From contig JAJYWN010000075.1 in assembly GCA_021791495.1 (NCBI GenBank), positions 62,001 through 126,000 on the forward strand: a DNA stretch of 64,000 bases. The letters run 5' to 3'. The notes below the pieces were generated by a model. The model saw only the letters and a program-made list of their open reading frames with translations. It was not told the origin of the DNA and did not search any database. Positions 1 through 64,000 of this stretch are shown here, one piece after another (the stretch's first letter is position 1; each line of letters starts with the position of its first letter). A program made the translations under genes and the position numbers. Origin of the DNA: Bacillota bacterium (GTDB taxonomy: Bacteria; Bacillota; Sulfobacillia; JAJYWN01).

Positions 1-2
1 TG

Positions 3-791
3 ACGGTAAGTGTACCCGCAGTGACTGTCGGCGCCGACGGGCGGCCCGTTTTCGACTACGGGCGGCGGCAGGAGTTCCGGCTGCAGATAGTGGGACTATA
101 TAACGTGACCCTCGATGTGGTCCGTGAGAATGAAGGCGAAGGTGGAACCGGCTCCGCTCCCGTACCCTGGGAGACGGGGGATATCATGATCCCTTCGAAG
201 ACTTTCGAGACTCTATACAGCCTAGTCAGTGGCGGTGCGGCGCCAGAGATCGCCGGCCAGCTGGGGCTGGTGGTCAAAGATATGAACCAGATGAACCGTA
301 CCCTTAAGGCCCTGAGCCAGGCCTTCCCGGACTGGACCTTCTTACCGGCGCCGCAACTGGCCGGCATGATGCAGCGCCAGGCCGGCGGCGCCATCCCGGC
401 CAACCTCTCCGGCACCTTCGTCCTGGTCTCGTTCCTTCTGGCGGGGGCGCTGGCGGCCGGGAACATGTATGTCGTCATCTACCAACGGTCCAAACAGATA
501 GGCATCTTACGGTCCATCGGCGCATCCAGCCGGCAGGTCTTCGGCATGGTCTTGGTCGAGGTGGTCGGGTATTCTCTAGCCGGCGGGCTGGTGGGGTGGG
601 TGTTGGTGCTGGCCCTTTATTCCCTCATCGTGCTGACCAGCGGGGCTGGGCTGGCGGCGGTGGGCGCCAAGGCAGGGTCCACCTTAGTAGTGGTCATGGG
701 GACGACTTTGGCCGTGGCGGCCGCTTTCGGTCTGGCTCCGGCGTGGTTCGCGGCCGGCCAGCCGGCAGCGCGGGTCCTCCGGCATGATTAG
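3..791 (+). CDS. ABC exporter permease, FtsX/MacB type (C-terminal part)
   Basis: The reading frame is open to the left edge, so the 5' end is missing. The visible part holds the end of an extracytoplasmic domain and then three hydrophobic segments, around residues 140-160, 185-210 and 230-250. The stretch after the first segment, with RSKQIGILRSIGAS, is the cytosolic coupling helix typical of FtsX-fold permeases (MacB, LolC/E). Such proteins do not pump solute across the membrane in the usual way; they transmit ATPase motion to extracytoplasmic partners or extract lipophilic cargo. An ATPase and a second FtsX permease follow at once, so the three probably form one transporter with two different permeases. 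The substrate cannot be told from sequence. Confidence 0.88.
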   Translation, partial: TVSVPAVTVGADGRPVFDYGRRQEFRLQIVGLYNVTLDVVRENEGEGGTGSAPVPWETGDIMIPSKTFETLYSLVSGGAAPEIAGQLGLVVKDMNQMNRTLKALSQAFPDWTFLPAPQLAGMMQRQAGGAIPANLSGTFVLVSFLLAGALAAGNMYVVIYQRSKQIGILRSIGASSRQVFGMVLVEVVGYSLAGGLVGWVLVLALYSLIVLTSGAGLAAVGAKAGSTLVVVMGTTLAVAAAFGLAPAWFAAGQPAARVLRHD

Positions 792-840
792 TGGACCGCG
801 AGCGAGATGATTCGCGAGTGACCAGCGGAAACGGAGATTG

Positions 841-1635
841 GTGAAGATGAGTCAATTACCGAGAGACGTTCCGGCCAGCCATTACCAGAGCGCCGCTCAA
901 AGGCGCTTACAGCGGACGCGGGTCGACGCCCCTTACCGGCCCGGCGACCCCATCCTGCGCGGCCTGAATCTCACCAAACGTTTCCTCATGGGCACGGCCC
1001 CAGTCTACGCCGTGCGCCAGACGACGCTGGAGATCAAACCAGGTGAATTCGTGCTGGTGGTCGGCCCCTCCGGGTGCGGCAAGACTACCCTCTTGAACCT
1101 TCTGGGCGGACTGGACCGGCCCACCTTCGGCGAGGTGGTCCTGGAGGGTCAGCCCTATTCGAAGCTGGACGAAAACGGCCTAGCCCGGCTCCGCCGCAAC
1201 AAGGTCGGGTTCGTCTTCCAGTTCTTCAACCTCCTGACGGACCTGACGGCCGAAGAGAACGTGATGTTACCCATGCAACTGGTGGGCCTCTCACCCGCCA
1301 AAACGCGGGCGCGGGCGGCCGAGCTATTGGCCGCCGTGGGCATGGCGGAACGGGCCGCCCACTCGCCTTTCGAACTTTCCGGTGGTGAACAGCAGCGCAT
1401 CGCCGTGGCGCGCGCCTTGGCCAATAGCCCCACCGTCGTCCTGGCCGACGAGCCCACCGGCAACCTGGACCGTAAGAGCGGGACAGAGATCATCGGCCTT
1501 TTCCGTCGCCTGAACAGGGAATTTCATCAGACCTTCGTGGTCGTGTCCCACGACCTCTCTTTCACCGAACACGCCGACCGCGTGGTCCACATGGAAGACG
1601 GACAGATCGTCAAGGTGGAGGCGAAGACTGCATGA
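841..1635 (+). CDS. ABC transporter ATP-binding protein, MacB/LolD family
   Basis: ATPase of the exporter encoded by the two flanking FtsX-type permeases. It shows a Walker A GPSGCGKT, Q-loop FQFFNLL, signature LSGGEQQR, Walker B VVLADEP and an H-loop histidine in VVSHD. The order and spacing are those of the MacB/LolD branch, with an N-terminal extension of about 40 residues before the conserved core. Start codons TTG 838, GTG 841 and ATG 847 are all possible; GGAG at 833-836 suits 841 or 847. The stop overlaps the next ATG as ATGA, which suggests translational coupling. A close relative of this gene is cut by the right edge of the window at 63453. Confidence 0.93.
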   Translation: MKMSQLPRDVPASHYQSAAQRRLQRTRVDAPYRPGDPILRGLNLTKRFLMGTAPVYAVRQTTLEIKPGEFVLVVGPSGCGKTTLLNLLGGLDRPTFGEVVLEGQPYSKLDENGLARLRRNKVGFVFQFFNLLTDLTAEENVMLPMQLVGLSPAKTRARAAELLAAVGMAERAAHSPFELSGGEQQRIAVARALANSPTVVLADEPTGNLDRKSGTEIIGLFRRLNREFHQTFVVVSHDLSFTEHADRVVHMEDGQIVKVEAKTA

Positions 1636-2897
1636 GCGCAATGGCGGCGGCGGGGGAACGCGCGCCGGGCGGGCGGCTGGTGGCGTCGTGGCGTCGGGTG
1701 GCCGGCCTCATCCTGCCCTTGTCATGGCGCGGCGTGCGGCGGCGCAAGGCGGGGGCGGCTCTAACCGCTCTGTCGTTGGCCCTTGGCGTCGCCACCTTCC
1801 TCCTGTTCGGTGGGTATTTTGCCGCCACGCGCCAGGCCGTGGAGGGGCGGATCGAACCCCTCGCCTTGCCGGCCGACCTGGTGGTGGCCGTGGGGGTGGA
1901 TTCTCCAGGTGGTGTGCCGGGTGGTCTACCCGGCGGCGGACCGGCGGGTGCGCCTTCCATCGTGCAAACCCTGAACCGCCTACCTGACGTGAAGACCGCC
2001 ACCGGGATGGTGGTGGGGACGGCCTACACTTCTGTGGGCCGGCGGCGTATCATCGGATTGGACGAAAAGGTCCTGGGAGGGCTGAAGCTCGGGGCCGGTG
2101 CGCCGCCAATGACGGCCGGCGAGGTCCTTCTGCCTCAGACGCTGGCGGCCGCCGGCGGCATCAAGGTGGGAAGCCAAATCACTATCGCCACAGACATGGG
2201 CGGGGTGTGGAGAGAGCAGAAGTTCAGCGTGAGCGGCTTGTACCAGGGCGACGACTTCTTCAGTGGTCCGCTGGCCCGGCGCGAGGCTCTGGCCCCGCTG
2301 GGTCTGGGGCCTGTGGATAACGCGGCGTTGGTCGAAGCCTACCCCGGCAGTTCCCGCCCCGGCGTGGCATCGCAGATACGGAGTCTGTACCGGGATTCGG
2401 CGGACGTTCTCATCCCCGAGTTTCCGGCATCCTTGGCCGGCAGCTGGCTGGGCCAGGCCTTTTCTCCTGGGAACGTGGCCGTCTTCATGGTCTTCACCTT
2501 CTCCGGCCTCGGCGTCATGAACGTCCTGCTGCTATCGTTCCTGCAGCGGAAACGGCAGATGGGGGTCTTCAAGGCCCTGGGCATGGATGATAGCGACCTA
2601 AAGCAGCTCTTTTTTGGCGAAGGCCTGTATGTGGCCGCCGCCGGCGCGGCCCTGGGAATGGTGCTGACCGCCGTCTTGGTAGCTCTCCTCGGGCGCCTGA
2701 CGAGTGTCCGCTTCATTATCTCGGGGTGGCTCGCGGCTTGGGCTCTGGTGCTTTCCTTCGCCGTGTTCGCTCTTGCCGCCTGGCTGCCGGCTGTGTTATG
2801 CCAACGGGCTTCGGTCAGCGTCTTGCTGCAGAATAAGCGCATTTACCTGGACCCCAAGACTTCCTGCGCCGAGTGCGGCCGCTGCGGCGGGTTCTAG
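1632..2897 (+). CDS. ABC exporter permease, FtsX/MacB type, with C-terminal cysteine cluster
   Basis: Second permease of the exporter. It has an N-terminal membrane segment (about residues 38-60), a MacB-like periplasmic core of about 200 residues with a Gly/Pro-rich loop near residue 95, and three C-terminal membrane segments. The coupling helix RKRQMGVFKALGM follows the second membrane segment. After the last segment the protein ends in a short tail with Cys412, Cys415 and Cys418 (CxxCxxC) just before the stop. FtsX permeases normally lack such a tail. It could bind metal or form a disulfide, on the cytosolic side if the topology is standard. Substrate unknown. Confidence 0.9.
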   Translation: MSAMAAAGERAPGGRLVASWRRVAGLILPLSWRGVRRRKAGAALTALSLALGVATFLLFGGYFAATRQAVEGRIEPLALPADLVVAVGVDSPGGVPGGLPGGGPAGAPSIVQTLNRLPDVKTATGMVVGTAYTSVGRRRIIGLDEKVLGGLKLGAGAPPMTAGEVLLPQTLAAAGGIKVGSQITIATDMGGVWREQKFSVSGLYQGDDFFSGPLARREALAPLGLGPVDNAALVEAYPGSSRPGVASQIRSLYRDSADVLIPEFPASLAGSWLGQAFSPGNVAVFMVFTFSGLGVMNVLLLSFLQRKRQMGVFKALGMDDSDLKQLFFGEGLYVAAAGAALGMVLTAVLVALLGRLTSVRFIISGWLAAWALVLSFAVFALAAWLPAVLCQRASVSVLLQNKRIYLDPKTSCAECGRCGGF

Positions 2898-2953
2898 CCG
2901 GCGGCGGCGCCGCCTCCCTGGACTGTTCTTTCAGCACAGAGCGCCGCCGCGGC

Positions 2954-4288
2954 CTACCGCAGTGACTTCAGGAACTGCACCAGGTCGTTTTTCTCCGTCT
3001 GGGTCAGACCCAGCCCGAACTGCTTGTTGAAGTGATTCACCACGTCAAGGAGAGTCCGCGCCTTGCCGTCGTGGAAGTAGGGGCCCATCGCCCACAAGCC
3101 GCGTAGCTGGGGGACCTTGTAGGTGTATTCGTTGAAGGCCTCGGACGTGGCCCGCCGCGGGTTCATCCCGATCGCCGCCGGGGTCACCGTTTCGTTGTTG
3201 GTGTAGAGCGGCGGCGTATGGCAGCGGGCGCACCCGGCCTTGCCGGTGAAAAGGGTCTGCCCGCGCGCCGCCCGCACCGGATCATAAGAGCCTGCAGGGG
3301 GCGCCGGAGGCGTCAGAGTATCAAGGTAAGCCGCCACGTCGGGCATCTTGGGGCCGATGAGGTCCGGAACAGGGCTGATGATCGCATCGGCGTCGCTGTT
3401 CCGTTTCGCGATGGCGGCCTCATACGGGTCGGCCGCGGGGACGGCCGCCGAGTTGGCTGCAGAGTCTGGCGCGCGGTCGAGTGAGGCGGCCGGTGTGGTC
3501 GTGGTCCCCGGCTCCGCGTGTTTGTCCGCCATGTGCCAGTCGGCCTTGGGCCGGAATCCCCCCTGACCGTGGGCTACATAGTCCATGATGAAGTGCCCGG
3601 CCTCCTCCGGCGTGTCGAAAGCGCCGTTCCAACCGAAGTAGTAGAGGCCCTTGGTGAAAAGCGGCAAGGTCTTCGAGGCGTTATTGACGTGGTCTTCCGC
3701 CTCGTTCATGTAGGTCAGGTCCACCAAACCGCGCCCCCACCCCAGTAACACCGTCTTCCGGGCCAGACTCACCCGGGGCGAGAGGGCCAAGAGAGCGCCG
3801 TAATTCAGCTGCTCGTTGGGTACGCCATCGAGGCGCCGGCCCTGGCGGTCCACGACGCTGTGGCAGAGCGCACAGGTCACCCCCCAGCGCTTTTGCCCCT
3901 CAGAGTCCAGGACTTCCTGAATCCCCACCACCTGGCCGTCGGCATCTGTCAGGATACCCAGCGTCTTGGCCCGGACGGCGGCCGGGAGAGCCAGGATCAG
4001 GCGGAACGGCAGGCGGAGATCATCGGTGAAGTAATACTCATCTCCGAAGGTGTCGTATCGGAATGTCTGCCGCCCGGCGGCGGGGTCGGCCGCGCTACGG
4101 TCCGGGGGCGGGGGAGAGGCGGCACGCAGCGGCGGTCGGGCGGTGTGGTTTGGACCGGGGCCGGGGGCGAGGACGGCATAGAAGGCGCCGGCCGCAAGGA
4201 GGACAGCGACGGCCACCGCCAGCCACAGGACGCGGACGCGTGTCTTCGAGGACGTACCGATACCTTTGCCGTTGCGCAGAGACGACAC
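2954..4288 (-). CDS. Membrane-anchored di-heme cytochrome c, CcpA/MauG-like
   Basis: Predicted extracytoplasmic c-type cytochrome. An N-terminal hydrophobic helix (about residues 21-42) is an uncleaved anchor or signal peptide, followed by a Pro/Ala-rich linker. Two heme-binding CxxCH motifs are visible: C139-A-L-C142-H143 and C353-A-R-C356-H357. The C-terminal region after the second motif, including YKVPQLRGLWAMGPYFHDG, is typical of the di-heme cytochrome c peroxidase/MauG family. An Ala/Ser-rich stretch lies between the two heme domains. Possible roles are peroxide reduction or electron transfer to an oxidase; sequence alone does not decide. It is a single gene, convergent with the upstream exporter. 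The start is GTG at 4288 with AAAGGG directly before it, so the exact start is uncertain. Confidence 0.85.
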   Translation of the reverse strand: MSSLRNGKGIGTSSKTRVRVLWLAVAVAVLLAAGAFYAVLAPGPGPNHTARPPLRAASPPPPDRSAADPAAGRQTFRYDTFGDEYYFTDDLRLPFRLILALPAAVRAKTLGILTDADGQVVGIQEVLDSEGQKRWGVTCALCHSVVDRQGRRLDGVPNEQLNYGALLALSPRVSLARKTVLLGWGRGLVDLTYMNEAEDHVNNASKTLPLFTKGLYYFGWNGAFDTPEEAGHFIMDYVAHGQGGFRPKADWHMADKHAEPGTTTTPAASLDRAPDSAANSAAVPAADPYEAAIAKRNSDADAIISPVPDLIGPKMPDVAAYLDTLTPPAPPAGSYDPVRAARGQTLFTGKAGCARCHTPPLYTNNETVTPAAIGMNPRRATSEAFNEYTYKVPQLRGLWAMGPYFHDGKARTLLDVVNHFNKQFGLGLTQTEKNDLVQFLKSLR

Positions 4289-4543
4289 CCCTTTCCGGCC
4301 TAACGTGTCTGCGCGTAGGCTTCCCGCCCGCGGCCCTACTTAATTCCATGGGGCATCCGCAACGACTGAGCTTCTTTGTCCTTCCGTCGCTCCAAACATC
4401 GTGCCAGTTGCAGGAAAAGATGGGCGGGGCTAGTAATACCCAAAAGTAGGATGGATTGGAAGGGGGTGGGGCTTGAGAGGAGCCGATTGGGATTAGTGCT
4501 GGTGTCCTGGAGTCCTGTCGAGTAATGGCTAAGGAGGGGTATC

Positions 4544-6328
4544 GTGAACTCCGTTGTGGTGTTTGTGCTCGCAGCCGCCGTTGCTCTGATCGGGTATTAC
4601 GTCTACGCAAAATACGTTGACGAGAAGATCATTGCCGCCGACCCCAAGAAGGCAACCCCAGCGAAGATGTACATGGACGGGGTCGATTTCATGCCCACGG
4701 GGAGGCACGTCCTTTTCGGGTACCAGTTCAAGTCCATCGCCGCCCTGGGCCCGGTCACGGGGCCGATCATCGCCCTCCAGTGGGGATGGGTACCGGCCTT
4801 CATCTGGATCCTCGCCGGGGTCTTCCTCATCGGCTGGGTCCAGGACTACGTCAGCGCCGTGGTCGGGCTGCGGAACGACGGGCAAAGCTTCGGCGCCCTG
4901 TCCTATAAGATGATCTCGCCCCGCGGCCGCCTCACACTTCTGGGTTTCATCTACTTCTACCTCATCCTCATCATCGCGGCGTTCAGTGACATGGTGGCCT
5001 CGATGATGGCCAAGATCCCTCAAGTGCCTTTCTCCATCCTTGCCTTGATGGCGGTAGGCATGCTCGCCGGCTGGATGATTTACAAGAAGCGCATCGACAT
5101 CATCGTGACGACCGCGGTCATGGTGGCCCTGGCGCTGGTCGCCATCGGACTGGGTGGGGTGATCCCCATCGCCGCCACCAAGCTGGTATGGGTTGTGTTC
5201 GCCCTGGTCTTTAGCTACCTAGGAGCCGTGCTCCCGATCTGGAGTTACACCCAGCCCATCAACTACATTTCCTTCTATCTGGTATTCATCGGGATGATCG
5301 GTGCGGTGCTGGGAATCCTGGTCGGGCACCCGAACCTGAGCGCTCCGGCTTTCACCACCTACACCATCCCCGCCGGGCCGCTGTGGCCCATCCTTTTCGT
5401 CACAATCGCGTGCGGCGCCATCTCGGGGTGGCACAGCCTGGTGTCCAGCTCCGAAACGGCGCGGCAGCTTGAGAACGAGAAGGACGCGAAGTACGTCGCC
5501 GGCGGCAGCATGTTCCTGGAGGCCGTGTTGGCCACCATCGCCCTAATCATCGCGGCGGGAGCCTTCTCCACCTTCGACGCCTATAAGACGGCGCTGAAGG
5601 GTGGCCCCGCCACGGTCTTCGCCCAGGGCATGAGTTCGCTCTTAGGTTACCTGGGTATTCCGTCCGAGTTCGGAACGGTCTTCGCCGGGGCGATGTTCGT
5701 CATCCTGGCCATCACCGTGATGCAATTGGTGGCCCGCTTTGCCCGTATCGCCACCGCCGAACTGGCCGGCGACGCCGTACCGACCCTGCGTAACCCGCAC
5801 GTGGGCACCATCATCACCCTGCTCATCGTCTTCGTCCTGGTGTACACGAACACGTACACCTACATCTGGACCTTGTTCGGCGGCTCCAACCAGCTCATGG
5901 CGGCCCTGGCCCTGCTCATTGCCTCCATCTGGCTGGCCTCGCTGAAGAAGCCGCACGGGTGGACCTTCTATCCCATGATCTTCATGCTGGTGACCACCAT
6001 CGGCGCGCTCTTGGTCACCATCCGGACCCTCATCCTGAACATCGGCAAGCTGCAGGCCGGGACCATGAAGCCGGCCACGGGACAGAGCGTGGGCCTGGCC
6101 GTGGGCGGAAACGGGGTGGCGGCGGCCATCGCCGTGTTCCTCGTCATCGCCGCGATAGTGCTGGCCTACGACGGTCTGTCGACCTACTTCAGGGTGAAAG
6201 CCGGCGCCGCGCTGGGCGGCGGACCGGTGGCCAAGACCACTCCTCCCCCGGCGACCGCGCCACCGGCGGCGCCATCCGGCGATGGTGACGCCGACGGCGA
6301 CGGCGGCTCGGGCGAGGGTGGGTTCTAG
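4544..6328 (+). CDS. cstA: Carbon starvation protein CstA family transporter
   Basis: Polytopic inner-membrane protein of 594 residues with about 15 hydrophobic segments and the CstA motifs near the N-terminus (FGYQFKSIAALGPVTGPI) and in the middle (ACGAISGWHSLVSS). Family members are induced by carbon starvation in enterobacteria and import peptides or pyruvate. The start is GTG 4544, chosen because AAGGAGG lies at 4531-4537. The last 40 residues are a Pro/Ala then Gly/Asp-rich tail unlike the rest and probably disordered. A strong intrinsic terminator follows, so this gene is probably a separate unit from the ATPase genes downstream even though they lie together. Confidence 0.93.
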   Translation: MNSVVVFVLAAAVALIGYYVYAKYVDEKIIAADPKKATPAKMYMDGVDFMPTGRHVLFGYQFKSIAALGPVTGPIIALQWGWVPAFIWILAGVFLIGWVQDYVSAVVGLRNDGQSFGALSYKMISPRGRLTLLGFIYFYLILIIAAFSDMVASMMAKIPQVPFSILALMAVGMLAGWMIYKKRIDIIVTTAVMVALALVAIGLGGVIPIAATKLVWVVFALVFSYLGAVLPIWSYTQPINYISFYLVFIGMIGAVLGILVGHPNLSAPAFTTYTIPAGPLWPILFVTIACGAISGWHSLVSSSETARQLENEKDAKYVAGGSMFLEAVLATIALIIAAGAFSTFDAYKTALKGGPATVFAQGMSSLLGYLGIPSEFGTVFAGAMFVILAITVMQLVARFARIATAELAGDAVPTLRNPHVGTIITLLIVFVLVYTNTYTYIWTLFGGSNQLMAALALLIASIWLASLKKPHGWTFYPMIFMLVTTIGALLVTIRTLILNIGKLQAGTMKPATGQSVGLAVGGNGVAAAIAVFLVIAAIVLAYDGLSTYFRVKAGAALGGGPVAKTTPPPATAPPAAPSGDGDADGDGGSGEGGF

Positions 6329-6358
6329 TCTGGGGAGCGTTTAGAGACGACCGGATTG

Positions 6359-6404
6359 CCCGGACGGGGCGGGGGAAACCAGCTTCGCCCCTCCGGGCCT
6401 TTTC
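6359..6404 (+). terminator. Intrinsic terminator after cstA
   Basis: A 12-bp GC-rich stem, CCCGGA plus GGGGCG (one bulged C) pairing with CGCCCC plus TCCGGG, with a 14-nt loop and CCTTTT after it. It lies 31 bases after the cstA stop. Confidence 0.8.
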
Positions 6405-6483
6405 CTGCAGCGTTTACCTGCCGGCGCGACGTCCCTGAGCCGCGCCGTTTCTCCACCACTCGACCCTTAGGAGGTGCCACGCA

Positions 6484-6891
6484 GTGCCTTTCTGGAAGAA
6501 GCGGGACCAGCGACCTCAGAAACCTAGTCCAGCCGAGAAAGCGGCGCCCCCGGCTGCCGCGCCGGCAGTCTCGCCAATGACCGGCTCTCCGACCGCTGCC
6601 TCTCCTCCGACGGCCACGCCCGCGGACGGACCGGAGGAAAAGCAGAAGGTGGGCAGCGTCGTGCGGGAGTTCCTCTACGGCATGGCCGCTCACGATATGA
6701 CCCGCTATGCCCTAAAGACCAGGTCCAGCATGGAGCACCTGTTCATCCTCATCACCATGGGCGACCTCCTGGGCGTCCCCATTCTGCCGCCATACTACTC
6801 CTTGCGCCTCATGCCCTACGTCGTCCCGCAGATCTCCACCTGGAAACGCCGCATGCTCCGTGAGAAGGACCTGACCGACGCCCTATTCTAG
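6484..6891 (+). CDS. Small conserved protein of the ArsA-like ATPase cluster
   Basis: A 135-residue protein of unknown function. The first 55 residues are Pro/Ala/Thr-rich and probably disordered. The C-terminal 80 residues are compact and look conserved: a helical stretch GMAAHDMTRYALKTR, then a moderately hydrophobic stretch ending PPYYSLRLMPYVVPQ and a basic helix WKRRMLREKDL. It starts with GTG 6484 behind AGGAGG at about 6470. It lies 25 bases before the first of two ArsA-like ATPases and is probably co-transcribed with them, which makes it a candidate partner or client of that ATPase pair. No catalytic motif is visible. Confidence 0.75.
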   Translation: MPFWKKRDQRPQKPSPAEKAAPPAAAPAVSPMTGSPTAASPPTATPADGPEEKQKVGSVVREFLYGMAAHDMTRYALKTRSSMEHLFILITMGDLLGVPILPPYYSLRLMPYVVPQISTWKRRMLREKDLTDALF

Positions 6892-6916
6892 GGGAGAGGG
6901 GAGTGCAGAGCGAGCT

Positions 6917-7987
6917 ATGTCCTTAGCGGACTTTTTCAAGGCCAACCCGGACGTCCGTTACATCATGTACGGCGGCAAGGGCGGACTGGGGAAGACCACT
7001 TTCTCCGCGGCCACGGGATACTACCTGGCCAGCCAGGGCTACAAGGTGCTGGTGTTCTCGGTGGACCCGCAGGCCTCACTGTCCGACATCTTCGAGCGGA
7101 ACATCTTCGGGCAGGGTGAGGTGGAGATCGCCCCAAACCTGTATGCCTGTGAGATCGACGCGGACAAGCGTATCAAGGCTTATCAGGAAGAGGTACGCGC
7201 GCGCATCCGCGACATGTATGGCATGGAGCAGATCCCCGAGGAGATCGAGAACTACATCCAGGCCGCCTCGGCCGAGCCGGCCATGGAGGAGAGCGCCATC
7301 TTCGACGAGGTGGTAAATATCGTCGTCAAAGGCGGCTACGACTACTACATCTACGACCTGGTCCCCTTGGGCCACGCCCTTTACTACCTGTCCATGGCCT
7401 CCGTCTATGACGCCTGGATCGACCGCATCACGGGGCTGAGGGAGCAGATGCGGGAATACGACAAGGTCGTGGCCACGGTAAGGCGACAGAAGTCAACGGA
7501 AGAGGACCAGATACTGAACGAGTTACTTTACATAAAAGAGCGCATCAACAAGTCTTCCGGCATCCTGACGGACTCCAAGCAGACGTCCTTCTTCTTCGTC
7601 CTGACCCCCGAGGAAATGATTATCCTGGACACCACCAAAGCGGCGGAGCTTTTCGCCAAGTTCTCCGTCCCCATCCGCGGGTACATCGTGAACCGGGTCA
7701 TCCCACGGCGGCTACTAGAGGACAACATCCCGGAGTACCTGCGGAACCGCATCGGGATGCAGGCCGGGCATTTGGAGACCATCGAGAAGCAGTTCGGCGA
7801 GCGGGTGCTGGCGCGGGTGCCGGAATTCGATTCGGATATCCGCGGGATGAAGAACATCGCCCGCGTGGCGGAGGCGCTCTTCGGGAACGGCGCTGGGCCG
7901 GTGCGCCAGGCCCCGGCCGTGGTAGCCGGTGGCGGCGCGGACGACGGGGACACGGGCGACGGCAGTGCCGAGGGGGGTGACCGTTGA
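6917..7987 (+). CDS. ArsA/Get3-like P-loop ATPase, subunit 1
   Basis: SIMIBI-class P-loop ATPase of the ArsA/TRC40 family. The deviant Walker A is GGKGGLGKT (residues 19-27) with the signature lysine K21. Switch I is SVDPQASLSD with the catalytic-type Asp50. Switch II is DLVPLGH (147-153) instead of the family DTAPTGH: the Gly-His is kept and the Thr-Ala is lost. A charged helical region around 165-200 and a Gly/Asp-rich tail complete the protein. Homologs drive arsenite export, tail-anchored protein insertion or metallocofactor assembly. There is no arsB or arsR nearby, so arsenite export is unlikely. The stop overlaps the start of the next ATPase gene by one base. Confidence 0.85.
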   Translation: MSLADFFKANPDVRYIMYGGKGGLGKTTFSAATGYYLASQGYKVLVFSVDPQASLSDIFERNIFGQGEVEIAPNLYACEIDADKRIKAYQEEVRARIRDMYGMEQIPEEIENYIQAASAEPAMEESAIFDEVVNIVVKGGYDYYIYDLVPLGHALYYLSMASVYDAWIDRITGLREQMREYDKVVATVRRQKSTEEDQILNELLYIKERINKSSGILTDSKQTSFFFVLTPEEMIILDTTKAAELFAKFSVPIRGYIVNRVIPRRLLEDNIPEYLRNRIGMQAGHLETIEKQFGERVLARVPEFDSDIRGMKNIARVAEALFGNGAGPVRQAPAVVAGGGADDGDTGDGSAEGGDR

Positions 7988-9015
7988 TGGCTGAGACCAT
8001 GAAGGACTTCCTGGCCTCCCATAGCGGGTTGCGTTATTCCTTCTTTGGCGGCAAGGGCGGCGTGGGCAAGACGGTCATGGCCGGAGCCATGGCCCTTCAC
8101 TTGGCCCAGTCGGGGCGGCGGACGCTCCTGGCCTCCACCAACCCGGTCCACAGCCTTTCCAGCCTGCTGGACCAGAACGTCTTCGGTGCCGAGACGCCGG
8201 TGAACGGGGCGCCGAACCTCTGGGCCTACGAGATCGACACCACCGACACCATCGAGCGGTCGAAGAAGGAGATCGCCGAGAAGATCCGGTGGTTCCTGAA
8301 GTTCGCCGACATACCCACGCAGGCCGACGCCTTCGTCGAAACGGCCACCATGAACCCGGCCTTCGAGGAGTCGGCCATGTTCGAGAACATGATCAACCTG
8401 ATGTTCGAGAACAAGTATGACGCCTACGTCTTCGACACCGCCCCGACGGCGAACGCCCGGCGCCTCCTGGGCATGTCGAAGGTTTACTCCCTCTGGGTCA
8501 ATAAGATGCTGGAGAGCCGCAAGGAAGCGCAGGTGATGCGCCTTTCCCTGTCCTTCCGAAAGAAGGAGGAGAAGGACCCTCTCCTTGACTATCTTCTCTC
8601 TTTCCAGGAACGGATGGGCCACGCGCGCGAGCTGCTGACGGATGCGGAGAAGACGGCCTTCTTCTTCGTCACCTTACCTGAGGCACTGCCCATCGCCGTG
8701 GTGCGGCGCTTCATCGGCTGGTTCAAGGATTTCGGCATCCCAGTGGGCGGGGTTATCGTGAACGGCGTGATCAAACTGGATGGTGGGGCCAGCAGCCAGG
8801 GCAGCGCGGCCGGCAGTTCGGGCGCGGCCGAGGCCAAGAAAAGCCGCCAGGGCGCCGTCGCGGACTTCGTCTTGAACCGGGTCGAGATGCAGAAAGCCTA
8901 CATGCAGCAGATCTATGACACCTTTAGTGACGTCAGGGCCATCGTCCCCCTCTTCGAGACTGAGGTACGCGGCACCGCGGCTCTGGGTCGTGTCGTTGGG
9001 GGTCTGTTCTCTTAG
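7987..9015 (+). CDS. ArsA/Get3-like P-loop ATPase, subunit 2
   Basis: Second ArsA-family ATPase, clearly related to subunit 1 but diverged. Walker A is GGKGGVGKT (21-29). Switch I reads STNPVHSL with Asn52 where the family has the catalytic Asp. Switch II keeps DTAPT (150-154) but continues A-N instead of G-H. It is therefore complementary to subunit 1, which keeps Asp50 and Gly-His. A Gly/Ser/Ala-rich insert lies near residue 270. ATG 7987 is preferred to the TTG just before it because it overlaps the previous stop as TGATG. ArsA-like ATPases act as dimers or pseudo-dimers, so an obligate heterodimer with one competent site is a reasonable inference. Confidence 0.85.
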   Translation: MAETMKDFLASHSGLRYSFFGGKGGVGKTVMAGAMALHLAQSGRRTLLASTNPVHSLSSLLDQNVFGAETPVNGAPNLWAYEIDTTDTIERSKKEIAEKIRWFLKFADIPTQADAFVETATMNPAFEESAMFENMINLMFENKYDAYVFDTAPTANARRLLGMSKVYSLWVNKMLESRKEAQVMRLSLSFRKKEEKDPLLDYLLSFQERMGHARELLTDAEKTAFFFVTLPEALPIAVVRRFIGWFKDFGIPVGGVIVNGVIKLDGGASSQGSAAGSSGAAEAKKSRQGAVADFVLNRVEMQKAYMQQIYDTFSDVRAIVPLFETEVRGTAALGRVVGGLFS

Positions 9016-9053
9016 AAAACTGGTTTTGGGGTTCCGTGATGACCCTGACTCTT

Positions 9054-9080
9054 GGGGGGCGGCAGATCGCCCCCCTTGTT
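9054..9080 (+). terminator. Intrinsic terminator after the ATPase pair
   Basis: An 8-bp perfect stem GGGGGGCG / CGCCCCCC with a 6-nt loop, followed by TTGTTCTCTT. It lies 38 bases after the stop of the second ATPase gene and separates it from the CofE-like gene. Confidence 0.75.
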
Positions 9081-9253
9081 CTCTTCCCGGGGAATCACCC
9101 TGTGGCGACTTCGACACCTCATTGGGCTTCCTCGCGCATAGAGAAGAGCGGGGGGTTCGCGGGCGCCAGTCTGGCCGATGAAGCGGAACCTTCTCAGAAG
9201 CGGAACCGTCCTGTCGCCATATGACTAGGCCAAGACATCTACGAGAGGGAGCG

Positions 9254-9991
9254 ATGAACCAAGAGGTTTATGATCGATTAGCCAAAACAGCAGCCCTTTT
9301 CAACCCCGGGGAGGTTATCCTTGAAAGCCCGATTGTCGTGAACCGACGGGTCTGGAAACGTTTCATCATCAAGACCCACATCATTCAGATGGGCGAGGAT
9401 CTCGTGGGAGTCGTGCGTCGCTACGCTTCCCCGCACATACGACTAGGTGACATCGTTTTCGTCGGGCACAAGGCTACCGCCATTGCCCAGGGGCGCTACG
9501 TGCATGCGAGCCAGGTCAGGCCCAGGTGGCTGGCACGTTTCCTCGCTGCCCGCATCCGGCGGCGGGCTTTCGGCTACGGCTTGTCCAAACCAACCACCAT
9601 GGAAGTGGCCATCCGCGAGATCGGTGTTCCCATGATTCTGGTAGCCTGTGCCGCGCACCTAGTCGGGCGGGCCTTGGGGCGCCACGGGGATTTCTACAGG
9701 GTGGCGGGCGTCCGCGTCTCCTCGATCGACGGTACCACTACGTGGGCCCAACCTCCCTACAATGAGTACATCGTGCTGGCCCCCAAAGACCCCGATAAGC
9801 TGGCCCAGCGCATCGCCGACCGGTTGGGGGCGCGTGCCGCCATCGTCGACCTCAACGACGCCGGTGCGGAAATCCTTGGCGCCTCCAAAGGGGTGGACCG
9901 CCGCCATCTCCGCCAGCTATTGGCCGACAATCCGTTGGGCCAGGGGGCCTTCAGTGCGCCCCTGGGAATCGTCCGGCGCGCGAGAGCCTAA
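9254..9991 (+). CDS. CofE-like protein (F420-0:gamma-glutamyl ligase family)
   Basis: A protein of 245 residues resembling the CofE/FbiB-type ligase fold. Indicators are a GDIVFVGHKATAIAQGR stretch in the first third, a Gly-rich middle with a substrate-loop-like IDGTT, and a C-terminal SKGVDRRHLRQLLADNPLGQG segment characteristic of the family. Authentic CofE adds glutamates to coenzyme F420. Short stand-alone relatives occur in many bacteria without F420, and their substrate is unknown. The start is ATG 9254, chosen for GAGAGGGA just upstream; an in-frame ATG at 9221 has no such site. It follows the ArsA-like cluster after a terminator and is convergent with the lipoprotein gene beyond. Confidence 0.72.
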   Translation: MNQEVYDRLAKTAALFNPGEVILESPIVVNRRVWKRFIIKTHIIQMGEDLVGVVRRYASPHIRLGDIVFVGHKATAIAQGRYVHASQVRPRWLARFLAARIRRRAFGYGLSKPTTMEVAIREIGVPMILVACAAHLVGRALGRHGDFYRVAGVRVSSIDGTTTWAQPPYNEYIVLAPKDPDKLAQRIADRLGARAAIVDLNDAGAEILGASKGVDRRHLRQLLADNPLGQGAFSAPLGIVRRARA

Positions 9992-10024
9992 CCGGCGAGA
10001 CCCCTAGCCCAGCGCGGATGTCAA

Positions 10025-11005
10025 TCATGGCTGCCATTCGATATGCCATCCCGGAACCAGCTCGACAGACCTTTTGGTCTTGGCAAGATAGATCCAGACA
10101 GTTAGCGCCTTGTCCTTTCCCACTACATAGAGGACGTCGCCGGTCTTGGCATTGACCCGCTCTTCCGATGTGAAGTCGCCGGTCTTCTTGGGTAGGTGGA
10201 AGTCCTTGGGCAACGGGTTCTTCGGACTAGGTGGCTGGGGCCGCTCATCGCCCTTGAGATCAAAATACCGGACTGGGTCAGGGTTTTTGGCGTCCGGCGT
10301 GGAGTCGTAGTAGACCAGACCCCTGTCTTTGTCCCAATAGGCGGGGCCGAGCCAGTGTCCAGGTGCCGCTTCCTTGATGACACTCACCGACCCGGTGCGC
10401 AGATCCGCCACAACCAGGTCGGCTCGCTCCAGGGCCGGGTCCTTGTAGTCCTGGCGGTTCTGGCGCAAGAAGACCTTGTCGCCCTCAGGGCTCCATCTGT
10501 GGCCACCTCCGTGCGTCTCACAAACGACTTTTCCATCGGACGCGTCATAGAAGGTCGTACTGCCTTCGGGATAGCCCGGGCCCCCAACCATCAGATACTG
10601 GCCCGACGGCGCCCAGTCGACCTCGCCCGGAACGTCGGGGCTCTCTCCCAAGAAGACGAGCTTATCCGCGGGAACGCCCACGCTAATGGTTGTCTTGGAA
10701 TCGAACCGGTAGATGACTAGGGTGGCGCTGATAGGCTCCTTCTGGCGTGCCAGGTAAGCCATGGCCTTCCCGTCGGGCGACCAGGCCGGCTGGCCGCAAT
10801 CTCCATCCGGCGCTTCCCAGACCACCTTCCTCTCCTGCAGGTCGAAGACGCTGGGGCGCCCGGCAGGGCTGAGGAACGCGAACCTGCCGGGCGGAAGCTT
10901 GGCGTCGCCGCCACCACACGCGATTACCAGCATGGAGATGGCCAGCAGAAGGGTAGTCAAGGCCAAGATGGTAAGGGTCCGGATCGGAACACGGTGGCTT
11001 ACCAC
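10025..11005 (-). CDS. Lipoprotein with WD40/TolB-like beta-propeller repeats
   Basis: A 326-residue exported lipoprotein. The N-terminus has a basic start, a hydrophobic core and a lipobox ending VIAC with Cys30, then GGG. The mature part contains propeller-like repeats of the TolB/WD40-like type, for example QPAWSPDGKAMAYLAR near residue 95 and further blades with WSPEGDKV and WAPSGQYL. Such proteins usually scaffold interactions at the outer face of the membrane; no catalytic role is implied. The start is GTG 11005 with GAGGAGG seven bases upstream. It is transcribed alone, divergent from the restriction-modification pair. Binding partners unknown. Confidence 0.8.
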   Translation of the reverse strand: MVSHRVPIRTLTILALTTLLLAISMLVIACGGGDAKLPPGRFAFLSPAGRPSVFDLQERKVVWEAPDGDCGQPAWSPDGKAMAYLARQKEPISATLVIYRFDSKTTISVGVPADKLVFLGESPDVPGEVDWAPSGQYLMVGGPGYPEGSTTFYDASDGKVVCETHGGGHRWSPEGDKVFLRQNRQDYKDPALERADLVVADLRTGSVSVIKEAAPGHWLGPAYWDKDRGLVYYDSTPDAKNPDPVRYFDLKGDERPQPPSPKNPLPKDFHLPKKTGDFTSEERVNAKTGDVLYVVGKDKALTVWIYLAKTKRSVELVPGWHIEWQP

Positions 11006-11028
11006 GGCGAAGCCTCCTCACCGGCTTG

Positions 11029-11044
11029 AATCCTTGGTCCCATC
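11029..11044. repeat. Direct repeat, left copy, flanking the restriction-modification genes
   Basis: AATCCTTGGTCCCATC here matches GATTCTTGGTCCCATC at 13132-13147 in 14 of 16 positions, with 12 consecutive identities (CTTGGTCCCATC). The copies bracket the methyltransferase and endonuclease genes and could be the trace of an insertion event. Confidence 0.5.
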
Positions 11045-11292
11045 CATTCTGTGGACCACACGCTGCTCCCTGTCACTAGGACACCACGATCGTAGGGAGC
11101 CCCGAGTACTCTGGCCAGAAGTCTTGGAATTTTGACAGTAGCAGCAGGAATTGCGGGTTCGGCCCCGAACACTAGTTCGCATAAGGACGAAATCCGCAGG
11201 GGAATTGGCATGCTCCTCGAATGTAGCGACTGTGCTTGCGCGACAGGCCGCACCCACGTGTCTCGTACTAGCCTAGCTTTGGAGGGATTCCA

Positions 11293-12174
11293 ATGGAACC
11301 AGTTAGAATGGCTCAGGAACGCCTCCCGGAGCTCACGGACTCCCTAATCATCCAGGGTGATGCAAGAGTCGCGCTACGTAAGCTTCCTGACCAGTCCATT
11401 CAGTGCTGTGTCACGTCTCCTCCCTATTGGAGTCTCCGGGACTACGACATGCCGGGGCAGATCGGTCTTGAACCTTCGGTCTACCAGTTCATTAACCGGT
11501 TGATCGAGGTCTTCGCCGAGGTGAGGAGAGTCCTAAGGGACGACGGCGTCCTGTGGTTGAACATCGGCGACGCCTATACCAGTGGGGATCGTGGATACAG
11601 AGCTCCGGACAAGAAGAACCCGGTGAGGGCCATGTCTTATCGGCCAGAGACACCGGAAGGACTCAAGCCCAAGGATCTGATTGGGATTCCCTGGCGGTTA
11701 GCTTTGGCCCTACAACAAGACGGCTGGTATCTGCGTTCTGACGTTATTTGGGAAAAGCCGAACTGCATGCCAGAAAGTATGAAAGACCGGCCCACACGTG
11801 CGCATGAGTATCTGTTCTTACTGACAAAATCTGAACGGTACTATTATGACTACAGGGCGGTAAAAGAACGCGGCAGGAACAGACGTACGGTTTGGTCGAT
11901 CAATACACAGCCTTTCAACGGGGCCCATTTTGCCACTTTTCCACCGGCTCTGGTTGATCCTTGCATAAGAGCCGGATCAAGGGTGGGGGATTTTGTCTTG
12001 GACCCGTTCCTTGGCTCCGGAACGGTTGGGCTGGTCTGCAACCAATTGGACCGCAAGTACGTTGGAATCGAGCTTAACCCGGAATACGTGAAGATGGCGG
12101 ACAAACGCCTGAACGAGATCGGAAAACAGCCTCAACTAATGCTGGTGAGCGGCGGTGACGATGGTGAGTCTTAG
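11293..12174 (+). CDS. Type II DNA methyltransferase, N4-cytosine type (XmaI-like system)
   Basis: A 293-residue adenosylmethionine-dependent DNA methyltransferase of the beta order: catalytic motif IV TSPPYWS (Ser42-Pro-Pro-Tyr45) comes first and the AdoMet-binding motif I LDPFLGSG (from residue 236) near the C-terminus. The SPPY form is typical of N4-cytosine methylases. The endonuclease encoded directly downstream resembles XmaI/XcyI/Cfr9I, which cut CCCGGG and are paired with N4-cytosine methylases, so the two fit as one system. The start is ATG 11293 after GGAGGG. The end overlaps the endonuclease gene by 14 bases. The specificity is inferred, not shown. Confidence 0.88.
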   Translation: MEPVRMAQERLPELTDSLIIQGDARVALRKLPDQSIQCCVTSPPYWSLRDYDMPGQIGLEPSVYQFINRLIEVFAEVRRVLRDDGVLWLNIGDAYTSGDRGYRAPDKKNPVRAMSYRPETPEGLKPKDLIGIPWRLALALQQDGWYLRSDVIWEKPNCMPESMKDRPTRAHEYLFLLTKSERYYYDYRAVKERGRNRRTVWSINTQPFNGAHFATFPPALVDPCIRAGSRVGDFVLDPFLGSGTVGLVCNQLDRKYVGIELNPEYVKMADKRLNEIGKQPQLMLVSGGDDGES

Positions 12175-13132
12175 ACTACCCGAGCCGGACCTACAGATCG
12201 CCTTTTCCAGTCGCCTGCTTCAGGCAAGGCAGGAGTTTCTGCAGGAGGCCCTGTTGAGGACCCTATCGGACATGGACGTGAAGACTCTTGATGCGGAGGT
12301 GCATCAATACGTGCCTTCCGATGGCCTTCGCGTCATGGTGGGGCATGGACTTCGGGCAGAAATGGTCTTTGCGTTGCCCTCGGTGCTGAAGAGGAACCCG
12401 CGCCTCATCGCCTATTATCGGCTCGTGCTGGGATTTTCCCGGAAAGAGATCTATTCCAGGTCTCCGGGGATGAGCGAGTTTCAGCAGTCTGAGGACCACG
12501 GAACACTTTCCGCCCGTCAGGAGGCGGCTCTTCCACACCTTTGCGTCGAGATCAACCGAGTCGCCAGCATGCTGGTTCAGGCTATAGCCCCGAAGGTAAC
12601 TGCCCAACTTCTCGATGACCTCTCTCTTCTGACATACGGCCCCCAGCTTCGCGGAGGGCGGAACGTGTCACTCGGCACGGACGCGACAGGCCAGGTATTT
12701 GAGGTTATCCGCAAGCTCATTGGCTCCCACGCTCTAGAGGTGACAGAGAAGCACATCATCTTTGCGGACTCCACGGGTCGAACGGTCGAGGTACGTTTCA
12801 GCAACGACCCCGACATCGCGGTCGCAAGCGTCAAAGGTGATTCCAGGTCGCCTATGCTGGCCATCGAGATCAAGGGTGGGACCGACCTGTCCAACATCCA
12901 CAACCGCCTTGGAGAAGCCGAGAAGAGCCACCTCAAGGCAAAGGAACGCGGCTTCAACGAGCTCTGGACGGTGCTCAACGTACGAGGGCTCTCCGAGGAA
13001 GCACTTCGACGGGGTTCGCCCACAACTACCAGGTTCATCGATCTGGCGGACATCGTCACCGGCGAGGGACCAGCGCACGAGGCATTTAAGGAACTCCTTC
13101 TCGAGAAGCTTAGGCTCCCGGAGAGCGGCTAG
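12161..13132 (+). CDS. Type II restriction endonuclease, XcyI/XmaI family
   Basis: A protein of 323 residues. The N-terminus SLRLPEPDLQIAFS and the central LLTYGPQLRGG match what I recall of the XmaI/XcyI/Cfr9I family, whose members recognise CCCGGG. A PD-(D/E)xK nuclease core is visible: Pro-Asp218, then E236-I-K238 followed by GG. Starts GTG 12155, ATG 12161 and GTG 12164 are all possible; ATG is chosen because family members begin with SLRLP. It overlaps the methyltransferase gene, which keeps protection and cutting linked. No control (C) protein gene is present. Its 3' end abuts the right copy of a short direct repeat. Confidence 0.85.
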   Translation: MVSLRLPEPDLQIAFSSRLLQARQEFLQEALLRTLSDMDVKTLDAEVHQYVPSDGLRVMVGHGLRAEMVFALPSVLKRNPRLIAYYRLVLGFSRKEIYSRSPGMSEFQQSEDHGTLSARQEAALPHLCVEINRVASMLVQAIAPKVTAQLLDDLSLLTYGPQLRGGRNVSLGTDATGQVFEVIRKLIGSHALEVTEKHIIFADSTGRTVEVRFSNDPDIAVASVKGDSRSPMLAIEIKGGTDLSNIHNRLGEAEKSHLKAKERGFNELWTVLNVRGLSEEALRRGSPTTTRFIDLADIVTGEGPAHEAFKELLLEKLRLPESG

Positions 13133-13147
13133 ATTCTTGGTCCCATC
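13132..13147. repeat. Direct repeat, right copy, flanking the restriction-modification genes
   Basis: GATTCTTGGTCCCATC, partner of the copy at 11029-11044. It begins at the last base of the endonuclease stop codon. Confidence 0.5.
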
Positions 13148-13163
13148 TGACACACTGTCCGGA

Positions 13164-13970
13164 TCATCCTCCTTGCGCTTCAAACCGCCGGACCCCAGAG
13201 GTCCACACTAGGCGAGAAAGGGTGAACAGGCCGGTAATCCAGAGCACCTGAGTCATGAGCGCCTGGGCCATGGCTTCTGGGGCCAGCCGGCCGAGTAGGC
13301 CGGAGACCGGGATGTAGAACAGCTGCTGGAAGGGAAGGGCGGTGGCCAGCCGGCGTAGCATAGCCGGAAGGAAGTCATTCGGGATGATAATGCCGGAGAA
13401 CAGGGCGTACAGCTCAAACGTCAGGTCCCGCAGGGTGTCGGTCCGCCCGATCCAGAAGGCCAGGATGCCAAGAATGAACTGGGTCAGAAACCAGATCAGG
13501 AAACCGTCGGCGACAGAAATCAGAGCGAAGAGGAGCCGCGGTACCGAAGGCAGGGGCAAGCCGAAGACCAAAGCCATCGCGGCGTAAGACCCCATCCCGA
13601 CGACGAGGTAGAAGCTCATGGGCCCGGCCGTGCGCCCCAGGCTGTAGAGCTGGTAGTCCAAGGGTCGGGCGAGCAGGCCCCCCAAGTTGCCGGAGTTGAT
13701 GTCCTGCCAGGTCTGAGAGGAGACCGCGCCGGCCTGGTTCACGACCAGGGACACCAGGCGGATCAGCAGGTAGTACGCGACGATGTCGGCGAACCCGTAG
13801 CCCTTCACTTCCATGCGGCCGCCGAACACGACCTTCCACACGAAAACGGTGATGAGCAGCATCACCGGGATGTTGGCCAGGGAGGCCAGGAAGTTCGCTC
13901 CGTACTCGCGCATCCGCCGGACCTGCAGCCGGTAGGCGCCGCGGGCCACCATCAGGTCATGCCACCTCAT
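13164..13970 (-). CDS. ABC-2 family transporter permease, subunit B
   Basis: A 268-residue membrane protein with six predicted helices, belonging to the ABC-2 permease group typified by long cytosolic N-termini and sequences such as WQDINSGNLGGLLARPLDYQLYSLGR. This group works as two different permeases with one ATPase in efflux of drugs, antibiotics or polysaccharides. It lies 17 bases after its sister permease in an operon MerR-acetyltransferase, ATPase, permease A, permease B. It starts with ATG 13970 behind AGGTGAGG. It is the last gene of the operon and is convergent with the restriction endonuclease gene. Confidence 0.87.
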   Translation of the reverse strand: MRWHDLMVARGAYRLQVRRMREYGANFLASLANIPVMLLITVFVWKVVFGGRMEVKGYGFADIVAYYLLIRLVSLVVNQAGAVSSQTWQDINSGNLGGLLARPLDYQLYSLGRTAGPMSFYLVVGMGSYAAMALVFGLPLPSVPRLLFALISVADGFLIWFLTQFILGILAFWIGRTDTLRDLTFELYALFSGIIIPNDFLPAMLRRLATALPFQQLFYIPVSGLLGRLAPEAMAQALMTQVLWITGLFTLSRLVWTSGVRRFEAQGG

Positions 13971-13987
13971 TTCACAGACCTCACCTT

Positions 13988-14785
13988 CTAGCCGCCGGGC
14001 GACTCATAGCCGGCGACAGCCGCCCGCCAGGAGTAGCTCAAGACGACGGACCACACCATGCACAGGGCCGCGGCGCCCAGGGTGACGGGGGCGGCCGGCG
14101 ATTTCCCCAGCATCACCAGGGTCGGGAAGGTCGCCGTCAGCCCGGCCGGCAACACGTAACTGAGGAAGAATCTCAATCCGGTGGGGAAGGCGGTCACCGG
14201 ATAGTTGCCCAGGGCGGTCAGTTGGAAGAAGAACTGCCTGATCTCGCCGACTTGGCCATGGTTGAAGGCAAGCATGGCGGCGGTGGCCTGCATCAAGGTG
14301 AGGGCCAGCTTGCCAAGACTCAACAACACGTAGCCTTCGATAAACGACGCGGCCGTCACCGGAAGCCGGTGGGCCTTGATCAGAGTCAGGGCCAGGGCCA
14401 GCGCGGGTAACAGATAGCGCAGGAACGACGCCACGTGGACATCCTCCGCCGCCAGGGCGAAGAGGGGATTGACGGGCCGGGCCAGGTACTTGTCCAAGTC
14501 CCCGCGCAGGACCTTATCGGAGAGAGAAGCCCGGTTCCAGAAGTTCCAGACCAGTTGGTGCAGGCCCGGAAGATAGGAAACGGCGGTGAACAGCGCCAGC
14601 TCCGGCAGTCCCCAGCCGGCGAAGGCGCCGGTCGTCCCCAGCACCGCCCACCAGAACACGAGCGACCGGGCCATGTACAGGCCGAACTGGACCATGGTCA
14701 GGTACATGTCCCACCGGTAGGCGGCAAAGTCCTTGAAGGTGATGATCCAATACCGCCGCAGAAGCCGGAGATGTTTGCGCGTCAT
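13988..14785 (-). CDS. ABC-2 family transporter permease, subunit A
   Basis: A 265-residue permease with six predicted membrane helices. A cytosolic N-terminus (FKDFAAYRWDMYLTMVQFG) and a loop LSDKVLRGDLDKYLARPVN match the equivalent element in the sister permease, so the two probably form a heterodimer. The ATG overlaps the stop of the ATPase gene as ATGA, giving tight translational coupling. The cargo is unknown; the fused acetyltransferase-regulator upstream suggests resistance to, or export of, an amine-containing small molecule, which is inference only. Confidence 0.87.
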   Translation of the reverse strand: MTRKHLRLLRRYWIITFKDFAAYRWDMYLTMVQFGLYMARSLVFWWAVLGTTGAFAGWGLPELALFTAVSYLPGLHQLVWNFWNRASLSDKVLRGDLDKYLARPVNPLFALAAEDVHVASFLRYLLPALALALTLIKAHRLPVTAASFIEGYVLLSLGKLALTLMQATAAMLAFNHGQVGEIRQFFFQLTALGNYPVTAFPTGLRFFLSYVLPAGLTATFPTLVMLGKSPAAPVTLGAAALCMVWSVVLSYSWRAAVAGYESPGG

Positions 14786-15783
14786 TCCACGGCCAATCTC
14801 TTCTCATAGACGTTCCGGATCACCGAATCGAGGCGGGGAGGTTGGACGTTGAGGTCGGTGATGCCACCCAAGGCCACGAGTCGGGCGACGGCCTCCACGG
14901 CCGCGGCGCGGGGCACCTTGAGCGTCAGCCGGCCGCTCGTGGCGGTAACCGCCTCGTCCACCGGCCCATCGTAGACCGCGCCGCCGGCGGATTGGAGTTC
15001 TGCCAGAAGGGTCTTTCTTGCCGCGGGGCCGCCAAGGTACTGGATGTCGATCACCTTGTGGTCATCCAGTTCCTTGAGGGGGCCGACGGCCCCGTCGTAA
15101 ATGATCCTGCCGCCGTCCAGAATCAGGACCCTCTGGGCCAGGGCTTCGATATCGTTCATGTCGTGGGTGGTGAGAACGATGGTGGTACCTTTGTCACGGT
15201 TCAGTTGGCGGAGGAACTCCCGCACCCTCTCCTTGGCGACCGAGTCCAGCCCGATGGTGGGCTCGTCGAGGAAGAGGACCTCCGGTGTGTGGAGGAGCGA
15301 CGCGGCGATTTCGGCCCGCATGCGCTGTCCCAGGGAGAGCTTGCGGACGGGGATGTGCAGGAGCCCGCCGATATCTAGCATCTCCGAGAACTGCCGGACC
15401 CTCTGATCGAAGGCGGCGCGGTCGATCTCGTAGATATCGGCGTAAAGGCGGAGGGACTCGATCACCGGTATGTCGTACCAGAGCAGCGACCTCTGCCCAA
15501 AGACCAGCCCGATGTGGTAAGTGTACCGGTACCGGTCGCGCTGAGGGTCAAACCCGAGGACGCGGACGTGGCCGGCGGTCGGAGTGAGGATCCCGGTCAA
15601 GACCTTGACCGTGGTGGTCTTTCCAGCGCCGTTAGGGCCGATGAGGCCCAGCACCTGCCCCTTCGGGACGGTGAAGTTAATGGAGTCCAAGGCACGCTTC
15701 TTTACCTTCGGCGGGGCGAAAGCTGGTCTCCGGGGCGGTGCCGGCACAGTGTAGTCCTTGACAAGGTCCCGCACTTCGATCAC
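14782..15783 (-). CDS. ABC-2 type transporter ATP-binding protein
   Basis: ATPase of the exporter. Walker A GPNGAGKTT, Q-loop, signature LSLGQRMRAE and Walker B VLFLDEPTIGLD are followed by TTHDM. A C-terminal domain of about 90 residues is typical of drug-efflux ATPases of the DrrA/NatA group. I place the start at GTG 15783, which overlaps the upstream stop as GTGA and has AAAGGA about nine bases before it; an upstream GTG at 15813 would give a longer product without a good ribosome binding site. The coupling ties its translation to the regulator-acetyltransferase gene. Confidence 0.9.
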   Translation of the reverse strand: MIEVRDLVKDYTVPAPPRRPAFAPPKVKKRALDSINFTVPKGQVLGLIGPNGAGKTTTVKVLTGILTPTAGHVRVLGFDPQRDRYRYTYHIGLVFGQRSLLWYDIPVIESLRLYADIYEIDRAAFDQRVRQFSEMLDIGGLLHIPVRKLSLGQRMRAEIAASLLHTPEVLFLDEPTIGLDSVAKERVREFLRQLNRDKGTTIVLTTHDMNDIEALAQRVLILDGGRIIYDGAVGPLKELDDHKVIDIQYLGGPAARKTLLAELQSAGGAVYDGPVDEAVTATSGRLTLKVPRAAAVEAVARLVALGGITDLNVQPPRLDSVIRNVYEKRLAVE

Positions 15784-17300
15784 TTCTTCAGGTCCTTTCG
15801 ATAACAAACCCACATGCGGTCGACGGTGAACCCGAGGGAGAGGGGGACTCTGTTGCTGGTGCGAGAGAAGGAACTGACCTCGGTGGTCACCGCCTCCATG
15901 CCACGCCCGGCCGCGTAGCGGAGGAGGTATTTCCAGAGATCCGCTTCGACCCAGGTGCCCTCGTGGGCAGGCAAGACGTCAACGTAGATACGCCGGCTCC
16001 CTTTGCTATTCCAGAGGCTGGCCACGGCTTGGCCGTCCAGAAAGGCGGTGAAGAAGGTGTCCATCGGAAAGGAGAGGCCGGCGGCCAGTAGATCCTCGGG
16101 TCGGGGCGGATAAAAGCCTGGCCGGCCGCCCCGCACCTGCTCGGAAAGCTGAAGGGCCAATCGGAGCTGGTCCATGTCGCCTACAGGTCGAATGTCCAGG
16201 CGACCGAAACCGCTCTTGCGTCTCTGCCTACCGGCGTTTTCAGCTACGGCCCCGCTGCTGGGGCCGGTGGTGGGGTCGCTGTTCTGGGCATGACTCTTGA
16301 GGTCGAACGCCAGGTCCCATCCGTAGAATTCAGGTCTGTACCCCGACACCTTCAAAAAGGAAATGGCCTGGTTGGCCTCGGGAGAAAGATAGGCGTCGGC
16401 GAAGGAGGCGCCTCTTTCGAGGGCCATCTGCTCGGCGCGTCGGAGCAGCGCGCGGCCAATGCCCTGTGACCGGTACTCGGGAACGACGTACGGCCCCTCC
16501 AACCGCACCTGCCCGGCCCGAAGGCGCTCCGGCTCGACACCGAGCGCCACGAAACCTAACGTACCCGAGCCGTCAGGCATCTGCCGACGGGCCAATACGA
16601 AGTTCTCGGCCGAGATGTCGTAGCTCTTCTCCACCCATCTGGCGATCCTCTCCGCACCCACCGGTTCTTGAGGCATGCCGGTGAGCTCAGAGCGGTATTC
16701 GGCCATGAGCTTCCCTAAGGTCGCGTAGTCGGACGGTGACAGGCCCGCGTATCGTACCGCCTGAGGAGAGAGGAAAAGGGGAACGGTCACGGTGGCGCCA
16801 CCGGTCGTGGTGGCCTCCACCTTCAGTTCCAAGATGCCCGCGGAATCGGGGCTGATGCCCTGCCTGACCATCTCCGCGGCGAGGGGACCCGCCGCGGCGG
16901 CCCACAAGGCTTTGGAGCGAGCTGGGCCCGTGGGATGAGCCGCCATGCCGTCTGCCTTGCCTTCGCGTTCCAGCCTGGTGGCACGTAGCGCGGCGGCCGC
17001 CTCAAGCTGGACATCCAGCGGCTCCCGCCCGGCGCGACGGGCGACAGCCGCCAGCCGGGAGAGGAATTCACCCACCTGTTCCAAGGTTTGCCCCTCGTCT
17101 TGCTGCTGGAGAACCACCCGCAGCAGGTCCAAGACGCGGGGGTCGTAGTAACCGGACCTCCCGCCGCCCGACCGGTTCCGGACCGTCGGGCGGGGAAGGA
17201 GCCCGCTGTCCACGTACAGCCTCAAGGTGCGCTCGTTAATGGTCAGGCCGACGTTCCTAGCCTGGGAGGCCAATTCCCTCAAGGTCAGCCACGACGTCAC
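15780..17300 (-). CDS. MerR-type regulator fused to two GNAT acetyltransferase-like domains
   Basis: About 506 residues. The N-terminal 75 residues are a MerR winged helix (LTLRELASQ then INERTLRLYVDSGLLPRP and a wing ending YYDPRVLDLLR). After a helical stretch, a GNAT domain shows motif A as YRSQGIGRALL with a following SFLKVSGYRPEFYG strand. A second, more degenerate GNAT-like domain fills the last 150 residues. MerR dimers usually carry a small ligand-binding C-terminus; here an enzyme-like module takes that place and could sense or acetylate the exporter's substrate. GTG 17300 has AAGGGGG upstream; TTG 17330 is the alternative. It leads the exporter operon and probably controls its own palindromic promoter. 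Confidence 0.82.
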   Translation of the reverse strand: MTSWLTLRELASQARNVGLTINERTLRLYVDSGLLPRPTVRNRSGGGRSGYYDPRVLDLLRVVLQQQDEGQTLEQVGEFLSRLAAVARRAGREPLDVQLEAAAALRATRLEREGKADGMAAHPTGPARSKALWAAAAGPLAAEMVRQGISPDSAGILELKVEATTTGGATVTVPLFLSPQAVRYAGLSPSDYATLGKLMAEYRSELTGMPQEPVGAERIARWVEKSYDISAENFVLARRQMPDGSGTLGFVALGVEPERLRAGQVRLEGPYVVPEYRSQGIGRALLRRAEQMALERGASFADAYLSPEANQAISFLKVSGYRPEFYGWDLAFDLKSHAQNSDPTTGPSSGAVAENAGRQRRKSGFGRLDIRPVGDMDQLRLALQLSEQVRGGRPGFYPPRPEDLLAAGLSFPMDTFFTAFLDGQAVASLWNSKGSRRIYVDVLPAHEGTWVEADLWKYLLRYAAGRGMEAVTTEVSSFSRTSNRVPLSLGFTVDRMWVCYRKDLKK

Positions 17301-17358
17301 AGCCGTTTCCCCCTTGGCGTTCCGCTCCAACCAGAACGCGTAAGACGTCCGTGGTATG

Positions 17359-17392
17359 ACTATACACTTGACAGCTGGGAACTGTCAAGTGT
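17359..17392 (-). promoter_or_regulatory. Promoter with 11-bp inverted repeat, MerR-type operator
   Basis: On the minus strand TTGACA (17383-17388) and TATAGT (17359-17364) are separated by 18 bases. The perfect inverted repeat ACACTTGACAG, 7-nt spacer, CTGTCAAGTGT (17364-17392) covers the -35 box and the whole spacer up to the edge of the -10 box. MerR regulators bind such palindromes inside promoters with long spacers and untwist them on activation. Autoregulation by the downstream MerR fusion is the natural reading. Confidence 0.7.
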
Positions 17393-17530
17393 GCACAGCA
17401 ATGGTAACCGTGCAACCAGCGCGGTACCAGGCTGAGGAGCCAACTCTCCTGGCGGCGCAAGTCACCGCTGAGGACCAGCCAGCGAAGGCCCGCGGTAGTC
17501 ACCGGGGCGTTGGAGATGGCTGACACGACG

Positions 17531-17568
17531 AGCAGGGGGGCCAGTCCCAAATCCGTGGCCCCCCTGCT
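17531..17568. terminator. Perfect 13-bp hairpin after the small membrane protein operon
   Basis: AGCAGGGGGGCCA and TGGCCCCCCTGCT form a perfect 13-bp stem with a 12-nt loop. It lies 33 bases beyond the stop of the minus-strand gene ending at 17601 and probably ends that transcript, although there is no clear T-tract on either strand. Confidence 0.55.
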
Positions 17569-17600
17569 ACCTATCGTGAGATCCTGATCAGGTTATTTCC

Positions 17601-17981
17601 CTATTCAGCGGCAAGAGCTAGGAAGAATGGAGGGAATGTGAACAGCAGACCAAGGAAGATCAAGCCCACCGTGACTTTCCAGACCTTGTCGACCGCAACA
17701 TCCTTGCCTTTCCATAGGTTTGCCAGGATGACCCAGGCCAGAATGAACCCGAGGACTCCGACGCCGGTCTTGCCCGAAAGGGGTCCGGACGGCTTATACC
17801 AGTTCAACGCGTTGCCAACACTCTTGATTGCCTCGGCCAGGACGGTCACCAGACCGTAGAACGCGGAACCGATTCCGCCGGCGAGAATGGCGGCGGCGGC
17901 GGGACCATTGGGCATAGGAGCCAGTTCGGGTTCCGGATCAATCGTTTCTTTGCGAACGGACATACTAGACATAGGACTCAA
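17601..17981 (-). CDS. Small membrane protein, three predicted helices, unknown function
   Basis: A 126-residue protein with an acidic, Pro-rich N-terminus and three hydrophobic segments at about 30-52, 70-92 and 100-125. Between the first two lies the motif-like stretch ALNWYKPSGPLSGKTGVG. I recognise this type as a recurring uncharacterised membrane protein of Bacillota but know no function for it. It lies 23 bases after another small membrane protein and is probably co-transcribed with it. Starts TTG 17981, ATG 17972 and ATG 17963 are possible; AAGGAAAGG lies upstream. The neighbouring two-component genes point the same way but are separated by about 130 bases. Confidence 0.75.
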   Translation of the reverse strand: MSPMSSMSVRKETIDPEPELAPMPNGPAAAAILAGGIGSAFYGLVTVLAEAIKSVGNALNWYKPSGPLSGKTGVGVLGFILAWVILANLWKGKDVAVDKVWKVTVGLIFLGLLFTFPPFFLALAAE

Positions 17982-18004
17982 GTTCCCCCTTTCCTTGGTG
18001 TCGG

Positions 18005-18517
18005 TTACCGGGTGGGCGCAGCCTTATTGATCAGAGCGCCGAAGATGCCGGCCACAGCCGCGGTCAGAAAAGCGATGTTATACATGACCAGGGCGATCTT
18101 GCGGATCTTGTCTTCCTGGACCAGCCGGCGGCCATAGTAGTACACCAGATAGGCGACAACGGTGGCCAGCATCGGGGCGATCCAGGCGATGTGCTCTTTC
18201 CACTCCATGCCGAACTCGTGCCACCCCGCGGTGGTCGGGCTGGAGAGCAGGATGGATCTGGGGCTGGTCGCACCTTTGGCGCGATACCAGGTGTAAGGGA
18301 TATAAGTGCCGGTGATGACGGTAAGCCAGGCGACGACGGCCATAGTCTTGGTCACGAGGTTCAGACGTCCTATCCGCTCCTTGGCGCCCGCAAGCGTGAC
18401 CAGTCCGGGACGCAGACTGTAGAGATCGACGAGGCCTCCAGTGAACGCTAACAGAAACAGCCCACCGAAGGTCATACCGTGGATAATCGTCCACGCATCT
18501 TTGAGAGAGATCGACAC
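18005..18517 (-). CDS. Four-helix membrane protein with conserved-looking histidines, unknown function
   Basis: A 170-residue protein with four predicted membrane helices. His13 lies in the first helix, and a loop with TAGWHEFGMEWKEHIAW carries two further histidines next to the third helix. Such an arrangement recalls small heme-b or quinone-interacting membrane proteins, but no family motif is decisive and I do not assign a function. The start is GTG 18517 with AAGGAGG about ten bases before it. It is the first gene of a two-gene unit with the small membrane protein downstream. Confidence 0.78.
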   Translation of the reverse strand: MSISLKDAWTIIHGMTFGGLFLLAFTGGLVDLYSLRPGLVTLAGAKERIGRLNLVTKTMAVVAWLTVITGTYIPYTWYRAKGATSPRSILLSSPTTAGWHEFGMEWKEHIAWIAPMLATVVAYLVYYYGRRLVQEDKIRKIALVMYNIAFLTAAVAGIFGALINKAAPTR

Positions 18518-18647
18518 GAGACGGCCCTCCTTTTTGAGATAACCTTTGCCCTGCAGTTACGATTCTAGGGCCTTCGGTCGGCTCAGAAGAATGGTCGCAA
18601 GCCCTCGATATCGATCCACTTTGTCCTCAACTGACTACAGCGAAGGA

Positions 18648-19430
18648 CTAATGTCCTTTGAAGTGGTTTTCGGACACTGGCGATGGAGACTCAATGGAGT
18701 CCGATAGATGGTGTCGCACAGCATAGGCCGCGGCCTCAGCACGATTATGTAAATTAAGCTTTGAAAGTAGGGTGCTGACGTAGTTCCGGATGGTTTTTTC
18801 CGCAAAGTGGAGGCGTTCGGCGATTTCGCGGTTGGTGCGCCCTTCCGAAATCAGGCGAAGCAGGGTCAGTTCGAGATCGGTCAAGTCATCGAAAGGCGAC
18901 GCTCCCCTGACCGGACGCTTGATCCGTGCCGTGGAACGCTCCTCCATGGTCGCGGGGGCTGTGTTCTTTCTGGTGCCGAGCGTCCCACTGGCCAGCCGCT
19001 TCATTCCCTCAGCCACGGATGCCCCCAACGAAGGGTCGAGGACAGACCTGCCCTGGGCCACCGCGCGAACCACATCCAAGAGACTGTCATCGGCCAGGTT
19101 CTTAAGCACGTATCCCTTGGCGCCGGCCAGCATGGCGCCGACGAGGGCTTCTTCGTCGGGAAAGGAGGTTAGGAACACCACCTTGGAGTTGGAGGACACC
19201 TGTGAAATGCGCCGGCAAGCTTCGATTCCGTCCATTCCAGGCATTCTCACATCCATGATCACCACGTCCGGTGAGAGTTTTCCGGCCATCGCTATGGCAC
19301 TCTCTCCGTCGGCCGCCTCGCCGACCACCGTCATATCGGCATGGCCGGATAGCAGCGAGACCAACCCTCTTCGCACGATCGCGTGGTCATCGACGACCAG
19401 TATGCGGCTGGGACCTTGTTTCTCGGTCAT
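18648..19430 (-). CDS. Response regulator, NarL/FixJ family
   Basis: A 260-residue protein. The receiver domain (1-125) has the acidic pair VVDDH, the phosphorylation site Asp60 in VVIMDVRMPGMDG and the conserved Lys in AKGYVLK. A linker of about 60 residues follows. The C-terminal LuxR-type helix-turn-helix runs from LTDLELTLLRLISEG through TNREIAERL to KTIRNYVSTLLSKL. It is encoded directly after its histidine kinase with an ATGA-type overlap, so the two form a pair. The target genes are not evident; the two small membrane proteins downstream on the same strand are candidates. Confidence 0.93.
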   Translation of the reverse strand: MTEKQGPSRILVVDDHAIVRRGLVSLLSGHADMTVVGEAADGESAIAMAGKLSPDVVIMDVRMPGMDGIEACRRISQVSSNSKVVFLTSFPDEEALVGAMLAGAKGYVLKNLADDSLLDVVRAVAQGRSVLDPSLGASVAEGMKRLASGTLGTRKNTAPATMEERSTARIKRPVRGASPFDDLTDLELTLLRLISEGRTNREIAERLHFAEKTIRNYVSTLLSKLNLHNRAEAAAYAVRHHLSDSIESPSPVSENHFKGH

Positions 19431-20863
19431 GGTTTGGCAGCCTCCTCCGTTGGCGGGGGAATAGGCGGATGCGCCGCCGGCACAGGGATCTGAAAGAGAA
19501 GACGGGTGCCCGTTCCCGGAGAGGTATCTACATGGAACGTTCCACCCAGCTGTTCCGTCCGTGATAGCATGTTCCGGAGTCCGCTATGAGCCGACTGAAT
19601 ACCACCCTCGGTCTCGAGCAAATCGGGTGAGCTGATTCCGACGCCATGGTCCACGATCCGCAAGATCAGGGTCGCTTCCTGCAACGCCAACATCACCTCG
19701 ACTCGATCCGAATGTGAATGCCGCACGGCGTTGGATAACCCTTCGCGCATCATGGAAAGAAAGTGGTCACGGAAACTTGCGGGAATCATCCGATTGCCCT
19801 CTGTTTCCTCAAAGCCCTCGACCGTCAGAGTGACCGGCAGGCCGGAAAGCCGAGAGACTCGGCCGGCACATTCCCTTGCCGCGGAGATCAGTTCTCGTGT
19901 CTCAACCCGATCAAGGTGAAGATCAGTGATGGCCCGACGGAGGTCCCAGATGGCACTACCCAACTGCTTGGTGAAGTCGGCCAGCACCGGCTGAAGGTCT
20001 GACGTGCCTTTGGGAAGATGATTCTCCAGATTCCGGAGCCCCAGCCCCACTCCGTACAGAGTCTGGAGAACACCGTCATGGATGTCTCGGGCAATGCGTT
20101 CGCGTTCACGCAGGACGACCCGTTCCTGTTCGGATTCGTACAGACGTCGGGCCGCTTCCACGCTGAAAACCCACATGAGTCTGGTCGTATAGACTGCGGT
20201 GCCGATTACCAGAACGGTGCGGACCAACTCGATGGGTATCCCAAATAGCCGCATGAAGACCTCGTTATTGATCGCGGACGCGGGCCAAAAGGACTGGCGC
20301 GGAACCACGAACCCGGCGGTCAAACCGTACAGCGCAAAGAACAGCGCGCTGAAATGTAGGTTGCGCGCATAGGCGTGCAACCGGTCACGTTTCAGCTCTG
20401 CTTCCTGTCTAACCAGACCCAGAGCGACCATGGCCGCGGACGGGAGGCCCAGCATGTACCGGGACCAGGCTTCGGAGATCCAGTACCACGTAGTGAGGGT
20501 AACGTCCGGATGGATCACGGGGAAACCGAAGAAAGCGATCAACCATCCCGCGGTGATGGTGGGCGCCAGGGTGCTAGAGATCAAGGCGGCGATCCTTGAC
20601 CGCTCGACCATGAGCAGTCCGATGCCAAAATGCATCAGAAGGCCAAAAGAGACAGCCCCAAGAACAGTCCGAAGCCCCCACAGGGTTGCGATGGCCAGGC
20701 TTTGCTCCGGTCTAGCCTGCAACGGGATGAACACGAGACCCCAGTCGGCAAAGGCGTGGATGAAGGCAAATGCCGCCAGAGCCCAGAGTCTATTGGCAAG
20801 GCGATAGCGGCTTCCCGGGCGTCGCTGAACACTGACGACTAGTCCCAGCGAGAAGAAAGACAA
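19427..20863 (-). CDS. Sensor histidine kinase, NarX/LiaS type (HisKA_3)
   Basis: A membrane sensor kinase with about seven hydrophobic segments in the first 240 residues, then the dimerisation/phosphorylation helix RERIARDIHDGVLQTLYG with the phosphoacceptor His, and a C-terminal HATPase domain with N-box GLSNAVRHS and G-boxes VDHGVGIS and GTGTRLLF. The first standard start codon is TTG 20863, but the frame stays open upstream to 20920 and encodes most of a membrane helix (NWLAQNIIIVQFVYG) of the kind that normally begins such sensors. Translation probably starts near 20914 at a non-standard codon (ATA) behind AAGGGTG. The stimulus is unknown. Confidence 0.88.
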   Translation of the reverse strand: MSFFSLGLVVSVQRRPGSRYRLANRLWALAAFAFIHAFADWGLVFIPLQARPEQSLAIATLWGLRTVLGAVSFGLLMHFGIGLLMVERSRIAALISSTLAPTITAGWLIAFFGFPVIHPDVTLTTWYWISEAWSRYMLGLPSAAMVALGLVRQEAELKRDRLHAYARNLHFSALFFALYGLTAGFVVPRQSFWPASAINNEVFMRLFGIPIELVRTVLVIGTAVYTTRLMWVFSVEAARRLYESEQERVVLRERERIARDIHDGVLQTLYGVGLGLRNLENHLPKGTSDLQPVLADFTKQLGSAIWDLRRAITDLHLDRVETRELISAARECAGRVSRLSGLPVTLTVEGFEETEGNRMIPASFRDHFLSMMREGLSNAVRHSHSDRVEVMLALQEATLILRIVDHGVGISSPDLLETEGGIQSAHSGLRNMLSRTEQLGGTFHVDTSPGTGTRLLFQIPVPAAHPPIPPPTEEAAKP

Positions 20864-21006
20864 ACCATAGACGAACTGGACGATGATGATGTTCTGAGCA
20901 AGCCAGTTCTTTATGAATCGTCACCCTTATGGAGCGTAGCTGCACAAGTAGCATTCCACACCATACCTGGAGGGAACCTGCCTATGCTCCCGATCATGCA
21001 GCCCCC

Positions 21007-21380
21007 CTAGTATGGCGGTTCCGAAGTGGCTTGCTGGTCGGACGTGACCGCCAAAGGAGTGAAGTGGGTCCACCGGAACCGCACGGGTTGCTCATTCACT
21101 TCCCGTAGGTACTGCTCCAGGCGGCTCACCAGTTCCTCCTTAGACGCGACTTGGATGTGGCGAAGCACCTGGTGGGTCATGAACTCGTGGCTGCGGCGCC
21201 GGTCCCGGACCAGCCCGATGACCTCGCCCGTGGCCAGGGCAAGTCCACCGAGCAAGCCGACCGTGCCATGGCGGACGTATTCGTAATCCCGGTTCCAGGT
21301 GGGGTGCTCTCCCGGCGCGGGCGGCCGGTCGGGCGTTGTGGGGCCGATGGTTGACGTGAGCCGGATCGGACTGGTTCCAG
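21007..21380 (-). pseudogene. IS630-family transposase remnant, internally deleted
   Basis: Read on the minus strand, one frame gives the IS630 central region (IGPTTPDRPPAPG, then DYEYVRHGTVGLLGG and LATGEVIGLVRDRRRSHEF). It runs directly into the family's C-terminal end (ELVSRLEQYLREVNEQ then FRWTH). The segment between them, with the second catalytic Asp and the Glu, is missing, and the N-terminal DNA-binding part is absent. This is a dead fragment. The upstream limit is uncertain. It marks the left border of a region with several broken genes. Confidence 0.7.
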
Positions 21381-21463
21381 GACAGTGATTACGGCGCGAG
21401 CGGAGGAGTGAAAACCAGGATGTGGAATGGGCTTAGTTATTGAGAAAGATCTGATGGGCCTGA

Positions 21464-21526
21464 ACCAGGGCGATCGAGGCCGATCTCAAGAAGATCGAAG
21501 AGGAGATCGCGGAGGTCACTGAATGA
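21464..21526 (+). pseudogene. Possible C-terminal tail of a type I methylase subunit (HsdM)
   Basis: About 20 codons are open after a stop at 21461 and read AIEADLKKIEEEIAEVTE before a TGA that overlaps the next ATG as ATGA. A charged coiled-coil end of this kind is usual for HsdM, and RhuM genes often sit inside type I restriction operons. This is a short fragment and the assignment is tentative. Confidence 0.35.
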
Positions 21527-22569
21527 GCGAAAAGCACACCCCCCGCCCAGGCGGAGAGATCGCTATCTATCAGGCTGAGGACGGTAGCAGCCGCATCAAG
21601 GTGCTGCTCGAAGATGAGACCGTCTGGTTGCCCCAGGCAATGATTGCCGAATTGTTCCAGACTACCGTTCCGAACGTGAACGTCCATCTCAAGAACATCT
21701 ACGCCGAGGGCGAACTGGCTGAAGAGGCAACTATTAAGACGCATTTAATAGTTCGCCAGGAAGGCTCCCGCCAGGTCTCTCGCAACGTGCTTCACTATAA
21801 CCTGGATGCCATTTTGGCCGTGGGTTACAGGGTGCAGAGCCCGCACGGCACCCGGTTTCGTCAGTGGGCCACCCAACGCCTGCGTGAATACATCGTCAAA
21901 GGGTTCGTGCTGGACGATGAACGGCTCAAGGGCGGCGGCGGACTTGTGGACTACTTCGATGAACTGCTTGCCCGCATCCGCGAGATTCGAGCCAGCGAAG
22001 CGCGCGTCTACCAGCGGATTAGAGACATTCTCGCCCTTGCCTGCGACTACACGGAGGGGGAAGAGGCAACACAGGTTTTCTTCGCCACTGTCCAGAACAA
22101 GATGCACTATGCCGCAACGGGCATGACCGCGGCGGAGATCGTCCATCGGCGAGCCGACGCGGGCAAGTCCAACATGGGGCTGACCGCGTGGAAGGGCGAC
22201 CGCGTGATCAAACGGGACGTGAGCACGGCCAAAAACTACCTGGACGCCAAGGAGATTGACACGCTCAACCGCATCACGGTGATGTTCCTTGACCAGGCCG
22301 AGTTCCGCGCTCAGCGACGGCAGGACATCCATATGCGCGACTGGGAGGGTTTTCTCGACAAATTCCTGCGCAACACTGAATTACCCGTGCTCATTGGCCC
22401 CGGCACTGTCAGCCATGACGACGCCCTCGATCGGGCGCACCAGCAGTACGACGCCTTTGCCGAGCGGCGTCGACTAGCCGCCGAGGCGGAGGCCGAGGCT
22501 CGTTACGTCGAGGACCTACGCAATTCCGCCAATGAGCTGGAGTCGCGGCGCAAGCGACAGCCCGAATGA
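21523..22569 (+). CDS. RhuM family protein
   Basis: A 348-residue protein of the RhuM (virulence protein) family. The N-terminal third has a Fic/Bro-like DNA-interaction segment (VWLPQAMIAELFQTTVPNVNVHL), followed by the family core RFRQWATQRLREYIVKGF, then an acidic-aromatic helical domain and a C-terminal charged coiled coil. The molecular function is unknown. Members are found in pathogenicity islands and inside type I restriction-modification operons. It overlaps by ATGA a short upstream frame that looks like the end of such an operon, so it may be a survivor of a deleted restriction locus. Confidence 0.88.
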   Translation: MSEKHTPRPGGEIAIYQAEDGSSRIKVLLEDETVWLPQAMIAELFQTTVPNVNVHLKNIYAEGELAEEATIKTHLIVRQEGSRQVSRNVLHYNLDAILAVGYRVQSPHGTRFRQWATQRLREYIVKGFVLDDERLKGGGGLVDYFDELLARIREIRASEARVYQRIRDILALACDYTEGEEATQVFFATVQNKMHYAATGMTAAEIVHRRADAGKSNMGLTAWKGDRVIKRDVSTAKNYLDAKEIDTLNRITVMFLDQAEFRAQRRQDIHMRDWEGFLDKFLRNTELPVLIGPGTVSHDDALDRAHQQYDAFAERRRLAAEAEAEARYVEDLRNSANELESRRKRQPE

Positions 22570-22586
22570 GACAGGTTCCATCGGTT

Positions 22587-23579
22587 TCAGGGCGCAGGGA
22601 GATGAGGAATGCAGGAACCTGAGCTGTAGCGGTCCATGCCCCTTTGGTAAAGCTCTTCTGGAGTTATGTCAGGGGCATCCGCCAAGAGGTCGGAGAATAT
22701 CCTCCCGAAACGCTCATGATCATACTGCGGAGGCATGGAGTAGAGGTGGGGCTTACTTAAGACCAGGCCGTTGTAGAAGCGAGCCAGGTTCTCATAGGCC
22801 TTGTAGCACAGGTCGAAAGGCCAACGGTTCTTTGAAATGGCTTTGCGATGGACATCAATGAGGATATGTGTCCCGACCTCATGGCTGATGAAGTCGCACA
22901 TCCACCCGAAGTCGCTGCCCGAATAGAATACGTTCCGGTCGTAGCTGAGCGAGTTGGCGTTCGGCCCATTGCGGATGGCACTTACGAGGACGATGGAGTA
23001 AGAGTCGAACAGGAAGGTAAGGCCCGTGACACTCTCCCAGAGGGCGACCAGGTCGAGGCCAGACAAGAAATCGTTGAGGCGATGCGCTACCGCTTGGATT
23101 TCTGGTAGTTCCGCAGGCCAGACAGACGCGACATAGGTCTCAAACCCGCGCTCATAGATTCCCGCGAAAGTCTCAATCGCCGCTCGGTGAGGTTCAAGAG
23201 ATGCCAGCCATCGGTCGATCTGATGGAATCCCCAGGTCTCCAGAGCTCTAAGAGGAGTCTGGTACTCATCCAGTAAAGGGGTGAAGTCTCCTGACCGAAA
23301 ACCGTCGGTCAGGAGAGAGAAGTACTTGCCGATGGCGTTCATGTTGTCCAGGTTTAGATAAGCAGGCATGAAGACCAACGGACCCACCAGGTCTCCGCCG
23401 TGCCCGTTCCCAAATGCCAGGAGACTCCTGTGATCACGCAACCAGGCTAGGTCCTCTGGTGCCATGGCCCTGTAGTGGCGATCCGCATATTCGCTGTCAA
23501 ACCCGATCCGGGCACAGGCCAGAAGATGAAAGACGTAGTTGGGACCCAGCTCCACAACGGCCTTAACCGGCTTCATCAA
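22587..23579 (-). CDS. Putative metallopeptidase-like protein with HExxxH motif
   Basis: A 330-residue soluble protein I cannot place in a named family. Its most informative motif is H233-E-V-G-T-H238 in the helix ISHEVGTHILID, an HExxxH rather than the usual HExxH. The same spacing is known in the MATCAP/DUF1704 peptidases, where the two His and a distal Glu bind zinc. A downstream segment RWPFDLCYKAYENLARFYNG carries Glu residues that could be the third ligand. The N-terminal half is helical, with no signal peptide. It stands alone between RhuM and the broken PIN toxin, in a region of accessory genes, and a defence or toxin role is possible. Confidence 0.6.
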   Translation of the reverse strand: MMKPVKAVVELGPNYVFHLLACARIGFDSEYADRHYRAMAPEDLAWLRDHRSLLAFGNGHGGDLVGPLVFMPAYLNLDNMNAIGKYFSLLTDGFRSGDFTPLLDEYQTPLRALETWGFHQIDRWLASLEPHRAAIETFAGIYERGFETYVASVWPAELPEIQAVAHRLNDFLSGLDLVALWESVTGLTFLFDSYSIVLVSAIRNGPNANSLSYDRNVFYSGSDFGWMCDFISHEVGTHILIDVHRKAISKNRWPFDLCYKAYENLARFYNGLVLSKPHLYSMPPQYDHERFGRIFSDLLADAPDITPEELYQRGMDRYSSGSCIPHLPAP

Positions 23580-23671
23580 CCTACAACTCCCCCCGACGCT
23601 TATGCTGTGCGCACCTTTTCGTCAGCCTATCTGGGGCCACCTTCCAGGATCAGGTGATCCGCGGACCGAGA

Positions 23672-24092
23672 TCAGCGCTTGCTTGGCCAGTCTCGAGTCC
23701 AGGCCGGTCTCTCGTATCCAGTACGCCAGAATGTCCGGAGTGTGACGATGCTGGAATGGTAGCCTTCCTCGGTCATCAATCGGATGGCTGCGCGGTCATC
23801 GGTGAGAAGCAACTCTGGATGCGAACGCTATGAAGCGATCCATCTCTCGTGTGGTGTTGAGGTCCACCCCTGCAACCGCACCAGTTGAAATGAAAGGCTC
23901 AAGGTTGACCGGGGTCTTGTTCCCGTCGTTCCTTGAAACACGATAAACGAAGAGTGCTTCAGCTCTTACCTGGGGGACCACAGCAAGCCGAACGCCAAGA
24001 CGGGAAAGCCCCTCAATGGCGCCCTCCGCTACGTAGAGATTGAGCAGGCTACACGCGTCGACAACCACAGTGGAATTCCTGAGGTCCGCCAA
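23672..24092 (-). pseudogene. PIN-domain toxin, disrupted by frameshift or deletion
   Basis: The N-terminal part begins DLRNSTVVVDACSLLNLY, with the first PIN acidic residue, and reads on to FIAFASRV before a premature stop at 23796. In another frame the typical PIN end ELLLTDDRAAIRLMTEEGYH continues to a stop at 23672. The piece that should join them, which in relatives contains the Asp-Asp-Gly-Glu acidic pair, is missing, so a deletion of a few dozen bases has removed part of the active site. The TTG start lies behind AAGGGG and nine bases after the stop of the HTH/ImmA-like gene, consistent with a toxin-antitoxin operon whose toxin has died. Confidence 0.7.
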
Positions 24093-24101
24093 GACCGCCC
24101 C

Positions 24102-25271
24102 TTACACGGGACGAATGAGGGAATCGAGATCCTTGACGCCAGTCTTCAGAAGGAAATCTTCGACCGTACCCCTTACACTGAGACGGTCCTGGTGAAGAAG
24201 GTCGGCCAACTGCCCCTCGGATAGCAGGCCCTTGGCGAAACTCCCGATGGCCAGCATCACATACTTGACTGGGAACTCCACGGCTTCGTTCGCACGGTTC
24301 TCTGCATAGGCGGCTGGAGCCTCCTCAACCTCTCGACCTTCCCAGCCTAACCGGTCAAAGGCTCCGGTTCGAATCCTCCCTAGCTCAGCCAGCCTTGCCG
24401 CCGCTGTGTCCGTTGGGACCACGAAGAAACCCGCCACCGAAGCAATCTCGGCCGGAGTGACGTCCAACCCATGCCGACGTTGCAGGGCGAACAAGTATCG
24501 TTCCACCGCCGTTCGCGGCATGAGGAAGCTTCGGGCGAAGCAAGCGGCGGACGCATCAGCCTTCTGGTCTCCTTTGTCATGACGGTCGTGACGCGTGACG
24601 TCGGCTTCGAGCCTGTCCAGCAAGTAGCGACCATAGCCTTCCGCCATGTAGAGACGGGCCCGTTCGAGAGGCAGAACTGAATTCACCGCGATGCACCCTC
24701 CGTGAGCCTGGGTATAGGCGTATATGGCCGAGATATGGGAGGGCATCTCCGTACGGAAGACTCTCAGTCCGACCTCGACGACAAGGATCTCCATGAGGTC
24801 CGCCACGGGGCCTTCACCCAGACCGAGGCGGGCACGTTCAAGTGACGCGACCAACTCCCCCGCTTCCTGAGGGGACAAGTCTTTCGTGTCGTATTCGGGG
24901 ACTTCGGGCATGACCCTAGATCCCGCGAGCTTCTCCAGGTAGAGGAAGTCGTCGCAGGCTCCGCGGAAACGTTCGAGCAACTCCGCTTCCGACGCGTCGC
25001 CCAGGAGAGTCTCCAATTGGACGACCAGGGACTCGGCGGCCGTCTGCGGGCGCATCAGGTCCGAGACGTGGACCCCGTATAGAGCCGACAGCTTGATGAG
25101 TTCGTCGGCCTGGACCTTCCGTTCTCCGCTTTCCATGGCGACGACGGTCGTCCTGGAGACACCCAAGTGCTCCGCCGCCTGTATCTGTGTCAGATGCCGC
25201 AACTTCCTTGCCTCGCGGAGTCTGGCCGCAAGTTCACCAGTCTGCGGGGAAACCGGTAATTCTCGGTTCAT
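24102..25271 (-). CDS. HTH-XRE regulator with ImmA/IrrE-like domain lacking its zinc motif (putative antitoxin)
   Basis: A 389-residue protein. Residues 13-70 form an XRE helix-turn-helix (LTQIQAAEHLGVSRTTVVAMESGERKV). The region around residue 215 aligns with the ImmA/IrrE peptidase helix but reads LYMAEGYGRYLLDR where active members have an H-E-x-x-H, so both zinc histidines are gone. The C-terminal part retains the ImmA-like helical domain. It precedes a broken PIN gene; PIN toxins paired with HTH-ImmA antitoxins are a known arrangement, and the loss of catalysis fits a binding-only antitoxin. Tandem TGTCAG-type palindromes upstream suggest autoregulation. ATG 25271 lies behind GGAGGGATC. 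Confidence 0.8.
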   Translation of the reverse strand: MNRELPVSPQTGELAARLREARKLRHLTQIQAAEHLGVSRTTVVAMESGERKVQADELIKLSALYGVHVSDLMRPQTAAESLVVQLETLLGDASEAELLERFRGACDDFLYLEKLAGSRVMPEVPEYDTKDLSPQEAGELVASLERARLGLGEGPVADLMEILVVEVGLRVFRTEMPSHISAIYAYTQAHGGCIAVNSVLPLERARLYMAEGYGRYLLDRLEADVTRHDRHDKGDQKADASAACFARSFLMPRTAVERYLFALQRRHGLDVTPAEIASVAGFFVVPTDTAAARLAELGRIRTGAFDRLGWEGREVEEAPAAYAENRANEAVEFPVKYVMLAIGSFAKGLLSEGQLADLLHQDRLSVRGTVEDFLLKTGVKDLDSLIRPV

Positions 25272-25303
25272 CTTGGATCCCTCCGGTTCCAGACTATCCC
25301 AAT

Positions 25304-25365
25304 GAACCTGACATTGTCAAGAAGAATGGTGCCATCAGCTGATGCGGTGTCAGGAATACTGACAC
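25304..25365 (-). promoter_or_regulatory. Promoter and palindromic operators of the HTH/ImmA-like gene
   Basis: Two inverted repeats share the half-site TGTCAG: CTGACA-T-TGTCAA at 25308-25320, overlapping the minus-strand -35 box TTGACA, and the perfect GGTGTCAG-GAATA-CTGACACC at 25345-25365. A -10-like GATAGT lies 16 bases from the -35. The arrangement suits repression by the XRE protein encoded downstream. Confidence 0.6.
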
Positions 25366-25703
25366 CATATCTGACTTCAAAAATGCTCCAGCAGTGAGAA
25401 GGACGAGCAGTGGTATCATGGTGAGTAGTGCTATCTGTCCACGAATTACGTGGATTCTTGCCGCCGACCAATCCTTGTCTACCGCTGGCGACGGCAGGAA
25501 TCGACATTCGGCCAGACGAAAACTCAACTGTTTGTGCCCGGTTCGGATTCGCATCACTGTCCTGTTCTTGTTCATCGGGTGACTGCTTGTACAGCATTGG
25601 TGATTGGCTGCATATAGATTGCCGGGGGAAGTGTACATGCCTTAGGTGTCCGCACAGAAACCACGACGCAGCAACGCAAGCTCGCTAGAAGAGGTGGGAG
25701 TCC
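25366..25703. other. Intergenic region upstream of the formate dehydrogenase operon
   Basis: 338 bases without a gene. It must hold the promoter of the formate dehydrogenase operon. A TATAGA at 25612-25617 is a possible -10 box but has no convincing -35 partner, and the nearby GG/GC dinucleotides do not have sigma-54 spacing. I see no riboswitch or clear operator here. Confidence 0.4.
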
Positions 25704-27557
25704 TTGAAACTAACGTTGGCTAACTTCGAGGCGGAGAAAGCCAAGATGGCCGCCCAAGTGAAACAACAAGAGAACAAAACTCGCATCTATGTTGGCCTCG
25801 GCACCTGCGGTATCGCCGCCGGCGGCGGGGAGATCATGTCGACCCTTCAGAAGGAAGTGGCCGATCGCGGCCTGGACGCCGACCTGATCTCCGTCGGCTG
25901 CATCGGCATGTGCGAGCAGGAGCCCCTGGTGGACGTGGCCCTGCCCGGTATGCGGCGCGTGACCTACGCCCGCGTCACGCCGGAGTTGGCGAAGCGCATC
26001 GTCGCCGAGCATGTGGTCGGTGGCCACCCCGTGTCCGAGGCGGTCATCGCCGAAGTGGAAGGGGACCGCGAGCAGCCCTATCCAACCCTGCCCTTCTACA
26101 AGAAGCAGAAGCGCATCGTCCTGCGGAACTGCGGGTTCATCGACCCGGAGAAGATTGAGGAGTACATCGCCTCGGACGGATACTCCGCGACCCATAAGGT
26201 CCTTTCCGGCGTAACGCCCGACGCGGTCATCGCCGAAGTCAAGGCTTCGGGCCTGCGCGGCCGCGGCGGCGCTGGATTCCCCACGGGCCTCAAGTGGGAG
26301 TTCGCCCGCAAGGCCGCCGGCCCCAAGAAGTACGTCGTCTGCAACGCCGACGAGGGCGACCCCGGCGCCTTCATGGACCGCAGCGTCCTGGAAGGCGACC
26401 CGCACGCCATCCTCGAAGGCATGATCATGTGCGCCTACGCCATCGGGTCCGACGAAGGGTACATCTACTGCCGCGCCGAGTACCCCTTGGCCATCAAGCA
26501 CCTGAAGCTAGCCATCGCCCAGGCCGAGGAAATGGGCCTGCTCGGTGACCACATCCTCGGCACGGATTTCAACTTTCACATCCACATCAAGGAAGGCGCC
26601 GGCGCCTTTGTGTGCGGCGAGGAAACCGCCCTGTTCGCCTCGATCATGGGCGAGCGCGGCATGCCGCGGCCCCGCCCCCCCTTCCCGGCGGAGAAAGGCC
26701 TGTGGGAGAAGCCGACCAACAACAATAACGTCGAAACCTACGCCAACATCCCGGCCATCATCCGGAACGGCGGTGCCTGGTACGGCTCCGTCGGAACCGA
26801 AAAGAGCAAGGGTACCAAGGTCTTCGCCCTGACCGGTAAGATCAAGAACACCGGCCTGGCTGAGGTCCCCATGGGGCTGACGCTGCGCGAGGTCGTTTAC
26901 GACATCGGCGGCGGCATCCAGAACGACCGCGCCTTCAAGGCGGCCCAGATCGGCGGCCCGTCCGGCGGCTGCATTCCGGCCAGCCTGATCGACACACCGG
27001 TCGACTACGAGTCCCTGACGGCGGCCGGCGCCATGATGGGGTCGGGCGGCCTGGTCATCGTGGACGATACCACCTGCATGGTGGACTTCGCCAAGTTCTT
27101 CCTGAACTTCACCCGCAGCGAGAGCTGCGGCAAGTGCACGCCTTGCCGCGAGGGCACCACCCGGATGTACGAGATGCTGGACCGCATCACCACCGGCAAG
27201 GGCAGCGAGGAAGAGCTGGCCCTCCTTGAGGAGCTGGCGCCCATCGTCAAGGACACCTCGCTGTGCGGCCTCGGGCAGACGGCGCCGAACCCGATCCTGA
27301 CGACGCTGCGCTACTTCCGCGACGAGTACGACGCCCACGTGAAGGAGAAGCGCTGCCCCTCTAAGGTGTGTACGCAGCTCCTGCACTTCACCATCGTCCC
27401 TGACCTGTGCCGCGGCTGCAACCTGTGCAAGAAGGGCTGCCCGTCCGGCGCCATCAGCGGCGAGTTGAAAGGCATCTATAAGATCGACCCCGAGAAGTGC
27501 ACGCGCTGCGGCTCGTGCGAGACGGTGTGCGCGTTCAACGCCGTCGTCCGGGTATAG
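25704..27557 (+). CDS. NAD(P)H-binding flavoprotein subunit, NuoF/HydB/HylB type
   Basis: A 617-residue diaphorase subunit of the formate dehydrogenase complex. Domains in order: an N-terminal thioredoxin-like [2Fe-2S] domain (GTCG and VGCIGMC), the FMN/NADH-binding domain (GRGGAGFPTGLKW, ADEGDPGAFMDR), a SLBB segment, the N3-type [4Fe-4S] site CGKCTPC with a fourth Cys in SLCGLG, and a C-terminal two-cluster ferredoxin (CRGCNLCKKGCP and CTRCGSCETVC). The extra ferredoxin is what bifurcating hydrogenases and formate dehydrogenases carry. The TTG start at 25704 has GGTGGGAG before it. The next gene follows after 20 bases. Expected reaction: electron transfer between NAD(H), ferredoxin and the FdhA subunit. 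Confidence 0.92.
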   Translation: MKLTLANFEAEKAKMAAQVKQQENKTRIYVGLGTCGIAAGGGEIMSTLQKEVADRGLDADLISVGCIGMCEQEPLVDVALPGMRRVTYARVTPELAKRIVAEHVVGGHPVSEAVIAEVEGDREQPYPTLPFYKKQKRIVLRNCGFIDPEKIEEYIASDGYSATHKVLSGVTPDAVIAEVKASGLRGRGGAGFPTGLKWEFARKAAGPKKYVVCNADEGDPGAFMDRSVLEGDPHAILEGMIMCAYAIGSDEGYIYCRAEYPLAIKHLKLAIAQAEEMGLLGDHILGTDFNFHIHIKEGAGAFVCGEETALFASIMGERGMPRPRPPFPAEKGLWEKPTNNNNVETYANIPAIIRNGGAWYGSVGTEKSKGTKVFALTGKIKNTGLAEVPMGLTLREVVYDIGGGIQNDRAFKAAQIGGPSGGCIPASLIDTPVDYESLTAAGAMMGSGGLVIVDDTTCMVDFAKFFLNFTRSESCGKCTPCREGTTRMYEMLDRITTGKGSEEELALLEELAPIVKDTSLCGLGQTAPNPILTTLRYFRDEYDAHVKEKRCPSKVCTQLLHFTIVPDLCRGCNLCKKGCPSGAISGELKGIYKIDPEKCTRCGSCETVCAFNAVVRV

Positions 27558-27577
27558 CGGGGAGGGAGGCTGAGAAG

Positions 27578-30523
27578 ATGAGCGCTGCCAAGAACACCTA
27601 CAACACCACCAACGCCGGCGCCGCCAACGCCACCGTCCCCATGGTGAACCTCACCATCGACGGCCAGAAGGTCCAGGTCCCGGCCGGCACCAAGGTCATC
27701 GAAGCCGCCCGTCAGGCCGGCATCCGCATCCCGGCCCTCTGCTATGACCCGGAGCTATCCGCGGTCGGCGCCTGCCGCATGTGTGTCGTCGAAGTGGAGC
27801 GGGCCCGCTCCCTGATGGCCGCCTGCGCCACGCCCGTGACGGAGAACATGGTGGTCCATACCCAGACACCGCGCGTGGTGAAAGCCCGCCGCACCGTCTT
27901 GGAACTGATCCTGGCGAACCACCCCCAGGACTGTCTGACCTGTGAGAAAAACGGCGAATGCCTCCTTCAGGACTACGCCTACGAGTACGGCGTGCAGAAG
28001 ACGAGATTTCACGGCGACAAGAAAGACTTTGCCATCGACGACGCCAACCCGTTCTTCACCCGCGACCATAACAAGTGCATTGTGTGCGGCCGCTGCGTGC
28101 GGACCTGCGCCGAGATCATGGGTATCGGCGCCATCGATTACTCCCTGCGCGGCTTCAAGACGAAAGTCACCACCGCCTTCGACGTTCCCCTGGAGGAGTC
28201 ACCCTGCGTTTTCTGCGGGAACTGCGTGGCGGTCTGCCCCACCGGCGCCCTGACGCCGAAGTTCCGCGCCGGCCAGGGCCGCAGCTGGGAGATCCAGCGG
28301 ACCCTGACCACCTGCCCCTACTGCGGGGTCGGCTGCCAGATGTACCTCCTGACCAAGAACGGTAAAGTCATCGGGGCCGAGCCGGCCGAGGGCGCCGCGA
28401 ACCACGGGAAACTGTGCGTCAAGGGGCGTTTCGGCAGCTACGAGTTTGTCACCAGCCCCGACCGCCTGACGGCGCCCCTCATCCGTGTGGCGCCGAAGAG
28501 CGATGCCGTCGCCTTGTCCGAGGCCGGCGGCCGCCTTGATCAGACGAAGGCCCGCGCCCAGTTCCGTGAAGCCACCTGGGATGAGGCCCTGGATCTGGTC
28601 GCTACCAAACTCTCGGCTATCAAGAAAGACCATGGCAGCGAGGCCCTGGCCGGCCTCTCGTCGGCGAAGTGCACCAACGAAGAGAACTACGTCATGCAGA
28701 AGTTCGTGCGCGCGGTGTTCGGGAACAACAACATCGACCACTGTGCCCGCCTCTGTCATGCCTCCACGGTAGCCGGTCTGGCCGCCTCCTTCGGTAGCGG
28801 CGCCATGACCAACTCCATCGACGAGATCGGCGGGGCCGACGCGATCCTCATCATCGGGTCGAACACCACCGAGGCCCACCCGGTCATCGGCATCCAGGTA
28901 AAGAAGGCCGTCCGGCACGGCGCCAAGCTTATCGTCATCGACCCGCGCCGGATCGAACTAGCCGACAGCGCCGATATCCATCTGCAGCAGGCGCCCGGCA
29001 CCGACGTGGCTGTCGTTAACGGCTTGATGAACGTGATCATGGCAGAGGGGCTGCAGGACGAGACCTTCATCGGCGAGCGCACCGAGAACTATGACGCTTT
29101 CAAGGCTGTCGTGGCCAAGTACACGCCGGAGAAGGTCGAGGAGATTTCGGGTGTGCCGGCCGACGACCTGCGCGCCGCAGCCAGGCTCTACGCCGGCGCC
29201 GCGCGGGCCAGCATCATCTACAGCATGGGCATCACCCAGCACTCGACCGGCACCGATAATGTGCAGACCATTGCCAACCTGGCCATGGTCACCGGGAATC
29301 TGGGGCGCGAGAACGTCGGCGTGAACCCGCTGCGCGGCCAGAATAACGTCCAAGGGGCCTGCGACGTGGGCGCGTTGGTGAACGTATATCCCGGCTACCA
29401 GTCGGTGACCGACCCGGGCATGAAGGCCAAGTTCGAGGCGGCCTGGAAGCCCCTCGGCCCGCTTTCGACCAAGGTCGGTCTGACGGTGACCGAGGTCATG
29501 AACGCCGCCCACAAGGGCGAGGTCCGTGGCCTTTACGTCATGGGCGAGAACCCCATGGTGTCCGACCCCGACATCAACCACGTCCGCGAGGCCCTGGCCA
29601 AGCTGGACTTTCTGGTGGTCCAAGACATTTTCCTGACGGAGACCGGCGCTTTAGCCGACGTTATCTTGCCGGCCGCCTCCTTCGCCGAGAAGGACGGCAC
29701 CTTCACCAATACCGAGCGGCGCGTCCAGATGATCCGTCCTGCGGTGAATTCGCCCGGACAGGCCCGCCCCGACTGGGCCATCGTCGCCGATGTGGCCACA
29801 CGGATGGGCTACCCCATGAAATATTCCTCAGCGGCAGAGATCGCCCGCGAGGTGGCAGCAGTGACGCCCAGCTACGGTGGCATTACCCATGACCGGCTGG
29901 TGACTGTGACAGTTGCGGCGGGCGCCGGCGCGGCGGGTGTGGCCGGCGGTGTGGGCGCTGTCGGCGCTGCCGTTTCCGGAGTCAAGGCCGTCGACGCTCC
30001 CGTCAACCCGGGGCTGCAATGGCCGTGCCCGACCGCGGACCACCCGGGTACCGTCTACCTGCACAAGGGTAAGTTCACGCGCGGCCTCGGCGCCTTCGCG
30101 CCCATCGAATACGTCGCGCCGGCGGAAGACGTCAGTGCCGAGTACCCCTTGGTGCTGTCCACTGGCCGCATCCTGTATCACTACCACACTGGGACGATGT
30201 CGCGGCGCGCCCGCGGCCTCGACTGGGCGCGGCCCGAAGGGTTCGTGGAAGTCAACCCACAGACCGCAAGTTCATTGGGTATCAAGGATGGCGATAAGGT
30301 GCGCCTGACGTCGCGGCGCGGCACGGTCGTCACCACCGCCAAGGTGACCGACGTCACTGGCCCGCGGGTCGTGTTCATGCCCTTCCACTTCGCCGAGGCG
30401 GCGGCCAACCTCTTGACCAACCCGGTGGTGGACCCGCGGGCGAAGATCCCGGAGTTCAAGGTCTGCGCCGTACGGCTGGAAAAGGCCGAGGCGGCGGAGA
30501 AGGCCGAAAAGGCCAGCGACTAG
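27578..30523 (+). CDS. fdhA: Formate dehydrogenase alpha subunit (molybdopterin, Cys type) with NuoG-like N-terminus
   Basis: A protein of 981 residues. The N-terminus carries a [2Fe-2S] domain, a His-Cys3 cluster (CLTCEKNGEC region) and two [4Fe-4S] sites (CIVCGRCVRTC and CVFCGNCVAVCP). The molybdopterin domain then begins with CPYCGVGCQ. Cys393 in CARLCHASTVAGL is at the metal-ligand position that is selenocysteine in E. coli FdhF, so this is a cysteine enzyme. It oxidises formate or reduces CO2, exchanging electrons with the NuoF- and NuoE-like subunits. An Ala/Gly/Val-rich insert lies near residues 782-805. The start is ATG 27578 behind GGGGAGGGAGG; a longer in-frame extension to 27497 lies inside the previous gene and is rejected. 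Confidence 0.93.
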   Translation: MSAAKNTYNTTNAGAANATVPMVNLTIDGQKVQVPAGTKVIEAARQAGIRIPALCYDPELSAVGACRMCVVEVERARSLMAACATPVTENMVVHTQTPRVVKARRTVLELILANHPQDCLTCEKNGECLLQDYAYEYGVQKTRFHGDKKDFAIDDANPFFTRDHNKCIVCGRCVRTCAEIMGIGAIDYSLRGFKTKVTTAFDVPLEESPCVFCGNCVAVCPTGALTPKFRAGQGRSWEIQRTLTTCPYCGVGCQMYLLTKNGKVIGAEPAEGAANHGKLCVKGRFGSYEFVTSPDRLTAPLIRVAPKSDAVALSEAGGRLDQTKARAQFREATWDEALDLVATKLSAIKKDHGSEALAGLSSAKCTNEENYVMQKFVRAVFGNNNIDHCARLCHASTVAGLAASFGSGAMTNSIDEIGGADAILIIGSNTTEAHPVIGIQVKKAVRHGAKLIVIDPRRIELADSADIHLQQAPGTDVAVVNGLMNVIMAEGLQDETFIGERTENYDAFKAVVAKYTPEKVEEISGVPADDLRAAARLYAGAARASIIYSMGITQHSTGTDNVQTIANLAMVTGNLGRENVGVNPLRGQNNVQGACDVGALVNVYPGYQSVTDPGMKAKFEAAWKPLGPLSTKVGLTVTEVMNAAHKGEVRGLYVMGENPMVSDPDINHVREALAKLDFLVVQDIFLTETGALADVILPAASFAEKDGTFTNTERRVQMIRPAVNSPGQARPDWAIVADVATRMGYPMKYSSAAEIAREVAAVTPSYGGITHDRLVTVTVAAGAGAAGVAGGVGAVGAAVSGVKAVDAPVNPGLQWPCPTADHPGTVYLHKGKFTRGLGAFAPIEYVAPAEDVSAEYPLVLSTGRILYHYHTGTMSRRARGLDWARPEGFVEVNPQTASSLGIKDGDKVRLTSRRGTVVTTAKVTDVTGPRVVFMPFHFAEAAANLLTNPVVDPRAKIPEFKVCAVRLEKAEAAEKAEKASD

Positions 30524-30547
30524 CAGCTAAGGAGGCCATCGAAGCAG

Positions 30548-31042
30548 ATGAGCAACACCGGAGTCCGCCCGGCCCAGCCCGATACGCTGGAGAACCCGGA
30601 AAAACTCGACGAAATCCTCGGCCGCTACGCCGGTAGGGTCGGCGCCACCATCCCCGTGCTGCAAGAGGTCCAAGCGGCTTACGGTTACCTGCCACGCCCG
30701 GCCATGGAGCGCATTTCGAGCGAACTGAAGATACCGCTCTCGAAGTTGTACGGCGTGGCCACCTTCTACGCCCAGTTCCACCTGCACCCACGCGGTAAGC
30801 ACGTCATCCGCGTCTGCCTTGGCACGGCCTGCCACGTGCGGAACGGTGAGAGCATACTAAAGGCGGTTTCCGACGCCCTCGGCATTGGCGCCGGTGAAAC
30901 CACGAAGGACCTGCAGTTCACCTTGGAACGGGTGGCGTGCCTCGGTGCGTGCGGGCTGTCGCCGGCCATGATGATCGATGACCAGACTTATGGGCGTCTG
31001 ACGCCTAAGAAGATCAAGCAGATCCTCAGGAGTTACGAATAG
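30548..31042 (+). CDS. NuoE/HylA-type [2Fe-2S] subunit
   Basis: A 164-residue subunit of the thioredoxin-like ferredoxin family. Four cysteines in the NuoE pattern, Cys90, Cys95, Cys131 and Cys135 (CLGTAC ... CLGAC), bind the [2Fe-2S] cluster. The N-terminal helical half (LQEVQAAYGYLPRPAMERI) is also typical. It links the flavoprotein with FdhA in NAD-dependent formate dehydrogenases. The start is ATG 30548 with AAGGAGG upstream, 24 bases after fdhA. Gene order NuoF-like, FdhA, NuoE-like, FdhD keeps structural and maturation genes in one unit. Confidence 0.93.
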   Translation: MSNTGVRPAQPDTLENPEKLDEILGRYAGRVGATIPVLQEVQAAYGYLPRPAMERISSELKIPLSKLYGVATFYAQFHLHPRGKHVIRVCLGTACHVRNGESILKAVSDALGIGAGETTKDLQFTLERVACLGACGLSPAMMIDDQTYGRLTPKKIKQILRSYE

Positions 31043-31130
31043 AGGAGAGGGCGCACCGTAGCGACCGCGCGCAGAGAGCGGTCGGATCGAGCCGACAAAG
31101 CGCCGCCGCTCCTCCGTATGGAGGCCCGAC

Positions 31131-32378
31131 GTGGAGCCGACAACCCATATCAAAGTCACGAAAATCACCGGACGCCATGCGCAACCGACCGAAGACGAAG
31201 TGGTCAGGGAGTACCCCCTGACCATTTTTGTTGCCGGGGAGGAAGTCGTCACGCTGCTGGCCACCCCCACCCATCTGGATGAACTGGTTCAAGGGTTCCT
31301 CTTCACGGAAGGTTTCATCGGCGGGCTGGACGACATCACCGGCTTGGAGATCGACCAGGCGCGGGGCGAGGCCTACGTGGAGCTGGCGGGAGAAGATGCT
31401 GGCGCTGGCACTGCGACCGCCGCCGGTGCGACCGGCGGCCCTTCCTCGTCGGCGCCCTTGGCCCAGCACCTCTTCGGCAAGCGTGCCGTCGGCTCGGGCT
31501 GCGGGTCGTTGGCAAGGTCGAAGGAGTCACTCTACCGCGCTATCGATGTCTTGCAGTTGGCCCGGAAGAGGGTGGGCGGGGCCCCACGTGCCGGAGCTGA
31601 GGCCGTGGCGGGCGCCGCGGCTGGTGGCGGGATGGAGGGTGGTGGGACGGCAGCCAGCGAAGCCGCCGCGTCGTCCCCCGAGCCGATCGGCGGTGGCGCC
31701 GGTCGACTCGGCGCCGGTTATCCTTTCAATGATCATGCCTCCATGTTCGCCCTGGCCCATGTCCTGCAGACCAGTGGCGACATCTTCCTGAGAACGGGTG
31801 GCGTCCATGCCGCCGGGTTGGCCTTGCCCCTCGGGTTCGTTGACAGCCAGGCCTCCGTGGGGGACGGGCAGGGTTTCCACTCTTACAGTTCACACCACCA
31901 TCGCGGTGAACGTGTTTCCGGCGCTCCCGTAGTGTCCACCGTATCCGCCGTGACGCCTGCCGTGGCCGTCACCGGAGTTCAGGAAGATCAGGAAACGTCC
32001 ATATCGACCCGCCCACTACCTGGGCATACCACGGTCATCGGCTCCAGCTTGCCGGCAGGCTCGGCTGTGGCGGAGAAGGGTATGCTCTGCCTGCGCGAGG
32101 ACATCGGCCGCCACAACGCGGTGGACAAGGTCATCGGGTGGGCCTTGGGTGAAGCTAAGCGGCGCGGTATCGACGCCCGCGAGTTCCTGGCGCCGACCTT
32201 GATCCTGTCGACCGGCCGGATATCTTCGGAGATCATCATCAAGGCCGCCCGCGCCGGCGTGGCGGCGGTGCTATCACGCTCGGCCCCCACAGCCCTCGCG
32301 GTTGACATCGCTGGCCAGCTAGGTCTCAGCGTGGGAGGCTTTGCCCGCGGTCAGAGGTTTACGGTATACACGGGCTAG
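31131..32378 (+). CDS. fdhD: Formate dehydrogenase accessory sulfurtransferase FdhD, enlarged
   Basis: FdhD passes sulfur from a cysteine desulfurase to the molybdopterin cofactor of formate dehydrogenase. The N-terminal THLDELVQGFLFTEGFI and the C-terminal REDIGRHNAVDKVIGWAL and STGRISSEIIIKAARAGV blocks are clear. At 415 residues it is much longer than the usual 260-280: a Gly/Ala-rich insert of about 60 residues lies after the first third and a second, Ser/Val-rich insert with a short His run before REDIGRHN. The cysteine loop reads VGSGCGSLAR, one Cys, where E. coli FdhD has CxxC. The start is GTG 31131, 88 bases after the NuoE-like gene. Confidence 0.9.
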   Translation: MEPTTHIKVTKITGRHAQPTEDEVVREYPLTIFVAGEEVVTLLATPTHLDELVQGFLFTEGFIGGLDDITGLEIDQARGEAYVELAGEDAGAGTATAAGATGGPSSSAPLAQHLFGKRAVGSGCGSLARSKESLYRAIDVLQLARKRVGGAPRAGAEAVAGAAAGGGMEGGGTAASEAAASSPEPIGGGAGRLGAGYPFNDHASMFALAHVLQTSGDIFLRTGGVHAAGLALPLGFVDSQASVGDGQGFHSYSSHHHRGERVSGAPVVSTVSAVTPAVAVTGVQEDQETSISTRPLPGHTTVIGSSLPAGSAVAEKGMLCLREDIGRHNAVDKVIGWALGEAKRRGIDAREFLAPTLILSTGRISSEIIIKAARAGVAAVLSRSAPTALAVDIAGQLGLSVGGFARGQRFTVYTG

Positions 32379-32379
32379 A

Positions 32380-33066
32380 TCATTTGGGCCGGAAAGTGAT
32401 CATGTCGCCGCGTGGCTTCCTTGACACCTCGCGGCTCCGGATGAACCCGTAAAAGAGCACCACCAGCCCCACCATCTCCCCGAGGTAGAGGAACTGGGCC
32501 TGCCCCAGGCGCGCCATGCTTCCGCTTCCGGCGATGATGAAGGCGCCGGCGGCGATGAACAGGTTATACACCGTCCTTGTCCGCCACCAAGACATCAAGG
32601 CCCCGCCGACCAGCGCCAGCGTCCCCGGGATGGTGAGGATCGGGCTAAAGATCCGGACCGAATCCGGCATGGCCTTCCCGGCCACCGTCACGCCCGGTTC
32701 GAAGTTCGCCGTGATGAGCTCCACCGAGAAGGCCCTCCACAGCATGGCGGCCGTGATAGCGACGATCAGCACCAAGAACCCATGGGCCAGCCCCCGGTTG
32801 GCCAGCAGGTAGACCGTTCCGGCGCCCATGAAGGCCACGAGCGACGCCGCCGAGACATAGTAGAGGCGGTAGAGCGTCGGATTCCAGCCCGCCACCTCGG
32901 AGTAGAACTCGGCGAAGGCCGCGAAGGTGAAAAGCAGGAACGAGATGGTCCAGACAAGCTGGTGCATCTTCTTCCGACTGAGGTACTGTCCAAGAACCAT
33001 TACGGCGTAGACCAAGCTCAAAATGCTAGCAGCCAGGGGAAATAGGGATTTCAAGGTTATGTTCAT
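32380..33066 (-). CDS. Seven-helix membrane protein, unknown function
   Basis: A 228-residue protein with about seven predicted membrane helices evenly spaced from residue 8 to 210 and a short basic C-terminal tail (SREVSRKPRG). The pattern resembles the stand-alone 7TM sensor-like domains found in GC-rich Bacillota, but no catalytic or signalling domain is attached. It is transcribed towards fdhD, its stop directly abutting that gene's end, and stands alone. Function not recognised. Confidence 0.7.
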   Translation of the reverse strand: MNITLKSLFPLAASILSLVYAVMVLGQYLSRKKMHQLVWTISFLLFTFAAFAEFYSEVAGWNPTLYRLYYVSAASLVAFMGAGTVYLLANRGLAHGFLVLIVAITAAMLWRAFSVELITANFEPGVTVAGKAMPDSVRIFSPILTIPGTLALVGGALMSWWRTRTVYNLFIAAGAFIIAGSGSMARLGQAQFLYLGEMVGLVVLFYGFIRSREVSRKPRGDMITFRPK

Positions 33067-33276
33067 CGTTGCCCCTTCCCTTCGACGTCCAATGTCACTG
33101 GTCGGCTATTTGTTCCCAAACGGACAACCATCTCCCTATTCCGCCCCAGACCCCCGACTTCCTGTTTCTGTTCGACACGGTTCCCCAAGAGTGCCCTCCG
33201 AAGGGATATCCTGCCACGCACGAGAATCCCTTGATACATTTCGACAAGGCCTACCGGCCCTACCCAACAGATCGGG

Positions 33277-34653
33277 GTGGTCAATGTGACCGGCGTTACC
33301 ATCTTTCCCTTTGCCTCTTTCCTTCAACGGTCGGAGCTGACGGAGGCCCAGGTGCGCGAGTTTGTGGGGTCCTTGGACGGCCTTCGGGAGGCAGGTTACG
33401 CCTTCCGAACGCCTCAGCCGGGAGAGATGATGGGTGAGCAGGGGATTCCCGTCATCCTGGTGCTCACCGGTGGTGTCGAGGGAGATATCCTCCGGCGCGG
33501 CCCGCGAGGTGCGGCCGGCCGTGCCTTAGCGCTGGTGGCCCACCCCGAGGCCAACTCCTTGCCGGCAGCCTTGGAAGCGTCGGCGGCCCTCGGACAGCGG
33601 GGACACAAGGTCTGCCTCATTCTCGCCGAGTCGCTCGGAGGGACGGGTCACGCAGACCAGTTGGCAAACCACCTGGCAGTCCAGCGGGCTGCCGGAGTTA
33701 TGGCCAATGCCAGACTGGGATTGGTCGGCGGGCCGTCGGATTGGCTGGTGGCCAGCAGCCCGACGGCGGAGGTGGTCCGGGAGACATGGGGGCCGACGGT
33801 CGTCCCGATTGAGATGGGGCGGCTATTGGCACTCTTCGAGGAGGAGAAGACCAGCGGCCAAGGGGCTTCCGGCGGCAAACCTTCCCTCCTAGAAGAGGCC
33901 CGCGCCCTCGTAGCACAGGCCCGCGAAGTGCGGGAGCCTTCCGTTGAAACCGTCGCCGGCGCCATTGCCGTCTACCGAGCCTTGAGGCGCCTGGTGGAGG
34001 AAGAACACCTCTCGGCCGTTACCGTCAAGTGCTTCGATCTCCTGGGGGTAATCCACAACACAGGCTGCTACGCCCTGGCCCGTCTCAACGACGAGGGTAT
34101 CGTGGCCGGGTGTGAGGGAGATGTGCCGGCCACCCTGACGATGATGCTTCTCTCGGCCCTGGCTGGCGGCCTATCTGGGATTGACGGGACGGCGGGTGAG
34201 GTTGGGGCCCGCGGTGTTGCCTTCATGGCGAACCCTGCCTGGATCAAGGCCGGTGCCTCGACGGGCGGCAACGGATCAGGTGGCACCGAAATCACCCTTG
34301 CCCACTGCACCGTACCCTTCAGCCTGACCAAAGGGTTCACCATCCGGTCCCACTTCGAGTCGGGTATCGGCGTCGGCTTCGCTGGGGAATGGCCAGAGGG
34401 GCCGGTAACTATCGCCCGTATCGGCGGGCAGAGGTTGGATCAGTTGCTTGCCCTGGAGGGCGAAGTAGTGGAGAACACAAGATCCGAGCGTCTCTGCCGA
34501 ACGCAGTTGAGGATACGGTTGGACGATTCGGATGCTGCCGAGCCCCTGCTCCATCCATTGGGCAATCACTTGGCCGTGATCCCGGGAAGGCTTGCTGCTG
34601 AGATCAGAGAGTTCTGGAGCTCGTTCGTAAAGGATGAATCCCTTTCCGAGTGA
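33277..34653 (+). CDS. L-fucose/L-arabinose isomerase-like protein
   Basis: A 458-residue protein resembling the FucI/AraA superfamily. The C-terminal half has the typical VKCFDLL stretch, then GCEGDVPATLTMMLLSALAG, and later a beta-rich domain with LAHCTVPFSLT and SGIGVGFAGEWPEGPVTIARIGG. True isomerases use a pair of Glu and a His to bind Mn; an Glu-containing GCEGD is present, but I cannot confirm all ligands. The N-terminal 200 residues are a Rossmann-like region. The substrate is unknown and no sugar kinase or aldolase gene is adjacent. GTG 33277 or GTG 33286 are both possible starts; ribosome binding sites are weak. Confidence 0.7.
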   Translation: MVNVTGVTIFPFASFLQRSELTEAQVREFVGSLDGLREAGYAFRTPQPGEMMGEQGIPVILVLTGGVEGDILRRGPRGAAGRALALVAHPEANSLPAALEASAALGQRGHKVCLILAESLGGTGHADQLANHLAVQRAAGVMANARLGLVGGPSDWLVASSPTAEVVRETWGPTVVPIEMGRLLALFEEEKTSGQGASGGKPSLLEEARALVAQAREVREPSVETVAGAIAVYRALRRLVEEEHLSAVTVKCFDLLGVIHNTGCYALARLNDEGIVAGCEGDVPATLTMMLLSALAGGLSGIDGTAGEVGARGVAFMANPAWIKAGASTGGNGSGGTEITLAHCTVPFSLTKGFTIRSHFESGIGVGFAGEWPEGPVTIARIGGQRLDQLLALEGEVVENTRSERLCRTQLRIRLDDSDAAEPLLHPLGNHLAVIPGRLAAEIREFWSSFVKDESLSE

Positions 34654-34759
34654 GTTTCCGTTTCCAGGACGGAGGAGGTATGGTTCCGCCCGCGAAAGGT
34701 GGTCTCCCAAGTCCCCAGTTTCCCGTTCCCTCTAGCCACGACTCGTGGAGGTGTGAGTT

Positions 34760-35158
34760 ATGCCCGGTGGCGAGAAACGGAAGGGTACTTCTCCGTACGT
34801 GAATGAAGTGGCTGCCAGCATGGATATGCACGGTGGGACTCCCGGGGAACCAGACTGGCAAGGGAGATACATTGAACATCTTAGCCAGGATGTGCACGCC
34901 ATAAGGGAGTCCCTTGAACGGACTGAGCAACGGATAGAAGCACGGGTCTCTGAAATAGTTCACGAAAGTATGGAGCAAGCTCGCCATCTGGATGCCGCCC
35001 GCCACGAAGATGTGAACAGCATCCGTGAGGACCTCCGGGCCATGCGGTCAGATGTCAATGGCCTGAACCGGTGGCTGATCGCCCTGGTCATCATCACCCT
35101 CCTTGGAATCGGCGCCTTGACCTACACCGCAATCTCGACCATGCACTCTCTCCTGTAA
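34760..35158 (+). CDS. Tail-anchored coiled-coil protein, unknown function
   Basis: A 132-residue protein. Residues 35-100 form a heptad-like amphipathic coil (IEHLSQDVHAIRESLERTEQRI and further), and residues 105-128 form a single C-terminal membrane helix (LIALVIITLLGIGALTYTAI). The bulk should face the cytosol. The ATG follows GGAGGTGTGAGTT. It precedes another membrane-associated hypothetical gene by 29 bases, so both may be co-transcribed. The function is not recognisable; similar small anchored coils accompany membrane scaffolds. Confidence 0.65.
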   Translation: MPGGEKRKGTSPYVNEVAASMDMHGGTPGEPDWQGRYIEHLSQDVHAIRESLERTEQRIEARVSEIVHESMEQARHLDAARHEDVNSIREDLRAMRSDVNGLNRWLIALVIITLLGIGALTYTAISTMHSLL

Positions 35159-35187
35159 GAACTCGGCACTGTATCAGAGGTTAGCAG

Positions 35188-35781
35188 ATGAAGATCCAAT
35201 CGCGTTTTCTACTTGTTGGCATTTCTCTCCTTATACTGGCATGGTCATTGACTGCGTTCGTGCCGGTCACTATGCCAGACTCGGCTGCTATTGAACTCGG
35301 CTTGTCTGACGGCTCAAGAGTCGAGCTTCACCCTGGCGACCGATTCAGGCTCCAGAAAGGACTCTCGGTTGGCAGCGCCAAGCTCATCATGGTGGTGTCA
35401 GAATCCCAGGCTACCGTCTCATTGCCGTTCCGAGACATCAGTATTCACTCCGCTCCGCGGAGAGTCCGTGGTGCCGGTGTCGGATGGCTAGTGGTACACA
35501 GGATTGACGGGTCAGAGGCCATACCTTTAGGTACTAGCTCGGACAAGACCAAGGGATTGGATCTCACGTTTGGGCCTGCACGTAACCAGTTTGTCGTTTC
35601 AGGGGAGCGAGTTTCCATTGATCTCACTTCAGTGGTGCCCTATGACTGGTCACACCCTGCCATCCTAAGAGTTGAAGGGTGGACAAGCTACCCCCCGAAT
35701 TTGTTTCCCGTCGAACTGCAGATGAACCGGGCCAACCACAATGGGTCAACAATCATCATAGATGGGGCTGAAGGCCTGTAA
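35188..35781 (+). CDS. Hypothetical exported or membrane-anchored protein
   Basis: A 197-residue protein with an N-terminal hydrophobic stretch (residues 7-26, FLLVGISLLILAWSLTAFV) that is a signal peptide or anchor, followed by a beta-rich, mostly polar domain without cysteines. No family is recognised. It lies 29 bases after the tail-anchored coiled-coil gene. Base composition is less GC-rich than its neighbours, which may indicate a later arrival. Confidence 0.6.
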   Translation: MKIQSRFLLVGISLLILAWSLTAFVPVTMPDSAAIELGLSDGSRVELHPGDRFRLQKGLSVGSAKLIMVVSESQATVSLPFRDISIHSAPRRVRGAGVGWLVVHRIDGSEAIPLGTSSDKTKGLDLTFGPARNQFVVSGERVSIDLTSVVPYDWSHPAILRVEGWTSYPPNLFPVELQMNRANHNGSTIIIDGAEGL

Positions 35782-35839
35782 GAGCACAGTGCCCCGCAGC
35801 AATGCGAGATCTGCTGCTTCAAAGGCCCTAGTGCGCCTC

Positions 35840-37057
35840 CTACCTCGAGTCTTGGTAGCTTTCCTTCAGCAGCCTCAGATAGTCGGACACGGCAATGTCA
35901 CGGCAGTTGTCGGGAGTGGAGCCGTTTCGGAATGAGGACTCTGCTAAGAAGGGGAAGTCCTCGGGCCGTACTTGCGGTAGGGAGCCGAACTTAGGGATGC
36001 CGATGTCTGTGGCAAGCCGGGCGAGTTCTTCGACCAGAAGTCCGGCAGCCTCAGACGGCGTCAAGCCACCCAGGGGCAAGCGGCACGTGGCGGCGACGCG
36101 GGCGTGGCGCTCCGGAGCGGCGGGGGCGTTGAAGGCAGTTACCGCCGGGAAGAACATCGAGTTAGCCACCCCATGCGGGACATCGTAGAGTCCGCCCAAG
36201 GCCTCAGCCAGGCAGTGGACCGCGCCCACATCGGAGTGCGAGAAAGCGATCCCCGCCATCAAGGACCCCACCATCATGTCGTAGCGGGCTTCCTTGTCGT
36301 GTCCGTCCCGCACCACCCGCCGCAGGGCGGGGTAGATGCGGGCGATGGCCGCCAAGGCCATGGCGTCGGACACGGGATTGGCGGCCCGGCAGGTGTAGGC
36401 TTCGACCGCGTGGACCAGGGCGTCCATGCCGGTGGAAGCCGTCAGCCCGACCGGCAGGGCGTAGGTGGTCTCGGGGTCAACCACGGCCAACTTGGGGGCC
36501 AGTTTGATATCCTTCACCGTCATCTTGAAGCGGCGCCCGGTGTCGGTGATGACCGCCGACCGCGTGACTTCGGATCCGGTGCCGGCGGTGGTCGGCACGG
36601 CCACGATGGGCGGTACCTCGCCGGGCACGCGTCCGCGGCCCTCGTAATCGCCAATACGGCCGGGGTGGGTGGTGAGGACGGCGATGGCCTTAGCCTCGTC
36701 GATGACCGAACCACCGCCCACCGCCACGATAAGGTCAGCGCCAAAGTGGCGAGCGATCTCACCACCGGCGTTGCAGTCGACGTCTTTGGGGTTAGGCTGG
36801 ACCTGGTCGAAACGTTCGCAGACGAATCCGGCCTGGCGCAGGGAGTCTTCCACGGCGGGAGCGATGCCGGCCCGGATAAGGCCGGCGTCGGTGACGACCA
36901 GAGCGCGTGGGCTGGAGCCGCCAGCCGCCGGCGAGGTCCGCCGGCCGCCGCTGGTGGTCGACCCCACCAACGCTACCGCCAGTTTTCCCGTCTCTCCCAA
37001 GCGGCCGTTCCCCACTTCCACCCGCGTCGGCAGGTGAAATCCGAAGGTCCCGTCCAT
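35840..37057 (-). CDS. Iron-containing alcohol dehydrogenase
   Basis: A protein of about 405 residues of the Fe-ADH family, which oxidises alcohols or reduces aldehydes with NAD(P). The N-terminal Rossmann part has GGGSVIDEAKAIA and VAVPTTAGTGSEVT. The metal-binding C-terminal part shows Asp and His in TGMDALVHAVEAY and two more His in GAVHCLAEALGGLYDVPHG, completing the Asp-His3 site. A Ser/Gly/Arg-rich insert lies near residue 45. ATG 37057 is preferred to the TTG at 37078. The gene is divergent from the large secreted protein and is probably monocistronic. Confidence 0.92.
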   Translation of the reverse strand: MDGTFGFHLPTRVEVGNGRLGETGKLAVALVGSTTSGGRRTSPAAGGSSPRALVVTDAGLIRAGIAPAVEDSLRQAGFVCERFDQVQPNPKDVDCNAGGEIARHFGADLIVAVGGGSVIDEAKAIAVLTTHPGRIGDYEGRGRVPGEVPPIVAVPTTAGTGSEVTRSAVITDTGRRFKMTVKDIKLAPKLAVVDPETTYALPVGLTASTGMDALVHAVEAYTCRAANPVSDAMALAAIARIYPALRRVVRDGHDKEARYDMMVGSLMAGIAFSHSDVGAVHCLAEALGGLYDVPHGVANSMFFPAVTAFNAPAAPERHARVAATCRLPLGGLTPSEAAGLLVEELARLATDIGIPKFGSLPQVRPEDFPFLAESSFRNGSTPDNCRDIAVSDYLRLLKESYQDSR

Positions 37058-37196
37058 AGCCAGTCCCAACCTTTCCAACAGCTAAAACGCCGAAATCACC
37101 CCTGCGGGTGATAGGCTCGGCCGGCGTCATGTAGTACAAAAAAGCCAGATGCCGAGGAGCCTCTCGTCACTTCGAATACGCTTGGGAGGTACGCCA

Positions 37197-40100
37197 ATGT
37201 CCAGACGCCCCCCCGTCCGCATCGCCAGGTATTTCGTCTTCCTGCTCATTCTACCCTTGTTAGTTGTGACGGACGGCGCGCTGCCGGTGCCGGTGGCCGC
37301 CCAGGGGACGACGGCCACGGCCGGGACGACGACCGTCACCCCGCCGCCGGTGAACACCAGCTGGCTCACAGCGGAGCAGCAGGTGGAAGTCCAGGCTAAC
37401 GTCGCGTACCTCCAGAACCAAGTGCAATACCTGCGACAGATGGCGCAGAAGTACCCGGAGCAGAGTTTTGATGTCTGGGCCGACAAGCTTGCCCGCCGAA
37501 TAGCAACCGTCCAGGGTGCCACCTACGTTTGGTCCCCGACTATACCGGGCACCGATGCCCAGGCCACCGCCATCGCCGGCAGCTACGTCCTCCTCCCTCC
37601 GAACTTCTTCGACCCGGGCGGGTACGTGGAGCGAACCTACACCTCCGCCACGCCTCCTGATGTCGCCGCCCAGATCCGGGCCGAGAACGACCTGGTCCGG
37701 AACCGCCTCCGCGCCGACAAGTCCAGCATCTTGATACACGAGGCCATGCACCTGCACCAAGGCCTGATCCGGCGGATGCTGGTGAACATCGGCAACCGAC
37801 TGTGGCTGACCGACCGGAGCATGGAGGTCGAACCCTACAAGGAACAGTACCTGTGGCTGCGCCTTTTTGGCATGGACAACAACAGCTCGGAACTGATCTC
37901 GGTCCTGAACAACCTGGCGGACCTGGGTCTGGTGCGCCGCTCCGGAAACGGCACGGCGCTGACCGACTTTGACACGTCGACGCTGGACGGTACCCTTAGC
38001 CTGAACACTGCGGTGCAGGACTTGGTCAAGGACGGCCTGGCCAAGGCGGCTCAACGCCCCCGCCCTAGCACCCAGCCGACGACCCCGACCACCAGCGCCC
38101 CATCGGGCGCGCAGCCCGGCGCCCCTTCGCCCTCCAGCGACATCTACCAGTACCTTTCGTGGAACTGGCTCTATTGGGATATGCCTTCCGAGAACTTCGG
38201 CGGCCCGGACGCCGCCGCCCAGGCCGGCCTGCAGAAGATCGTGAAGACCTACGGTAACTCGGACTCTTACGTGAAGCTGGGGATGGACGACATCAACTTG
38301 TGGTCCGCCCCCACCCTGGTCTGGGCTAAACCCAGCTCCAACCACGAGAGTATCTACACCTACATGTCCACCTTCACGCCCTATCTCTGGGACGGCTCCT
38401 ACGATACCGCCCGGGACCGGGTGTCATACCACCCGGCAGGCCAAGAGGTCGTATTGATCTACGTCCAGGAAGGCTACCGGCTGCCCGAGAACGACTTCCG
38501 CTACTTCATGCACGGCTATCGGGAGCACCTGGTGACCAACCGGGCGCCGGTGGTGAACGGTGTGTCTTGGGAAGGAGTCTTGCGCCGCGGTCAGACCGTA
38601 ACCTTGCATGCCGATGCCTCCGACCCCGACGGCGACACCACCTCGGTGTGGTGGTTCATCGACAGTGCCTATTCGTCGAAGACCGGATCCGTGGTCCACA
38701 TTCCCATCGGCGTCGGCCGCGACCTGAAGTGGCATGTCCCGGTGGACCTGTATGGATGTACTTCCCTGGGTAACTTCTACGTCGTCGTCCAGGACAGCAA
38801 GGGTGGGATGGGCGAGCGCACCCAAGGCATGAGCATCAGCGGGGAGCAGGAGTACATTGAGGTCATCTCGATGACCCAGAACCCCAACCCCGCCGACGTG
38901 GGCGGGCCGGTGACCATGACGGCGGAGCTTGGCATCATCACCCCGGGCGACATCAGCGCCGTCTTCAAAGTGAACGACCAGACTCCGGCCCCGACGACGG
39001 CGGCGGTGATGGGGGCCTTCGAACCGAACTGGGGGACAGATGGCCGGTGGCGGCATACCGTCAGCGCCACCATCTCGCCCTTGGCCCGCGGGGACTACGT
39101 GAAGCTCTACGTGACGAACAGCCTTATGGGGATGAAGCTTGGTGAGAGCTATCCCCAGACCTACAACATCGTCCCTTCGGACAAGGACCTGCTAGACGCG
39201 GCGGCGGCGGAGGCGGCCAAGAAGCTGGAGCAGGCTCAGGCGAAGTTGGCGGAAGTGCAGGCCACCGTCAATCAACTGAAGACCGAACGCCAGCTTTACG
39301 TCGACTACGACCCCGGCTTCCTCTCCTCGAAGATGTGGGACGTCAGCGCCCGGGCCCAGGGGTACGTGGACTGGCGCCTCGGGAAGGCTCAGGCGGATAT
39401 GGCCTGGGGGACCAACTACACGGTGACGTTGCTTAAGGACGACTCGGTGGCCTTCCTGGAGGCGGCCCTGGGGCTTTCGGGGCGGGTGGGCGGCATCGGC
39501 GATGACGGCGCCATCCGCGATGCCCTTGGCTATCAGGACTATGTCGACGTGGCGGCCTACTCTCGGGTACGGGCCGTGGCGCGGAACAGCGCGACCGTGC
39601 TGGAGTTGGTCAAACGATACCTGGCCTACTTAGGGAAGGCTAACGCCGCGCTACAGAAGGTGCAGGAAGCGCGCGATCTGGCGCCTGGCAAGGTCGAAGA
39701 CACCGCGGCCTCGCTCACCCAGGCCCTGAATGACCTTCCTGTTAACCTGAAGGCAGGCCTCGCCGACATGGAGATTATCGAACAGGGCGCGGCCAAGTTC
39801 CCGGGCATTCTGGCGGTTTGGCCCGGAGCTTCGAGCTACCCGCAAGGGGGCGGTGGGGGGACGCCGGCACCGAAGCCCATCACCATCTCGGTGAACGGCG
39901 CGCCGGTGTCGGGCGACGTCCAGCCTCAAGTGATCAATGACCGCACCATGGTCCCCATCCGCTTCGTGGCCGAAGCCTTGCAGGCTATCGTGAAGTGGCG
40001 CGGGGATGATAAGAGCGTACTTATCACCTCGAAGGGGAAGCCGGAGACCGCCCCCCCCATGGGCAACGGTCAGCTGCGCGTGGTGGTGGACGGTCGCGAG

Positions 40101-40925
40101 GTAGTGGGTGATGTCCCGCCGCAGATCATTGACGGGCGGACCCTGGTACCAGTGCGCTTCGTGGCCCAGGCTCTTGGTGCCGAGGTCCAGTGGGACGGGA
40201 CAGAGCGACGGGTCATCATCACCACTTCCGGCTCAGCGGGTGGAACCACCACGCCACCCTCCACCGGCGACACCAAGCCGCCGTCCGGGACCCCCGCCAC
40301 CACGACGTGGAGTGAGTGGCTGGTTGGGACTTCGGGACTCAACCTACCCTGGGATCAGGACAACAAGCGGCCCGGCAACTCTCCCTGGTACGTCAGCGGT
40401 AGCGAAATTGGCTACTCTGGCTGGGGTGATGGCATGTATCACCATGACTTCATCATCACCCAAGAGGATTACGACGTGTCCGACATCCTCGTTACCTTCG
40501 AGGCCACGGGTTCGTTCCGAACGACTCTAGGCTACACTGGGCCGCTCATCGCCTTCGCCACGGCGGCCGACATTCACAGCTCGGTCGCGGCCGACAAGAC
40601 CCTGGGAGTCGCCGCCAGCTACAGCTGGGAATCCGGGAAGCAAGACCGCGGCGTCATTCTTTACGGCTACGGCTCGGGGGCTCAGCAATACTCCGCCGAC
40701 CAGTTCATTGACTATGGGGACGAGACGTTCCGGTCGTATTCCTTGCGTATCAAGGATGGGAGGATGACCCTGACCCTTCCGAGTGGATCGACCTTGTCCA
40801 CGGGCACCCCCGCCGCCCAGGCCGGGCTGCGACTCCCGCTGGTTATCGCCATGCGCCAGTATGACTCGGGGAGAATCTACTCGACCCAGATCCGGAACCT
40901 AAAGGTTGTGGAACACCCACGGTAG
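37197..40925 (+). CDS. Large secreted putative zinc metalloprotease with copper-amine-oxidase-N type repeats
   Basis: About 1242 residues. A signal peptide (RIARYFVFLLILPLLVV, cleavage near VAAQG) begins the protein. An HExxH motif, H181-E-A-M-H185, lies in a helix ILIHEAMHLHQGL, with Glu residues 25-30 positions on that could be the third zinc ligand. After a Pro/Thr-rich linker and an Ig/PKD-like region come a coiled coil (near residue 680) and two copper-amine-oxidase-N-type repeats at about 895-945 and 960-1010 (DRTMVPIRFVAEALQA and GRTLVPVRFVAQALGA). A C-terminal beta-rich, lectin-like domain ends it. ATG 37197 follows GGGAGG. Cell-surface attachment is likely; the substrate is unknown. 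Confidence 0.8.
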   Translation: MSRRPPVRIARYFVFLLILPLLVVTDGALPVPVAAQGTTATAGTTTVTPPPVNTSWLTAEQQVEVQANVAYLQNQVQYLRQMAQKYPEQSFDVWADKLARRIATVQGATYVWSPTIPGTDAQATAIAGSYVLLPPNFFDPGGYVERTYTSATPPDVAAQIRAENDLVRNRLRADKSSILIHEAMHLHQGLIRRMLVNIGNRLWLTDRSMEVEPYKEQYLWLRLFGMDNNSSELISVLNNLADLGLVRRSGNGTALTDFDTSTLDGTLSLNTAVQDLVKDGLAKAAQRPRPSTQPTTPTTSAPSGAQPGAPSPSSDIYQYLSWNWLYWDMPSENFGGPDAAAQAGLQKIVKTYGNSDSYVKLGMDDINLWSAPTLVWAKPSSNHESIYTYMSTFTPYLWDGSYDTARDRVSYHPAGQEVVLIYVQEGYRLPENDFRYFMHGYREHLVTNRAPVVNGVSWEGVLRRGQTVTLHADASDPDGDTTSVWWFIDSAYSSKTGSVVHIPIGVGRDLKWHVPVDLYGCTSLGNFYVVVQDSKGGMGERTQGMSISGEQEYIEVISMTQNPNPADVGGPVTMTAELGIITPGDISAVFKVNDQTPAPTTAAVMGAFEPNWGTDGRWRHTVSATISPLARGDYVKLYVTNSLMGMKLGESYPQTYNIVPSDKDLLDAAAAEAAKKLEQAQAKLAEVQATVNQLKTERQLYVDYDPGFLSSKMWDVSARAQGYVDWRLGKAQADMAWGTNYTVTLLKDDSVAFLEAALGLSGRVGGIGDDGAIRDALGYQDYVDVAAYSRVRAVARNSATVLELVKRYLAYLGKANAALQKVQEARDLAPGKVEDTAASLTQALNDLPVNLKAGLADMEIIEQGAAKFPGILAVWPGASSYPQGGGGGTPAPKPITISVNGAPVSGDVQPQVINDRTMVPIRFVAEALQAIVKWRGDDKSVLITSKGKPETAPPMGNGQLRVVVDGREVVGDVPPQIIDGRTLVPVRFVAQALGAEVQWDGTERRVIITTSGSAGGTTTPPSTGDTKPPSGTPATTTWSEWLVGTSGLNLPWDQDNKRPGNSPWYVSGSEIGYSGWGDGMYHHDFIITQEDYDVSDILVTFEATGSFRTTLGYTGPLIAFATAADIHSSVAADKTLGVAASYSWESGKQDRGVILYGYGSGAQQYSADQFIDYGDETFRSYSLRIKDGRMTLTLPSGSTLSTGTPAAQAGLRLPLVIAMRQYDSGRIYSTQIRNLKVVEHPR

Positions 40926-40981
40926 AAACTAAGGCCTGAATCCATTCTTTGGGGCGCGGGCCCCAGAAGGGACAGGTCAAA

Positions 40982-42358
40982 GTGACTTCCACCGCCACCA
41001 ACGGATCGAGCGAGCCGGGCGCCAGCCCCTATGTGGCGCCGGCCCCACTTTACAAGACGGCGGCCGCCCTGAGGAGCGGCCGTTTGCCTTTGCGGCAGTA
41101 CATCGACGAACTGTGCGACCGGATCGAGGCGGTTGAGCCGCACATCCAGGCCTTTGTGCCGGCAGAGATGCCACCGGAGTCACAGACCAGACGGGCGCGG
41201 CTTCTCCTCGAGGCGGCGGAACTGGAAGCCCGCTATCCCGACCCCGCCGGCCGGCCGCCCTTGTATGGCATTCCGGTCGGTGTGAAGGACATCTTCCTGG
41301 TCGACGGCTTCCCGACGCGGGCGGGGTCGGCCTTGCCGCCGGAGGAGTTCACCGGACCGGAAGCCGCCTGCGTCCGCGCCCTACGCGCCGCCGGGGCGCT
41401 GATAGTCGGGAAAACAGTAACGGCCGAGTTCGCCGCCTCCGAACCGGGTCCGGCACGCAACCCCCATAACCTTGAACACACGCCGGGCGGCTCCAGCAGC
41501 GGATCGGCGGCGGCCGTGGCAGCGGGGATGGCGGCCTTGGCCTTGGGAACGCAGACCGTTGGGTCCGTCATCCGGCCGGCTTCTTTCTGTGGGGTGGTCG
41601 GGGTCAAGCCCAGCTACGGGCGGATTCCGACGGATGGACTCATCTTCTACTCCCGCTCGGTTGATACCATTGGGTATTTCACGCAGGACGTGGCGGGGGC
41701 GCAATTGGCGGCGTCGGTGCTCATGCCTGACTGGCGCGGGCTTCCCGACGCGCCGGCGACGCGCAGGCCGATTCTGGGCATCCCCGAAGGGTCGTACCTC
41801 GCACAGGCGTCGGAGGACGGATTGGCGGCCCTGGAAGGGCAGGCCGCGCTGTTACAGGAGAAAGGTTACACCGTTAGGCGCGTCCAAGCCCTCCAGAACA
41901 TCTCCGACATCAACCACCGCCACCATGCCATGGCCACGACGGAGTTTGCCGCCGAACATGCCATCTTGTTCCCGAAATACGAGTCCCTTTACCGGTCGCG
42001 TACGGCCAATGCCGTGCGCCAGGGCCGCGGCCACGGCCTGGCTGAGGTCGAACACGGGCGCCAGGGACGGCTTCTCCTGCGGCAGGACTTGGAGGGGCAG
42101 ATGCGGCGGGAAGGGATCGACCTCTGGGTCTGCCCGGCGGCGCCGGGCGCGGCGCCCGAAGGCATCGGCAGCACCGGTAACCCCATCATGAACCTGCCCT
42201 GGAGTCACAGTGGCATGCCGGTGGTGGCTCTGCCGGCCGGGTACGCCGATAACGGCCTGCCCCTCGGGCTCCAGTTCATCGCCCCCTTTGGCCACGACGA
42301 GCAACTCCTGGCCTGGGCCGAAGGGCTGGCCCAGGCACTTTCTCCTTTCTCCGAGTAG
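40982..42358 (+). CDS. Amidase signature family hydrolase
   Basis: A 458-residue hydrolase of the amidase signature family. The Ser-cisSer-Lys triad is visible: Lys in YGIPVGVKDIF, the cis-Ser in PGGSSSGSAAAVA and the nucleophile Ser in LGTQTVGSVIRPASF. These enzymes cleave carboxylic amides or related C-N bonds and include acetamidases, enantioselective amidases and GatA. There is no GatB or GatC gene here, so it is probably catabolic. The start is GTG 40982 with AAGGGACAGG upstream. It lies 55 bases before the amidohydrolase gene and is probably co-transcribed with it. Confidence 0.9.
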   Translation: MTSTATNGSSEPGASPYVAPAPLYKTAAALRSGRLPLRQYIDELCDRIEAVEPHIQAFVPAEMPPESQTRRARLLLEAAELEARYPDPAGRPPLYGIPVGVKDIFLVDGFPTRAGSALPPEEFTGPEAACVRALRAAGALIVGKTVTAEFAASEPGPARNPHNLEHTPGGSSSGSAAAVAAGMAALALGTQTVGSVIRPASFCGVVGVKPSYGRIPTDGLIFYSRSVDTIGYFTQDVAGAQLAASVLMPDWRGLPDAPATRRPILGIPEGSYLAQASEDGLAALEGQAALLQEKGYTVRRVQALQNISDINHRHHAMATTEFAAEHAILFPKYESLYRSRTANAVRQGRGHGLAEVEHGRQGRLLLRQDLEGQMRREGIDLWVCPAAPGAAPEGIGSTGNPIMNLPWSHSGMPVVALPAGYADNGLPLGLQFIAPFGHDEQLLAWAEGLAQALSPFSE

Positions 42359-42413
42359 ACCCGGTTCCCCGAAGAAGCGGGGCGGCTCCCTACCTATCGA
42401 GGAGGTCCTATCG

Positions 42414-44189
42414 ATGAACGGCAAGGCGGACGTCGTTTTCCTTGGCGGCAGCGTTCTGACGGTGGACGCGCGCAACACGGTGGCCGGCGCGGTAGCGGTG
42501 AAGGGTGACCGCATCCTTGCCACCGGGGCTTCGCGCGACATCGGGGGCCTGGTGGGGCCGGATACGAAGGTCTACCGGCTGCATGGGGAGACAGTGATGC
42601 CGGGGTTCATCGAGGCCCACAATCACATGAGCGGCTACGGGCTGGACCGTTTGGGGGTGGACTGTAAGAACGGAGTCAACTCCATCGAGGACATCAAGGT
42701 GCGCATCCGCAAGGCGGCGCAGTCCGCGACGGAAGCCGTGGCAGGGTCGGCAGCGACTTCGGCCTCGTCCTCCGCGGGCGGCTGGATCAGGGCTTGGGGC
42801 TACGACCAGTCCAAGCTGGCCGAGCAGCGCCATCCCACGCGGTGGGATCTGGACGAGGTGGCGCCGGATCGCCCCGTCATTCTGCGGCGCACGTGCGGGC
42901 ACATCGCCGTGGCCAACACGCGAGCCCTCCAGCTAGTGGGCGTGTTGAGGGATGGTGGTAGGGGCGTTGGGGGCGGCGGGGGCGGGACTGCCGGGGAAGG
43001 TGATCGTGCCGGGCGCGTCGGGCATGAAGGCGGTCGGGACCTAGTCGACCCGCCGGGCGGCAAGTTCGGCCGGACCGAGGACGGGCGGTTGAACGGAGTC
43101 CTGTACGAGGCCGCCCAGCAGGTCTTGCGTAAGGCGGCGGCGCCCAGTTACGAGGAAGTCCGCCAGGCCATGCTGGTCACCGATCGAGATTATGTTAGGC
43201 TCGGCATCACGTCAAGCCACGACGCCGGCAGCGCCGAGGGCGCCCACCGGGCCATGGCCGAGAACGCCGCTTCAGGCGCCTCAAAGCTACGCATCTATTT
43301 CATGATCCGGGGCGGGGCGGATAACACCATGGCCCGGAACTTCTATGGGACCGGCCTGTCCACCGGGTTCGGGAATGATCGGCTGCGTATCGGCCCCTAT
43401 AAGGCCATGACCGATGGCAGCTCCAGTGGGCCGACGGCGGGCACGCGCCAACCATACACCAGCCAGCCCGATAACAGTGGAATCCTGTACTTCTCCCAGA
43501 AAGAGCTGAATGAACTCATTGAGGAGGCCCACGCTCACGGGTACCAGGTGACTACCCACGCGGTAGGCGACCGGGCCATCGAGATGACCTTGAACGCCAT
43601 CGAAAGTGCCCTCAGCAAGTGGCCGCGCGCCGACCACCGCCACCGCATCGAACACTGCGCTATCTGCCCCCCCGACCTCGTCGAGCGCGTCAAGCGTCTG
43701 GGTGTGGTCCCAGTGGCCCAGCCCATCTTCTTCTGGGAGTTCGGCGACGGCTACCTGCGGAATTACGGGCCGGAGCGAGTGCGTTGGATGTTCCCGGCAC
43801 GCACCTACGCCGCCGAAGGCATCATCGCCGCCGGTAGCTCCGACTGCCCGGTGACGCGGGTCGACCCGGTTTGGGGCATCTACGAGGCCCTCAGCCGCAC
43901 CACCGTGGGCGGCCAGAGCGCGGGCGCCGAGGAGCGGATCGGCCTCTTTGACGCCGTCCGGATGTTTACCATCAACGGCGCCTACGCCAGCTTCGAGGAG
44001 AAGATCAAGGGCAGCTTGGAGCCTGGTAAGCTGGCCGACCTCATCGTCCTCGACCGCAACCTCATCGGTAGTTGCCCGGAGGATATCCGCGACGCGGCGG
44101 TGGCCTTGACGATGATCGGTGGAGAAGTGGCATACCAACTTCCGGGGGAGATTGGCGCATCGACCTCCGAGGAGACTTTGCGACGGTAG
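42414..44189 (+). CDS. Amidohydrolase, YtcJ-like
   Basis: A 591-residue metal-dependent hydrolase of the amidohydrolase superfamily. Motifs in order: the strand-1 metal site in MPGFIEAHNHMSGYG, THAVGDRAIEMTLNAIE, the HRIEHC histidine and GSSDCPVTRVDP. This set is characteristic of the YtcJ/exoenzyme-regulatory-protein group. A Gly-rich insert of about 40 residues (from about 178) interrupts the barrel. ATG 42414 has GGAGG eight bases before it. An upstream in-frame extension into the amidase gene is rejected. With the amidase it could form a pathway for an amide or cyclic amide substrate, which is inference. Confidence 0.9.
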   Translation: MNGKADVVFLGGSVLTVDARNTVAGAVAVKGDRILATGASRDIGGLVGPDTKVYRLHGETVMPGFIEAHNHMSGYGLDRLGVDCKNGVNSIEDIKVRIRKAAQSATEAVAGSAATSASSSAGGWIRAWGYDQSKLAEQRHPTRWDLDEVAPDRPVILRRTCGHIAVANTRALQLVGVLRDGGRGVGGGGGGTAGEGDRAGRVGHEGGRDLVDPPGGKFGRTEDGRLNGVLYEAAQQVLRKAAAPSYEEVRQAMLVTDRDYVRLGITSSHDAGSAEGAHRAMAENAASGASKLRIYFMIRGGADNTMARNFYGTGLSTGFGNDRLRIGPYKAMTDGSSSGPTAGTRQPYTSQPDNSGILYFSQKELNELIEEAHAHGYQVTTHAVGDRAIEMTLNAIESALSKWPRADHRHRIEHCAICPPDLVERVKRLGVVPVAQPIFFWEFGDGYLRNYGPERVRWMFPARTYAAEGIIAAGSSDCPVTRVDPVWGIYEALSRTTVGGQSAGAEERIGLFDAVRMFTINGAYASFEEKIKGSLEPGKLADLIVLDRNLIGSCPEDIRDAAVALTMIGGEVAYQLPGEIGASTSEETLRR

Positions 44190-44212
44190 AGCGCAAAGTT
44201 AGGGGGTAAAAG

Positions 44213-44378
44213 GTCGGTTTTCCGGACAGTTCACATCCTCAAAGGATCCGGGTTTCCGGACACTAGGCCCGCAAAGAGCTGTTTGCGGCCAAGAACCGGG
44301 AAGGCAGTTGACATAACTGCGACTTCCGTCCGGGTTTCCGACATTACGGCGGAAGCTAATGTCCGGTTTTCCTACCCT
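44213..44378. repeat. Four degenerate repeats alternating with hairpins, possible mobile-element end
   Basis: Four same-strand copies related to TCCGGGTTTCCGGACA begin near 44213, 44247, 44329 and 44361. Between them are self-complementary pieces: ATCCT-CAA-AGGAT (44235-44247), CCGCAAA-GAGCTG-TTTGCGG (44269-44288), GCAGTT-GACAT-AACTGC (44304-44320) and CTTCCG/CGGAAG around the third copy (44323-44355). No convincing gene covers the region. It may be the remnant of an insertion-sequence end or a recombination site. Confidence 0.5.
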
Positions 44379-44482
44379 TTGACCGCTTGACGGTACTTCT
44401 TGTTCGGGGCGCCGGGGCCCTTGGAAGGTCTGGCCCTTCTTCCGAGCCAATTGGGCCTCATCGTAAGCGAGCATAACGACAG

Positions 44483-45220
44483 CTAGAACTTCCCGCGCAG
44501 TGAGAAGCGGACCTGGAAGATGGCGTCAAGGGACATCAAGGTGATTCCTCCCACGAGCCACGCCCAGAATATCACAAGGGCCTTGGCCAGATGGGCCTTG
44601 GCCATGGGCGGGCCGCTACTGCCCCCGCCGCCGATGAGCTCGCCGCCGCTGCGCTTGCCGCCGGTGCACCTGTCCCCGCCGCTAGCACTACCGGTACCAC
44701 CGCCGCCGCCCGTGGCGCCCGTTGAGCCCGGGCCCGGTTTTCCGCTGTCCCAGCGGGAGAACAGATAGGCCAGCCCGGGCAGAGAGATTCCCACGAACAC
44801 GGCGGGCAAGATCAAGACGTTCCAGCCCAGGTGGGCCGAAACCACCTCCAGGTCGTTGCCCCAGGAGTGGGAGGCCAGGTCGACGACGAGGTTGATGATG
44901 GCCCCGGAAACGGCCAGGAACAGGTTGGCAAGCCCACCGAAGAGACCCCAAAGTCTGGCGGCGGAGGCTCTTCCGTCGCCAAGCCAGTAAAGGCACACTC
45001 CCAAATAACCCAGGATCACGTTCACGACAGGTCCGGCCAGCGTGCCCACGGCGTCCACCCGGATGTTCTCCGGAGTGACCCGGACCAACGGATAGTTGTG
45101 ACTGAGGCCCAGCAAACTCGGGATTCCGAATAGGTGATGCCCAAGCTCGTGGAGGAAGATTCCCGCCATGCTGGACACGTAAAGATAGAGAAATGCCTTG
45201 TTTAGCGACTTCTCGACCAA
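44483..45220 (-). CDS. Membrane metalloprotease-like protein, site-2-protease/M50 style
   Basis: A protein of about 246 residues with five or six membrane helices. The zinc motif HELGHHLFG lies within the first hydrophobic region, as in M50 (site-2) proteases, and a later AGPVVNVILGYLG resembles the second M50 signature NxxPxxxLDG in place but not in detail. A Gly/Ser-rich low-complexity stretch of about 55 residues separates the last helix from the rest. The start is taken as TTG 45220 because GGAGG lies at 45228-45232; TTG 45259 is the alternative. A role in regulated intramembrane proteolysis is possible but no sigma or anti-sigma factor is adjacent. Confidence 0.7.
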   Translation of the reverse strand: MVEKSLNKAFLYLYVSSMAGIFLHELGHHLFGIPSLLGLSHNYPLVRVTPENIRVDAVGTLAGPVVNVILGYLGVCLYWLGDGRASAARLWGLFGGLANLFLAVSGAIINLVVDLASHSWGNDLEVVSAHLGWNVLILPAVFVGISLPGLAYLFSRWDSGKPGPGSTGATGGGGGTGSASGGDRCTGGKRSGGELIGGGGSSGPPMAKAHLAKALVIFWAWLVGGITLMSLDAIFQVRFSLRGKF

Positions 45221-45370
45221 TTTCAAACCTCCAGCCCTGCTATATGGCGTTACCACCAAGCTTATCCGGCCGATATGGGTTTGTCCATTGCTATCGAGGG
45301 GTTTCTGGGCTTCTGGCTCCGGAAAGACCCGATATCGCTATCGTTGGCGCTCATCGGCCGCGTGCGCATT

Positions 45371-45431
45371 GCCGCGCCCATCGCGGTGCAATCACGGCGC
45401 TCAGCGCCGCGTGCTCATCGCGGTTCAGTCA
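45371..45431. repeat. Short imperfect direct repeat with GGCGCTcAGCGCC palindrome
   Basis: Two copies of about 25 bases (45371-45394 and 45406-45431) share GCCGCG, CATCGCGGT and CA-TCA. The palindrome GGCGCT-C-AGCGCC lies between and partly within them. It is just beyond the MFS gene stop and may help end that transcript. Confidence 0.35.
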
Positions 45432-45438
45432 TTCCCTT

Positions 45439-46692
45439 TCACCCCGCCAGCGGCTCCCAGGCCCGCAGACCTGGCCGCGCCAGCATCACTAGGGCGATGG
45501 CCAGCATGGCTAGGCCGTTCGTCCGGATGGTAAGGGGCGAACCGATGTGTTCGCCCAACCACCCGACCCATAAGTTGGCCAGGGGCTGCAGCCCGAAGCT
45601 GAACATCAAGTAGAGCGTGAGTAGGCGCGCGCGCATGTGGCTGGGGGCCAGCACCTGGAGCAGCCCGTTGTTCGTGGTGAGCACGAATGGGAAGGGTAGG
45701 CCGGTAAAGAAGTAGGTCACCAAGGCGATCCCCTTGTGCGTCGTCATGGAGAACAGGGCGATCATGATTCCGGCGAAGGCGATGGCTCCCGCCAGCAGGC
45801 CGCCTGGGCGTCGCACCCGCTGCCCGAACGGGACCAGGAAAATCACGCTGAACAGCGCCCCGGCCCCGCTGGCCCCCATCAGCAGGCCGAACAGGCCGGC
45901 ATCCCCATGCAGTGTCAAGGTGGCGAAAGACGGAAGGATGGTGCCGTTCGAGAATCCGAAGAAGGTCACCAGGGCAGTGAAAGTCATCAGGTCGATGATG
46001 CGGGGCTTGGTGAGGACGTAACGCACGCCCTCCATGAAGTTGCCGCCGCCTGGAGCGCCGCTGTCTCCAGCCGGCCGGTGTTGGGGCTGCTGGTGGGCGC
46101 GGACCAGGAAAAGGCTGGCGATGACCGCCAGGAAGCTGACTCCGTTCAAGAAGAAGGCCGGCCCCTCGCCGATGGCTTTCACCACCAGTCCGGCCAGGGT
46201 CGGCCCAAGAATCCGGCTGGTCTGCACGATCATGGCGTTCACCACCACCGCCCCGCGGACCAGTTCCATGCCTGCCAGGTCGCCGATGAAGGCCTGCTGC
46301 GACGGCATGTCCAGAGAGGAGACGCACCCCAAGGTCAGCGCCAGGACTTCGATGTGCCAGATCCGGACCGTGTTCGTAAAGACCAAAGCCGACAAGGCGA
46401 AAGCCAGGACCATGGCCGCCGTCTGAGTGTTAATCAAGATCCGGCGCCGGTCCCACCGGTCGGCCAGTGTTCCGGATATGGGGCCCAGCACCAGCAAGGG
46501 TAACGTGCCCAGCATCCCGACGACTCCCAGGGCCGCCTCCGACTGTGTCAGGCGCCATACCACCCAAGATTGCGCCGTCATCTGCATCCAGGTGCCGATG
46601 AGCGAAACGGCCTGGCCGCTGAGGTAGATGCGCAGGTTGCGGTTTCGCAGCGGGGCAAAGGTTTCCCGGAAATGGCCCAAGGGCACCCTCAC
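45439..46692 (-). CDS. MFS transporter, EntS/DHA3-like efflux protein
   Basis: About 417 residues with 12 predicted helices. The N-terminal FAPLRNRNLRIYLSGQAVSLIGTWMQ and the loop GPISGTLADRWDRRRILINT (the motif A equivalent) are typical of the EntS/DHA3 group of MFS exporters. These pump siderophores, macrolides or other drugs using the proton gradient. GTG 46692 is chosen because GGAGGAG is five bases upstream; ATG 46716 lacks a spaced ribosome binding site. It is divergent from the acetyltransferase gene, with a short gap. Confidence 0.9.
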   Translation of the reverse strand: MRVPLGHFRETFAPLRNRNLRIYLSGQAVSLIGTWMQMTAQSWVVWRLTQSEAALGVVGMLGTLPLLVLGPISGTLADRWDRRRILINTQTAAMVLAFALSALVFTNTVRIWHIEVLALTLGCVSSLDMPSQQAFIGDLAGMELVRGAVVVNAMIVQTSRILGPTLAGLVVKAIGEGPAFFLNGVSFLAVIASLFLVRAHQQPQHRPAGDSGAPGGGNFMEGVRYVLTKPRIIDLMTFTALVTFFGFSNGTILPSFATLTLHGDAGLFGLLMGASGAGALFSVIFLVPFGQRVRRPGGLLAGAIAFAGIMIALFSMTTHKGIALVTYFFTGLPFPFVLTTNNGLLQVLAPSHMRARLLTLYLMFSFGLQPLANLWVGWLGEHIGSPLTIRTNGLAMLAIALVMLARPGLRAWEPLAG

Positions 46693-46751
46693 GTTTTCTC
46701 CTCCGAAGGCTAACATTCCCCAGCCGAGGCGCGCCGTGGTACTCTGGTACC

Positions 46752-47963
46752 ATGGGAGTGGAAAACGGAGCGGAAAACCGAGCGGAAAACGGAGCGGACG
46801 ACACAGCGGCAGAGCGAATGGAGCCCGGGCTCCAGATCCAGACCCGCGGCGCCCGGTTGGAGGATTACCCCACCGTTAGAGACATCATCGCTCAGGCTTT
46901 CGACTCGAACGATGAGGCCGACCTGTGGGACTACTTGGTGGCGCACGACCCGGCCCTGCGTCCGGAGGGGGTCCGGCTGGCGACGGCGGTGGTCGCGGGC
47001 GATCGTCCAGTTGCCTGCACCGTCGTCTTGCCGCGGCGCATCCGGGCTCGCCGCGAGTGGGTAGACGGGGCGGTCATTACCTTGGTGGCCTGCCACCCAG
47101 AGTTCCAGAACCGTGGGTTCGGGAGCGCCAGCGTTCGAGACGCCATCCGCTACCTCTATGCCAAGGGGTTGGCGCTCGGCATTCTCTACGGCCACCCGAA
47201 CTACTACCCGCGCCACGGGTTCGTCCCGGTGCTTCCCCGGATGCGAACCACGCTTCGCGTAGCCGGCGCGGCGGCCGGTGTGGCCGGAGCGGGCCGGGCC
47301 GGCGCGCTCTTTCGCCCTGCCCAGGATGGGGACTACGGTGCGCTCTTAGCCCTCTACGACAGCCAGTTGACCACGTATCCCTGCGCCGTGGCCCGTTCGG
47401 CCGACCCCTGGTTGTGGAAACCGCGGAACGGTGACCAGACCGCCGTACTGGTGGCACCCGACCGGCAGGCCTATGCCCTGGTGACCGTTCCTCCCGCCGG
47501 CGACACACTCTACGTGGCGGAAGGAGCAGCCGCCGGCCGGGACGCCGTCCGGCGTCTACTGGACGGGCTTCTCCAAGAGGCTACCGCCTGCGGGAAGACC
47601 GAAGTCGTCCTCTCGCTGCCGCCGAACCACCCCTTGGCGGAGGAAGCGGCCATGCGTGGGGCCGGCCAGACCGTGCAGGCGGCCACCGCGGGGATGGCCG
47701 TTGTGGCGAACTGGGGACCGCTTTTGCCACCCAGGTATGAGGTGGGACCGGACGGTCTCCACCTTGACGGGGTGCCGGTGCTCAAAGCCGGTCATGCCGC
47801 TATGGTTCAACTCGCCCTCGGATACGTCGGCGCGGACCAATTGCTATCATCGCCAGATGACCATTCATGCCCTTCGATAGCCAGGCCTACTGAGATGACC
47901 CGTCTGCGTCAGGACTTCCCACCGGCGTTTCCTAAGTGGTCCCTGGCCCCTTTCTGGCACTAG
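46752..47963 (+). CDS. GNAT acetyltransferase, Eis-like
   Basis: About 403 residues. The first 150 form a GNAT domain with motif A FQNRGFGSASVRDAI and the strand-turn YPRHGF. A second GNAT-like half and a C-terminal sterol-carrier-like segment (EVGPDGLHLDGVPVLKAGHAAMVQLALGYVGADQLL) follow, as in Eis-type N-acetyltransferases that modify aminoglycosides or protein lysines. The first 20 residues come from a 12-bp tandem repeat and may be untranslated if ATG 46818 is the true start. It is divergent from an MFS pump, so both may deal with a toxic amine, which is inference. Confidence 0.82.
   Translation: MGVENGAENRAENGADDTAAERMEPGLQIQTRGARLEDYPTVRDIIAQAFDSNDEADLWDYLVAHDPALRPEGVRLATAVVAGDRPVACTVVLPRRIRARREWVDGAVITLVACHPEFQNRGFGSASVRDAIRYLYAKGLALGILYGHPNYYPRHGFVPVLPRMRTTLRVAGAAAGVAGAGRAGALFRPAQDGDYGALLALYDSQLTTYPCAVARSADPWLWKPRNGDQTAVLVAPDRQAYALVTVPPAGDTLYVAEGAAAGRDAVRRLLDGLLQEATACGKTEVVLSLPPNHPLAEEAAMRGAGQTVQAATAGMAVVANWGPLLPPRYEVGPDGLHLDGVPVLKAGHAAMVQLALGYVGADQLLSSPDDHSCPSIARPTEMTRLRQDFPPAFPKWSLAPFWH
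46756..46803 (+). repeat. Tandem 12-bp repeat, four units
   Basis: Four consecutive 12-bp units, GAGTGGAAAACG, GAGCGGAAAACC, GAGCGGAAAACG and GAGCGGACGACA, at the start of the acetyltransferase gene. In frame they encode Glu-Asn-Gly/Arg-Ala-type repeats. Confidence 0.8.
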
Positions 47964-48175
47964 CCACTATCCTGCCTGCTAAACTAGTTTTCTCCGTTCT
48001 TCTCTCCCCCCATTGCCCTCCCCCAAATTACGGCCTGGGGCCAATCGCAACCTAGGGAGGATTTGGGTATACAGCAACGAATCTTCACGCTTGGCTAAAG
48101 TGGGATTAGAAGAGAACAGCGCGAAAAGAGCGCAGAAAGTCCTCCAAGAAGAGGGGGCAATTGGGAGGGAAGACT

Positions 48176-49267
48176 GTGAGAATAGCAAGGTGGGTGGCCC
48201 TAACGCTGGTCCTGGCGCTCGTTGTCGGCACCGTGGCCGGGTGCGCCGGGCTGGGAGCCAAGAAGAAACCGAAAGTCGGCATCGTGTTTGACGTGGGTGG
48301 TCGAGGGGACAAGTCCTTCAACGACTCCGCCTACGCCGGTCTCGAGAAGATCATGAAAGAGTACGGCGATAAGATCGAGACCAAGTTCCTGGAACCCTCG
48401 GGTGGCGGCGAAAACCGCGAACAGCTCCTGCGCCAGCTGGCGGAGCTGAAGTACGATGGCGTGGTCGCCGTCGGATTCCTGTTCACCGACGCGGTCACGA
48501 AAGTGGCGAAGGACTTCCCGAACACCAAGTTCGCCCTCATTGATGGCTTCATCGACAAGCTCAACGACAAGTCAAACATCCTGTGCCAAGGCTTCACCGA
48601 GCATGAAGGTTCCTTCCTGGTAGGCGTGGCGGCCGCGAAAGCCACCAAGTCCAAGAAGGTCGGCTTCGTGGGCGGCATGAAGTTCGCTCTCATCGAGAAG
48701 TTCGAATATGGATTCCGCGCCGGCGTGGCCGCGGTTGACCCGAACATCAAGGTCTTCGTGGACTACATCGGCACCACCGGTGACGCCTTCAAGGATCCGA
48801 TTAAGGGCAAGGAACTGGCCCAAAAGCAGATCAAAGACGGAGCTGACGTTATCTACCACGCTTCCGGCGCTTCAGGCACCGGCGTCTTCGAGGCCGCCGC
48901 CGCGGCGAAGGTCATGGCCATCGGCGTCGACTCTGACCAGTACCTCAGTGCCCCGGCCGCCCAGCAGCCCTACATCATGACTTCCATGCTGAAGCGGGTC
49001 GACGTGGCCACTTATGACTTCCTGAAGACCGTCATCGACGACGCCCTGGCCCCGAAGGGCACCGCCCCGAAGTATAAGGGCGGCTACAAGACGTACGGCA
49101 TCAAGGACAACGGTGTGGGCTACGCCGAGTCCAATGCCAACGCCATCAAGGACTACAAGGCTACGATGGATGACTTCAAGTCCAAGATCGCCAAGGGTGA
49201 GATCGCAGTGCCCCTGGACAAGGCGACCTTCGACGCCTACATCGCCAAGCTGCCGAAGAAGCCCTAG
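48176..49267 (+). CDS. BMP family ABC transporter substrate-binding lipoprotein
   Basis: A 363-residue basic membrane protein (BMP) of the PnrA/YufN type, which binds purine or other nucleosides outside the cell. The signal peptide ends in a lipobox VAGC (Cys about 23). The mature protein begins KVGIVFDVGGRGDKSFND, with the Asp-Lys-Ser-Phe-Asn block characteristic of the family, and continues with GFLFTDAV and HASGASGTGVFEAA. GTG 48176 is preferred because GGGAGGGA lies five bases upstream. It is followed by a strong terminator and then the ATPase and two permease genes of the same importer. No riboswitch was recognised in the 212 bases upstream. Confidence 0.93.
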   Translation: MRIARWVALTLVLALVVGTVAGCAGLGAKKKPKVGIVFDVGGRGDKSFNDSAYAGLEKIMKEYGDKIETKFLEPSGGGENREQLLRQLAELKYDGVVAVGFLFTDAVTKVAKDFPNTKFALIDGFIDKLNDKSNILCQGFTEHEGSFLVGVAAAKATKSKKVGFVGGMKFALIEKFEYGFRAGVAAVDPNIKVFVDYIGTTGDAFKDPIKGKELAQKQIKDGADVIYHASGASGTGVFEAAAAAKVMAIGVDSDQYLSAPAAQQPYIMTSMLKRVDVATYDFLKTVIDDALAPKGTAPKYKGGYKTYGIKDNGVGYAESNANAIKDYKATMDDFKSKIAKGEIAVPLDKATFDAYIAKLPKKP

Positions 49268-49315
49268 CCCAGCGGCCTGATGTGGCAGGGGCCCGGTCAT
49301 TCGGGCTAGAACTCG

Positions 49316-49347
49316 GGGGTGGGCCCTGTGCCGGGCCCACCCCTTTT
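49316..49347 (+). terminator. Strong intrinsic terminator between binding protein and ATPase genes
   Basis: An 11-bp perfect stem GGGGTGGGCCC / GGGCCCACCCC with a 6-nt loop and TTTT directly after. It lies inside the importer operon, where partial termination would leave more binding-protein mRNA than transporter mRNA. Confidence 0.85.
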
Positions 49348-49439
49348 GATGCTGACTGGCCACCGGACGGCCCCGCCGCCCGGCGGCCCGCCACGCAACC
49401 GGTGCCGCCTGAGGTGCGGCGCGGAGGTGCCATGAAACC

Positions 49440-51071
49440 TTGATAAGCATCAAGGGAGTCACCAAACGGTTCCCCGGGGTGCTGGCGAACGACCACATCT
49501 CGCTGGAGGTGCGCGAGGGAGAAATCCACGCCATCGTCGGCGAGAACGGCGCCGGCAAGAGCACCTTGATGAAGATCCTTTACGGCCTTTACCAGCCGGA
49601 CGAGGGGAGCATCGAACTGCGGGGCCATCCCGTGCGCATCGATGGGCCGGCACGCGCGGTGGCCCTTGGTATCGGTATGGTGCACCAGCACTTCATGCTC
49701 ATTCCGCGGTTCACCGTGCTGGAGAACATCATCCTGGGGCATGAAACGGCGCGTTTCGGCGTCATCGACCGGCGCGCGTCGGAGCAGCGCGTGAAGGAGC
49801 TGGCCGGACAATACGGGTTCGCCATCGACCCGAAAGCCATGGTGGCTACCCTATCGGTCGGCCAGCAGCAACGGGTGGAAATCCTGAAAGTCCTGTACCG
49901 GGGAGCCGATCTCCTCATCTTGGACGAGCCTACCGCCGTCCTGGCGCCCCAGGAAGTGACTGAGCTATTCGCCAACCTACGCCTCTTGGCGGCGGGCGGC
50001 AAGACCATTATCTTCATCGGACACAAGCTGGACGAGGTGATGGAGATCGCCGACCGCGTGACGGTACTGCGTCGCGGCCAGGTGGTCGGGACCATGGCCG
50101 CGGGTGAGACCAGCCGCGAGGGGCTGGCGGAGATGATGGTGGGCCGGCCGGTCCTCTTCCGTATCCAGAAAAACCCGTGCCACCCAGGCGCGCCGCTGTT
50201 ATCCCTGGATGATGTGACGGTGGCGGGCGTGGGCGGAACGGCTCGTGGTCACGGCCGCGGCCACGGTGTGGGTGGCAGTCAGGGACCGGCCTGGCGGACC
50301 CGTATCGCCCGTGCCGCCGTGGACGGCCTTTCTCTCCAAGTCAATGGTGGGGAGATCTACGGCATTGCCGGGGTGGAGGGTAACGGCCAAACCGAGTTGG
50401 TGGAGGGCATCTTTAACCTGCAGCCGGTCACCAGTGGCCGCGTCATGGTCCTGGGCAAGGATGTGACCAACCGCCCTACGGCGCAGATCCGGGCCGGAGG
50501 CATCGCCTACATCCCCGAAGACCGGCATCGCCGCGGCTTGGTGCTGCCCATGAGCATCTGGGAAAACCTGATTCTCGGCAGTCACCGGAGGCGCGAGTTC
50601 GTGCGCCGGGCCTTGCTGGACCGGGACCGCATTCTGGGACATGCCACCAAACTGCGCGAGCAATACGACATCCGCCTGGCCGATATGGACGCGCCGGTGC
50701 TAGCCCTATCCGGCGGCAACCAGCAGAAGGTCATTGTCGCCAGGGAGCTAGCCCAATCCCCGCAGGTGGTCATCGCCTCCCAGCCCACACGCGGCCTGGA
50801 CGTGGGAGCGGCCGAGTTCGTGCGGCAGCGCCTCCTGGAGATGCGGGACGCGGGCCGCGCCGTTCTCCTCATAAGCGCCGACCTGGAAGAAGTCCTCTCC
50901 TTGTCCGACCGGGTGGGCGTGATGTTCCGGGGCAAGATCGTAGCCGAGTTCCCGGCCGAGGAAGCTACGCCGCAGTTGCTTGGGCCCTACATGCTGGGTG
51001 GGGCGGCGCCGGCGGAGATGGAGATTCCGCTCGCGGACGCCAGGGGAGAGGGAGGTGAGGCCCGTGTTTAG
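49440..51071 (+). CDS. Nucleoside ABC importer ATP-binding protein, YufO-like
   Basis: A 543-residue fused double ATPase of the sugar/nucleoside importer class. The first domain has Walker A GENGAGKST, signature LSVGQQQRVEIL and LDEPTAVLAP. The second, degenerate at Walker A (GVEGNGQTEL), has signature LSGGNQQKVIVAREL and ASQPTRGLDVGAAEFV. A Gly/His/Arg-rich insert lies between them near residue 265. The apparent TTG start at 49440 overlaps a four-codon ATG-AAA-CCT-TGA frame located two bases after GGAGGTG; one extra base would join them into the family-typical MKPLISIKGVTKRFPG, so a sequence error is possible. Confidence 0.93.
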   Translation: MISIKGVTKRFPGVLANDHISLEVREGEIHAIVGENGAGKSTLMKILYGLYQPDEGSIELRGHPVRIDGPARAVALGIGMVHQHFMLIPRFTVLENIILGHETARFGVIDRRASEQRVKELAGQYGFAIDPKAMVATLSVGQQQRVEILKVLYRGADLLILDEPTAVLAPQEVTELFANLRLLAAGGKTIIFIGHKLDEVMEIADRVTVLRRGQVVGTMAAGETSREGLAEMMVGRPVLFRIQKNPCHPGAPLLSLDDVTVAGVGGTARGHGRGHGVGGSQGPAWRTRIARAAVDGLSLQVNGGEIYGIAGVEGNGQTELVEGIFNLQPVTSGRVMVLGKDVTNRPTAQIRAGGIAYIPEDRHRRGLVLPMSIWENLILGSHRRREFVRRALLDRDRILGHATKLREQYDIRLADMDAPVLALSGGNQQKVIVARELAQSPQVVIASQPTRGLDVGAAEFVRQRLLEMRDAGRAVLLISADLEEVLSLSDRVGVMFRGKIVAEFPAEEATPQLLGPYMLGGAAPAEMEIPLADARGEGGEARV

Positions 51072-52179
51072 AAAGCGCCGGTTGGGGTTGCAGGTCACCG
51101 CGCCCTTGATGGCCGTCGGGTTTTCGGTCCTGGTAGGTTCCGTCATCATGCTGGCCATCGGCGCCAACCCGCTCCAGGCCTATGCCGTCCTTTTCGGCTT
51201 CTCCCTGGGGCGCATCGACAGCATCGCCTCCATCCTCTTCAAGGCCACGCCCCTCATCTTCTCCGGGCTGGCCATGGTCGTCTCGTTCAGGATGGGGCTC
51301 TTCAACATCGGCGTGGAAGGCCAGTATATGGTGGGTGCTTTCGCCGCCGCCCTGGCCGGCTTCGGCCTCAAGGGTCTACCGGCCATCATCCACATCCCGA
51401 TCGTCATGGCGGCCGGCATGGCCGGAGCCATGCTTTGGGCCGCCCTTCCCATTTACCTGAAGATCAAGCGGGGCGTGCACGAAGTCATCAGCACCATCAT
51501 GATGAACTACATCGCCTACTCTTTCCTGCACTGGCTCCTGGCCGACGTCTTTCTGGACAGGACACAGGTGCTTGGCCAAGGGGGGTTCGGTTCCCCGCGT
51601 GTCCGCACGCCGGAACTGGCCGCCTCGGCGCGGATGCCAACCCTCCACAAGCTCTTCGCCGCGGTGGGCATCCAGCTGCCGCACTACATCTACGTCAGCT
51701 ACCTGCTCTTCATCGGGATAGCCCTGGCGGTCGTGGTCCACTACATCATCTGGAAGACACCTTTCGGCTACGAACTGCGCGCCGTGGCCCAGAACGGGCC
51801 GGCGGCGGCGGCGGCTGGGATTAACTCCGAACGAGTCATGGTCAAGGCCTTTCTCCTTTCGGCGGCCATCGCCGGGCTGGCGGGCTTGTCCGACCTGATG
51901 ACCTTCTTCGGCTACTACGACATCGACTTCCCGCGCAGCTACGGGTTTAACGGTATCGCCGTGGCCCTTCTGGGGAGGAACAGCGCCGCCGGGGTGATCG
52001 TGGGGGCGCTGCTCTTTGGCATGCTGGCGCGAGGGGCCGAAGGGGTCCAGGTCATGACGGGCGTCCCCGCGGAGGTCATCACCATCCTGCAGAGCGTGAT
52101 GATTCTCTCCATCGTGGTGGCCTACGAAATCATCACCCGCTACGTGCGGACGCAGAGGAAGAAGGAGGTGGGGGCCTAA
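51064..52179 (+). CDS. Nucleoside ABC importer permease, YufP-like
   Basis: A 371-residue permease with about nine membrane helices. The stretches FNIGVEGQYMVGAFAAALAG, KIKRGVHEVISTIMMNYIAY and ALLGRNSAAGVIVGALLFG are characteristic of the first permease of BMP-type importers. The start GTG 51064 lies eight bases after GGAGG and eight bases before the end of the upstream ATPase gene, so translation is coupled. Together with the ATPase, the second permease and the BMP lipoprotein this makes a complete transporter. Confidence 0.93.
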   Translation: MFRKRRLGLQVTAPLMAVGFSVLVGSVIMLAIGANPLQAYAVLFGFSLGRIDSIASILFKATPLIFSGLAMVVSFRMGLFNIGVEGQYMVGAFAAALAGFGLKGLPAIIHIPIVMAAGMAGAMLWAALPIYLKIKRGVHEVISTIMMNYIAYSFLHWLLADVFLDRTQVLGQGGFGSPRVRTPELAASARMPTLHKLFAAVGIQLPHYIYVSYLLFIGIALAVVVHYIIWKTPFGYELRAVAQNGPAAAAAGINSERVMVKAFLLSAAIAGLAGLSDLMTFFGYYDIDFPRSYGFNGIAVALLGRNSAAGVIVGALLFGMLARGAEGVQVMTGVPAEVITILQSVMILSIVVAYEIITRYVRTQRKKEVGA

Positions 52180-52181
52180 CC

Positions 52182-53090
52182 ATGGATGCCGAGATGCTGG
52201 CTTCGGCCCTGCGGATGTCCACCCCGGTCCTTCTGGCGGCCCTGGCGGGCCTGTGGTCGGAACGGAGCGGGGTGGTGAATATCGGCCTGGAAGGCATGAT
52301 GATCATCGGCAGCTTCTGGGGCGCCTATGGCTCCTATGCCTACGGACCCTTCTGGGGTCTCCTTTTTGGGATGGTGGCGGGCCTCCTTCTCGCCGCCATA
52401 CATGCGGTGGCCACCGTGAAATACAAGGTCGACCATGTCGTCAGCGGCGTGGCCCTGAACATCCTGGCTTTAGGCCTGACGCGCTTCCTGTGCATCAAGA
52501 TCTTCAACCAGGCCACGGCCTCCGAGCACACGCGGGCCTTTGCGACGCTGAACATCCCTCTGCTAGATCACATCGGATTCCTCAAACCGTTGGTGACCAA
52601 GGTTTCTCCGGTCATCATCCTGGCGCTGGTACTGGTGCCCTTGAGCTCGCTGGTGCTGAACCGCACCGTGTTCGGGTTGCGGCTGCGTTCGGTGGGGGAG
52701 AACCCTTTGGCGGCGGATACCCTTGGTGTCAACGTCTTCCTCATGAAGTACGCCGGCGTCCTTATCAGTGGCGCCCTGGCCGGGCTGGCGGGCATGTTCT
52801 TGTCGGTGGAGCACACCGGGATGTACGTGGAGGGCATGACGCAGGGCAAAGGGTACATCGGGCTGGCGGCGATGATCTTCGGGAACTGGAACCCGGCGGG
52901 GGCGCTGGGGGCATCGCTGCTCTTCGGCTTCGCTGAGGCTATCAGTATCCGGGCCGTGTCCAGCGTTATCCCTTATCAGTTCATAAAGATGATCCCCTAC
53001 GCCCTGACCCTGGCGGTCCTGGCCGGGGTGGTGCGCCGCGCGGTGACGCCGGCGGCAGACGGGGTCGCCTACGAGCGGGGCGGGGAGTAG
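52182..53090 (+). CDS. Nucleoside ABC importer permease, YufQ-like
   Basis: A 302-residue permease with about eight membrane helices. NIGLEGMMIIGSFWGAYGSY near the N-terminus and GKGYIGLAAMIFGNWNPAGALGASLLFG near the C-terminus are the diagnostic blocks of the second permease of BMP-type importers. The ATG follows the stop of the first permease by two bases, with AAGGAGG upstream. It is the last clear component of the importer; an acetyltransferase gene follows after 23 bases. Confidence 0.93.
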   Translation: MDAEMLASALRMSTPVLLAALAGLWSERSGVVNIGLEGMMIIGSFWGAYGSYAYGPFWGLLFGMVAGLLLAAIHAVATVKYKVDHVVSGVALNILALGLTRFLCIKIFNQATASEHTRAFATLNIPLLDHIGFLKPLVTKVSPVIILALVLVPLSSLVLNRTVFGLRLRSVGENPLAADTLGVNVFLMKYAGVLISGALAGLAGMFLSVEHTGMYVEGMTQGKGYIGLAAMIFGNWNPAGALGASLLFGFAEAISIRAVSSVIPYQFIKMIPYALTLAVLAGVVRRAVTPAADGVAYERGGE

Positions 53091-53113
53091 GAAGACTAGG
53101 TGGCGCTTGTCAA

Positions 53114-53704
53114 ATGGCTAAAACCTTGATTTTCCGTCGGGCGACCGATGCCGATGTCCCCACTATCACCCGCATCTATAACCAGGGGATCGAGGACCGG
53201 ATCGCTACCCTCGAAACCCAGTTGCGGACGGAAGAAGAACGGTTGCGGTGGCTGCACGGGCACTCTGACCGCTATCCGGTTTTCGTCACCGAGGTGACTG
53301 ACGCCTCTGGGTCGAGTACCGACAGCATTAGCCGCCGCGCCACGGTGGGGCGCGAGAGCGGTCCAGGCAGTGCATGCGATCCGGCCGGGGCGCGCGTGGT
53401 CGGCTGGGCTTCCTTGAACCAGTTCAACCCCCGCGACGCCTACCGATACACCGCCGATTTCTCCCTCTACGTCGAGCGGGAATGGCGCGGGCGTGGGGTC
53501 GGACGGTTCCTGCTCGAGGGCCTCATCGCTGCGGCCCGCGAAATCGGGTTTCACAAGATGGTGCTGAGCGCTTTCCCATGGAACGGGGCGGGCATGGCGC
53601 TCTACCGGCGCGCGGGATTCCGCGAGGTCGGCATCTTCAAGGAAATGGGCCAGCTGGATGGCCGGTGGGTCGATACGGTGATCATGGAGAAGCTGCTTGA
53701 CTAA
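53114..53704 (+). CDS. GNAT N-acetyltransferase, phosphinothricin-acetyltransferase-like
   Basis: A 196-residue GNAT enzyme. The N-terminus RRATDADVPTITRIYNQGIEDR and motif A YVEREWRGRGVGRFLLEGLI, with the final GMALYRRAGFREVGIFKE, match the phosphinothricin/methionine-sulfone acetyltransferase group, which acetylates amino-acid-like herbicides and oxidised methionine. A Ser/Arg/Gly-rich insert of about 35 residues near residue 60 is not usual in the family. It may share the nucleoside importer transcript. It is convergent with the LysE-type exporter gene, with one base between them. Confidence 0.85.
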   Translation: MAKTLIFRRATDADVPTITRIYNQGIEDRIATLETQLRTEEERLRWLHGHSDRYPVFVTEVTDASGSSTDSISRRATVGRESGPGSACDPAGARVVGWASLNQFNPRDAYRYTADFSLYVEREWRGRGVGRFLLEGLIAAAREIGFHKMVLSAFPWNGAGMALYRRAGFREVGIFKEMGQLDGRWVDTVIMEKLLD

Positions 53705-53705
53705 C

Positions 53706-54350
53706 CTACTGTAACGTGGCGATACCTTTGACCACGAAAAGAACCCCGAACCCCGCCAGCGCTACCCCGGCAACCAGGTTCACCGCCCGCAAAATCCAGG
53801 GGCGTTCTCCAGTCAGCGCCTTCATGCTCCCTGTCGCCACGGCCAAGACCGCGAACCAACCGGCGCTGCCCGAACCCACCGAGATCAGGGCCAGTGTCGC
53901 TTCCCATGGGTTCAGGCCCCGGAGGTAAGCCGAGGCAAAGGCACCACCGAGCCCAAGCCAGGAAACGATGGTGGCAGGGTTCAGCAACGTGATGCCCACT
54001 CCGGTCAGGTATGAACCACGCGCCAACCCTTGGCGCGCCGGTGGCGGCAGGCCGCCCTCCCATGCCCGTCTCAATGCCCCGCGGGCCATTCGGCCCATCA
54101 GATAGGCTCCTGCCAGGTAGAAAGCAGGGACGAGCCAGGGCAGCCGTAGGAGAAGGGGGACCACTCCCAGGTAGACCAAGGTCAAGTAAAGGAAGTCCAC
54201 TGTGGCCGCTCCGAGGCCCAGCAGGAAAGCGCTGGCAGTCCCGCGCTCCAAACCTTCGCGAATAGTGGCGGCGCCCACCGGACCAAGGGGGATGGCCACC
54301 GTGAGGCCCAGGCCGAAACCGGCTGTGAAGACGTTGGCGACGCTACTCAT
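53706..54350 (-). CDS. LysE/RhtB family amino acid exporter
   Basis: A 214-residue membrane protein with six predicted helices. The N-terminal GLTVAIPLGPVGAATIREGL and the second-helix GLGAATVDFLYL correspond to the LysE/RhtB conserved blocks. These proteins export lysine, threonine, homoserine or similar amino acids. The gene overlaps the Lrp-type regulator gene by eight bases, an arrangement known for LysE-type exporters that are switched on by excess amino acid through an Lrp- or LysR-type sensor. The exported amino acid is not predictable. Confidence 0.9.
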   Translation of the reverse strand: MSSVANVFTAGFGLGLTVAIPLGPVGAATIREGLERGTASAFLLGLGAATVDFLYLTLVYLGVVPLLLRLPWLVPAFYLAGAYLMGRMARGALRRAWEGGLPPPARQGLARGSYLTGVGITLLNPATIVSWLGLGGAFASAYLRGLNPWEATLALISVGSGSAGWFAVLAVATGSMKALTGERPWILRAVNLVAGVALAGFGVLFVVKGIATLQ

Positions 54351-54807
54351 GACAGGAAAGAGCGGGGACCGGTGTTTCCTTGGCCGTGGAAAGCACTACG
54401 GTGGTGCGCGTGCGAACCACACCCGGCATCCCCTTGAGCCTTTCAGTGATCAGACGTTCCAGAGCTGAGGTGCCCGAGGTGCGGACTTTCAGCAGGTAAG
54501 AGTCATCTCCTGCCACGTGGTGGCATTCCAGGATCTCATCCATGCTCTGAACAGCGTCCAGAAAAGGGCGGCACTGGTCGGGCCGTTCCACGGTCACACC
54601 GATGAATGCCGTCAGACCGGCTCCCACCTTCTCCGGCGAGATCAAAGGTACGAATCCCAGTAAGACGCCTTTCTCCCGCAGTCTCTCCATCCGATCCGAG
54701 ATTGTCTGGCGGGACAGGCCCAATCGGGAGGCCAGCTCAGCTTGGCTGGCCCGGCCATTTTCCACAAGGATATGGAGGATAAACATATCGGTCGAGTCCA
54801 ACTTCAA
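54343..54807 (-). CDS. Lrp/AsnC family transcriptional regulator
   Basis: A 154-residue regulator. The N-terminal helix-turn-helix reads LDSTDMFILHILVENGR, ASQAELASRLGLSRQTISDRM, and the C-terminal RAM (amino-acid-binding) domain follows with GVTVERPDQCRPFLDAV and the VAGDDSYLLKVRT strand that is diagnostic for the family. It should sense an amino acid and control the overlapping LysE-type exporter gene and itself. A consensus-like promoter with a nearby palindrome lies upstream. Confidence 0.93.
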   Translation of the reverse strand: MKLDSTDMFILHILVENGRASQAELASRLGLSRQTISDRMERLREKGVLLGFVPLISPEKVGAGLTAFIGVTVERPDQCRPFLDAVQSMDEILECHHVAGDDSYLLKVRTSGTSALERLITERLKGMPGVVRTRTTVVLSTAKETPVPALSCHE

Positions 54808-54828
54808 ACGCCTACCTTCTGCTAAGCG

Positions 54829-54869
54829 AATCGCGATTTCACCTTACACAAGGTAAGCAGATCTGTCAA
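54829..54869 (-). promoter_or_regulatory. Promoter and palindrome of the Lrp-LysE operon
   Basis: On the minus strand TTGACA (54864-54869), a 17-base spacer and TAAGGT (54841-54846). The 10-bp palindrome AATCGCGATT lies at 54829-54838, just downstream of the -10 box, where a bound Lrp-type dimer would block transcription. Confidence 0.6.
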
Positions 54870-54910
54870 TATACCCCGCAAATGTCTGGCTCACAATTGG
54901 GTGGCAAGGA

Positions 54911-54930
54911 AGCCCGCCGTGTGGCGGGCT
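54911..54930 (-). terminator. Hairpin after the glutaredoxin gene
   Basis: A perfect 8-bp stem AGCCCGCC / GGCGGGCT with a 4-nt loop, 20 bases past the glutaredoxin stop. On the minus strand it is followed by TCCTTGCC, so the T-tract is weak. It probably ends the acyl-CoA dehydrogenase operon. Confidence 0.6.
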
Positions 54931-54949
54931 CCAGGGGCGGCGGCATCCG

Positions 54950-55198
54950 CTATTTGCTTGGGTCCGGCCCTTTGGCCAGGGCCGCCTCGTATTCAGCTTT
55001 GTCGAAGCCCACGAGGACATGGCTTCCGATCCGCGTGATCGGCACCATCATCGCCGGGGTAAGCTGCCGGACCTCCCGCAAGTACTTTCTGCTGGTGAGG
55101 ATGTTACGCTCTTCCCACTTGAGTCCTTTCGACGAAAGGAAGCGCCTGGCCAGCGCGCAGCGGGGTCAGAGCGGAACGATGTACATGATAACTTCCAT
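54950..55198 (-). CDS. Glutaredoxin-like protein with in-frame TGA at the active site: predicted selenoprotein (UxxC)
   Basis: Reading through one TGA at 55166-55168 gives an 82-residue glutaredoxin fold: first strand MEVIMYIVPL, then Sec11-P-R-C14, helix ALARRFLSSKGL, strand WEERNI, helix SRKYLREVRQLT, the cis-Pro loop MMVPIT and the end HVLVGFDKAEYEAAL. Every landmark of a short glutaredoxin is present and in phase, and the TGA stands exactly where the first Cys of CxxC belongs. The TGA is followed by hairpins of bacterial SECIS type. ATG 55198 has AAGGGAG nine bases upstream; TAG ends the frame. It is the last gene of an acyl-CoA dehydrogenase/ETF operon. A nonsense mutation of a Cys codon is the main alternative. 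SelA/B/C/D are not in this window. Confidence 0.75.
55125..55165 (-). promoter_or_regulatory. SECIS-like hairpins directly after the in-frame TGA
   Basis: Counting from the base after TGA, GCGC at 10-13 pairs with GCGC at 21-24 around a 7-nt loop beginning U-G. CCUUUC at 27-32 pairs with GAAAGG at 36-41 around the triloop GUC. Bacterial SECIS elements are described as a 4-bp-or-longer upper stem with a G among the first two loop bases, the loop lying roughly 16-37 nt after UGA. The second hairpin meets all of these; the first is slightly close. Confidence 0.55.
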
Positions 55199-55222
55199 CC
55201 GGTGTAGCTCCCTTCACCGAAA

Positions 55223-55915
55223 TCACTGGTGCCCCGACAGCCTGCCCGCCCGGTCCCACGGGTTACCGTTCCCGAGAGTGGTCGCGTTTCCCTTGCTTGT
55301 GCTTGCAAAGAATCTGGCATGCCAGAACGACGGCACGTCGGCGTCCCACCGGTACAGGGTCAAGGCAACGGCCAGTTGCTCCAAATGCGCCAAGGTGGCC
55401 AACGCGACCGCCGCATACATAAGCCACAGGACTACGCCGACAGCTTCCCCGACCCAAAGCAGGGCCACGAACACGACGCCGACCAACGCCCCGGCGGCCT
55501 TGGCCAGCCAAGTGTGAAAAGACCCGCCACGGCGGAACCGCGCCCGGCAGACGATTTGAGTTATGACGTAGAGGCCGATGGTTGGAAGAAGAAGCGCGAA
55601 GTACCGGCGCATTACGGCAGGCAGGAGGAACGCCAGGCCGACCGGAGCGACCAGAAAGAGCGCCGTGTCGGCCAAGCTGTCCAAGCGGGCTCCAAGGTCC
55701 GATGTTAGGCCAAGACGCCTTGCAAGGAAGCCGTCCAGGGCATCAGTGCCGAGGGCAACCAGCAGAAGCTGAAGGAAGCTCTCCCGATGGCCAGAAAGCG
55801 CAAGGACCGCAAGGAATGGGACCAAGGTCAGTCGCAGCAGGGAAAGGCCATTGGGTAACGCCGCCACGATCTGTCGCCGATCTGCGCCATTTCCGCCGGC
55901 CGGGGCCGGACTCAC
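55223..55915 (-). CDS. CDP-alcohol phosphatidyltransferase family protein
   Basis: A 230-residue membrane enzyme with about five helices. The full catalytic pattern DxxDGxxARx8Gx3Dx3D is present in the stretch GTDALDGFLARRLG followed by DLGARLDSLAD. Members transfer a phosphatidyl or similar group from a CDP-activated donor to an alcohol in phospholipid synthesis (PgsA, PssA types). The acceptor cannot be named from sequence. It starts with GTG 55915, three bases after the etfA stop, and lies 24 bases before the glutaredoxin gene. Its place within a fatty-acid oxidation operon is unusual. Confidence 0.88.
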   Translation of the reverse strand: MSPAPAGGNGADRRQIVAALPNGLSLLRLTLVPFLAVLALSGHRESFLQLLLVALGTDALDGFLARRLGLTSDLGARLDSLADTALFLVAPVGLAFLLPAVMRRYFALLLPTIGLYVITQIVCRARFRRGGSFHTWLAKAAGALVGVVFVALLWVGEAVGVVLWLMYAAVALATLAHLEQLAVALTLYRWDADVPSFWHARFFASTSKGNATTLGNGNPWDRAGRLSGHQ

Positions 55916-55918
55916 CGA

Positions 55919-56998
55919 TCAGGACGCCGCCCGGCCAGCCTTCAGTTCCGCAATCATGGCCGGGACGATCTCGAACAGGTCCCCCACCAGGCCGTAGGTG
56001 GCCACGTCGAAGATGGGGGCTGAAGCATCTTTGTTAATAGCGACGATGACGTCGGACCCGCGCATGCCGGCCAGGTGCTGGATGGCGCCGGAGATGCCCA
56101 CGGCGATGTAGAGCTTCGGGCGAACGGTGCGTCCGGTCTGACCGACCTGGTGTGGATAGGGGATCCATCCGGCATCCACAGCGGCGCGGGAAGCCCCGAC
56201 GGCTCCACCTAGTACTTCCGCTAGTTCGCGGATCAGGGCGAAGTTCTTCGGGTCGCCCAGGCCGCGCCCTCCCGAGACGATGATCTCGGCCTCGTCCAGC
56301 GCCGGCCCTTGGGAGAGCTCGCGGACGACCTCCTTGACCTTGGCCCGCGTCGAGAAGTCCAGGCCACCAAGGTTGATCTTGACGACTTCGCCCTTCCGGG
56401 CGGCGTCACGCACCAGGGGCACCATGACGCGCGGGCGCACCGTGGCCATCTGGGGGCGCCGGTCGGACGAAACGATGGTGGCCATGACGTTACCACCGAA
56501 GGCGGGACGGGTTTGGAGCAGGCTCCCGTTCTCAGGATCGATGCCAAGTTCGGTGCAGTCGGCAGTGAGGCCAACGCGCAGGCGCGCGGCGACGCGCGGC
56601 GCCAGGGCGCGGCCGATGAGGGTGGCCCCGGCCAGTAGGACGGCCGGCCGTTCGGTCCGGCACAGGTGGGTCAGAACGGCGGCATAGGGTTCGTCCTGAA
56701 AAACGGCCAATTCAGGGTGGGCGCAGACGTACACAAGGTCGGCGCCGTGGGCGATGCCTTCGGCGGCCAGCGGTTCGATGTCGGCGGACGTACCGATGAG
56801 GACCAGCGCCAGCTTCTGCCCCGCATTCACCGCATTGGCCACATCCACCAGCCGCCGCCCCTCGCCCAGGAGTTCCAGGACCGAAAGGGCCAGGCGCCCG
56901 TTCTCTTGTTCCCCGAAGACCCAAATGTTTTTGTTGGTTGCAATAACAGCGCTTGTCGCGTTCGTTGCGCTAGCGGAGTTGGCCGAGTCGGCGCTCAT
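55919..56998 (-). CDS. etfA: Electron transfer flavoprotein alpha subunit
   Basis: A 360-residue ETF alpha subunit. The C-terminal FAD domain is clear: [40 protein letters not shown], then [29 protein letters not shown] and a final [24 protein letters not shown] takes electrons from acyl-CoA dehydrogenase and passes them to the respiratory chain or, in bifurcating forms, to ferredoxin. A Ser/Ala/Asn-rich N-terminal stretch of about 20 residues precedes the first domain. The start is ATG 56998 with GGGAGG before it; the in-frame TTG 57013 lies upstream of that site. It follows etfB after 58 bases. Confidence 0.95.
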
Positions 56999-57056
56999 CG
57001 CGCAGCCTCCCAAGGTTACGTCAGAGACGGAATTGGCAAACCGGAAATCGAATGAG

Positions 57057-57878
57057 CTAGATGCTGAAGCCGGAATCGCGCAGCCGCTGTACCAGAGTCT
57101 TGGCCTGTTCGGCCGCCCCGCCCTCCAGCGTTTCCCCGCGGGCCCGCTTCTCCGGCGAGAAAATGCGCTTCACCCGTGTGGCCGAACCGGACAGACCGCA
57201 CAAGGTGGTGTCCGCGGCGATATCGGCGGCGGTCCAGGTGGGTAGGTTGTAGGTCTTCGATTTCATCATGCCGCGCAGCGAAGGGAGGCGGGGCTTGTTA
57301 ATGTCTTTAACCACGCTCAACACCGCCGGCAGACCCACTTCCACCACTTGATAGCCGTCTTCCAGCATCCGCCGCAGACGGAGATTCGGGCCGGTCCCGT
57401 TCTGAGAAAGGCTCTCGATCTTCGAGACGCAGGTGATGGACGGCATGCCGAGTTGCTCGGCGACTCCCGGGCCCACCTGGGCGGTGTCACCATCGATGGC
57501 CTGCCGCCCGGCCAGGATCAGGTCGACTCCGGCCCCCGCATTCTGGCCGATCTTCTTCACCGCTGTGGCCAGAGCGTAACTGGTCGCAAGGGTATCCGAC
57601 CCCGCGAAGGCGCGGTCGGAAATAAGGACGGCGTCATCGGCGCCCATGGAGATACCTTCGCGTAGCGCCGCTCCCGCCTGCGACGGGCCCATCGAAAGAA
57701 GGGTCACCTTGCCGCCGTAGGCGTCGCGTAGCGCCAGCCCGGCCTCGATGGCGAAAACATCGAAAGGGTTGACGATGCTGGGCACGCCTTCGCGGATAAG
57801 GGTCCCGCGCACGGGGTCCATCCGGACTTCAGAAGTGTCCGGGACTTGCTTCACCAAGACAACAATGTTTAGACTCAA
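57057..57878 (-). CDS. etfB: Electron transfer flavoprotein beta subunit
   Basis: A 273-residue ETF beta subunit that binds AMP and forms the heterodimer with EtfA. Characteristic stretches are LVKQVPDTSEVRMDP at the N-terminus, GAALREGISMGADDAVLISDRAFAGSDT, and LAGRQAIDGDTAQVGPGVAEQLG in the centre. The TTG start at 57878 has AAGGAGG ten bases upstream and overlaps the acyl-CoA dehydrogenase stop as TTGA. This places both ETF subunits directly behind their probable electron donor. Confidence 0.95.
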   Translation of the reverse strand: MSLNIVVLVKQVPDTSEVRMDPVRGTLIREGVPSIVNPFDVFAIEAGLALRDAYGGKVTLLSMGPSQAGAALREGISMGADDAVLISDRAFAGSDTLATSYALATAVKKIGQNAGAGVDLILAGRQAIDGDTAQVGPGVAEQLGMPSITCVSKIESLSQNGTGPNLRLRRMLEDGYQVVEVGLPAVLSVVKDINKPRLPSLRGMMKSKTYNLPTWTAADIAADTTLCGLSGSATRVKRIFSPEKRARGETLEGGAAEQAKTLVQRLRDSGFSI

Positions 57879-59029
57879 GCCCGTCGGGCCTCCTTCGCCA
57901 GCGCTGCCGCGATGGAGTTCCGCTGGATCTGGTTCGTGCCCTCGTAAATCTGGGTGATCTTGGCGTCGCGCATGTACTTCTCCAGTGGGAAGTCACGCAT
58001 GTACCCGTAGCCGCCCGCCACCTGCACGGCGTCGGTGGTGACCCGCATGGCCACGTCCGAAGCGAACAGCTTGGCCATGGAAGCTTCTTTCCCGTACTCC
58101 TTGGCGCCGGAGTCGATGGTCCGGGCCGTGGCGTAGACCAGGAGGCGGGCCGCCTCAATCTGCGTGGCCATGTCCGCCAGCATGTGGCCGATGGCCTGGA
58201 AGTTGATGATGGCCTGCCCGAACTGCTGGCGCTCGGCGGAGTACTTCAGGGCGTGGTCGAAGGCGCCCTGGGCGATTCCCAGTGCCTGCGCCCCCACGCC
58301 GGGGCGGGTCATATCCAGTGTCTTCAACGCGGCGATGAACCCCATACCCTCGCGCCCGATGACGTTCTCCTTCGGCACGCGGCAGTCTTGGAAGACCAGT
58401 TCGCGCGTGGCGGAGGAACGGATGCCCATCTTCTTCTCTTTCTTCCCGTAGGTGAAACCGGGCGTCCCGGCTTCGACGATAAAGGCCGTGGCGCCGCGCA
58501 CGCCGCGGGAAGGGTCGGTCAAGGCGACAACGGTGTACAGGTCGGCTTCGCCGCCGTTGGTGATCCACTGCTTGGTGCCGTTCAGGACGTAGTAGTCGCC
58601 GTCTTTCTTGGCGGTGGTCCGCATGTTCCCGGCGTCGCTGCCGGCGTCTGCCTCCGTAAGCGCGAAGGCGCCGATCTTCTCGCCGCGCGCTAGGAGGGGC
58701 AGGTACTTCTGCTTCTGTTCTTCGCTGCCCATAAGGAGAATGGGCGTGCCGCCCAGGCCCGTGGCCGCATAGCTCACCGCCACACCGCCGCAGGCACGGG
58801 CCAGTTGCTCGGTGACCAGGCAGTTCGCAAAGACGCCGCCGCCCAGCCCACCGTACTCAATCGGGTAGAACACGGCAAACAGGTCCATCTGCGCGAGTTG
58901 TTTGAGGATTTCGCGGGGAAACTCCTCTTTTTCGTCCAGTTCGGCCGCGACCGGAGCGACCAATTCCTGCGCTGCCTTGCGGGCCAAGTCTTGGATCATC
59001 TTCTGTTCTTCAGTGAGAAAGTAGTTCAA
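57875..59029 (-). CDS. Acyl-CoA dehydrogenase
   Basis: A 384-residue FAD enzyme that introduces the alpha-beta double bond into acyl-CoA. It has the N-terminal helical domain (TEEQKMIQDLARKAAQELVAP), the FAD/substrate signature ALTEADAGSDAGNMRTTA, the middle beta domain with GTKQWITNGGEAD, and the C-terminal helical domain with the catalytic-Glu region YEGTNQIQRNSIA. TTG 59029 is chosen as start because GGAGG lies seven bases upstream and the resulting length is the family norm; the frame stays open much further upstream but that part is not acyl-CoA-dehydrogenase-like. It is the first gene of the operon continuing with etfB, etfA, the phosphatidyltransferase and the glutaredoxin. Confidence 0.94.
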   Translation of the reverse strand: MNYFLTEEQKMIQDLARKAAQELVAPVAAELDEKEEFPREILKQLAQMDLFAVFYPIEYGGLGGGVFANCLVTEQLARACGGVAVSYAATGLGGTPILLMGSEEQKQKYLPLLARGEKIGAFALTEADAGSDAGNMRTTAKKDGDYYVLNGTKQWITNGGEADLYTVVALTDPSRGVRGATAFIVEAGTPGFTYGKKEKKMGIRSSATRELVFQDCRVPKENVIGREGMGFIAALKTLDMTRPGVGAQALGIAQGAFDHALKYSAERQQFGQAIINFQAIGHMLADMATQIEAARLLVYATARTIDSGAKEYGKEASMAKLFASDVAMRVTTDAVQVAGGYGYMRDFPLEKYMRDAKITQIYEGTNQIQRNSIAAALAKEARRA

Positions 59030-59394
59030 AGAATGCACCTCCAGCGCCACGGGAAACCGCTCCGGCGGCAAAACCCGCGCTAGAATACCTAATGCCTGTA
59101 AGGCATGAAGGGCAGATTCTACGCGTCCCTTACCATTCCTGCCAACATTATCGTCTGAAGCTAGTAGCAGGTAACAGTATACAGCATTTCCTGACGGCTC
59201 GCACCCCTTGGCTTTGCGCGCAGGCCGGCAGGCCGAGAAGCGCGGACAGTCTGTGCACCATGGGAAGTCCGGCGGGAGCGCAGGAGGGAAGGTTCCCCCG
59301 CCGTGAGGTTGGGTGCTATCATATATGATAGCACTCAGGTCCCTAGGGACAAGAAGGCCACCCGCAAAGGATGACCCGTGAAAGGAGATGTCAG
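59030..59394. other. Divergent intergenic region with palindromes
   Basis: 365 bases between the divergent acyl-CoA dehydrogenase and hypothetical genes. Near its left end ATGCCT-GTA-AGGCAT (59092-59106) lies next to a minus-strand TATTCT (59082-59087) and may control the dehydrogenase operon. Near its right end is the 22-bp palindrome listed separately. No gene is seen, although the minus-strand frame stays open. Confidence 0.5.
59313..59334. promoter_or_regulatory. Perfect 22-bp palindrome, probable operator
   Basis: The half-site GTGCTATCATA is followed directly by its exact complement TATGATAGCAC with no spacer. It lies 60 bases before the hypothetical gene at 59395. AT-rich perfect palindromes like this are usual binding sites for AbrB/MazE, ribbon-helix-helix or GntR-type dimers. 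Confidence 0.65.
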
Positions 59395-59991
59395 ATGAAA
59401 GGATGGCCGGCGGTGCACTGGACCTCACCGGATGGAGACACGGGTACACGGCTATTCTCGTCAGTCGGAGAAGCCCAGCGTTGGAGCGGGGAACGGCTGT
59501 CCGAGCACCCTAACTGGGAATGGGTCCTGGCCGAGAGTTCCACAATCCCCGAGGCGACCATCTTCTCCATAGACTACGGCCGGGTGGGCAGCGATTTCCA
59601 CCGGGTGAGCGCCACTATCCTGCGGTTCTTCATCGAGCGCGCCGATACGTTCCGGGCCAGGGATTGGGGGCTGCGCCGCATCGAGCCGCTACGTCCGTTC
59701 GGGCACACCGAGGGACCTGACCCTTATGGCGTCGCCGAAGTCTCCGGGAAGGTCGCCCCTCAAGTCGTCCGTGAGTTGCTGGAGAAAGACTGGTTCGAGC
59801 TGTTCCTCTGGCGCGGCTCGGAGTGGGTGTTTGGGCTCGACGACGAGACCGATGTGGCCTTTTCCTTGTCCGAGGAAGACATGGTGGAATTGGAGTGCCT
59901 TGGGGTGGCCAGACACATGCTGCGACCCGAGATACTTGGTGGGCACGGTTACAGTTTCCGCGAGCAGCCGCGCCCCCTGACGGACCTCTAG
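59395..59991 (+). CDS. Hypothetical protein
   Basis: A 198-residue soluble protein of unknown function, acidic, with many aromatic residues (for example AVHWTSPDGDTG, HPNWEWVLAES and WFELFLWRGSEWVFGLDDE). No signal peptide, membrane helix or known motif was recognised. ATG 59395 follows AAAGGAG eight bases upstream. It is probably transcribed alone from a promoter that includes the 22-bp palindrome at 59313-59334, and is convergent with the CrtI-like oxidoreductase gene. Confidence 0.65.
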   Translation: MKGWPAVHWTSPDGDTGTRLFSSVGEAQRWSGERLSEHPNWEWVLAESSTIPEATIFSIDYGRVGSDFHRVSATILRFFIERADTFRARDWGLRRIEPLRPFGHTEGPDPYGVAEVSGKVAPQVVRELLEKDWFELFLWRGSEWVFGLDDETDVAFSLSEEDMVELECLGVARHMLRPEILGGHGYSFREQPRPLTDL

Positions 59992-60047
59992 CGCATCTCT
60001 CGTGTCGCGGGATGGACTTCCAGCCGGTTCCGGTTCGGAGACACCGG

Positions 60048-61619
60048 TTACCGGTCGGGCCGAAAAGCCTTGCCCTCCCAGCGGCAGAGGATTTCCGCCG
60101 CATGACTGCCCGACCAAAGGCACCCTGGGACGCTCCCCCCGGCCACGACCCACTGTCCGGCCATGCAGAAGTTCCGTAATCCTCGAACCGTCCGGTGGAG
60201 CGGAGTCATGATTGACCGTGGCGTGGGGAGCCAGCCTTCGAAGGATGCCCGGTGGTTCAAGGTGTACCGCCACAAGGTGTACGGCGTGGCGACATCCACC
60301 ATCTCCACCTGGGCAGCGATGCCTGGGTAGAGAGCCTCCAGTTTCTCCACGGCCAGCGCCGCCGCCCGCTCCTTCGCGGCGGCATACGCGTCAGGGTCGT
60401 GGGCGCGCAGGTCATTCCAGTAATCCCAATCGGTCTCGAACTCCACCTGCACCAGGGTCTTGCCGCGCGGGGCAAAGCCGGGCCCGTAGTTCAAGATTCG
60501 CACGAAGAAACCGCCGGTAGGCCGGGTCTCCGCCTCGCGTGCGCCGGCTGCCGTCACGGATCTCCCGGCCCCCGGCAGCTCCAGCGGCTCGGAGAGCCGC
60601 ACCGTCTGGAAGACGGGCTCGCCGGGGAACTGCCGGTTAACCCCCAAACTAATCAGGACGAAGGGGCGGCACAGAGGCCAGGTCTCGTACCTCTGGCGCG
60701 TGCGCGCGTCGAGGTAGCGGCCCTCCAGCAGGCCGTAAAGCGTACTCCGTCCGTCCGCCGCCGAGATGACATAGTCGGCCCGGTACTCGGTGCCGTCGGC
60801 CAGCCGCACGCCCACGGCACGCCCGTTCTCCACGATGATCTTCGTAACCGTGGCGCGGTAAGTAGCCTGTCCTCCGAGGTCCCGGTACCGGCGTGCCAGA
60901 GCCTGCACCAGTTCCTGGCAGCCGCCGGCCAGGAGACCGATTTGGCCTTGGGGCATGAGGGCGAGGAGCATCGTGATGAACCACACCGGTACCTCAGGCA
61001 GGAAGAGGTTGGTGACGACCCAGCGTAACGTGAGGTCGGCCATATTCGCGGCGGCGTACTGGGCCACGGGCCTCGACCGCCAGCCGGTCAGGTAAGGCAG
61101 GAGCCCGCGCATTCGCCACATCTCCCGCAGCGAGTCCCAGGGGTTGGTCAACTCCGGCGGGCGGCCGAACCCGAAGTCCATGAGGCTGGCCCGGCTCATA
61201 GCCTTCGCGCCGGAGAACAGGCGGTCGATGGCTCTGGCGTCACCGGGCGACGAAGGCGACAAGGACTTGAGGGCGGCCGACATTTCCTCGAAGCCGCCGG
61301 CCATGGTCATTGTGTGGCCGGTGGCCTCATCCCAGAAGCGTCCGTAGGAGGGCATGTCCACCACCGAGATAGCGGGCGGGGCGATTCCCAGCCGCCGGTA
61401 CAGCTCGTAAGTGGACGAGCCGGGCCGGTACCCCATGAGAAAGTGGATGCCGCCGTCGATGTGATACCCTTGGCGCGCCCAATAGGAGGCCACGCCGCCC
61501 GGCACGGCGTGGTGCTCGAAGATGCGAGTTTGGAACCCATTCATCTGGCAGAAGCACCCGGCGGAGAGCCCGGCCAGACCGGCACCGATGATGATCACGG
61601 ATTTCGGGTTGTCCACCAT
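60048..61619 (-). CDS. FAD-dependent oxidoreductase, phytoene desaturase/retinol saturase-like
   Basis: A 523-residue flavoprotein. The N-terminal FAD-binding motif SVIIIGAGLAGLSAGCFCQMNGF is followed by HHAVPGGVASYW, and the C-terminus has the second FAD segment MAGQWVVAGGSVPGCLWSGSHAAEIL, as in CrtI, CrtISO and retinol saturase. The middle part (LLAGGCQELVQALARRYRDLGGQATYRATVTKI) is also typical. No other carotenoid genes are near, so the substrate may be another polyene or lipid. ATG 61619 lies behind a GGGGGGG run. It is probably co-transcribed with the formamidase-like gene 48 bases upstream. Confidence 0.88.
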   Translation of the reverse strand: MVDNPKSVIIIGAGLAGLSAGCFCQMNGFQTRIFEHHAVPGGVASYWARQGYHIDGGIHFLMGYRPGSSTYELYRRLGIAPPAISVVDMPSYGRFWDEATGHTMTMAGGFEEMSAALKSLSPSSPGDARAIDRLFSGAKAMSRASLMDFGFGRPPELTNPWDSLREMWRMRGLLPYLTGWRSRPVAQYAAANMADLTLRWVVTNLFLPEVPVWFITMLLALMPQGQIGLLAGGCQELVQALARRYRDLGGQATYRATVTKIIVENGRAVGVRLADGTEYRADYVISAADGRSTLYGLLEGRYLDARTRQRYETWPLCRPFVLISLGVNRQFPGEPVFQTVRLSEPLELPGAGRSVTAAGAREAETRPTGGFFVRILNYGPGFAPRGKTLVQVEFETDWDYWNDLRAHDPDAYAAAKERAAALAVEKLEALYPGIAAQVEMVDVATPYTLWRYTLNHRASFEGWLPTPRSIMTPLHRTVRGLRNFCMAGQWVVAGGSVPGCLWSGSHAAEILCRWEGKAFRPDR

Positions 61620-61667
61620 TCACGCCCCCCCGGTGTTGAGGCCCGTTCACACAATCGGCGTCCGACG

Positions 61668-62579
61668 TCAGAAACTCAATCCGTACGACGCGAAAGGCCC
61701 TCTCGGGATCTCCACCCGCACCGTCTTCAGGGGATCTACCACCTGGCTGATCTGCAGATTGCAGACCAGGCTCATCAGCATGCCGATCTCGTTGGTCGAC
61801 AGCGGCAGGCGAGCTTTCAGGAAGGCCATGGTATGGTCGAGAGCCAGCGTCTCGGCCTCGTCCAGGTCCTTGGCGGAAGCGATGCAGTAGAGGCTATCTC
61901 CGGCTTCCAGAACGGGCGAGGGCAGGGGGCTGCCGCGCAGTGACTCGCCCTTAATCACATCTACCTTCACCGTTACCTCCGCCGGAAGCTCGACGCCACA
62001 GATGACCACTTCGCCGTCGGCCATGACGGCATGCACGTCGCCCATGGCCAGGTTGGCCCCATCCACGAAAACGGGCAGGTAAAGGGTGGCGCCGGCGGCG
62101 ATGAAACGGGTGTCCATGTTTCCGCCGTGAGGACCGGGGGTGGTGTTCGGTACGTCCTCGGCGGCCGGAGCGGTGCCGATGACGCCGATCATGGGGTGGA
62201 TGGGCAGGCGGATGAGGTCGTTGAACAACGCGTAGCCGCCGACGATGGGGATGGGCTTTCTTTCCTCTTGGACGATGTGGTGACCCAAGGCTCCGACGTT
62301 CGGCCGGGCGACCATCCCACCCATGGCGGCGACTTTGATGTCCAGGACGTGGACGGCCAGCACGTCTCCAGGCTGGGCCCCAGTGACGCGCAGTGGGCCG
62401 GTGGCCGGGTTGCCGTAAGAGCGCCCGTCTTTCACGAAGCGGATGTTGTGGCCCCGGGCATCGGTCCCCCAGCAGTCCCTGGTTTCAAAAAGCACGATGT
62501 CTCCCGGCGCGGCTTCGGCCACGGGCGGGTTAGACGGGTTCATAAAGGCGATGTAATGATCGCTGGAGATGCGGAGCAT
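61668..62579 (-). CDS. Acetamidase/formamidase family protein
   Basis: A 303-residue protein of the FmdA/AmdA family, which hydrolyses formamide or acetamide to ammonia and the acid. Visible family blocks are PGDIVLFETRDCWG, TGPLRVTGAQPGDVLAVHVLDI, TPGPHGGNMDTR and YLPVFVDGANLAMGDVHAVMADGEV. It would fit with the amidase and formate dehydrogenase in this window if formamide were a substrate, but that is speculation across distant loci. It starts with ATG 62579 behind AAAGG. It is divergent from the PadR regulator gene, which may control it. Confidence 0.9.
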   Translation of the reverse strand: MLRISSDHYIAFMNPSNPPVAEAAPGDIVLFETRDCWGTDARGHNIRFVKDGRSYGNPATGPLRVTGAQPGDVLAVHVLDIKVAAMGGMVARPNVGALGHHIVQEERKPIPIVGGYALFNDLIRLPIHPMIGVIGTAPAAEDVPNTTPGPHGGNMDTRFIAAGATLYLPVFVDGANLAMGDVHAVMADGEVVICGVELPAEVTVKVDVIKGESLRGSPLPSPVLEAGDSLYCIASAKDLDEAETLALDHTMAFLKARLPLSTNEIGMLMSLVCNLQISQVVDPLKTVRVEIPRGPFASYGLSF

Positions 62580-62692
62580 GTGGGCACCGACCTTTCGGGG
62601 GGATTGGTCATACCGTGACTGGTTTGCCGTTCTGCCTGAAGGGTTCTTCCATCTGCACCCAAATCCTCCGGGACCTTTCAGGCGGCTGGGGG

Positions 62693-62729
62693 GTCGGGGG
62701 ATGGGAGTCGGGGGATGGGAGTCGGGGAT
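62693..62729 (+). repeat. Tandem 14-bp G-rich repeat upstream of the padR promoter
   Basis: The unit GTCGGGGGATGGGA occurs at 62693-62706 and 62707-62720, followed by a partial copy GTCGGGGAT. With the G-run at 62688-62693 there are at least five G-runs in 40 bases, so a G-quadruplex could form right up to the -35 box. Confidence 0.7.
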
Positions 62730-62780
62730 TGACGGAGTGCCTGCCCCCTAGTTACAATGTAACTAGTTACAGTGTAACTA
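62729..62780 (+). promoter_or_regulatory. PadR-type promoter with doubled operator
   Basis: TTGACG (62729-62734), an 18-base spacer and TACAAT (62753-62758). Two 17-bp palindromes TAGTTACA-N-TGTAACTA at 62749-62765 and 62764-62780 overlap by two bases, and their junction makes a further palindrome TGTAACTAGTTACA. The -10 box lies inside the first. ATGT/ACA-type palindromes are what PadR regulators bind, so autorepression is likely. Confidence 0.75.
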
Positions 62781-62791
62781 TCGCTCTTCTG

Positions 62792-63400
62792 GTGTCCGCT
62801 TTCCGAGGGGGACTCCATCTGATCAAAGAAGCTTTGCTGGGGCTTCTCGCCACTGAACCCTTGCACGGGTACGACCTGAAGGTGGGCCTAGACCGTCTTC
62901 TCGGTGGCGCCAGCCCGGTAAACGTGGGCCAGGTGTACACGGCGATAGCCAAGTTGGAGCGGGATGGTCTCATCGAGGCCACCTTGGTGACGCGCCCCTC
63001 CCGCGACCAGCAGCGGGTGGAAATGAAAGTTTACCACCTCACGCCCGAAGGTCTGCAGGACCTGCACCGGTGGTTCGCCGAGCCCGTGGAGAAGGTGGAC
63101 CTGCGGGACGAGCTTTTCGTCAAGCTGACTCTCGCCCGTCGTACCGGCAGGGCGGAGGTGGCCGCCATCGTCCGCTCGCAGCGTACGGCGTGTCTGCGGG
63201 GGATCCAGGAACTCACGGCGCTGAAAGAGCGCCTGCGGGGGCCCGGCGGCGACCAGGGCAAGAGTAGTGACGAAGAGATCGACCTCCTTATCGAGGGAGC
63301 CATCCTCCACCTGGAAGCGGACCTGAAGTGGCTGGACCTCTGGAACGGTCGTGGCAGCCAGGGTGATCGCGGCAGTCAGAACGGCCCGAGCCCTCGTTAG
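62792..63400 (+). CDS. PadR family transcriptional regulator
   Basis: About 200 residues. The N-terminal winged helix is typical of PadR: IKEALLGLLATEPLHGYDLKVGLDRLL, VGQVYTAIAKLERDGLIEA and YHLTPEGLQDLHRWF. The C-terminal part is the long helical dimerisation domain of PadR subfamily 1. GTG 62792 is the first standard start after the promoter, but AGGGGG at 62806-62811 is placed for a CTG at 62818, which would begin LIKEALLG as relatives do. An ABC exporter gene follows after 52 bases, the usual target of PadR/LmrR-type repressors. Confidence 0.88.
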   Translation: MSAFRGGLHLIKEALLGLLATEPLHGYDLKVGLDRLLGGASPVNVGQVYTAIAKLERDGLIEATLVTRPSRDQQRVEMKVYHLTPEGLQDLHRWFAEPVEKVDLRDELFVKLTLARRTGRAEVAAIVRSQRTACLRGIQELTALKERLRGPGGDQGKSSDEEIDLLIEGAILHLEADLKWLDLWNGRGSQGDRGSQNGPSPR

Positions 63401-63452
63401 GCTGGAGAACTTGAAGAAGAGCAACGCGAGGCAAACATAGGGGGTAACTGCG

Positions 63453-64000
63453 ATGGTCGTTCCCGTGGGTTTCACGACAGCTGCAGCCACCGATAACGGT
63501 GCCGCCGGTGAGAGCACCATCATCGTCAACGCCCTCAATCTGACACGGGCCTACCGAGACGACGGGGCGTACCACCCCGCGGTGCAGGACGTCTCTCTTC
63601 AGGTGGCCTCCGGAGAGTTCGTGGCCTTGATGGGGCCTTCGGGATGCGGCAAGTCCACCCTCCTCAACATGCTGGGCGGCATCGACCGTCCCGACCGGGG
63701 GCAGGTTACAGTGGCCGGCCAGAGCATCGAAAGACTTTCGGAAACCCGTCTGGCCCTGTTTCGGCGCAGGCATGTGGGGATCGTGTTTCAGTTCTTCAAC
63801 CTCATCCATAACCTTGACGTTCGCACGAATATTGAGCTTCCCGGCTTGCTGGGCGGAGCCGCCGCGTCCGCCGTGCGGTCGCACGCCCGTGAGCTGATGG
63901 AATCCCTTGACATCGCCGACCTGGCCGGAAAGATGCCGGGCCAGCTCAGCGGAGGGCAGCGGCAACGCGTGGCCATCGCCCGCGCCCTGATCAACCGTCC
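63453..64000 (+). CDS. ABC transporter ATP-binding protein, MacB/LolD family (cut by window edge)
   Basis: The 183 visible codons show Walker A GPSGCGKST, the Q-loop FQFFNLI and signature LSGGQRQRVAIARAL; Walker B lies beyond the window. An N-terminal extension of about 30 residues, rich in Ala and Thr, precedes the ATPase core. ATG 63453 follows AGGGGG about eight bases upstream. It is closely similar to the ATPase at 841-1635 and presumably precedes FtsX-type permease genes. The PadR gene upstream probably regulates it. Confidence 0.92.
   Translation, partial: MVVPVGFTTAAATDNGAAGESTIIVNALNLTRAYRDDGAYHPAVQDVSLQVASGEFVALMGPSGCGKSTLLNMLGGIDRPDRGQVTVAGQSIERLSETRLALFRRRHVGIVFQFFNLIHNLDVRTNIELPGLLGGAAASAVRSHARELMESLDIADLAGKMPGQLSGGQRQRVAIARALINR

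Follow-up and report, generated by a model that had tools for sequence, protein, structure and literature searches.

Two overlapping genes in a 64,000-nucleotide stretch of DNA from a Bacillota bacterium (the window) encode ArsA/Get3-type ATPases that divide one set of active-site motifs between them, and the same division is fixed in the relatives of both genes. We consider the whole to be best explained, with a probability of about 0.55, by an obligate heterodimer of the two subunits, S1 and S2, which works with the transporter CstA, probably through a small CstX-like protein. That CstA, CstX and ArsA homologues occur together has been described before, and so have ArsA pairs in two genomes (Castillo and Saier, 2010; PMC2963123). 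New are the fixed complementary division of the motifs between paired genes and the contrast with a single-gene form. Among the openly licensed PMC papers searched, none describes either, and operons that join CstA to ArsA homologues are treated in PMC2963123 alone.

A motif set divided between two genes

The genes concerned all lie on the plus strand. S1 (6917..7987) has 356 residues and S2 (7987..9015) has 342, counted from the ATG at 7987. The stop codon of S1 (TGA, 7985-7987) and the start codon of S2 (7987-7989) have one base in common, at 7987, the one-base overlap that the original prediction had described. The ArsA/Get3-like identity that it assigned to both proteins is borne out by the profile scores (PF02374, 230 bits for S1 and 205 for S2 against a cut-off of 24.3; TIGR00345, 223 and 209 bits against 135). 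A terminator-like hairpin follows S2 on the plus strand (9054..9075; nine-pair stem with 8 G-C pairs, T-rich tail), which is a consensus match only, as 6 such sites were found in 5 kb against 3.5 expected.

Both P-loops (GGKGGLGKT in S1, GGKGGVGKT in S2) retain two lysines. In S1, the switch I Asp50 (codon 7064..7066, plus strand) lies within SVDPQASLSD, and switch II reads DLVPLGH (7355..7375, plus strand), so that the first Asp of DTAPT and the Gly-His are retained and TAPT has become LVPL. In S2, Asn52 (codon 8140..8142, plus strand), within STNPVHSL, replaces the catalytic Asp, and switch II reads DTAPTAN (8434..8454, plus strand), with DTAPT intact and Ala-Asn for Gly-His. These are the losses that had been predicted for the two subunits. 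The full set, consisting of the switch I Asp and DTAPTGH, is present in neither subunit, and S1 and S2 together have the whole of it. Judging by the motifs, S1 is predicted to have the hydrolytic site, and S2 a site that would hold ATP and not hydrolyze it.

BagA/BagB (Rv3679/Rv3680, 6bs3) are likewise tandem, unequal bacterial Get3-like ATPases, with one joint crystal entry. We rejected an identity with this pair: on the BagA/BagB profiles (NF053622 and NF053621; cut-offs 400 and 521), S1 scores 47 and 34 bits and S2 53 and 38 bits, and eight BagA-like loci have unrelated switch I sequences without a DP motif.

A scan of species genomes gave 444 relatives of S1, and the best 80 of the 444 were analyzed; these come from Bacillota, Chloroflexota, Thermodesulfobacteriota, Acidobacteriota, Gemmatimonadota and others. 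As the scan patterns (EP[AS]M[EY]ESA and [YF][GA]GKGGLGK) touch neither switch I nor switch II, the motif count is not circular. The census took in open reading frames of more than 150 residues and more than 60 bits at 142 loci (80 + 15 + 12 + 10 + 25); some genomes were reached twice, and identical rows were removed. The assignment to S1 or S2 required a difference of 80 bits between profile scores and made no use of the motif columns; a motif-free tree agrees with it. One row classed as a single ATPase (L217) is an S1 cut at the contig end and was counted as S1, and two partial rows (L170) are one single protein. Simple patterns missed the S1 P-loop of L066 and the S2 motif of L127, both at contig ends, and the S2 switch I of L108; in the aligned columns, Asn is present in every S2 of sufficient length.

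The question of whether the substitutions are fixed is answered clearly by the census, in which all 100 distinct S1 proteins have the Asp and GH (100/100) and all 96 distinct S2 proteins the Asn and AN (96/96). Switch II of S1 reads YDLVPLGH (93/100) or FDMPPFGH (7/100), and that of S2 reads FDTAPTAN (89/96) or FDTAAVAN (7/96). Three pairs added later (L227-L229) show no departure from this within the sequence available for them. The original prediction had named subunits that occur alone, and pairs with complete motifs in both members, as evidence that would count against it. Pairs of the latter kind are absent from the census, and wherever a contig extends at least 1.1 kb beyond S1, the gene that follows is S2 (71/71 loci). 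In the phylum of a Chloroflexi locus (L077), S2 was found in 16 of 151 genomes, with S1 adjacent in 16/16. Closer to the window, the pair is present in 15 of 41 surrounding genomes, its own included, and always side by side.

In alignments from these closer relatives, Asp50, Gly152 and His153 are invariant in 14 S1 proteins, and Asn52, Ala155 and Asn156 in 15 S2 proteins, the latter with a mean column identity of 60 percent. Neither alignment has an invariant cysteine. Purifying selection acts on S1 and S2 alike (dN about 0.03-0.09 versus dS about 0.25-0.44, three close pairs each). Together with the fixation of the motifs, this shows that the pattern is not due to chance or decay.

Single-ATPase loci were reached through searches with the small protein in three phylum-level samples, of which 17/299, 10/198 and 22/148 genomes were positive. 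A single ATPase lies beside the small protein at 21 loci, and it has the switch I Asp in every one (21/21). Its switch II is a complete DTAPTGH or DTAPSGH in 14/21, reads DTPPTGL in 4 and DTPPTGQ in 1, and has PTAL for PTGH in 2; neither the S1 nor the S2 pattern occurs among them (0/21). The single form thus retains the catalytic Asp throughout and, in most cases, a complete set of motifs, whereas the two-gene form divides the motifs. CstA was seen near 15 of these loci, and none was seen near the other 6. One subgroup of CstX-linked single ATPases (L201-L206) has lost the switch II His (DTPPTGL or PTAL) and retained the switch I Asp. As this His-less subgroup (6/21) stands alone, a degenerate switch II does not in itself demand a partner.

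In a maximum-likelihood tree of 95 proteins, calculated with the two motif stretches excluded, S1 and S2 each form one clade (100/99). The two clades are sisters (95/87) and contain the identical two subclades, and the single ATPases fall into two groups outside. The exact placement of several single and outgroup branches is unsure, because these branches are long. One old duplication that preceded the spread across phyla explains this tree.

Association with CstA and a CstX-like protein

The original prediction had described the neighborhood as free of arsenical and Get-pathway genes, and none was noticed there, but it had missed cstA directly upstream. Its interpretation as a whole is therefore partly supported, since the predicted heterodimer with one site withstood the observations that could have spoken against it, whereas the context had been read incompletely. 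The cstA gene (4544..6328, plus strand), the first of a conserved cassette, encodes a CstA-family membrane transporter of 594 residues (PF02554, 416 bits). CstA precedes CstX-S1-S2 in 54 of the 59 loci whose upstream sequence reaches 3.5 kb or more, and the remaining 5/59 have none within 2.5 kb upstream. Among 13 genomes without CstA at the locus, 11 have it elsewhere. In two genomes the cassette is split, with CstX-S1-S2 at one site and CstA with a second CstX at another (L090/L236 and L106/L237).

Between cstA and S1, a gene for a small protein of 135 residues (6484..6891, plus strand) has its conserved core at residues 65-133. The original prediction was right to call it a conserved partner, as it is conserved beside S1; in size and position it is CstX-like. 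Castillo and Saier describe CstX as a small single-helix protein between CstA and ArsA (PMC2963123), and the window protein agrees in position, size and its one hydrophobic stretch (residues 83-104; best 19-residue hydropathy 1.59). A low-confidence model (pLDDT 70, pTM 0.32) has one long helix at residues 51-96. Loci with room for the count have one copy (25/59) or two (34/59); as the window genome also has one, we dropped the idea that two CstX are obligate. Seven lone CstX genes (L207-L210, L223-L225) have neither CstA nor an ATPase in view, and a tblastn search of plasmids with the small protein gave no match.

None of 27 members of the small-protein family matched a Pfam family, so that a kinship with YbdD, which we considered, was not found at that sensitivity (0/27). 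The cory-CC-star profile NF041419 is matched by all 27 relatives at E values of 0.01 or lower (best 6e-17), and the window protein scores 34.2 bits against a cut-off of 80. A C-terminal Cys-Cys, which we took as a criterion from the name of the profile, is absent from the window protein, which ends in DALF. At pair loci, CC tails occur in 0 of 150 open reading frames counted; at single-ATPase loci, 13 were counted. Another 12 tails classed as "single, other" stem from loci with incomplete S1 (four; L191, L217) and from true single loci (eight). The Cys-Cys tails, often DWCC, belong to L162-L166, L168 and L169 in the phylum of the window and to L194-L200 in the phylum of L078. The Cys pair of the small protein accompanies the single ATPase with complete motifs.

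Mode of action and alternatives

Yeast Get3 cannot hydrolyze ATP without D57, and the D57N protein is trapped with ATP bound (PMC12506534). As S2 naturally carries a change of this type, we infer one hydrolytic site, in S1, and one ATP-holding site, in S2. We picture S1 and S2 as an obligate heterodimer arranged in the manner of the two fused ArsA halves, in which S1 would hydrolyze ATP. The S2 site, similar to a natural Get3 D57N, would bind ATP and hardly hydrolyze it, and may hold the dimer together or serve as a sensor. We regard a heterodimer with one hydrolytic site as quite probable. A model of the S1-S2 pair of L061, calculated as one chain with the stop codon read as Gly (pLDDT 81, pTM 0.78), aligns with the whole of E. 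coli ArsA (1ii9_A) over 522 residues at 3.3 Å (Z 27.8; Foldseek E 2.7e-27), which places the predicted halves as in ArsA. However, as a single read-through chain was modeled, the arrangement may reflect the learning of the predictor, and such a model of a known fold is weak support for dimerization.

From the gene set, and from the proposal of Castillo and Saier, made on independent data, that ATP energizes CstA via CstX (PMC2963123), CstA is probably the effector of the dimer, with CstX as the probable connection. The dimer would dock on CstA, probably via CstX, and cycling at the sole S1 site would drive or gate the movement of a solute through CstA; this coupling, like the dimerization, the hydrolysis at one site and the docking, is our reading of the evidence. 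The E. coli transporter is driven by the proton gradient without such an ATPase (PMC7730263), and CstA-YbdD is a pyruvate importer (PMC5847655); this importer resembles the cassette in combining CstA with one small protein and differs in having no ATPase. ATP is thus not required by the CstA fold as such, and the role of the ATPase may be to drive CstA, to gate it or to assist in its assembly. That ATP drives or gates CstA has in our estimate an even chance, and we prefer it over a role in assembly, which seems rather unlikely. Pyruvate as the substrate of this CstA would be a guess by analogy.

Work on ArsA and Get3 has nearly always dealt with enzymes whose two ATP sites are equal or almost so. 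In the present pair, a D57N-type exchange has arisen naturally in one of the two subunits and become fixed across Bacillota, Chloroflexota and the other phyla named above, with the single-gene relatives, which retain the catalytic Asp, as a control group. Two questions become testable with small soluble proteins, namely whether an ArsA-type cycle can run on one hydrolytic site, and whether ATPases of this kind energize transporters other than arsenite pumps. We suggest tentatively, and with less confidence than the heterodimer itself, that there is a widespread, so far unrecognized ATP-powered form of CstA, consisting of CstA, a CstX adaptor and a one-sited ArsA/Get3 heterodimer that arose from a single duplication. 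If true, a proton-driven carrier family has been turned into a primary active pump, and an ArsA-type engine needs one hydrolytic site only.

Get3 is a symmetric homodimer with identical sites. Its chaperone function might have been taken over by S1-S2 for the delivery of CstX or CstA segments to the membrane, with the single hydrolytic site timing the release. Get3/TRC40 is the nearest single-chain relative in fold and sequence, with the archaeal Get3 proteins (3ug6, 3zq6) closest among solved structures by sequence; the hydrophobic stretch lies in the C-terminal half of CstX, and the split cassettes leave one CstX with the ATPases, as would be expected of a direct partner. However, 31 residues follow this stretch, unlike in a classical tail anchor, no Get1/Get2-like gene or other Get partner was noticed among the neighbors of the cassette, the CXXC zinc site of Get3 is absent because S1 and S2 have no invariant cysteine, and a chaperone dedicated to a single small protein would be costly. 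We therefore consider delivery to the membrane unlikely, though it is the strongest competitor of the CstA-coupled heterodimer.

According to Castillo and Saier, who reported adjacent ArsA pairs in Pyrobaculum arsenaticum and Symbiobacterium thermophilum, ArsA proteins linked to CstA may be homodimers; their CstA-CstX-ArsA operons share with ours the CstA, the small protein with a single helix and the ArsA homologues of one domain each. They noted that ArsA family members retain the DPA and DTAP motifs in both halves and that in single-domain proteins the switch I Asp is replaceable only by Asn, a finding that they did not link to the pairs (PMC2963123). S1 and S2 could accordingly be an enzyme and a regulator, each mainly a homodimer and adjacent only for co-expression, as the two P-loop lysines would allow each to bind ATP alone. 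Yet they were never found apart, their motif losses are complementary and not random, and their subclades mirror each other in the tree. In place of two pairs read as homodimers, we have a widespread pair with fixed complementary sites, and separate homodimers appear improbable.

Still less can be said for an ArsAB-like pump for arsenite or another oxyanion, split into two genes. E. coli ArsA (1f48, 1ii9, 1ihu) also has two unequal Get3-like halves, and its fold and arrangement are common to the S1-S2 model; moreover, E. coli became more resistant to arsenite when given Acr3 and an ArsA pair encoded by two genes (Fu et al., via PMC2963123). ArsA is, however, one chain with arsenite-binding cysteines and ArsB as partner, whereas S1 and S2 are separate genes without conserved cysteines, score 89 and 93 bits on the ArsA profile (TIGR04291, cut-off 650), and adjoin CstA and not ArsB, ArsP or Acr3. 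Arsenic genes were also absent from the CstA operons of Castillo and Saier (PMC2963123), and such a pump is very improbable. Finally, S2 is almost certainly not a degenerate copy without function of its own, since the loss of its catalytic residue is outweighed by exactly Asn and AN in 96/96 proteins, by its column identity and by a dN well under dS.

Other genes of the window and its genome

The window genome has a further ArsA-like ATPase on contig C22 (L054, L226), with STDAAHSLGD and DAAPTGETLR. It belongs to a different branch, and neither CstX nor CstA was seen adjoining it. Downstream of S2, an F420 ligase-like protein (9221-9991; PF01996, 46 bits) scores 26 bits against 181 on TIGR01916, far under the CofE cut-off; as it has no homologue in the 17 related regions searched (0/17), we set it aside as a part of the system. 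A defense system was rejected as well, since PADLOC gave weak P-loop matches only (23 and 19 bits). At 11293-13132, a gene for a DNA methylase (PF01555) is overlapped by one for an XcyI-type restriction endonuclease (PF09571), forming a compact type II restriction-modification pair. On the minus strand, a single protein of 516 residues (15780-17330) combines a MerR-type regulator domain with a GNAT acetyltransferase domain.

Follow-up and report, generated by a model that had tools for sequence, protein, structure and literature searches.

On the minus strand of the 64,000-nucleotide stretch of DNA that we analysed (the window), positions 54950-55198 hold a glutaredoxin gene that runs for 82 codons, from an ATG start to a TAG stop, if its only in-frame TGA is read as selenocysteine (Sec or U). 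The predicted product is MEVIMYIVPLUPRCALARRFLSSKGLKWEERNILTSRKYLREVRQLTPAMMVPITRIGSHVLVGFDKAEYEAALAKGPDPSK. The TGA is codon 11 (55166-55168) and lies at the catalytic Cys of the CxxC motif, which gives a UPRC active site; the resolving residue, Cys14 (codon TGC, 55157-55159), is invariant in a 40-member alignment. If U is read as C, residues 3-59 of the protein, which include both flanks of the TGA, match PF00462 (Glutaredoxin) with 37.3 bits (cut-off 22.9). A Shine-Dalgarno-like GGTGAAGGGAG can be read in the sequence 9 nt 5' of the ATG. The standard-code list of open reading frames in the window lacks the gene. An earlier note on this DNA had described a complete short glutaredoxin with a single TGA on the first Cys of CxxC that ordinary gene calling drops, and the translation, the Pfam match, and the list of reading frames bear this out. 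Just 3' of the gene, at 54912-54929 on the same strand, is an inverted repeat (GCCCGCC-ACAC-GGCGGGC, then TTCCTT). Judged by eye it is possibly a terminator; a terminator scan did not call it.

The glutaredoxin is probably the last gene of an operon on the minus strand with etfB, etfA, and a CDP-alcohol phosphatidyltransferase. The phosphatidyltransferase gene (PF01066, 55223-55915) is 24 bp upstream of the glutaredoxin and is its probable operon partner; it lies 3 bp behind etfA (electron transfer flavoprotein alpha, PF01012 and PF00766, 55919-57013). Upstream of etfA, on the same strand, are etfB (electron transfer flavoprotein beta, PF01012, 57057-57878) and an acyl-CoA dehydrogenase-like reading frame, the latter recognized by eye. 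The downstream neighbour, also on the minus strand, is an Lrp/AsnC-type regulator (54343-54807).

In six homologues from other genomes, the codon that corresponds to codon 11 is TGA too (7/7 with the window). Three of them (L032, L033, and L034) came from a scan of GTDB genomes, and L058, L060, and L061 emerged when 154 genomes of the class were searched with a profile; this search also recovered L032 (as L057) and L033 (as L056). The six are 51-65% identical to the window's protein (65% for L032, 64% for L033, and 51% for L034, which is from a named strain, Alicyclobacillus tolerans BL-1), and all seven proteins share the motif Y[VI]VPLUP[HR]C. In a tree built from 74 columns and 51 rows, of which 22 are Sec and 29 are Cys, the seven form an all-Sec clade with support of 100/99, and the sister of this clade, L062, is another Sec protein. 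Counted by codon position (1/2/3), the window differs from L032 at 18/19/33 sites and from L033 at 20/20/33 sites. Because these differences are mainly at third codon positions, it appears that the frame is translated through the TGA. The more distant L034 differs from the window at 30/24/30 sites, without a third-position bias.

We did not find a gene partner or synteny that is common to all members of the clade. The glutaredoxin has RidA-like neighbours in L032, L033, and L061 and a cysteine desulfurase-like neighbour in L034. As the neighbours differ, they do not imply a partner. In L033, which is from a metagenome-assembled genome, TnpB-like and IS transposase-like reading frames (683-1699 and 2714-4153; translations judged by eye) flank the Sec glutaredoxin. 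We considered a mobile-element origin and rejected it: there was no plasmid match and no relative on a viral contig, and what we did see was one distant phage NrdH (35%) and the transposase-like genes that adjoin L033.

More broadly, the class contains many YruB-like glutaredoxins with either Sec (YTTPTUPHC and similar) or Cys (YTTPTCPHC) at the same position. We assigned the Sec and Cys forms by reading the codon directly, because counts of internal stops can include terminal TGA stops. The homologue search that the earlier note had proposed thus has a clear outcome: relatives have TGA or Cys at exactly the position of codon 11, without random stops. A TGA at the first Cys of CxxC, together with Cys homologues elsewhere, places the window's protein in the UxxC type. 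On the tree, the Sec/Cys state changes about 8 times, and at least 3 of these changes are forced by supported branches; with 74 columns, many forks in the tree are unresolved. Among the clade members that we tested (the window's protein, L057, and L034), none passes any NCBIfam cut-off. The best curated model for the window's protein is TIGR02196 (GlrX_YruB), which it matches over its full length with 51.5 bits (cut-off 88.55), but the clade sits on a long branch outside its YruB-like relatives. NF041212 (Uxx-star) also describes a family of glutaredoxin-like (seleno)proteins, but the window's protein scores 37.5 bits, below the cut-off of 66, over residues 3-67.

The genome has the machinery to insert Sec. 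On contig C47, selA (582 bits) adjoins selB (303 bits, or 331 with its neighbour), and the same contig encodes a tRNA-Sec (70.9 bits) with anticodon TCA (UCA). There are two selD genes, which score 372 and 359 bits and have a TGA of their own at the known Sec site (GUGCK in one and GUACK in the other); they lie at C10:34029-35000 (L045) and C54:48833-49753 (L046) of the assembly (G000). The estimated contamination of the assembly is 4.24%, so one of the two selD genes could be foreign. A second match to tRNA-Sec, at C54:51407 (49 bits), is a tRNA-Ser(TGA) according to ARAGORN, and we discarded it. Thus, the search for selA, selB, selC, and selD that the earlier note had called for found all four components. 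By a hand tally across the class, selA is present in 19 of the 20 genomes in which we read the codon directly as Sec, as compared to 14 of the 29 in which it is Cys. In the Sec-form genome without selA (G083), a selB exceeds the cut-off (302 bits), so the absence of selA is probably a gap in that assembly. Also, the window encodes a formate dehydrogenase alpha subunit (28307-30475 on the plus strand; 852 bits with its frame neighbours) that has no in-frame TGA, so this enzyme does without Sec even though the organism makes selenoproteins.

In bacteria, a UGA is read as Sec with the help of a bSECIS element, which is modelled as a stem-loop just 3' of the UGA with a G in the first two bases of the loop and the loop 16-37 nt after the UGA. 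For the seven sequences of the clade, RNAalifold predicts a consensus structure of 28 pairs at 55103-55177 (minus strand), in which a lower stem of 15 pairs surrounds the UGA and is accompanied by a side hairpin and topped by an apical hairpin. The apical hairpin, UUCCUUUC-GUC-GAAAGGAC, is at 55123-55141 with its loop at 55131-55133. This GUC loop begins with G and lies 32 nt past the UGA, within the limits of the model, and this is kept in the seven sequences. L056, L057, L060, and L061 have UUCCUCUC GGC GAGAGGAG as their apical hairpin, and L058 has the same with one G-U variant. The earlier note had placed the structure at 55125-55168. A conserved stem-loop does follow the TGA, but the predicted structure is larger than that and encloses the TGA.

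How strong is the case for this element? Of all cells in the consensus pairing, 96.9% can pair, as compared to 45-58% in a control in which the partner strand was slid by 1-3 columns. Among the seven related sequences, one pair, in the apical hairpin, has a compensatory change on both sides (U-A/C-G). Relative to shuffled sequences, the z scores are -4.14 for L056, -2.88 for the window, -2.49 for L061, -1.67 for L060, and -0.57 for L034, whose fold alone is no stronger than its own shuffles. When the window's apical hairpin alone is compared to synonymous recodings, it is moderately unusual (fraction 0.067). Conservation of synonymous sites around the TGA is suggestive at most (p from 0.06 to 0.46 in pairs), and the energy of a simple hairpin is by itself a weak discriminator. 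Overall, there is good sequence evidence, not conclusive, that the conserved stem-loop is a bSECIS; the covariation is thin.

Outside the clade, the hairpin of many Sec homologues that are more distantly related is not the same: it reads GCGAAAGA GUU UCUUUCGC, and its loop comes 23 nt after the UGA. Most Cys homologues do not have an equally strong hairpin (L079 and L083 are exceptions). We also noticed a second type of Sec glutaredoxin, with the motif YTTPTUG[SA]C, in genomes of the same taxonomic order (L014 in G002, L019 in G001, and L031 in G003). Here the hairpin is a different one, GCGAAAGAGUUUCUUUCGC, and 23 nt separate its loop from the UGA. This hairpin also occurs in L027 and L028; L062, L076, and L082 have it with changed pairs. 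Our scan did not find a simple uninterrupted hairpin of the bSECIS type in L017, L020, and L078, which are Sec glutaredoxins of another subfamily ([TS]TPTUPHC); perhaps their element is interrupted or atypical.

We considered whether the gene might be a Cys glutaredoxin that was broken by a mutation from TGC or TGT to TGA, or that was misread by the sequencer. The gene is uncalled under the standard code, and TGA is just one nucleotide away from either Cys codon, as this explanation would have it. But the same TGA in an otherwise clean frame is common to seven genomes, including that of A. tolerans BL-1, and for this reason we reject a pseudogene or an error and give it practically no chance; the excess of third-position differences from L032 and L033 and the Sec machinery in the genome also argue against it. 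Nor is this a recoded genetic code: as the earlier note had pointed out, TGA is a normal stop here that ends other genes (for example, the upstream gene at 55223-55225), and some relatives have Cys at the position of codon 11.

It is harder to say which residue is inserted, as this cannot be told from sequence alone, and TGA might be read through as Trp or Cys or by near-cognate suppression instead of as Sec. Still, the genome encodes tRNA-Sec (UCA) along with SelA, SelB, and SelD, the aligned relatives have Sec-TGA or Cys at this codon, and the conserved stem, with an apical loop that has G as its first base and is 32 nt from the UGA, is compatible with the recruitment of SelB. We consider non-Sec read-through to be very improbable. 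The machinery, the conserved TGA, the interchange of Sec and Cys, and the conserved stem-loop all support the reading of the earlier note, and from these we infer, with high confidence, that the locus is a Sec-encoded UxxC glutaredoxin.

The predicted fold agrees with this assignment. AlphaFold2, given the 40-member alignment, predicts a thioredoxin fold (pLDDT 92.3) with the order beta-alpha-beta-alpha-beta-beta-alpha, and the conserved proline before the third strand, P53, is invariant in the 40 members. The fold matches 7c10 and 3ic4, and also the NrdH structures 1h75 and 4hs1. Within the PDB, 7c10 ranks first in the sequence-profile search (55 bits) and also in the fold comparison (TM 0.82/0.91, rmsd 1.1); this structure is Grx1 of Clostridium oremlandii (cGrx1; PDB 7c10/7c12/7c13). 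cGrx1 is described as a selenoprotein in its native form, with a U(or C)PXC site, and has been proposed as the reductant of the selenoprotein MsrA (PMC7642778); its mutants are written as U13C/C16S (PMC4479559). The two proteins are alike in having Sec in UPXC (U13 and C16 in cGrx1) and the same small thioredoxin fold. They differ in that they are just 36% identical in the fold alignment and the VPLUP motif is specific to the window's clade. Also, the proposed partnership with MsrA pertains to cGrx1. UxxC glutaredoxin selenoproteins have been listed in surveys from 2006 on, including those of Geobacter sulfurreducens, Moorella thermoacetica, and Alkaliphilus metalliredigenes (PMC1794560, PMC13188914). 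We liken the window's protein to these via the family and the motif as listed, as they share PF00462 and the motif.

In the mechanism that we propose, SelB with Sec-tRNA(UCA) would read the UGA at codon 11 as Sec under the direction of the stem-loop around and 3' of it. As a selenolate, Sec11 would attack its target (a disulfide, a mixed disulfide, or an oxidised substrate), and the resulting intermediate would be resolved by Cys14 as a selenenylsulfide. The oxidised protein might then be re-reduced by thioredoxin reductase or by bacillithiol. The genome encodes bshA (533 bits), and the organism seems to make bacillithiol. A search for gshA of the PF04262 type found none, so glutathione seems a less likely donor than either bacillithiol or thioredoxin reductase. 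Sec insertion in the cell, catalysis, the electron donor, and the substrate are all predictions from sequence, and any particular donor or substrate is doubtful.

The same selenoprotein could instead be an NrdH-type donor of electrons, with ribonucleotide reductase as one possible recipient, or it could supply a methionine sulfoxide reductase (Msr) with reductant, rather than act as a general transferase for low-molecular-weight thiols. The match of the fold to NrdH fits this, as does the proposal that C. oremlandii Grx1 reduces MsrA (PMC7642778, PMC4479559), and the operon contains no obvious thiol substrate. On the other hand, the score for the NrdH model TIGR02194 is 24.8 bits, as compared to a cut-off of 85.75, no nrd or msr gene is adjacent, and the members of the clade lack a common synteny. 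We regard this physiology as a possibility that deserves some weight, while leaning against it. One further reading, which we think unlikely, is that the VPLUP[HR]C proteins form a glutaredoxin-like subfamily of their own that has no known Cys member and may have an absolute need for Sec. Its members would be selenium-dependent redoxins that are coupled to bacillithiol (hence "seleno-bacilliredoxin") or to the etf operon, instead of glutathione-dependent enzymes.

The principle is not new. UxxC glutaredoxin selenoproteins have been listed since 2006, and one of them has been studied biochemically and crystallised; because cGrx1 is a native UPXC selenoprotein and the surveys contain others, this kind of selenoprotein was already known. 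What is new here is a further glutaredoxin selenoprotein, in an unnamed clade. It adds a well-supported and unannotated selenoprotein to a genome whose standard gene calling loses it, and it defines a small and apparently all-Sec clade (VPLUP[HR]C) whose tested members fall below every NCBIfam cut-off.
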